Of a DNA stretch of 22,338 nt, positions 1-22,338 are shown one piece after another (positions within the stretch are counted from its first letter, which is position 1; every line of letters begins with the position of its first letter). The position numbers and the translations under genes are program-made. A model generated the notes under the pieces. It was not told where the DNA came from and did no database searches. It worked only from the letters and a program-made list of their open reading frames with translations. Source of the stretch: a virus; IMG/VR virus record IMGVR_UViG_3300042515_001452, positions 1-22,338 of that record. One strand, given 5' to 3'.

Positions 1-46
1 AAAAGTCAAAATCACTGAGGGTCAAAACCCGTTTCCGTTTTAATCA

Positions 47-63
47 GGAAAAAGGGGACCCGT
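47..63 (+). repeat. Repeat core, copy A
   Basis: The motif GGAAAAAGGGGACCCGT is the conserved 3' end of the longer repeat at 135-207 and 1165-1238. Upstream similarity is weaker but visible: a CAAAATCACTGAG word at 8-20 resembles CAAAATCGCTCAG in the 1165 copy. The unit may start before the window. Confidence 0.6.
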
Positions 64-134
64 TGGGAGCTGGCTTGTTTGCCTGGCTCGCCGGGATGCT
101 CGTGAGAAGCCTGGCTCTCTGGCCCATACGGGAA

Positions 135-207
135 ACCAAAAAGCCAGGATCGGAATTTACTCAGACCATTTCTCAAAAGTGAACTGATCCGAAAAAGGGG
201 ACCCGTG
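135..207 (+). repeat. Long direct repeat, copy B
   Basis: This 73-nt segment aligns to 1165-1238 with one gap and, by hand count, 56 of 74 columns identical. The conserved blocks are ACCAAAAAGC at the left, CTCAG in the middle, ATTTCTCAAAAGTGA, and GAAAAAGGGGACCCGTG at the right. It sits directly upstream of the plus-strand gene pair, and the other copy lies beyond that pair. Its role is unknown; a promoter or operator region, a protein-binding array or a recombination scar are all possible. Confidence 0.75.
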
Positions 208-280
208 AAATTTCCCTAAAGTTTCCTCACCGCCTGCCGATACACTCTCCGTCAGCAAGTAAACCAAACCTAAAAAACCC

Positions 281-529
281 ATGAAAACCATCCGCACCTC
301 TAACTATGTTTCTATCGAAGCCGAATACGACCACGGCTCTGTTGAGCTGGAATGCTGGCCAACGCCTGAAGATTCCGAAGTCCCTGTGTTTTTCAGGTTT
401 CACGGGCGCTACGGTGCCACCACTCAGGGCGTGAAACTCCACGATGAGACCTGGGAGGCTTTCTTCTCCCGGTTCTCTGACGGTTTCGAGTTGAAGCCAA
501 TCATGCGGGAGCTGGCTGCGACTTTGTAG
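281..529 (+). CDS. Small phage protein of unknown function, plus strand
   Basis: This 82-residue protein is acidic and mixed alpha/beta in character, with no signal peptide, membrane segment or catalytic motif that I recognise. It starts at an ATG after an A/C-rich leader (AACCAAACCTAAAAAACCC) with no Shine-Dalgarno sequence, a leader style shared with several genes of this genome. It is followed by an imperfect GC hairpin at 545-575 and then by the plus-strand zinc-ribbon gene. Both plus genes run against the rest of the genome and lie between two copies of a long repeat, which suggests an independently expressed accessory (moron-like) unit. I cannot assign a function. Confidence 0.65.
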   Translation: MKTIRTSNYVSIEAEYDHGSVELECWPTPEDSEVPVFFRFHGRYGATTQGVKLHDETWEAFFSRFSDGFELKPIMRELAATL

Positions 530-614
530 TCTCACCGGTTCCCGTCCCTGTCTGCTACGGCGGGCAGGGCAGGGAGCTGGTATGCTCCACAAACCCACTA
601 ACCCATAGAAACCA

Positions 615-884
615 ATGAGCAACAAATACCCTTCCAAGTGCGCCAAGTGCGAAACCTATGTTCCTGCCCGTGCCGGCGTTTTGAGCCGCGCTTCCCGGGG
701 CTGGCGTGTCGAGTGTCCTGACTGTGCTGCCGGCGTGCAGAGCCAGGATACCGAACGTGCCTTAGAAATCAGCCGAGGAACTGCAACAAGCTACGGAGTG
801 GTGACCAGCACGGGCTGGGTGGGCTACCGCAACCGGGCTGGCCGGTGTGAAGATGCCCCTTGCTGCGGTTGCTGCACCTTTTAG
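615..884 (+). CDS. Small cysteine-rich zinc-ribbon protein, plus strand
   Basis: This 89-residue protein begins with a CxxC pair (CAKC, about residues 9-12). A second CxxC (CPDC) follows near residue 35 after a GWRVE segment, the layout of a small zinc ribbon. The C-terminus is unusually cysteine-rich, with a CEDAPCCGCC run just before the end. Similar short zinc-binding proteins occur in many phages without a known function; nucleic-acid or protein binding is an inference. The start has no Shine-Dalgarno sequence and an A/C-rich leader. A strong terminator at 918-950 follows the stop, so it ends a short plus-strand transcript. Confidence 0.75.
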   Translation: MSNKYPSKCAKCETYVPARAGVLSRASRGWRVECPDCAAGVQSQDTERALEISRGTATSYGVVTSTGWVGYRNRAGRCEDAPCCGCCTF

Positions 885-917
885 TCCGTTCTCTCAATCC
901 TACGCATCCGTCGAACT

Positions 918-950
918 AGGGCGGCCCTTTAACCGGGGCTGCCCTTTTTT
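918..950 (+). terminator. Rho-independent terminator of the plus-strand genes
   Basis: A 10-bp GC-rich stem (AGGGCGGCCC paired with GGGCTGCCCT, with one G-U pair) has an 8-nt loop and is followed by a run of six T at 945-950. It lies 34 nt after the stop codon of the cysteine-rich gene and reads in the plus direction. On the minus strand no T-run follows the stem, so it is not an obvious bidirectional terminator. Confidence 0.9.
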
Positions 951-1164
951 GCGTTCCTGTATACCCCTGCGGCCTGAAAAGCCGTTTAAGGGGCATTCCT
1001 GCCTTTTGTTTAGCCTCTCCTGAAAGCCTGCCTTGCCATTAGTCTGCCCCAGGTCACGAGCTGGCGAGCTGCCTTCCCGCCCAGGTCAACGTGCCCGGCT
1101 GCCTACACCCAGGACTACCCATACGCCCACGCCTGAGAACCACCCAGGCTTGCCCGCTTGGAAT

Positions 1165-1238
1165 ACCAAAAAGCTGAAAACCAAAATCGCTCAGCCAATT
1201 TCTCAAAAGTGAGTTTACTCGGAAAAAGGGGACCCGTG
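1165..1238 (+). repeat. Long direct repeat, copy C
   Basis: This is the partner of the repeat at 135-207, identical at about 56 of 74 aligned columns. The 3' block GGAAAAAGGGGACCCGTG is shared almost exactly with both other copies. Within it, CTCAAAAGTGAG is a short inverted repeat that is only partly kept in copy B. It lies just past the end of the minus-strand operon. Confidence 0.75.
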
Positions 1239-1248
1239 CTCTCCGGGT
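1223..1248 (-). terminator. Possible terminator of the minus-strand operon
   Basis: Read on the minus strand, ACCCG and CGGGT form a 5-bp stem with a 7-nt loop, followed by CCCC and five T. The stem is short and the T-run is displaced by the C-run, so this is a weak candidate. It overlaps the right end of repeat copy C, and the other repeat copies lack the stem. It lies about 60 nt after the last minus-strand stop codon, where a terminator would be expected. Confidence 0.3.
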
Positions 1249-1305
1249 TGTCGCACCACTTCTAGCCCAATGAGGTCAGGCCACGCAGGTGTCGCGGAAG
1301 TGTTA

Positions 1306-1494
1306 CTACTCTGGCTTGCCTGTTGGCAGATCGTCAAGATCCTCGCAGGTCCAGCCTTCTCGTCTCATTTGCTGTTCGAGGACCAAGGCATAAGCCTGCC
1401 AAGCCCTGCGTTTTTCTTTCTCTCTGCGCAGACTGGTCCGCAGAATTGCCAGTGCCTGTTCAGTGTCTTGGCGCTCTTCAGGTGTCATGCTCAT
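1306..1494 (-). CDS. Tiny charged alpha-helical protein, last gene of the operon
   Basis: This 62-residue protein is strongly charged and predicted helical, with an Arg/Lys/Glu-rich centre (SLRREKEKRRAW) and an acidic end. I chose the ATG at 1494 because it overlaps the upstream stop as ATGA, the pattern at most junctions here; longer versions would run deep into the upstream gene. No family is recognised. It is the terminal member of a run of six very small genes (2570-1306) downstream of the replication block, a position that often holds host-takeover or counter-defence proteins in phages. That role is not shown by the sequence. Confidence 0.6.
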   Translation of the reverse strand: MSMTPEERQDTEQALAILRTSLRREKEKRRAWQAYALVLEQQMRREGWTCEDLDDLPTGKPE

Positions 1495-1664
1495 TCTTGT
1501 GGTCCCTCCAGTTCGTTTATCCCTTCGAGCAGGTCGTCGATCTCCTGCTGCAAGCGCCAGCAAGGCTGGTAGTGCCCGGCAAGGTCGTTGATAACCATCA
1601 TGGCCCGGTGGAGCATGTCCCAGACTTGTTCGAGTTCTTCTTTCTCAGTTAATTTCTTTTTCAT
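1491..1664 (-). CDS. Tiny acidic helical protein
   Basis: This 57-residue protein starts with a Lys-rich MKKKLTEKEE segment and continues as an amphipathic helix with many Leu and Glu. It could form a coiled coil. Its start codon overlaps the upstream stop as ATGA, and its own stop overlaps the next start in the same way. This double coupling is the main evidence that it is a gene. It has one Cys (residue 35) and no membrane segment. Function is unknown. Confidence 0.6.
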   Translation of the reverse strand: MKKKLTEKEELEQVWDMLHRAMMVINDLAGHYQPCWRLQQEIDDLLEGINELEGPQE

Positions 1665-1852
1665 AGTTCCAGTGCCTCCCGTGCTATAGCCCGAACCGCG
1701 TCCATGCGGTCAGGCAGGGTGATAACGAAGTCGCAGTCACGAATGCGTTTTAGTGCAGTTTCTAGTCTGTGGACTTGCTCAGTCTTTACGTCGATAAGCC
1801 ACTCCAGCGACTTGATTCGATGCAGCAAGATCTGTTCGCCTGCGTCGTTCAT
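1661..1852 (-). CDS. Small helical protein, probable coiled coil
   Basis: This 63-residue protein has heptad-like hydrophobic spacing through its first two thirds, with the segment IKSLEWLIDVKTEQVHRLET suggesting a coiled coil. It ends in a helical DAVRAIAREALEL tail. The start at 1852 overlaps the preceding stop as ATGA; a longer start at 1870 would overlap the upstream gene more for no reason. It resembles other short phage helical proteins only in general character. Function is unknown. Confidence 0.65.
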   Translation of the reverse strand: MNDAGEQILLHRIKSLEWLIDVKTEQVHRLETALKRIRDCDFVITLPDRMDAVRAIAREALEL

Positions 1853-2157
1853 TCCTGCACCTCCTCCCATTTGCCCAGCGTGCGCAGGAACGCCTCTGCC
1901 CTGTCTCTCGCAGAAATGTGGACCTCCATCAGCTTGAAGTCAGTCTCCCAGTCCTTCCTGTTGTTGAGGTGCCAGACGTAGGTGTGGATCTGCTCGTAGC
2001 CTTTGAGCGTCTTTTCAGCCTCATGCATTGCGTTAAGGTCGGTGGCAAACTTCGGGCAGTCTACTACCCAGCCGTCTGGGGTTTTGTAAATTTCCCCGCT
2101 CTTGCCCACGATGCCGCACGCCTCGGCAATGGCCTGGTTGATCTGTTCGTCGGTCAT
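1849..2157 (-). CDS. Conserved small phage protein with RAEAFLRTLGKW-type C-terminus
   Basis: This 102-residue protein has an N-terminal TDEQINQAIAEACG helix, a central DLNAMHEAEKTL block and a C-terminal RAEAFLRTLGKWEE block. That combination is familiar from early-region hypothetical proteins of many tailed phages, so it is probably an authentic conserved gene, but no activity is known to me. The start follows the previous stop as TAATATG, one base apart, so translation is likely coupled. It is soluble, without membrane or metal-binding signatures. Confidence 0.8.
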   Translation of the reverse strand: MTDEQINQAIAEACGIVGKSGEIYKTPDGWVVDCPKFATDLNAMHEAEKTLKGYEQIHTYVWHLNNRKDWETDFKLMEVHISARDRAEAFLRTLGKWEEVQE

Positions 2158-2158
2158 A

Positions 2159-2380
2159 TTAGTGGTTATGCACTTCTTTCCTGAGAAGTTGAATCGTCAC
2201 CTCAAGCTGTCCCCATGCCAGCAGATTCTGCCGGTTCCTGATCTCTGGCCCGCCCAGGTCGAGCAACTCCTCGGCAACTTTGAGTGCGATGTGAAACGCT
2301 TCTCGCTGGTCTTGTACTTGAGCCATGGCTTCTGCCAACTGCTTTTCTAGCCCCTCTTTTGTGTTGTCTGCTGTGGTCAT
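2159..2380 (-). CDS. Small helical protein of unknown function
   Basis: This 73-residue protein is largely alpha-helical and begins MTTADNTKEGLEKQLAEAMA. I placed the start at 2380 because this ATG follows the previous stop by one base (TAATATG), the same junction used by the next gene downstream. An in-frame ATG at 2395 lies inside the upstream gene and is the alternative. The C-terminus ends in HNH, but there is no HNH endonuclease domain. It belongs to the run of tiny coupled genes after the replication block; function is unknown. Confidence 0.65.
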   Translation of the reverse strand: MTTADNTKEGLEKQLAEAMAQVQDQREAFHIALKVAEELLDLGGPEIRNRQNLLAWGQLEVTIQLLRKEVHNH

Positions 2381-2381
2381 A

Positions 2382-2570
2382 TTACTTGGGTACATTAGGG
2401 GTCTTCACGGGGCTGCTAGGTGCCTCTATTGGCAGTTTATCGATTCTCTCAAAGAGCTGATCTTCCAACAAGGAAGCCAGCGTTGTTTTGCCTGAGCGCC
2501 TAAGCGCACTGATTTCCTCAGGGATGATGATGTCCCAGAGGAGCGAGTTGGTTGGTTGTGGTTGTTCCAT
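2382..2570 (-). CDS. Small protein of unknown function
   Basis: This 62-residue protein starts at an ATG preceded by an A/C-rich leader (GATAACGAAACCG) without a Shine-Dalgarno sequence. It has a helical centre (PEEISALRRSGKTTLASLLE) and a Pro/Ser/Lys-rich tail. The RRSGKTT segment superficially resembles a P-loop but lacks the GxxxxGK spacing and the surrounding fold, so I do not call an ATPase. It is the first of six tiny genes after the initiator-like gene, separated from it by 45 nt. Confidence 0.65.
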   Translation of the reverse strand: MEQPQPTNSLLWDIIIPEEISALRRSGKTTLASLLEDQLFERIDKLPIEAPSSPVKTPNVPK

Positions 2571-2615
2571 CGGTTTCGTTATCGGCAGAAGTTTGTGCGG
2601 ACTTTAGTAAAAAGT

Positions 2616-3245
2616 TTAAGGAGCGTTGATCGCATCCAAGGCTGCCTTCATCCGCCAGTACCTCTCGGTGGTCTCCGGGGTAGCCTCTCCAAGCCAAGGC
2701 GCATTTTCGTCTTTGGGTTCTTTGGGACCGCTGCCGCCCCTCAAGGGCGAGCGAGCGGGCTCCCTTCTCCTTTCTTTGTTAGACCCGCTGCCGCTTGAGG
2801 CGGCGCGGTCTAACTGTTCTTTATTCTTATTAAGGTAGGACTCACAGTCCTTCGGCGGTAGGGACTCACAGTCCTTCGGCAATGTGGACTCACAGTCCCT
2901 ACGTTGGGACTCACAGTCCCTACTAATCGAGGCCAAAAAAAAGGCGTTTCGGATGTTTCTCCTGCTGCCATTTGCACCCGAAAAGACCCTCACAAGCCCT
3001 GCTTTTTGGAGGTCAGCCAAGCATCTCTGGACAGTCTTTGTTGAGCACTTCAAGTACTCCGCGAGCTGGTCGTAACTGGCAGCAAACCTCCGCTTGTGGT
3101 CACTCGCTGCCGCGCTTTGGAAGTGGGTCAAGGCGCAGTAGACTGCGTAGTGGTTGGTGCCAAGTTGACCAGCCTGGGCGGCAGCATCTCTGGCCTGCCA
3201 ACCCCACGGTCCTTCTTCTCTCGGGTTCTCAGATCTCGGTGTCAT
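2616..3245 (-). CDS. Winged-helix replication initiator-like protein (lambda O analogue)
   Basis: This 209-residue protein has an N-terminal winged-helix domain (about residues 18-105) with a clear helix-turn-helix (SYDQLAEYLKCSTKTVQRCL) followed by a wing. A linker then carries four [R/K]DCES units (residues 109-136), and the tail is polar and basic with a final helix near 190-205. Winged-helix proteins beside a DnaB-type helicase usually act as replication initiators or helicase loaders. The DNA coding for the DCES units is a set of four palindromic iterons, so the gene probably contains its own origin, as lambda gene O does. The start at 3245 overlaps the upstream stop as ATGA; the TTG at 3254 is the alternative. 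The initiator role is inferred from domain, context and iterons. Confidence 0.8.
   Translation of the reverse strand: MTPRSENPREEGPWGWQARDAAAQAGQLGTNHYAVYCALTHFQSAAASDHKRRFAASYDQLAEYLKCSTKTVQRCLADLQKAGLVRVFSGANGSRRNIRNAFFLASISRDCESQRRDCESTLPKDCESLPPKDCESYLNKNKEQLDRAASSGSGSNKERRREPARSPLRGGSGPKEPKDENAPWLGEATPETTERYWRMKAALDAINAP
2779..2813. repeat. Long inverted repeat beside the iterons
   Basis: The arms TTAGACC and GGTCTAA pair perfectly. Pairing continues inward through GC-rich sequence (GC, then GCCGC with GCGGC) with two single-base bulges and a 5-nt loop TTGAG, giving about 14 base pairs. It lies inside the initiator-like gene, coding for a low-complexity LDRAASSGSGS linker, so the DNA structure may matter more than the peptide. 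It adjoins an AT-rich tract at 2811-2835. Confidence 0.75.
2811..2919. other. Putative replication origin: four iterons plus AT-rich tract
   Basis: GGACTCACAGTCC, itself a palindrome (GGACT-CAC-AGTCC), occurs perfectly four times at 2838-2850, 2862-2874, 2886-2898 and 2907-2919. Start-to-start spacing is 24, 24 and 21 bp, about two helical turns each. A tract of roughly 25 nt with about 6 G/C (2811-2835) lies on the downstream side relative to the gene and could be the unwinding element. In lambda, four iterons with internal dyad symmetry followed by an AT-rich region lie within the initiator gene O, and the arrangement here matches. Function is inferred, but the repeat geometry is directly visible. 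Confidence 0.7.
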
Positions 3246-3790
3246 TGTTCGCAACTGTACACTGTTTCCTGAAGTTTCAACTTTGGAAGCTCCTCTGTAG
3301 TGAAGCTGTGGTCGATGAAGCGCACCCTGTTAGTTGGCTGGATAGTCAGCCGGCCATTGTTCAGCTTCACAAAAATGAACTCTTTGTCCTGCTCTGGAGC
3401 GTCTGACCAGCCGTCATGTAGATGGGCAGTGGAGAAGAGATATTCCCCTTGCAGCACCTTGTCCTCAACCCTTACAGACACCTGCATCCCACGCATAATC
3501 GGGTTCTGGAGGACCGTGAAATCATAGCTGTAACAGTCCCAAAGCTGGGCTTGGCTGATCTCCCATTCCTGTCCTGGATCTGCGGTGAAGGAGACAGCAT
3601 GAGGCGGGATATTGCGGTACAGTGCACCCCCGTCTCGAAGGATCACATTGATCCCCCATGCTCGCCCAGGGATAGATGTCAGGCCCACCCACATAGCCTC
3701 GACTAAACCTACAGGCTCCTCGTGCGTGTAGGCACTGTCCACCCAGATGTACCTGTGAGTCTGTAGTGCTCCGATCTTTGTGTAGTTCAT
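3242..3790 (-). CDS. Conserved phage protein of unknown function
   Basis: This 182-residue protein is rich in aromatic residues and likely beta-structured. Distinct blocks include THRYIWVDSAYTHEEP near the start, a GRAWGINVILRDGGALYRN block, and DAPEQDKEFIFVKLNNGRL near the C-terminus. I recall similar proteins in phage replication regions annotated only as hypothetical, so I regard it as a real family without a known activity. It starts by ATGA overlap with the helicase-type ATPase, with an AGAAGG sequence upstream, and ends by ATGA overlap with the initiator-like gene. Lying between these two suggests a replication role, which is inference from position only. Confidence 0.75.
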   Translation of the reverse strand: MNYTKIGALQTHRYIWVDSAYTHEEPVGLVEAMWVGLTSIPGRAWGINVILRDGGALYRNIPPHAVSFTADPGQEWEISQAQLWDCYSYDFTVLQNPIMRGMQVSVRVEDKVLQGEYLFSTAHLHDGWSDAPEQDKEFIFVKLNNGRLTIQPTNRVRFIDHSFTTEELPKLKLQETVYSCEQ

Positions 3791-5139
3791 TTCCTTCTCT
3801 TTGGTTTCTCTTCTTCTTCGTCGAGTACTGGCTTCCTACAAGGCTGCCAAATCATCCCGTGCCTCTCAGGTTCGTTACTGTGCCTGATGTGTATCCTCGA
3901 TGCCGGCTTGAGCGAGTCGAAGCAGATCATGCCTGCTCTGAGCCTACGCTTGGTCATCGTCAGACTACATGTCGGAGGATCGTTTGGAGGCGTCTCGACA
4001 CGTTGGAGTGTCACTACCTCTCTGGCCCAGTTGGTCAGTGCTGATGAGCCAAAGCCGGCATAGGCCAAGTCAGAGTCTGTGCGTGCAGATCCTTCCCGGG
4101 GCTTGGGCAGATGGTGGATGAGCGCCATGACTACCCCTGTCTTGGAGCTGATCCTGTTCAACCCATTGCAAAACTCTGTGACCACCTTCTGGTCGCTGAT
4201 GTCGTCTCCAACGTAACACATGAGCGGGTCGATCCACGCTATGTCAGGCTGGTGTTTGATGACCAGGGCTTCGAGGACTCGCAGGAACTCAGCCCCTGAA
4301 TGCACGTTGTCGCGGTAGAACACCAGTCGCTCGTTCAGGTCGTTCCTGACTGGCTCGTCGCAGTGGTGCTTCCCGTACTTCGAGATGACTGACTGGAGAA
4401 TCTCAGACTGGTCTCCAATGTCGTTCTCGGCTTGCAGGATCAGGCTTTTAAGGGGTCTCACCGGGATGATGCCAAAGGTGAGGAGATCGACGAACACAGT
4501 GCGCTCAGGAGTGTCCCTAGGCATGGCCCAGCCGATTGCCAACTGCATCGTCAGACTGCTCTTGCCGATCCCGCTCTGGGCGTTGATGAGAACTGAACCT
4601 CCTTTGCAAATCCATCTGTTCCCGATCAGTGTGTTTCTATCGCACTCTGTATCATACGAGAGTAGCTCATTGAACGTGGACTGTACTATAGACCCAAGTC
4701 CCTGCTCTGCGCCGGCAACTGTAACAGCCTCTCCTAGGTCCCTGACAACCTCTCCGGTAGACTCACCTTCTGAGATAGCCTTAGTGGCTTGTGTAAGTCT
4801 GGTAAGGAGATCCCTGCGCCGGGATGCGTCCTGTACGAGCCTGCACCACTCGGGTAGTGGTTCGAGACTTGGAAAGCCTGCCGCGAGGTCAGAGAGCAGA
4901 TGAAACGGAATGCTCTGGCCTGCGAGTCTGTGGAACAGTGCAATGGGATCTAGACTGGCTCCTTCCTCGGCAGCTTCCTTGATCCCCTCGAAGATTGCCT
5001 TGAACTGGGGATGCAGGAAGTCTGTGCCGGCTAGGCCCGTCTGGATAACGGTAGACCAAGCTGTCTGTGGCTGGAACAGGAGACAGCCCAGCACTGCCCG
5101 CTCGGCTTGTTCAGCCTGCGGGGTCTTTAGGTCTCTCAT
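3787..5139 (-). CDS. DnaB-N / RecA-fold replicative helicase-type ATPase
   Basis: This 450-residue protein opens with a DnaB N-terminal-like helical domain (about residues 6-115; TPQAEQAERAVLGCLLFQP is typical). It continues into a RecA-type ATPase core with Walker A AQSGIGKSS at 187-195 and a Walker B-like DIAWIDPL ending near residue 305. An IHHLPKP motif near 347 is common in AAA_25/RepA-like helicases. The tail is Lys/Arg/Glu-rich. It probably unwinds DNA at the phage fork, loaded by the winged-helix protein two genes downstream. I chose the ATG at 5139, four bases after the previous stop; longer forms would overlap that gene and lack family support. Confidence 0.88.
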   Translation of the reverse strand: MRDLKTPQAEQAERAVLGCLLFQPQTAWSTVIQTGLAGTDFLHPQFKAIFEGIKEAAEEGASLDPIALFHRLAGQSIPFHLLSDLAAGFPSLEPLPEWCRLVQDASRRRDLLTRLTQATKAISEGESTGEVVRDLGEAVTVAGAEQGLGSIVQSTFNELLSYDTECDRNTLIGNRWICKGGSVLINAQSGIGKSSLTMQLAIGWAMPRDTPERTVFVDLLTFGIIPVRPLKSLILQAENDIGDQSEILQSVISKYGKHHCDEPVRNDLNERLVFYRDNVHSGAEFLRVLEALVIKHQPDIAWIDPLMCYVGDDISDQKVVTEFCNGLNRISSKTGVVMALIHHLPKPREGSARTDSDLAYAGFGSSALTNWAREVVTLQRVETPPNDPPTCSLTMTKRRLRAGMICFDSLKPASRIHIRHSNEPERHGMIWQPCRKPVLDEEEEKPKRRK

Positions 5140-5143
5140 TGGC

Positions 5144-5359
5144 TTAGAGAGTCGCCTCGTGTCGCATCTGTGCTCTCTCAAGCGGAGAGAGTAGATCGAC
5201 TGTCATCTTGCCTTCGAAAATCTGGATAGCCTTTGCAAGGAGTAGCGTCTCCAGTTTGTTTGGATCGAGTCCCTGGTGCCCATTCGCCTTCAGGTTCTTG
5301 TCCGTATTGAGCAGTTGTTGCGCAATGCGCTCTGCCACTTCTCGATCTTGTTTCAACAT
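5144..5359 (-). CDS. Small helical protein in the replication operon
   Basis: This 71-residue protein is hydrophilic and alpha-helical, beginning MLKQDREVAERIAQQLLN and ending LSPLERAQMRHEATL. The ATG at 5359 is preferred because it follows a 55-nt spacer after the SSB-like gene, and the stop is four bases before the helicase-type start. The leader is A/C-rich (GGAACACACAC) without a Shine-Dalgarno sequence. No family is recognised. Its place between the SSB-like protein and the helicase suggests a replication accessory role, but nothing in the sequence proves it. Confidence 0.7.
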   Translation of the reverse strand: MLKQDREVAERIAQQLLNTDKNLKANGHQGLDPNKLETLLLAKAIQIFEGKMTVDLLSPLERAQMRHEATL

Positions 5360-5390
5360 GTGTGTGTTCCGCGTTTTGTCGGATGCGCGG

Positions 5391-5407
5391 CCCCCGTGTT
5401 GCGGGGG
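5391..5407. other. Intergenic GC hairpin after the SSB-like gene
   Basis: CCCCCG and CGGGGG form a perfect 6-bp stem around a TGTTG loop in the 55-nt gap between the SSB-like gene and the next gene. On the plus strand the right arm runs into a tract of eight G in all. No T-run follows on the minus strand, so it is not a normal terminator. It could pause polymerase, protect mRNA ends or reduce readthrough. Confidence 0.5.
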
Positions 5408-5414
5408 GGGAGTG

Positions 5415-5816
5415 TTAGAACGGGATCTCGTCGCCAGTAGTGTCCGTAGACTCGCTACCTGGTGGCAGCCACCTCTTGATCTCAAGGTACGGCTTGCCGG
5501 TCTTCTCATTGATCCGCTCGCCTTCACCCAGTTCGACTGTCGCAGTCTTACCAATGCAGTCCTCTGTCTCAATGGTCAGAGTCTTGCCTTCAACAACCTT
5601 CTTTCCGATGGAAGTGGCAAACTCAGCCACGTTCCTGCTGTTCTTGGTCGTAAAGACCACCCAAGAGTTGAAAGTGAGACTTCCCACTTTGACTTTGAGT
5701 TTGAGCATCTCATTCCCAGCATTCGAGACTGCTTCCGCTGCGTCATCAATGATGGCACTGTGAATGCCTGCTTTGATGCTAACCTGTTCCGATTTGTCGA
5801 TTTTGATCGAGGGCAT
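5415..5816 (-). CDS. DUF669/SSB-like single-strand DNA-binding protein
   Basis: This 133-residue protein is mostly beta-strand in pattern, with blocks GNEMLKLKVKVG, a WVVFTTKNS segment and a DCIGKTATVELGEG strand pair, as in DUF669-type phage proteins. It ends in an acidic tail, TDTTGDEIPF, that closely resembles the DDIPF tip bacterial SSB uses to recruit partner proteins. I infer single-strand DNA binding plus docking of recombination or replication partners. It lies between the RecT-like gene and the helicase block, where phage SSB proteins are common. The start follows a 30-nt leader made largely of CAAAA units, without a Shine-Dalgarno sequence. Confidence 0.75.
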   Translation of the reverse strand: MPSIKIDKSEQVSIKAGIHSAIIDDAAEAVSNAGNEMLKLKVKVGSLTFNSWVVFTTKNSRNVAEFATSIGKKVVEGKTLTIETEDCIGKTATVELGEGERINEKTGKPYLEIKRWLPPGSESTDTTGDEIPF

Positions 5817-5846
5817 ATGTGGTTTTGTTTTGGTTTTGGTTTCTGA
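5817..5846 (-). promoter_or_regulatory. A/C-rich leader of the SSB-like gene
   Basis: Between the RecT-like stop and the SSB-like start the minus strand reads as repeated ACCAAAACC units with almost no G and no Shine-Dalgarno match. Such unstructured leaders can be read by ribosomal protein S1-assisted initiation. The same style precedes 281, 615, 2570, 5359 and 6590, so it appears to be a feature of this genome. Confidence 0.4.
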
Positions 5847-6590
5847 CTAAATTCCGAAACTTGCGAAGAACCTCTCAGGAAAGGCACATGCCTGCGTCTG
5901 GATGGAGATTGGCATATCCCTGTATGTCTGCCCTTCTGTGATCCAGCCACGCTTAATGGCGCCGGCAGTGACCTTGTCCTTCTGTGCCTTGGTCTTTTCT
6001 GACAGAAGCCGGTCCATCAGGTTGACGCTGCTGATCTGTTCAGGGAGCGATTCCTCCTTGGGCGTCTCAAGCTGTATAGGCACCTGTATAGGTTCAGGAG
6101 CAGTTTCAGCCACTACCTGTACAGGCATGTCAGAGACTTCCTCGGGAGCGTAGAGGCCAGACAGGACACCGGGGAAGATCCCACGGACTGCTTCAGAGAT
6201 GCACCTGGCCTTAAGCATCTGCCTCGGAAACTTCTTCCAAGTTGGATTGCCAGTCAGGCCCGCACGGGTAGCGTCCTGCATGGTCCACGATACCTTCAGG
6301 CTTCCACCTTGGGGATGCGTGAACGTGCCTGAGACAGCCTCGTGAGTGTACTCGTGCCACTCTACACGGCCTCCTGCCTGCTGAAATCGTGCAAGCATGG
6401 CTTCGCTTTTCAGAGAAGGCTTGCCGTTGATGATGTGGTAGTCCCTAGCGGCCTCGGCTGGATGGCGCCCTTCAGCTTGGCACAGGAGGCCCAGAGCGAG
6501 AGCTTGAGCAGGAGTCTGGATGCCGAAGAGTTTAGATTCTGCAATGGCCTGCGCCATCAGTTTGGTTTGATCGAACGGGATGAGGTTCAT
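5847..6590 (-). CDS. RecT-like single-strand annealing recombinase
   Basis: This 247-residue protein has an N-terminal domain with TPAQALALGLLCQAEGRHP (about residues 26-44), a GKPSLKSEAMLARFQ block (56-70), and a WKKFPRQMLKARCISEAVR segment running into FPGVLSGLYAPEEV (118-152). That last pattern, a basic helix followed by a P-G-V-x-x-G-x-Y-x-x-E-E motif, is typical of phage RecT-type annealing proteins. The C-terminal third is less conserved and partly low complexity. It would anneal single strands made by the nuclease at 7057-8043 and act with the SSB-like protein encoded next. The family match is from motif memory, so I keep moderate confidence. Confidence 0.72.
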   Translation of the reverse strand: MNLIPFDQTKLMAQAIAESKLFGIQTPAQALALGLLCQAEGRHPAEAARDYHIINGKPSLKSEAMLARFQQAGGRVEWHEYTHEAVSGTFTHPQGGSLKVSWTMQDATRAGLTGNPTWKKFPRQMLKARCISEAVRGIFPGVLSGLYAPEEVSDMPVQVVAETAPEPIQVPIQLETPKEESLPEQISSVNLMDRLLSEKTKAQKDKVTAGAIKRGWITEGQTYRDMPISIQTQACAFPERFFASFGI

Positions 6591-6595
6591 GTGTT

Positions 6596-7060
6596 TTACT
6601 TGGTTGTTGTTAGCTTCTTCCCTGCTTCAAGAATAAGCAGAGCGTCAGCGGTTTTCAGTGTGACTGAAAGGTTTGGGTAGAGAGCTTGAGCACGTCCTTT
6701 AAGATGAGCTTTCCAGCGGGGGCCATGAGTCTTCTTGTCGCCTAGGCCAAGAGCAGTCTGCCACTTTTTTGGAGGCAGGTACTCGATCCTAGCCCGGTAA
6801 GATGCGAGTAGCCCTTCGATGCGCCCGTAGTTGCGGAACATGGTTGCCATGCTTGAACCAGACATCTTACCAGCAAACTTGGGCAACTCCTCCAAGAAGA
6901 CGACTGGCGCAGTGTTCTCTCCAGTGCAAAGAATCTCCAACTGAACTCGCATGTCTCCAACGGTTGCCGGCATTGGAAGTGCATGAACACTCCCGTCGGT
7001 GTCTACATAAGCGATTCCGCCTCCCACGCCGGGGTCAATGGCGATGTAGTTTTGTGTCAT
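6596..7060 (-). CDS. RuvC-like Holliday junction resolvase
   Basis: This 154-residue protein has the RNase H-fold layout of phage RuvC-like resolvases: IAIDPGVGGGIAYVD with Asp9 on the first strand, an FLEEL strand with Glu57/Glu58, and a C-terminal TADALLILEAGKK helix with Asp139. The central KMSGSSMATMFRNYGRIEG and YLPPKKWQ segments are also typical. It should cut four-way junctions or branched DNA during recombination and before packaging. The ATG at 7060 overlaps the upstream nuclease stop as ATGA and puts the catalytic Asp at the usual distance from the N-terminus. Confidence 0.88.
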   Translation of the reverse strand: MTQNYIAIDPGVGGGIAYVDTDGSVHALPMPATVGDMRVQLEILCTGENTAPVVFLEELPKFAGKMSGSSMATMFRNYGRIEGLLASYRARIEYLPPKKWQTALGLGDKKTHGPRWKAHLKGRAQALYPNLSVTLKTADALLILEAGKKLTTTK

Positions 7061-8043
7061 TTGGAGGCGACAAGAGGTGCTTTGCCAACCTTCCGGCTGA
7101 CGATGTTCTCTGGCATGACTGCACCGGCTACGCTCCAAAGCTGTTCAGCCTTCTTGGCTGACAGTGATCCCATAGCCTTGATGGCATCTCCTGCGCCAAT
7201 CGTGCCGGCCTCGACAGCTTCAGCGATGTACTCAGCTCCCACAAACTCAGTAGCCCTAGGCTTCTGAAGGCGCCATCCAGGCACTTGCTCACCGGCTTCG
7301 AGTAGCTGGCGAGCCTTCTCGGCAGCAGCCTCCCTGAAGTGATCCAGAGTGGCACACTGGCGCAGGAACAGCCCGATCCTTGCTGGGTCATCCAGCAGGG
7401 TCAGGAACGAGCCGTCTTGAGGCGTAATGGCGTGTTCAGTCGTCTGTAACACGATAGCTTGAGACTGGACACGTCCTGGGCAGGTAAGTGACTTCGCACA
7501 CCAACCACAGTAGTCGTTCTCCTTAGGAGTCGTACCTACGTTGTCGAGGATCGCTTGGACCGTCTCCTTCGCACTTGTGTAGGTCCAGTGTTGGGTCACC
7601 ATCTTCTGCTGGTCGCAGAAGAGCAAGTGCGTGGTCCAGTTTTGCTCGAAGTGAGTCTCCATCAGGCCCAAGGCGTAGGCTGCCATTTGGCCGGTGTAGT
7701 CGTAGACCTGACCGCTCTTGAGGTCGATGAGCCACTTGCCACGCACTGCAATGCCATCAGCAGTGCCAGTGTGCTCAATACCGCTCGTCTGGATACGGCA
7801 CTCAGACTCATTAGTGGTCAGGCCATCTGCACCGCCACCAAGCTGAACACACTGACCAAGTGCCCAACTGACCGCTCTTGCGTCTTCGTCGTTGAGTTCA
7901 CGGGGAAGTTCCCCGCTGACCCATGCATCTCGAAAGATGCCGTCAAGCATCGTGCCGCGTGAGGCCGCACTGCTATTGCCGGCAGTGCCTTCGAACTGGC
8001 CACACAGGGCCAGCTTTGGGAGGGATGAGTGTCTAATTTTCAT
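7057..8043 (-). CDS. RecB-family PD-(D/E)XK nuclease with probable Fe-S cluster
   Basis: This 328-residue protein has the core motifs of RecB/Cas4/AddB-type nucleases: GTADGI with Asp96, WLIDLKSG with Asp107 and Lys109, and a QMAAYALG helix with Gln119 and Tyr123. One cysteine near the N-terminus (Cys14, LALCGQF) and a CGWCAKSLTC cluster (Cys179, 182, 188) after the nuclease core match the four-cysteine 4Fe-4S arrangement of Cas4 and AddB. It likely resects double-strand ends for the RecT-like protein. The ATG at 8043 starts just before the conserved region and overlaps the previous gene by 11 nt; longer forms would overlap it much more. A polypeptide of about 120 residues follows the cysteine cluster. 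Confidence 0.85.
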   Translation of the reverse strand: MKIRHSSLPKLALCGQFEGTAGNSSAASRGTMLDGIFRDAWVSGELPRELNDEDARAVSWALGQCVQLGGGADGLTTNESECRIQTSGIEHTGTADGIAVRGKWLIDLKSGQVYDYTGQMAAYALGLMETHFEQNWTTHLLFCDQQKMVTQHWTYTSAKETVQAILDNVGTTPKENDYCGWCAKSLTCPGRVQSQAIVLQTTEHAITPQDGSFLTLLDDPARIGLFLRQCATLDHFREAAAEKARQLLEAGEQVPGWRLQKPRATEFVGAEYIAEAVEAGTIGAGDAIKAMGSLSAKKAEQLWSVAGAVMPENIVSRKVGKAPLVASK

Positions 8044-8443
8044 TGCTTCTTTTTTTGGCTGCGTTGCGCAGGATATGAACCCTGCATTCCATTGAGCAGC
8101 AAAGCTGCTTTCTTTTTTTAGGTCGAAATGTTTTGCCGCAATTGTTGCAGACAGTGTCTGGTAGGCGGCAGATTCCGCATTGATTACGAGTGTGTCCCTT
8201 TTGACGGGAGAATGTCGTGGCACAGGTCTTGCACCGTGCCCACTCGCTGTTTGGACCTAGCTCTGGCTTGACCTCCTCTTTGGGAGGGACGATGAGACCG
8301 GCCTTTATGGCCGCCCGCACAAGGGCTGGGGCTTCGAACAAAAAAGCCGTTTTCTCGTCGTCTGACTTCTGGCTCGCGAAGTCATAATCCTTCGTTCTGG
8401 CCGGCCTCGACCAGAACGGATGACCGTTCATCATGTGTGTCAT
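8033..8443 (-). CDS. Double zinc-finger protein
   Basis: This 136-residue protein has a polar N-terminal half with an APALVRAAIKAGLIVPP helix, then two zinc-binding modules. The first is Cys71-x2-Cys74 with Cys89-x2-Cys92; the second is Cys99-x2-Cys102 with Cys116-x3-Cys120. The end is Lys/Arg-rich. No HNH catalytic His-Asn-His pattern is present, so I do not call a nuclease. It may bind DNA or RNA and lies immediately upstream of the recombination block. I chose the ATG at 8443 because it overlaps the preceding stop as ATGA; a TTG lies two codons earlier. Confidence 0.75.
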   Translation of the reverse strand: MTHMMNGHPFWSRPARTKDYDFASQKSDDEKTAFLFEAPALVRAAIKAGLIVPPKEEVKPELGPNSEWARCKTCATTFSRQKGHTRNQCGICRLPDTVCNNCGKTFRPKKRKQLCCSMECRVHILRNAAKKRSNEN

Positions 8444-8694
8444 CTGCAATTGAGTGCCCAGAGGTTGACGATGACCAGTATTACGAGGCCCAAGCTCTCG
8501 ATAATGTTGCCAGTGCCGATTAGGGCAAGCAGGTCAATCATCAGAAGAGCTGCAATGGTGGCCAGTTTGACGGATGTCCACCGGCGGGTATTGGGCTGGA
8601 TCGCTGAGAAGTCCAGCTTGATGCCAGGCTCTGGGTAATCATCCGTTCGAGACGGGGATTCGATGTCAGGTTTGGAGTAGCGAGATGTGCTCAT
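8440..8694 (-). CDS. Small membrane protein with two predicted transmembrane segments
   Basis: This 84-residue protein has a polar, Pro/Ser/Asp-rich N-terminal 40 residues followed by two hydrophobic segments, about 42-60 and 64-82, joined by a short GTGN turn. This hairpin topology would leave both ends on the same side of the inner membrane. It could be a holin regulator, a superinfection-exclusion protein or another membrane accessory; nothing distinguishes these. The start codon directly abuts an inverted repeat (8695-8724) that could affect its translation. The stop overlaps the next start as ATGA. Confidence 0.65.
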   Translation of the reverse strand: MSTSRYSKPDIESPSRTDDYPEPGIKLDFSAIQPNTRRWTSVKLATIAALLMIDLLALIGTGNIIESLGLVILVIVNLWALNCR

Positions 8695-8724
8695 GCGGGC
8701 TTCAATCTATCCAGCAAGCCCCGC
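8695..8724. other. Hairpin abutting a start codon
   Basis: GCGGGCTT and AAGCCCCGC form an 8-bp stem with a one-base bulge and a 13-nt loop, in the 34-nt gap between two small minus-strand genes. In the minus-strand transcript the stem ends immediately before the ATG at 8694, so folding would compete with ribosome binding there. There is no T-run, so it is not a standard terminator. Confidence 0.5.
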
Positions 8725-8728
8725 TTTG

Positions 8729-8896
8729 CTAGTCTTTTGTAAGATTTTTTTCAGCCCGTCTTAAAGCGTTGTTTTCTCGTGCCTTAGGTCTTGGCTTGCG
8801 AGCGTTCTCCCGCGACGACTGTGTCTTCTTTTCAGACTTTGCAGCACCCCCAAGTGCCGCAATCCTTTGGCAGTGTTCTCTCAAACTGATTTCCAT
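8729..8896 (-). CDS. Small, very basic protein, probably nucleic-acid binding
   Basis: This 55-residue protein starts MEISLREHCQRIAALGGAAK and continues as a Lys/Arg-rich, Ala/Asn-containing stretch with a KPRPKARENN motif. The combination of an AALGGxxKS turn with basic KPRP-type repeats is familiar from short phage and plasmid proteins of unknown role. The composition favours DNA or RNA binding. The start overlaps the end of the preceding 45-residue frame by 16 nt. Coding evidence rests on composition, that familiar pattern and the otherwise empty gap. Confidence 0.6.
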   Translation of the reverse strand: MEISLREHCQRIAALGGAAKSEKKTQSSRENARKPRPKARENNALRRAEKNLTKD

Positions 8897-9018
8897 TTAA
8901 TTAATGTAGCAAGGCGCGGTTTGCTGTCTACTGCCTGTTTAAGCAGCAGAGCAGCAAGTCCCTTTGTTTCATGTGGAAGCACCCCTGCACCCAGTCGCAG
9001 GATCTCCCTGCGCACCAT
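8881..9018 (-). CDS. Very short possible protein after the endolysin gene
   Basis: This 45-residue frame begins MVRREILRLGAGVLPHETKG, 11 nt after the endolysin stop codon, and fills the gap before the 55-residue basic protein. It is basic and amphipathic, with a Leu-rich LAALLLKQAV centre too short and charged for a sure membrane segment. No Shine-Dalgarno sequence is visible and no family is recognised. It is plausible because the genome leaves almost no non-coding space. Confidence 0.4.
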   Translation of the reverse strand: MVRREILRLGAGVLPHETKGLAALLLKQAVDSKPRLATLIKWKSV

Positions 9019-9029
9019 CCGGGAAATCG

Positions 9030-9635
9030 TTACTCTCCAGCAGGAATCAGTCCACCCTCAAAGAGGTCAGCCTCCTGCATCCTGCGATTCCTAAGTCCTT
9101 CAACTGTAGGCCAGAGCCTCTTCATCTCGCGTAGTTGCTTGGGAATCTCCTTCAAATTGCCAGTGCGCAGAAGTGCCTGAATGTTACACATCTCTCTGCG
9201 CCTCTCTCCACTTAGGCTAGTGCCCCGATTAAAGCACAGGCTCACCAGTGCTGCTGCACAGTCCCCCGGCAGGTCCACAACCTGCGGATAGATCCTAAGC
9301 GTGCGCATGTACCAGGTCGGGAGAGTGACGTTCTCGAACACAGAAAGTGCTGATGTCCACGAGATAACGAGGTGCCGGACATGCTTGAGCACTTCCTTTG
9401 CAGCTTCTCCTTTGCGACCAGACACACTGACAAGCAGAGCCAAAGTCGCAGCATCCAGATGAGGCGCCCAAGCCCGGCTAGTCTCAGAGACTGGAGTATG
9501 ACCTAGATCCCAGCCTACACCGATAGTCACGCCAGACTCTCCACCAGGCCAGATGGGATTCTTTTTGTAGTACTCTTCACCGCTGGTTTCCCAGTTGATG
9601 ATCGCTTGTATTCCTTTAGTCGATAAGTTCGTCAT
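9030..9635 (-). CDS. Endolysin, lysozyme/pesticin-like muramidase
   Basis: This 201-residue protein begins with a lysozyme-like catalytic region: Glu16 in INWETSGEE, then an IWPGGESGVTIGVGWDLG block (28-45) with Thr37 and Asp43. The Glu, loop and Thr/Asp arrangement with WPGGxSGVTIGxGxDLG is typical of T4-lysozyme/pesticin-like muramidases that cut the peptidoglycan glycan backbone. There is no signal peptide or N-terminal anchor, so export through a holin is expected. It starts 20 nt inside the previous gene and lies downstream of several small membrane proteins that include holin candidates. The single-domain size fits phages of Gram-negative hosts. Confidence 0.85.
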   Translation of the reverse strand: MTNLSTKGIQAIINWETSGEEYYKKNPIWPGGESGVTIGVGWDLGHTPVSETSRAWAPHLDAATLALLVSVSGRKGEAAKEVLKHVRHLVISWTSALSVFENVTLPTWYMRTLRIYPQVVDLPGDCAAALVSLCFNRGTSLSGERRREMCNIQALLRTGNLKEIPKQLREMKRLWPTVEGLRNRRMQEADLFEGGLIPAGE

Positions 9636-9837
9636 CTTCGTTGTCTAGTGTGTCTACAGGCTCCTCTGACCACCGCATGGCCTGATACAGGCGGGCAAAC
9701 AGGCTCCCTGAACCTGCCTCAAAGGTCTGGTAAGTGTCGGTGTCTGAGTCGTGAGCCAGAATCTGAACGCAATCGAAGTGTTCGCCTAGGTCAGCGGCAA
9801 CCTTCTCAATGTAAGCCTGTTTTTCCTCGATGGTCAT
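9616..9837 (-). CDS. Small acidic protein of unknown function
   Basis: This 73-residue protein starts MTIEEKQAYIEKVAADLGEH and ends in a strongly acidic tail, DTLDNEDDELID. The middle (DCVQILAHDSDTDTYQTFEA, then a GSGSLFARLYQAMRW helix) looks like a small alpha/beta domain. The ATG at 9837 overlaps the preceding stop as ATGA. Its last 20 nt overlap the endolysin start. It may be a lysis or DNA-mimic-type accessory, but composition alone does not show this. Confidence 0.7.
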   Translation of the reverse strand: MTIEEKQAYIEKVAADLGEHFDCVQILAHDSDTDTYQTFEAGSGSLFARLYQAMRWSEEPVDTLDNEDDELID

Positions 9838-10055
9838 AGTTTTCCAACGTGGTAGTGTTTGATAATCAAATCCTTGCCGTCTCGAGCTACACTGCGAAAC
9901 TTTTTGACCGGCCATTTTTTGCGTACAACCAAGTTCTCGGTGGCTGTCCGTTTTGAGCCAAGCAGCTCCATCAACTGCACAATGGTGTACCAGCCTTCAG
10001 GGGCCGGCTCTCCCATTAGTTCATGTCTGAGTTGTTCGAGTAGGGTCTTTTTCAT
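9834..10055 (-). CDS. Small helix-turn-helix-like DNA-binding protein
   Basis: This 73-residue basic protein carries a WYTIVQLMELLGSKRTATEN segment (22-41) followed by a Lys/Arg-rich WPVKKFRSVARDGKDLIIKH stretch. This resembles a helix-turn-helix followed by a beta-hairpin wing. The start at 10055 overlaps the metallophosphoesterase stop as ATGA. It could be a transcriptional regulator of late genes or another DNA-binding factor. It lies between the metallophosphoesterase and the small acidic protein, all translationally coupled. Confidence 0.65.
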   Translation of the reverse strand: MKKTLLEQLRHELMGEPAPEGWYTIVQLMELLGSKRTATENLVVRKKWPVKKFRSVARDGKDLIIKHYHVGKL

Positions 10056-10798
10056 ACAGGCAGTCGAAAGTCGCCAGCCTTTGTCTCTTTGGCAAGCCAC
10101 ACAACTGTCTCTGTATCGCAATGCTCGCCCCAAGCGAAGCCTCTACTCCACGATGTAGTAGCCCGGCGGTTGGCCGCATAACCCATAGCGTCCTTGTCTC
10201 CCAGCCAGCCTACGCAATATCCAGTAGGATGTGCCCTGTTGCGTCCCTCTGCCTGCTGTACTCGGTGTAGGTGAGCAATCACCACCTTGCTGGCAGTCCC
10301 TCCACACACCGCCTCGGCATGATCCCTGACAGCCTGTTCATTGACCATGTACCCATGCCCAAAGAGCGTGTCACCAAGCTGGCGCCATCCGTTCTGGAAA
10401 TTATAGTCGATCACCTCGCACCGCATACGTCTGGCCTGATCGGTGACTTGTGCCATCACACGGGCCGCTAATGCAGCCACAATGGCCTTTGGTGATTCCA
10501 TGAGCGTGTTGAGTCTGGCCTCGTGATTGCCTAGGAAGTACAGCTTAGGTTCAAGCTGGTGGAGAAATGCGAGTCCGTCTTGCAGGTCACCCTCAGGATC
10601 TGCTGACTCGTCCCTGGTTCCAGCGGCACCGGCCCGGAGACACGCTAGGTCGATAGCATCCCCAAGATGAATTGTTGTGTGCGGATTCCAACGTGACTTG
10701 AACGCCAGCACACGTTTTAGGAGCTGCTGGTCAGCGTGGTGCCCGTGACTGCATCCGACAGCAAGGAACCGTTTCCAGCTCCGTGTGATATTAGCCAT
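10052..10798 (-). CDS. Calcineurin-like metallophosphoesterase
   Basis: This 248-residue protein has the metallophosphoesterase motif series: GCSHGHH (residues 15-21), HLGDAID with Asp47, LGNHEA (89-94), GHGY (147-150) and AHLHR (175-179). These residues bind two metal ions and cut phosphoester bonds in nucleic acids, nucleotides or phosphoproteins. The usual first-motif Asp of DxH is replaced (Cys16-Ser17-His18), so one metal site may be altered. In phages this family is often found near DNA metabolism genes; here it lies between small membrane proteins and the endolysin. Substrate is unknown. Confidence 0.87.
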   Translation of the reverse strand: MANITRSWKRFLAVGCSHGHHADQQLLKRVLAFKSRWNPHTTIHLGDAIDLACLRAGAAGTRDESADPEGDLQDGLAFLHQLEPKLYFLGNHEARLNTLMESPKAIVAALAARVMAQVTDQARRMRCEVIDYNFQNGWRQLGDTLFGHGYMVNEQAVRDHAEAVCGGTASKVVIAHLHRVQQAEGRNRAHPTGYCVGWLGDKDAMGYAANRRATTSWSRGFAWGEHCDTETVVWLAKETKAGDFRLPV

Positions 10799-10801
10799 GG
10801 C

Positions 10802-10972
10802 TTATTTGCGCAGGCTACGAATTGTTTCGACGATCTTGAGTGCTGTAAATATTGCTGCCAACAAACATCCAGCAACTCGAATCCATTGTTCAGCCTCAGA
10901 AAGCGAAAGCGCCAAAGCGCCTACGTTTGCCAAGTTGACAGTAGCCAGATCGAAGAGGTGCCGGCTATGCAT
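10802..10972 (-). CDS. Small membrane protein, candidate holin
   Basis: This 56-residue protein has a weakly hydrophobic N-terminal helix (LATVNLANVGALALSL), then SEAEQWIRVAG, a hydrophobic CLLAAIFTALKIVETI helix and a basic RSLRK end. Size, layout and the LSLxEx-W/aromatic-hydrophobic-basic pattern resemble T7 gp17.5-type holins. I place the start at 10972, overlapping the previous stop by 8 nt; an ATG at 11026 would add 18 polar residues. The endolysin lies about 1.2 kb downstream on the same transcript. A holin would form inner-membrane lesions that release the endolysin. Confidence 0.65.
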   Translation of the reverse strand: MHSRHLFDLATVNLANVGALALSLSEAEQWIRVAGCLLAAIFTALKIVETIRSLRK

Positions 10973-11198
10973 GAGCAATGAAAGTGGTTCCTGGTCTTGG
11001 CACTGTTGGGAGCTTTCCATTTTCATCGTAAATCCCAGAGTAAGGAGTGATCTTGTCTGGTGGTAGCCCTACACCGTCAGTCGCCGCTGGAGGGAGGACT
11101 CTTTTTACTTCTGCGAGGATTTGCAGCCCTGCCGGTGGAACTGCGCCTAGGTAGCGTTGCTGGAGGCTTGGAATTACGGGTACTGGTAAGACTGTCAT
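10965..11198 (-). CDS. Small Pro-rich protein overlapping the membrane-protein gene
   Basis: This 77-residue frame starts inside the 3' part of the preceding gene in another frame, overlapping it by 122 nt, and continues past it. The sequence is Pro-rich (VLPVPVIP, VLPPAATDG, KLPTVPRPG) and ends with a DKITPYSGIYDENG segment that looks like folded structural-protein sequence. An upstream TTG at 11279 would add a 27-residue hydrophobic leader containing FLAC, a poor lipobox. This could be an overlapping spanin-like gene or a small virion protein. I am sure only of the non-overlapped part. Confidence 0.55.
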   Translation of the reverse strand: MTVLPVPVIPSLQQRYLGAVPPAGLQILAEVKRVLPPAATDGVGLPPDKITPYSGIYDENGKLPTVPRPGTTFIAHA

Positions 11199-11331
11199 AG
11201 TGTTTGAGAATGTGTTTGCCAAAGAAGCCAAAAAGCAGGCCAAAAATTCCAGCCAGCAACGCCCAAGTACCCGGAGCAACAGAGGATAGCACGGACAAAA
11301 CCAGAGACAAATTGCCCGGCGTGATACTCAT
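11077..11331 (-). CDS. Small membrane protein with basic tail
   Basis: This 84-residue protein has a hydrophobic N-terminal half (LSLVLSVLSSVAP, then WALLAGIFGLLFGFFGKHIL) and a highly basic, Pro/Ser/Arg-rich tail of about 40 residues. One or two membrane segments are possible. Its start overlaps the previous stop as TAATG. The 3' half shares DNA with another frame at 10965-11198. It could be a holin, an antiholin or an inner-membrane spanin component; the tail does not look like the coiled coil of classical Rz proteins. Confidence 0.65.
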   Translation of the reverse strand: MSITPGNLSLVLSVLSSVAPGTWALLAGIFGLLFGFFGKHILKHYDSLTSTRNSKPPATLPRRSSTGRAANPRRSKKSPPSSGD

Positions 11332-11498
11332 TACTTGCGCTCGTTGCGAATCACGTCAATGAGGCCAAAGATGCCAACGATCACCGTTGTAAGGGCGCCA
11401 CCTATGCCGGTTGAGTACAGGCCAAAAGCTGTACCCATCTTTGCAAGACCCAACCAAGTCGAAGGCTGGCGAACGTAGGATTGGATAAGTGTCTTCAT
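11331..11498 (-). CDS. Small phage membrane protein
   Basis: This 55-residue protein has a short amphipathic start (MKTLIQSYVRQPSTWLGLAK), a long hydrophobic Gly-rich segment (AFGLYSTGIGGALTTVIVGI) and a charged RNERK end. Short proteins with a WLGLxKxGxAxGLYSTG block occur near lysis genes of other phages as unnamed membrane proteins. It starts two bases after the previous stop and ends in a TAATG overlap. A holin or membrane accessory role is possible. Confidence 0.7.
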   Translation of the reverse strand: MKTLIQSYVRQPSTWLGLAKMGTAFGLYSTGIGGALTTVIVGIFGLIDVIRNERK

Positions 11499-11500
11499 AG

Positions 11501-11791
11501 TCAAAAGATCCACGAGCGCAACCATGCCACAAAGACACAGGCTAGGGAAGGCAGAATGAAGTCGAGCAATCCTTTGAGCGTCCAAGCACGAGGCTCTAGA
11601 CCGCCGAAGTAAGGCATGTTTGCTCGCCGGCCTCCGTAGTTGTGCTCGATGTTGCGATACTCTGCCTGGGCGTACTCGCGGCCCACAAAGTAAAACGAGC
11701 CAGCAGCAGCACCAGTCCACCAGTCACCGCTTACAAGACCAATGACAGCCTGTATCACTAGGGCGATAACTGGGTGGGCGAGGTGGTTCAC
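11501..11791 (-). CDS. Conserved phage membrane protein
   Basis: This 96-residue protein has an N-terminal hydrophobic region ([17 protein letters not shown], then [14 protein letters not shown]), a polar central [19 protein letters not shown] block, and a C-terminal hydrophobic helix ([17 protein letters not shown]). The [10 protein letters not shown] motif between membrane segments is familiar from small proteins next to tail genes in other phages. The start is GTG, overlapping the previous stop as GTGA. It lies between the tail-fibre cassette and the lysis block. Function is unknown. Confidence 0.75.
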
Positions 11792-11997
11792 AGGTTATTT
11801 GGTGAATCGTCCACTTGCGGAAGATTACGGTTGCTGCCAGTGGGCATATCGTCGTCTTCGCGCTGATCAAACTGACGCTGGATCTGGCTGTTGATACTGA
11901 CAATCAACGGAGCAGCGACTCTGTATGGAACTTCACCAAGAGCGGCATTGAGTACTTGGAGTTGTTCTTGGGTAAAGGTAAGTGTAATTGATTTCAT
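11788..11997 (-). CDS. Small tail-region protein, copy 2 of a duplicated gene
   Basis: This 69-residue protein is a close paralogue of the one at 12986-13192: by hand alignment about 10 substitutions and one inserted residue, roughly 84% identical. It begins with [20 protein letters not shown], continues through a PYRVAAPLI helix, then has an acidic REDDD stretch and a PTGSN...SPNNL tail. It starts by TAATG overlap with the receptor-binding protein gene and ends by GTGA overlap with the membrane protein. The two copies bracket that receptor-binding gene. Function is unknown; a chaperone or assembly partner for the adjacent fibre is an inference. Confidence 0.8.
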
Positions 11998-12989
11998 TAT
12001 ACTGCGTAATAAGGTATCTTGCGCTGAGTCCCGTTAATGTAAGTCACAACATATCCAGCAATCGCTCCAGCGGTAGGTGATGTGTCTTGGTTGTCATACC
12101 AAAGCGGTTTTGACACAACCACAGTATCGAGATCAAAGCCAATATACATTTTGTTGTCCGTCCCAACAAAAAGCGAATTTAATTCAGCATTTCCAGCCGC
12201 GTTTCTCCAACGAATCACAGAGTTATTTGGGAGCAGAACGGCTGCTTGTGCGTAAGAGCCAACAGATAAATCAAGACCGTATTGCAATCCTGTCTGATAG
12301 CATCCAAACGCAGTATGGTTTACTGACTTTGTGCCAATCCCCTGTTGCCCGGGTCCAACCATAAAACCACACTGTGGAGCAGATGCGGTCGTGTTGAATG
12401 GATTCACCAAAAACCCAGCACTTGGACGGTTGCCCAATCTTGCAGTAGCATTAAATGAAGATGAAATTTTGTTGATGTTGAACAAAACTGGAGCTGGAGC
12501 ATCTCCATTGTAAGTTATAACTTCTGATTCACATCCAATAACATAATCACTTGCTGGTGTATGTGTGGTATCTCCAGATTGTGCCAAAGCAATCAATCCA
12601 TAAACATCACCCTTTAGTGCGGATGTTACGTTGATTCCAGCAAATCTCCCGCCTTCAACAAAACTTCCAACTCCTCCAGCGGAATCTATCGCTTCGCCAT
12701 AGAAGCCCTGAACTCTGCTGTTTGCTGATGTTGCTGTCTTATATCCAACTGCAAAACACGCTGGATTCTGCGTTCCAGAAACATCTCCTCTGGAGCTATA
12801 CTTTGCAAATGACGCAGGAGTTCCATTAGTAGCTATTGGGGCAGAGCTTGTGCCCAAAATGCCTGTGTAAACAGACTCTGCTACAAGTGGGTTAAAGTAA
12901 AATCCAACCGTTGGTGCCGCTGTTGTGTTTTGCCCCGGAACAACAATGTTACAGAGCTTTGATGCGTTTTGAAAAGATTTGCTGCTCAT
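11997..12989 (-). CDS. Probable receptor-binding / tail fibre-type protein
   Basis: This 330-residue protein is rich in Gly, Ala, Ser, Thr and Asn with a beta-strand pattern and no catalytic motif. The C-terminus ([20 protein letters not shown], then YYAV) resembles the end of many phage tail-fibre or spike proteins, where a GYVxTYINGTxxKIPYY strand caps the structure. It has no head-binding domain, so it likely attaches through another tail protein, perhaps the spike encoded upstream. Base composition is clearly more AT-rich than flanking genes (one sampled 60-nt row has 22 G/C), a common sign of acquired adhesin sequence. It lies between two copies of a small gene. Confidence 0.7.
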
Positions 12990-13192
12990 AGGTTGTTTGG
13001 TGAGGCGTCAGTCTGTGGCAGGTTGTGGTTGCTCCCGGTGGGTGCGTCGTCGTCCTCGCGCTGAAACTGCCGTTGAATCTGGCTGTTAATACTAGCGATC
13101 AGTGGTGCAGCAACCCGGTATGGAACGTCTCCAAGGGCCGCATTAAGGATGTGAAGTTGCTCTTGAGTAAAAGTGAGTGTGACTGTTTTCAT
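12986..13192 (-). CDS. Small tail-region protein, copy 1 of a duplicated gene
   Basis: This 68-residue protein is the paralogue of the one at 11788-11997, with the same TLTFTQEQL start, the [20 protein letters not shown] helix and the SPNNL end. I set the start at 13192, where ATG overlaps the tailspike stop as TAATG; an upstream ATG would extend it into the spike gene. The stop overlaps the next start as ATGA. Each copy follows directly after an adhesin gene, which suggests a protein paired with each adhesin. This pairing is seen in the layout; the role is inferred. Confidence 0.8.
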   Translation of the reverse strand: MKTVTLTFTQEQLHILNAALGDVPYRVAAPLIASINSQIQRQFQREDDDAPTGSNHNLPQTDASPNNL

Positions 13193-14865
13193 TACGGAAC
13201 AATATTTAGCACAGATCCATTTATCCAAACATCTCCAGAAACAAGCCCGGCAGAAGATGTTGGCAATCCAGACATATTTGCTTTACCAGTAAGCAAAAGT
13301 TTACCAAAAGCAGTTCCTGTATCTATTTTTAGATTCCCAGAAGAGTCTCCAAAAATTCGTGGTGATCCATTTGCAAAATCAACTCCAAAGAAAATTGCGT
13401 TTGTGATCCCAGTTGAAAGCCTTATCGCAGTATCACTGTAAGTCCCTCCAGTTGCATTTATGAGGGTTGCCATTGTTGCCCCAGATTGAGCTGCAACTCC
13501 GGCTCCAGAAACTCCATTTATTACAATTCCATTATTCCAACTTCCCCCACTAACACCTCCAATTTGAATTGCTGGTACTGATGTTGGTATTGTGAATATA
13601 TTTAATGCCAGCCCAATTGAGTTGCTGTTAATTGTTGTTCCAGATGCTGGTTGTATATCAATCTCTAATCCAACAAGTTTTACGTTGTTTGCACCAGAGT
13701 CGTTTCTAGCAATAAAATTAGCAGCAAACACTATGTCGTCAGTTGTTCTGGAAACACAATCAGACATTATTCCAACAACATCAGTATTTGTATTTTTGTT
13801 ATTTGCAAATACAAACAAAGCAGTAGCAGGAGATGGAGTTGTGGAATTATATCCAGAATCAAATGTTTTGCTGATTCCTTGAAATGTAAAAGTTTTTCCG
13901 GGCCAGATTCCAGCTTCTCCCTTCAATGAGTATTCGGATTCTTCAACAATTCCCTCTATGCCCATAACTGATCCAGCAACTGCCGCTGCTTGGGATCGTG
14001 TTGCGGCTCCAGACCCAGATTGACGAAAAATAGTTCCTCCAGAAATGGAGCCAGTGCCAGAAGTGTATGCTCCAGATTCAAAAACAACACTAACGCTGCT
14101 CGTTAAAGTAATTGAAGATGTGATTCTATAGTTTCCGGGAGGGAACGCAACGTATACAGCGCCACTTGTAACTGCTGCCTGAATTGCCGGAGCGTCATTC
14201 GTAGCGCCATCTCCCACCGCTCCAAAATCCTTTACAGACACGCTCTCGCGGACCTTGTCCTGCATGTTCCGCGTAACAGCGCCTGCACCGGCTTGAAGGA
14301 ACGAAACCTGCGATCCGGGAACCTGATTGCCGGTTACTACTGTGCCACCTTGAAACAAAAACTGGTCACCAAGAGCAGCCGGCGCAGTCAGTGTCACAGT
14401 CGAGGAGTTCGTCTCCAAGTAGTCCAGACCAAGGTTTAGCCTGAGCCCATTTCGGAAGACCTGCAACGTGTCAGTACCGGGCAGGTAGCTAAACACGGTC
14501 AGCGTAAACGTAGTCTGGCTCGCAGTAGCAGTGATGAGTTGCGTGGAGATGTCGAAGACCGAACTAGGCGAGTCAGTCTGGTCAAACGCAGAGAAGACTA
14601 GAGCACGATTCTTGTTCCTGACAGTGATCGAGTATGTGTCAGTCGCAGAGTAGAACCTGCTAGGCGTTCCCTGTCTGCTTGGATAGCCACCAACAGTACG
14701 AACAGGCTGGGCAGCAGGAATGGTCAATGCAGCGTCCCAGAACACGTTTACAGGGGCTGTCTCTGGGTTCAGGTTAGACTGGCCGATGTAGATGTACCCG
14801 CCCTCTAGCGGGGCTCCTGTCGTGTCAGTGAAGAATGGGAATGGAGATACGATGGAAGAGGACAT
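13192..14865 (-). CDS. P22-like tailspike / tail fibre protein
   Basis: This 557-residue protein begins with a P22-tailspike-type head-binding region (about 1-115; note SPFPFFTDTTGAPLEGGYIY and IGQSNLNP). A connecting beta-domain follows to about 200, then SVKDFGAVGDGATNDAPAIQ (210-229), the typical start of a pectate-lyase-like beta-helix. The rest is Ser/Thr/Gly/Asn-rich beta sequence ending GDVWINGSVLNIVP, a common spike terminus. It should bind or cleave a surface polysaccharide; no catalytic residues can be assigned. Base composition turns AT-rich beyond about 14150 (after residue 240), consistent with exchange of the receptor-binding part. The start overlaps the previous stop as TAATG, with an AGGAG Shine-Dalgarno sequence upstream. 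Confidence 0.88.
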   Translation of the reverse strand: MSSSIVSPFPFFTDTTGAPLEGGYIYIGQSNLNPETAPVNVFWDAALTIPAAQPVRTVGGYPSRQGTPSRFYSATDTYSITVRNKNRALVFSAFDQTDSPSSVFDISTQLITATASQTTFTLTVFSYLPGTDTLQVFRNGLRLNLGLDYLETNSSTVTLTAPAALGDQFLFQGGTVVTGNQVPGSQVSFLQAGAGAVTRNMQDKVRESVSVKDFGAVGDGATNDAPAIQAAVTSGAVYVAFPPGNYRITSSITLTSSVSVVFESGAYTSGTGSISGGTIFRQSGSGAATRSQAAAVAGSVMGIEGIVEESEYSLKGEAGIWPGKTFTFQGISKTFDSGYNSTTPSPATALFVFANNKNTNTDVVGIMSDCVSRTTDDIVFAANFIARNDSGANNVKLVGLEIDIQPASGTTINSNSIGLALNIFTIPTSVPAIQIGGVSGGSWNNGIVINGVSGAGVAAQSGATMATLINATGGTYSDTAIRLSTGITNAIFFGVDFANGSPRIFGDSSGNLKIDTGTAFGKLLLTGKANMSGLPTSSAGLVSGDVWINGSVLNIVP

Positions 14866-17800
14866 TATTTAGACTCCTGTTGAGGTTCTGCGCCTTGGGG
14901 CACTAGGTAAAGTTTGATGAGCGTCTTGGCTTCTGGAAGCGTGTCCTTGTTCAGGGGACGAAGCAGTTTAGCCATCAGGTCTGGATCGGTCATTGCTTCT
15001 ACCAGAATTGCTCTGGCTCTTCCAGACGGATCACCTGAGACTGAGATCAGTTTATCAATCAGTGCGCCAGCAGCACGAGCAGCAGTTCCTGTCCCGCCTT
15101 GCTTTAGCCCTGGCGGAGTAAGCCCGTAGGCAATTCTGCCGAAGTATCCAAGCATGTTCTTGGCTTCGCTTTCTGCAAACCGTTGCGCAAGCTGGGTGTT
15201 TAGACTTGTCACAGACTGACCGGCAGCAGCCCGGCGGAATCGTTCCATGACTTCAAGCTGTCCACGGTAAAGGTCGAGCATTCCAAGCTCCTTGCTGCCT
15301 TTTCCTAGAACTGTTGTAATAGCGTTCCTGATTTCTCCGTCCTCAACCAGGATCTCATTGAGCTGTTTGAATGACCTTTCAAACTGCTCCATCGTGACTG
15401 TTGCAGTTGGATTTTCTGCTGTAGATGCAATCTTTCCAAGCAACGCAGTTTCTTGCTTCAAATACTGGTACATGGCGTTTTTCACGCCTTCTGTTGCTTT
15501 TCCAGTTGGGTCTTTTGCGGCAGACCGCATTAGATCTTTTGCAAACTCCTCTGGATCTCCTGAATCCATCATTTCCGAAATGGCTTTGACAGGGTTTTTC
15601 TTGAGTATCTTTGAGGCGGCGCTGTCTGCAATTTCTTTCTGTTGCTCTTTAAGTCGCTCTCTAGCTTGAAATGCAGTGGTTTTCTTGATGTCCCTAGCCT
15701 GTTCCTTTGCAAGCTGAGATGCTTCTTCTCCAAGCCCCTTCAATTCCTGCACAAAGGTACGACGCACTCCTTCAGCAGACGTGACCGCTTCAGTGGCCTG
15801 TGCAACGTCCTTCGCAAAAGCATCAACAGATGCGCGAGCCTCTGGAAAAACCTCAAGCCAACCTTCAACATTTCGATCTTTTAACCACTTGTTAAACTTT
15901 GCAGGTGTTGCCTTCTCTCCAACTGAAGTTGACAGATCATTGATGATCCAGTCCTGAACAGCTTGCAGGGCTTGAGGATCTTCTTTTAGAGAGGATCTAA
16001 ATTGGTATTGTATCTCTAGTGGCTTTGACAAATAGGCGTCAATCGTCCTTGAATCCTCAACTCTTCCAAAGCGCACAGCATCTCCAACTTTGCCACCATA
16101 CTTCTCTTTGTGAGCCCTGTATTTCTGGTTTGCCGCAGCAATCTCAGAGCTAATGCTTCCAAGAGCGTCAATGTCCTTCTCGAAGCCCTCCTTGACCATC
16201 TTTAGCAAACGAATCTCGTTTGCATCCATTGATGCTCCAATCTTGCCGTTTATAGCAGCAATACCAGACCTGAGATCTTGCACAGTTACAGTCGTCTGAA
16301 CATCCTTTTTAGGCTCAAGTTTAATTAGGATCTCTTTAATCTTTTCAGGCAGATCTCCAAATAGACCAGCTCCCTTTGGTCCAGCGGCCTGACGAGCCGC
16401 TTCCAAGGCGTTTTTGGCATCTGAAGTAAGCGTGGAAACTCGTTGTGATTCGTACGCTTTGTCTACATCCTTTAAGTCATCAACTCTTTCGCGCTCCCAA
16501 ACTCCTTTCACCAAAGCACCTGCACGGTCACGCTCTCCAGTTCTCGATGCAATTTTGATTCTGGCCGTTTCAAGGGCCTGCTTCATCGTGTCGAGCACAT
16601 CCTCGGCAGTAGCAAGGTTCTGGCTGGCCCGTTCTGCTGCTGCGCGTTCTGTTGCTAGGGCCGTTTCGACAATGCTTGCAGCCTGCTGGTCCCCCCTTCT
16701 GATAAACGCATCTCTAGCGGCAATAGCATCGTCGCGAAGCTGCTGCGTTTGCTGCTGAAGGAATGCCTTGGCCTCTTGAAATGTGGCTCCAGACTGCTGG
16801 AGTGTTTCACCAATGTTTCGTGAGATTGCCTCCCTAGACCTTTGTCGAACACTAAGAAGAGACTTGTTGATATTGGCGAGAGCGTTTCCAAGCGAGATCA
16901 GACCCTCGTTCCCAGAGATTTCCGTTGTCAAAGGAGTCACTCCTTCAGACATCAGCACCGGAGCCGTTCTCTCTATGCGTTGCGCAAGCTCTTCAGGCAC
17001 TCCTCCTGCTTCAGTGGCAAACTCCTGGACAATACGACGTGCGCCCTGCTGGGCAGCCTGTTCTGTCCGAATGTCACGCTGAAGTGCGCTTGCAATCGGA
17101 ATCCTTGTGCCTGGAATGAACTGCCTTGGCTGAAGAAGACCACCAGACACTGCGCCAACGATTGTGCGTTCCGTTCCGCCGCCCATGGCTGCCGGAATAG
17201 TCCCTCCAATGGCAGATCCAAGAGCAACTGCACCAATTGCGCCAAGATCGCCTGCAATCGCTTTTTGCAGCGTGCCAATAGCCGGCTTCATGGTGGCAAG
17301 TTGAGGAAGCGCCTCTCCTATTGCTCTTGAACCTCTAGCGCGAGCCTCGTCAAAAACCGCTTGAGCCTGAGCAGCCTGCTGTTCTTGTGGTGTCTGAAAC
17401 TCAGAAACAATCTCTTGCTGGGCCATTCCTCCCAATACGCTTCCAGCAATAGTCATTGGCAGTGCCCCTACCCCTGTCGTTGACCCAACAGCACCTAAAG
17501 CAAGTCCACCAACCGTTGGTCCAACCTGACTGACTGCACCACGAGCGGCAGCACCAATCATGGACGGCTCCATCTCCTGCTTGTACTGCTCCCAGATTGG
17601 AGCCAGCACAGGATACTGTTGCGGGTCAAGTGTAGCCGTTGGACTCAGTCCTCCAGATGCGACCTCTTTGTTGAGCACGTCGCGAATCGAGCCAGTTTGC
17701 TCAAGCTGGGACACGATTGCCTGCACATTCGACTCAGTTAGCATTCCCCCCTGTGGAGATTTTGCCTTTAGCAGGTCAGCAGCCAGTTCAGGAGGAGGAA

Positions 17801-18008
17801 CAAGGTCAGCAAGAGTGGCTCCCACTTGTTCTGCTGGGCGGCCTTGAAACTCAAGCGCAGTTGTGAGTAGGTCTGGACGCTCAATGGGAGACTGAGCAGC
17901 AGGCTGCGCAGACTTCATCATCTGCGCAACTGCTTTTGCAGCATACTCCTCATTTGGAGCATCTACATCGTACTCTTGGCCGTTTGCTGTAACAGTAAAT
18001 GTAGGCAT
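14865..18008 (-). CDS. Large internal virion / ejection-type protein
   Basis: This 1047-residue protein starts MPTFTVTANGQEYDVDAPNE and contains Ala/Gly-rich hydrophobic segments (about 155-190 and 255-300) that could insert in membranes. A long Glu/Arg/Ala/Gln-rich helical and probably coiled-coil stretch spans about 385-560, and further charged helices continue to the end. No lytic transglycosylase or peptidase motif is evident. In podoviruses such giant helical proteins encoded between the DNA-transfer protein and the spike are ejected before the DNA to build a channel through the cell envelope. That role is inferred from composition and position. It starts two bases after the previous stop. 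Confidence 0.75.
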   Translation of the reverse strand: MPTFTVTANGQEYDVDAPNEEYAAKAVAQMMKSAQPAAQSPIERPDLLTTALEFQGRPAEQVGATLADLVPPPELAADLLKAKSPQGGMLTESNVQAIVSQLEQTGSIRDVLNKEVASGGLSPTATLDPQQYPVLAPIWEQYKQEMEPSMIGAAARGAVSQVGPTVGGLALGAVGSTTGVGALPMTIAGSVLGGMAQQEIVSEFQTPQEQQAAQAQAVFDEARARGSRAIGEALPQLATMKPAIGTLQKAIAGDLGAIGAVALGSAIGGTIPAAMGGGTERTIVGAVSGGLLQPRQFIPGTRIPIASALQRDIRTEQAAQQGARRIVQEFATEAGGVPEELAQRIERTAPVLMSEGVTPLTTEISGNEGLISLGNALANINKSLLSVRQRSREAISRNIGETLQQSGATFQEAKAFLQQQTQQLRDDAIAARDAFIRRGDQQAASIVETALATERAAAERASQNLATAEDVLDTMKQALETARIKIASRTGERDRAGALVKGVWERERVDDLKDVDKAYESQRVSTLTSDAKNALEAARQAAGPKGAGLFGDLPEKIKEILIKLEPKKDVQTTVTVQDLRSGIAAINGKIGASMDANEIRLLKMVKEGFEKDIDALGSISSEIAAANQKYRAHKEKYGGKVGDAVRFGRVEDSRTIDAYLSKPLEIQYQFRSSLKEDPQALQAVQDWIINDLSTSVGEKATPAKFNKWLKDRNVEGWLEVFPEARASVDAFAKDVAQATEAVTSAEGVRRTFVQELKGLGEEASQLAKEQARDIKKTTAFQARERLKEQQKEIADSAASKILKKNPVKAISEMMDSGDPEEFAKDLMRSAAKDPTGKATEGVKNAMYQYLKQETALLGKIASTAENPTATVTMEQFERSFKQLNEILVEDGEIRNAITTVLGKGSKELGMLDLYRGQLEVMERFRRAAAGQSVTSLNTQLAQRFAESEAKNMLGYFGRIAYGLTPPGLKQGGTGTAARAAGALIDKLISVSGDPSGRARAILVEAMTDPDLMAKLLRPLNKDTLPEAKTLIKLYLVPQGAEPQQESK

Positions 18009-18010
18009 TT

Positions 18011-19675
18011 TTACTTGTTTCTTGGAACGACCTTCATTTCAACCCCATCAATCGTAAACACCCCTCCAGCAGGAGCTATCGGCAAAGTTCCAGTGCTGAC
18101 TGGGCGTCCCAAGTTGCTTGTTGGAGCAGTTGAACGAGACTGATTTGCTTGAGACGGAAAAAGTTCTTTTGCAACCATTTCCTTAAATTGAGTCCTAGAT
18201 GTGCCGGCAGGAACATTGTACCCAAGAATCTCTTCATCAGTTTTTGCCTTTTGGCTTCCACGAAACGCAGAGTTCCACTCGGCATCAATCGCCATCAATT
18301 TTGATATTTTGCGTTGAACTTGAGCCTGTGCTGCAAGTTTGTCTGCAAGGGCTTGAGGTGACTGATATGCGTCAGGAAGTTTGCTTGTTGCGTATTGAAA
18401 CTGCACATTGCTTCGGATTGCTCCTCCCATTGCTGTTTTTTCTGCTCCAAGCATTCCAAGCCCAGCAAGCTGCGCTGCGTTATTTCTTATTGTAATTTCT
18501 GGGTTTTCGACTCCTCTAAATACCTGTTTTAATTGAAGATATTTTTCACTCAAAAACCCTCTAGAAGGAAGTCCTCTAATTGCTTCTGAAGCCTGCTCTA
18601 GCTTGTCTGCCATCTCATTTGCAGAATCAACAGATTTATTAATTTCGGCATTTGCTCTTAATAAAGACGACGGAAGTGGCTTTTCGGGTTTTACTTGATC
18701 TAGTTTTTGTTGAAGCTCTTGGATTTGGAGTTTCTTTTCTTGCCTCTTTAGATCCTCCATGTCCATGTCCACTTCCTTGCCTTTGCCGGAGCCACCGGGC
18801 TTAGTCTGGTCGCCAAATTCCTTGACGATATTCAAGGCTTGCCTGGAAAGATTCTCGTCACCAACTAGGCCTGCTGCGTTTACGACATTTAACGCCAAGA
18901 CTTCTTTTGGAAGATTTGGATCTTGATCAATCAGATCCACTATCTTTCCAAAAGAATTAGATACAGCTTTTGCAGCAGGACTTGAGTCTTTGCTGTTGAT
19001 CAAAGCCTGTTGCACTTCTGCTGCTGCCTTTCTTGCTTCGCCCATGTTCCCAGCAAAAGCAGCGTTTACTGCGCTGATCATTCCACTCTTTGCAGCGGAC
19101 TGAAACTGGGGAGTCATGGCAAGGAAGCTCTGCTGAAACTGTTGCTGCTCCGGCCCTCTTAGCAATGTCTGCCTGTTTGACCAGCCACGAATATCGCTTG
19201 CAGTAATTTCCTTCCCTTCATTCAGCCGTGCAGAAACCTCGTTATTCACACGAATCTGCTCTGCCTTGCCCAGATTCTCAACAGCAGTAGCGTCAAGAAG
19301 CGGCAGAATAGGAGCCAGATCCTTTACGGTTTTTGTCTCGTCGTTGAAGTAGTTTTGAAGCGTTGACGAGATCAACTGCTTGTCAGCAAGTCCTAACTTC
19401 GCTGCCGTAGTCTGAACTCCAAGAAGGTTAGTCGCCGCGCCAGACTGAGCAGTATTAGCCCTCTGCGCTGCAATAGCAGCTTCGAGCCTCTGCCTTTCAA
19501 GCGGCTGCATCTGCTGCTGGAAAGCCGCATTCTGCTGCTGTATGGCAGCCTGTTGCTCTGCCAACTGGCTCTGCTGCTGTAGCCCTTTAAGCTGCTGAAT
19601 ACCCAGCAGGCTTTGAAGGAAGTTCTGAGCCGGGGGCTGCGGAATGTTGATCGAGTAGTCGTAGGGTCCGGCCAT
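18011..19675 (-). CDS. Gln-rich internal virion / ejection-type protein
   Basis: This 554-residue protein has an N-terminal block with PPAQNFLQSLLGIQQLKGLQ, then a strongly Gln-rich helical stretch (about 30-75). A helical middle region follows, then a charged VDMDMEDLKRQEKKLQIQEL coiled coil near 300. The C-terminal half ends in a short beta segment (GGVFTIDGVEMKVVPRNK). Proteins with this N-terminus and position follow the DNA-transfer protein in other podoviruses, where they are internal capsid or ejection proteins. Part of the gene (about 18400-18720) is markedly AT-rich compared with its 5' half. A weak GAAGG Shine-Dalgarno sequence precedes the start. Confidence 0.72.
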   Translation of the reverse strand: MAGPYDYSINIPQPPAQNFLQSLLGIQQLKGLQQQSQLAEQQAAIQQQNAAFQQQMQPLERQRLEAAIAAQRANTAQSGAATNLLGVQTTAAKLGLADKQLISSTLQNYFNDETKTVKDLAPILPLLDATAVENLGKAEQIRVNNEVSARLNEGKEITASDIRGWSNRQTLLRGPEQQQFQQSFLAMTPQFQSAAKSGMISAVNAAFAGNMGEARKAAAEVQQALINSKDSSPAAKAVSNSFGKIVDLIDQDPNLPKEVLALNVVNAAGLVGDENLSRQALNIVKEFGDQTKPGGSGKGKEVDMDMEDLKRQEKKLQIQELQQKLDQVKPEKPLPSSLLRANAEINKSVDSANEMADKLEQASEAIRGLPSRGFLSEKYLQLKQVFRGVENPEITIRNNAAQLAGLGMLGAEKTAMGGAIRSNVQFQYATSKLPDAYQSPQALADKLAAQAQVQRKISKLMAIDAEWNSAFRGSQKAKTDEEILGYNVPAGTSRTQFKEMVAKELFPSQANQSRSTAPTSNLGRPVSTGTLPIAPAGGVFTIDGVEMKVVPRNK

Positions 19676-19680
19676 AAAAA

Positions 19681-20583
19681 TTAACCTTCAGGTGATGCTC
19701 CAGCACCAAATGTGCGTTGAAACGGATCGAGTGAATCAGTCATGCCAGGACTCCCAAACAAACTTCCGCCACCGCCCTTATTAAGTGTACTCAAGAGTGC
19801 ATAATTCTGTAGTCCTCCTCCAATAGCACCGCTTACCCCCGTCAGCCCTTGTGCAAACGCATTTGCCGTTCCAATCTGTCCAGCAGCTTGTGCTTGCCCT
19901 AGTCCCACCATCAGGTTTCCAATGTTCTGAGCAGACTGCTGCCCGGCTGCTGCCGTTCCGGCTGCTGATGCCTGACCGAGGCGTAGTAGGTTCTCTGCCG
20001 AGGTCGATCCAAGCGACGTCAACCCGGCCAACTTTCCGTACTGGGACTCAATGAGTTGGTTGAGTAGAGCAGGACGGAATTGACCCAAAGCAGCCTGCAC
20101 GTTCCCGCCTCGAAGTCCACCAGTGGCAGCAGCGTTCTGTAGGATTCCCTGTTCCCCTTGCCGGGCTAATTCTTGAAACTGTGCTCCCTGCTGTATCTGG
20201 TTAATGGCAGCCTGCTGCTCGCCTGCTCCACGCAAGCCAGCGAGTCCCTGCATGGCCTGTAACGCGCCTGGGCCTGCACCGATGTATGGCTGCGTTAAAT
20301 CGGTTTTGCCGGCATCAATATAGGGCTTCAGCAGAGCTTGGATAGCCTCAAACTGACGCCGCTGCTCGCCCATTGCTGTATTTTGAGCAGCCGCTTGAGT
20401 TCGTGCCGCTTCCTTGGCAGCGTCTGCTGCTTTGTTTCCGCTGATTATGGAAGCACCAGCACTAAGCGCTCCGGCGCCTAAAATTGCCTTTCCAGCAGTA
20501 AGACCTTTTGCGGCACCACCAATAATGCCAGCACCCTTTAGAAGGGCAGCGCCACCTCCAACAATCTTAACAACTGAACTCAT
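19681..20583 (-). CDS. DNA transfer (ejection) protein
   Basis: This 300-residue protein is extremely Ala/Gly/Gln-rich. A hydrophobic Gly-rich N-terminus (about 1-50) is followed by a NKAADAAKEAARTQAAAQNT helix. Then comes the conserved core YIGAGPGALQAMQGLAGL, FQELARQGEQGILQNAAATG, GLRGGNVQAALGQFRPALLN and SQYGKLAGL. This matches podovirus DNA-transfer proteins, which leave the capsid with the genome and help it cross the cell envelope. The start overlaps the previous stop as ATGA and has a good AAAGGAG Shine-Dalgarno sequence. It heads the ejection-protein group of three genes. Confidence 0.88.
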   Translation of the reverse strand: MSSVVKIVGGGAALLKGAGIIGGAAKGLTAGKAILGAGALSAGASIISGNKAADAAKEAARTQAAAQNTAMGEQRRQFEAIQALLKPYIDAGKTDLTQPYIGAGPGALQAMQGLAGLRGAGEQQAAINQIQQGAQFQELARQGEQGILQNAAATGGLRGGNVQAALGQFRPALLNQLIESQYGKLAGLTSLGSTSAENLLRLGQASAAGTAAAGQQSAQNIGNLMVGLGQAQAAGQIGTANAFAQGLTGVSGAIGGGLQNYALLSTLNKGGGGSLFGSPGMTDSLDPFQRTFGAGASPEG

Positions 20584-21431
20584 TCTTTATCTCCTTTCGC
20601 ACAAAGGCCATTAACATTTAATGCTTGATGGTAGTCTACTGTAATCTCTTCTCCATTATCTCCACCTTGGCATCCTCGAATATCCTTGAAGGCCATGGCA
20701 TATATATCATCTTCGTCATTCTTTACAAAGAATGCGTTTGGATTTGCAGAGTGGTTCGTGTAGCGGCCAAGCGGAGTCCGTTTGCCATCGAGTCTTGCTG
20801 GGCCAATGACCTCAAAAGCCGAAATAGGGAAAGACGCGAACATCCCTTTGCCGTGAATTGGGCTTGGGCGCAACGTAACCTTTGGCGCTGATCCAGCAGG
20901 AAAAGGAATCTGATCCTCTTCCTGCTGAGAAATAAAACTGACAAGCTCTTCGTCCAAACCAAAAGTATTCAGAACGTCTCTAAAGTCAGCGCGATCTTGA
21001 TCGTGTGCGCTTTCTTGCAGCTTAAAGATTCGGTCTTTGTGCTCCAGCCACGCGCTACTCTTATCGAGCAAGGCAGCCTCCAGTTTTTCAACATCCTGCT
21101 CATCTGTAGCGTAGACGTTCTGCCAAATCGTGTCTTCGATGATGTAGGCCAGTTTCCGCCCGGGGTTAGATGTCAACACGGCTGGCGCCACAAGCTCCAC
21201 AACTTCCCCGCCTTCATTCAAAAACTTGAGCCTTCCCTGCACCAGAATATTGGTGTGAGCGTTCCTGTGCTTGTGACCAAGAACAAGAGAATCAGCAGGC
21301 ATCCTGACCTCGCGGATATAAACTCCCGGTCCAAAGTGATGCAGCACCGGACAGTCTATATCGGGAAGGTGTAAAAGCCTTTCCTCGATCTGGTCTGTCA
21401 GATCAACTGGCGCTAGGACATTACAGGTCAT
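20580..21431 (-). CDS. Cupin - SET domain fusion protein
   Basis: This 283-residue protein has two domains. Residues about 30-115 form a cupin-like barrel: LGHKHRNAHTNILVQGRLKF carries His53, His55 and His59 as possible metal ligands, followed by VAPAVLTSNPGRK. Residues about 182-267 are a SET domain, with SPIHGKGMFAS (190-200) as the cofactor-binding GxG, RYTNHSANPNA (223-233) as the NHS motif, and NGEEITVDY (259-267). SET proteins transfer methyl groups from S-adenosylmethionine to lysine side chains. It could modify virion or host proteins, and the cupin part may bind a metal or ligand. It is encoded among virion genes, between a small structural protein and the DNA-transfer protein. Confidence 0.82.
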   Translation of the reverse strand: MTCNVLAPVDLTDQIEERLLHLPDIDCPVLHHFGPGVYIREVRMPADSLVLGHKHRNAHTNILVQGRLKFLNEGGEVVELVAPAVLTSNPGRKLAYIIEDTIWQNVYATDEQDVEKLEAALLDKSSAWLEHKDRIFKLQESAHDQDRADFRDVLNTFGLDEELVSFISQQEEDQIPFPAGSAPKVTLRPSPIHGKGMFASFPISAFEVIGPARLDGKRTPLGRYTNHSANPNAFFVKNDEDDIYAMAFKDIRGCQGGDNGEEITVDYHQALNVNGLCAKGDKE

Positions 21432-21766
21432 TAGGTAATCTCCCTCCCGGATGCGGTGATGGTGAGCGCAGTAGCAGTGCCGGCCAGAGTAGAAATGAAT
21501 CCGCCGGCTTCGAGAACCTGACCAACCAGTTCAGGACACAGGTAAGTCTCCCCAGGCACAATCGAGCGAGTCTTAACGATCAGGTTGGAGTTGCCAGCAG
21601 AACCACCAGAAGCGATCAGGTTGGCCGAGAACGTCACGTTAGCCGTGTTCGTATTCGTCACCGTGAATTTGTCGATGATCGTCTTGCAGTTTACGGCAGT
21701 GTACTGGGCAGTCTGAGTGTTTTCAGCCTGCTTGGGTGGAATGATGTTTTTGACTGTAACTGCCAT
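21431..21766 (-). CDS. Small structural protein, beta-rich
   Basis: This 111-residue protein starts MAVTVKNIIPPKQAENTQTA. It alternates polar and hydrophobic residues in a beta-sandwich pattern (IIDKFTVTNTNTANVTFSAN, then GNSNLIVKTRSIVPGETYLC). Similar short proteins are frequent in phage structural regions, often next to a jelly-roll protein, and may be decoration or head-tail accessory proteins; the exact role is unknown to me. The start is three bases after the previous stop. Its stop overlaps the cupin-SET start as TAATG. Confidence 0.75.
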   Translation of the reverse strand: MAVTVKNIIPPKQAENTQTAQYTAVNCKTIIDKFTVTNTNTANVTFSANLIASGGSAGNSNLIVKTRSIVPGETYLCPELVGQVLEAGGFISTLAGTATALTITASGREIT

Positions 21767-21769
21767 AGG

Positions 21770-22338
21770 TTAAGAGATGTTGTCGGTAACAGTAAGGATC
21801 AGCGAAGGGATCGCCGGGACCGGAGGACTTGCTGCCGAGGCAAATATCTGGCAATCGAGGTCATCTGTACTCCAGACAAGCTCGAAGTAGTCTCCGGCAT
21901 TTACTGGCAACACAAAGTTCCACGCGGCAACTGTCTCTGCGTTGTTGCCTTGAATGCGAACTTTAGTCGCACTATCTGGAATGTCAACGCCGTTGATTCT
22001 GGGCCAGATAAAGACAGATCCTATTCCTCCAGATATTTTGTCGAGTTGAGCTGAAAACTGAAAGTTGTAAAAGCCTTCAGTATCAATGTAGACACGGCTG
22101 TTAGGAGTGCCGATGTAAACGCCATACGAGATATCTGTCACGTCCAGCGTCATTGGATACGCCGTATTGATGACAGTGGCAGTCTGGAGTTGAGTGCTGT
22201 GAAACACTCCGTACCGTTTACGCCTTACCTCGTTGATGACAGGAGGCAGAATATCAGGCTGCTGATTCACCACCGTGACAGGAGGAACGATGTCAGTCTC
22301 AGGAAATGCAGGGATGCTGTTTGGTGCCAGTGCCAGCA
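21770..22338 (-). CDS. Jelly-roll-type structural protein, N-terminus outside the window
   Basis: The frame stays open to the right edge of the window, so the true start is beyond it and at least 189 residues are visible. A GTG at 22273 could be read as a start, but the sequence before it continues the same Pro/Val-rich style (TDIVPPVTVV, then QQPDILPPV), suggesting a longer protein. The rest resembles a C1q/TNF-like jelly roll: YGVYIGTPNSRVYIDTEGFY, FNFxFSAQLDK-type strands, WPRINGVDIPDS, and an AGDYFELVWS strand pair. Such domains occur in phage decoration and fibre proteins. It is followed after three bases by a small structural gene. Confidence 0.75.
   Translation of the reverse strand, partial: LALAPNSIPAFPETDIVPPVTVVNQQPDILPPVINEVRRKRYGVFHSTQLQTATVINTAYPMTLDVTDISYGVYIGTPNSRVYIDTEGFYNFQFSAQLDKISGGIGSVFIWPRINGVDIPDSATKVRIQGNNAETVAAWNFVLPVNAGDYFELVWSTDDLDCQIFASAASPPVPAIPSLILTVTDNIS

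Follow-up and report, generated by a model that had tools for sequence, protein, structure and literature searches.

A putative lambda-type replication origin within a phage initiator gene and exchange of its iteron types among relatives

The IMG/VR record IMGVR_UViG_3300042515_001452, a virus fragment of 22,338 bases analysed over its whole length and hereafter called the window, carries an element that is very probably (probability about 0.88) a lambda-type replication origin located in the disordered linker region of its own initiator gene. Its elements come in the same order as in the lambda ori in gene O (J02459), where four iterons of dyad symmetry are followed by an A/purine-rich tract and an inverted repeat. 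This order supports the proposal of a lambda-like origin inside the initiator gene, which an earlier sequence-only reading had made. The lambda ori likewise lies inside its initiator gene and has an iteron spacing of 20–24 bp. Origins of this kind are already known; the number of iteron types, their exchange, the residue–base rules and two covarying hairpins appear to be new in the light of the papers searched.

The array consists of four exact copies of the palindrome GGACTCACAGTCC, at 2907–2919 (iteron 1), 2886–2898 (iteron 2), 2862–2874 (iteron 3) and 2838–2850 (iteron 4). The four perfect copies and their spacing of 24, 24 and 21 nt between the starts at 2838, 2862, 2886 and 2907 were as described in the sequence-only reading. 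GGACTCACAGTCC is the sole 13-mer that occurs four times in the window, and no copy was found outside the array in the 22,338-base record with one mismatch allowed. The iterons sit about 330 nt downstream of the initiator start. They are preceded by a T8 tract on the minus strand (2934–2941), which is part of the FFL codons. On the hairpin side, next to iteron 4, lies an easily melted tract (2811–2832; purine-rich on the minus strand) that is a putative DNA unwinding element. The AT-rich tract claimed beside the array is thus real and stronger than claimed: by nearest-neighbour stability it is the least stable of all 22-mers in the window. It is placed between the iterons and hairpin 1 (2778–2814), which has 15 pairs and corresponds to the inverted repeat of about 14 bp previously noted at 2779–2813. 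The DNA fold of hairpin 1 had a z score of about -6, and 0 of 200 shuffled sequences folded equally well. A second conserved hairpin (hairpin 2; 2721–2764), absent from the earlier reading, is the strongest predicted hairpin of the window. No clear GC-skew switch was visible in the window, which is uninformative for a record that is a fragment.

The initiator gene (2616–3245, minus strand) encodes 209 amino acids counted from its ATG, which overlaps the stop codon of the preceding gene (ATGA, 3245–3242). Both this length and the winged helix assigned to the product earlier were confirmed. An alternative TTG start at 3254 adds three residues, and residue numbers given here follow the resulting 212-aa form. 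An AlphaFold model of moderate confidence (mean pLDDT 57.6; about 70–88 in the winged helix) predicted a winged helix at residues 16–111, disorder at residues 112–189 and a C-terminal helix at residues 193–210. The helix of residues 72–84 (codons 3003–3041, minus strand) was placed in the recognition position of the winged helix. Since the linker is disordered in the model, the origin would be written in linker codons where the constraint on the peptide is weak.

All the 28 initiators scanned matched PHROGs of replication initiation (best E value 9e-14). The profiles of the phage replication initiators of PHROGs 270, 678, 391 and 186 were matched by all or most members, with the matches centred on the winged helix; PHROGs 678 and 391 are O-like. 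Comparison of the profile with a single lambda O sequence gave an hhalign probability of 0.1, although a comparison with one sequence is a weak test. In staphylococcal plasmids, iterons lie inside the rep gene for RepA. The best Foldseek neighbours of the initiator include a plasmid replication initiator, and the winged-helix RepA of staphylococcal plasmids was among the neighbours (PDB 4pql, 4pt7 and 5kbj) with a weak E value of 6e-3. RepA is an initiator of plasmids, not phages, and its likeness to the window's protein is structural. A RepA_N domain was not among the Pfam matches of the window's initiator.

The window encodes a DnaB-type replicative helicase (3787–5181, minus strand; DnaB N-terminal domain and AAA_25) upstream of the initiator and on the same strand. 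The sequence-only reading had placed this gene next to the initiator; in the window a 182-aa gene of PHROG 3704 (3242–3790, minus strand) intervenes, so that the helicase is one gene away. The PHROG label of the intervening gene is ferredoxin (E value 8e-32), a name that looks doubtful. The gene went undetected in many relatives, where the helicase and initiator genes touch. A single-strand DNA binding protein-like gene (5415–5816, minus strand) belongs to the same replication module, and RecT, a Holliday resolvase and an exonuclease are further neighbours of the array. In the relatives, a DnaB-type helicase is found beside the initiator and, in most of them, a single-strand DNA binding protein as well. 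The helicase is phage-encoded, and no gene was recognised that resembles P, the separate helicase loader by which host DnaB is recruited in lambda. In the search for a prophage or host, the helicase gave only distant matches (21–25% identity).

Elsewhere in the window, two near-identical small genes (11788–11997 and 12986–13228) flank a 330-aa gene (11997–12989) and represent a duplication. Near the left end, GAAAAAGGGGACCCGT occurs in three exact copies (48–63, 191–206 and 1222–1237), two of which are preceded by TTTCTCAAAAGTGA; the expected number for its 15-mer core is 0.02. These repeats could be phage promoters or regulator sites, and they had no match in any locus fetched for comparison.

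Two scans of viral contigs yielded 43 relatives, which together with the window represent 39 distinct initiator proteins. A tblastn search of 50,697 phage records gave no relative of the initiator, and neither did plasmid records or prokaryote genome contigs; these sources revealed no cultured relative, prophage or host. The layout is constant across the relatives: a T-tract (T8 in most), four or five iterons, an easily melted tract, hairpin 1 and hairpin 2. The palindromic sites directly follow a conserved FFL/FCL block in all of them. Most relatives have four iterons, with start spacings nearly always of 21, 24 and 24 nt, and five sites were found in L012 and L050–L052. Beyond the iterons comes a purine-rich tract and then hairpin 1, whose core usually lies 30 nt from the last iteron; the remaining genes have 28, 31 or 45 nt here. 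The least stable 22-mer within the gene abuts the last iteron in 31 of the 39 genes. In eight contigs of up to 41 kb, as well as in the window, iterons were found at the origin alone, and only those of the contig's own type. Arrays of GGACTCACAGTCC adjoining TATATATA tracts were also observed in L005 (1630–1695), L007 (8394–8459) and L009 (5343–5408), where they fall in no ORF of at least 100 aa.

Both hairpins show covariation. Over 22 distinct sequences of hairpin 1, 98.8% of the pairs are kept, compared with 33–52% in slid controls. Ten of its 15 pairs have changed on both sides among relatives, and compensatory changes were found in six of the 13 pairs of hairpin 2. In most genes tested, both hairpins were more stable than their synonymous resamplings. 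The window shares 25–27 identical nucleotides of hairpin 1 with other phages in which they are translated in a different frame, the two readings of the identical DNA being DRAASSGSGSN and SAPPQAAAG. The frame change is due to a gain of one nucleotide or a loss of two in the preceding tract, which gives the spacing of 31 or 28 nt instead of 30 nt. In this element the constraint acts on DNA, with the hairpins conserved as structures and not as sequence or peptide. Hairpin 1 DNA occurred once per contig in 12 contigs, and the contigs that were recognised belong to the initiator group. The idea of a mobile palindromic element was dropped given this single copy per contig.

Compensatory stem changes are also what would be expected of RNA, and on the plus strand there is a T-rich tract just after hairpin 1. 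The hairpins might therefore act in RNA, outside the origin, in mRNA stability or in termination of antisense transcription. We regard this as the less likely reading of the hairpins. A terminator scan found no terminator-like site at hairpin 1 and Rfam gave no match, and both an intrinsic terminator and a known RNA family were dropped as candidates. Against it also stand the spacing of 30 nt from the last iteron in most genes and the presence of a hairpin at this place both in lambda and in divergent initiators located next to related helicases.

The initiator family comprises at least six iteron types, each with its own recognition helix, and the types are keyed to residues 72, 73, 76 and 77. 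The type of the window, GGACT-N3-AGTCC, goes with TKQR. The others are CGCCY-N3-RGGCG (QRCR), ACCCT-N3-AGGGT (KNAR and KNSR), TGACT-N3-AGTCA (ERAR), GTNCA-N5-TGNAC (RGKT, RGKA and RGNS) and GGTCA-N5-TGACC (RGRI). The type assigned from the DNA alone was the type assigned from the helix in all 39 genes, and further KN-type genes reached through the helicase also match helix to iteron type. The distance between iteron profiles correlated with the distance between recognition helices (r = 0.89), and did so when the N-terminus, wing and C-terminus were controlled for (partial r = 0.86, P = 0.0005). Correlations with the other parts of the initiator were lower (N-terminus, r = 0.43; wing block, r = 0.36; C-terminus, r = 0.13). 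The columns that best track the iterons are 72, 73, 80, 90, 76 and 81, mostly in the predicted helix 72–84. Two residue–base rules hold almost without exception: an R at residue 72 (R72) is accompanied by G at half-site position 7 (0.99 in 20 genes, compared with 0.31 in the other 24), and an R at residue 77 (R77) by C at half-site position 3 (0.995 in 25 genes, compared with 0.000 in 19).

Five loci (L147, L148, L150, L152 and L153) encode helicases 52–54% identical to that of the window followed by very different winged-helix initiators, which carry palindrome arrays, purine-rich tracts and hairpins of their own. L147 and L153, with R72, have G7 in every arm. L152, with R77, has C3 in every arm and G7 only in part, and C3 is present in L147 without R77. 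A search for pairs of GGACTCACAGTCC elsewhere led to unrelated O-like phage initiators in L006 (3173–3268) and L008 (locus minus strand), whose linkers contain the window's GGACTGTGAGTCC iteron and which have an R where residue 77 would fall. This likeness could be convergence or a shared recognition rule. The helices of L147, L152, L153, L006 and L008 were aligned by eye and had been seen before the rule was written; therefore, these cases are support, not blind tests.

A match between helix and repeat would suit a repressor and its operator too. Winged helices are common in repressors, and the structural matches of the initiator include CRP and MarR-type regulators. The repeats might thus be operators at which the protein represses its own gene from within, with replication starting elsewhere. 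This is improbable, because the sites lie about 330 nt into the gene and nowhere else in the window or the eight contigs, and because the PHROGs matched comprise replication initiators and O-like proteins. Autorepression would also leave the adjacent least-stable DNA and the helicase neighbour unexplained. Winged-helix proteins bind repeat arrays in partition systems too, and one Foldseek match was TubR. A partition or DNA-packaging site read by the winged-helix protein is nevertheless more doubtful still, as no partition ATPase was recognised beside the array, where replication and recombination genes (helicase, SSB, RecT, Holliday resolvase and exonuclease) are found instead, and initiator PHROGs match all the members scanned.

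The iterons, like the hairpins, are constrained as DNA. With the peptide fixed and codons redrawn from the genes' own usage in 1,000 draws, 678 arm pairs were observed over the 39 genes against 364 ± 10 in the synonymous resamplings (maximum 393), and the pairing was significant in each gene alone (P <= 0.004). The iteron bases are thus conserved beyond the peptide, the point on which the sequence-only reading had proposed a check. The peptides encoded by the iterons vary freely among relatives (DCES, DYKS, APQA, PSQG and TPHGR) while the DNA arms still pair; in L043, the peptides alternate between DCES and DYKS with invariant GGACT...AGTCC arms. Many sites of the SRG_K type depart from a perfect palindrome. 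That the repeats are in frame with spacings in multiples of three would suit a constraint on the DCES peptide alone, with DNA identity as a by-product, but this reading was rejected as practically untenable in view of the L043 arms, the synonymous-codon null and the identical hairpin DNA read in two frames.

On the tree of the neighbouring helicases, the iteron type changes at least 17 times, where the minimum possible is 5 and shuffled types give 17.7. Therefore, iteron type is unrelated to helicase kinship, and origin specificity has been exchanged between close relatives. In sliding pairwise profiles, such relatives are nearly identical on either side and lose identity mainly at the helix and the iterons, while sharing the block that separates the two. 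For example, L043 and L049 are 42–82% identical from the gene start to the end of the iterons and 92–100% identical past the hairpin. Variants of hairpin 1 track the C-terminus rather than the helix. About 70–100 bp separate the helix from the iterons, and a single recombination tract probably carries both, so that the 17 switches do not represent 17 independent re-evolutions. This physical linkage could account for part of the joint change in helix and iterons. Linkage alone, however, leaves the residue–base rules and the near-invariant intervening block unexplained. We tentatively propose, at somewhat less than even odds, that origin specificities are exchangeable private alleles, that a short cassette of helix and iterons is swapped far faster than the helicase evolves, and that the hairpins are functional.

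The lambda origin inside gene O has been a textbook case for decades. The origin described here differs from it in iteron length, in the phage-encoded helicase just upstream, in the second hairpin and in its at least six interchangeable iteron types. The O initiators of Stx phages have iterons in the middle of the gene, with a copy number that varies (six versus four) (PMC7466680). The initiators of that study keep lambda-like iterons, whereas the window's family has swapped the iteron sequence itself. For co-varying recognition helices and iterons in phage origins, our literature search came close only with a study of PLE, satellites in Vibrio cholerae, in which RepA_N domains and origins covary as an exchangeable module and origin swapping was proposed to be driven by evasion of an origin-directed nuclease (PMC8263062). 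In PLE the origin is noncoding, and the reported swap exchanges replicon modules. In the window's family the origin occupies linker codons, and the exchange can be traced to a recognition helix and its iterons. No precedent for type swapping, residue–base rules or covarying origin hairpins was found in the literature searched. Ectopic copies of the cognate origin were reported to arrest lambda proliferation (PMC4488673), and such arrest is a possible further driver of type swapping.

Lambda O binds its iterons as dimers and opens the A+T-rich region (PMC5043065). By analogy with lambda (PMC5043065, PMC7466680), we infer that dimers of the winged-helix initiator would bind the four palindromic iterons, each half-site being read by one recognition helix. 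Once bound, the array would distort the DNA and open the adjacent least-stable tract at 2811–2832, where the phage's DnaB-type helicase would be loaded and the element would act as an origin. As a guess, the hairpins may form a structure in the single strand exposed by this opening and so serve helicase loading or priming.

These phages, a group for which no cultured relative was found, thus combine the anatomy of the lambda origin with at least six natural specificity types, or more if the divergent initiators beside related helicases are counted. The DNA element shares one reading frame with the protein that it overlaps, and conservation of a hairpin across two frames makes an unusually clean case for selection on DNA within a coding sequence; hairpins at the origin are of interest in lambda also. 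Because the helix and its matching repeats are exchanged together, a recognition code can be read from sequence, and both the reading of bases by residues in a winged-helix initiator and diversifying selection on origin type become testable. If the proposed exchange of private alleles is true, the initiator–origin pairs would be a natural, base-resolved recognition code and the conserved hairpins an unrecognised functional part of the origin. Swapping may then be a means of evading relatives in co-infection, satellites, decoy origins or nucleases directed at the origin.
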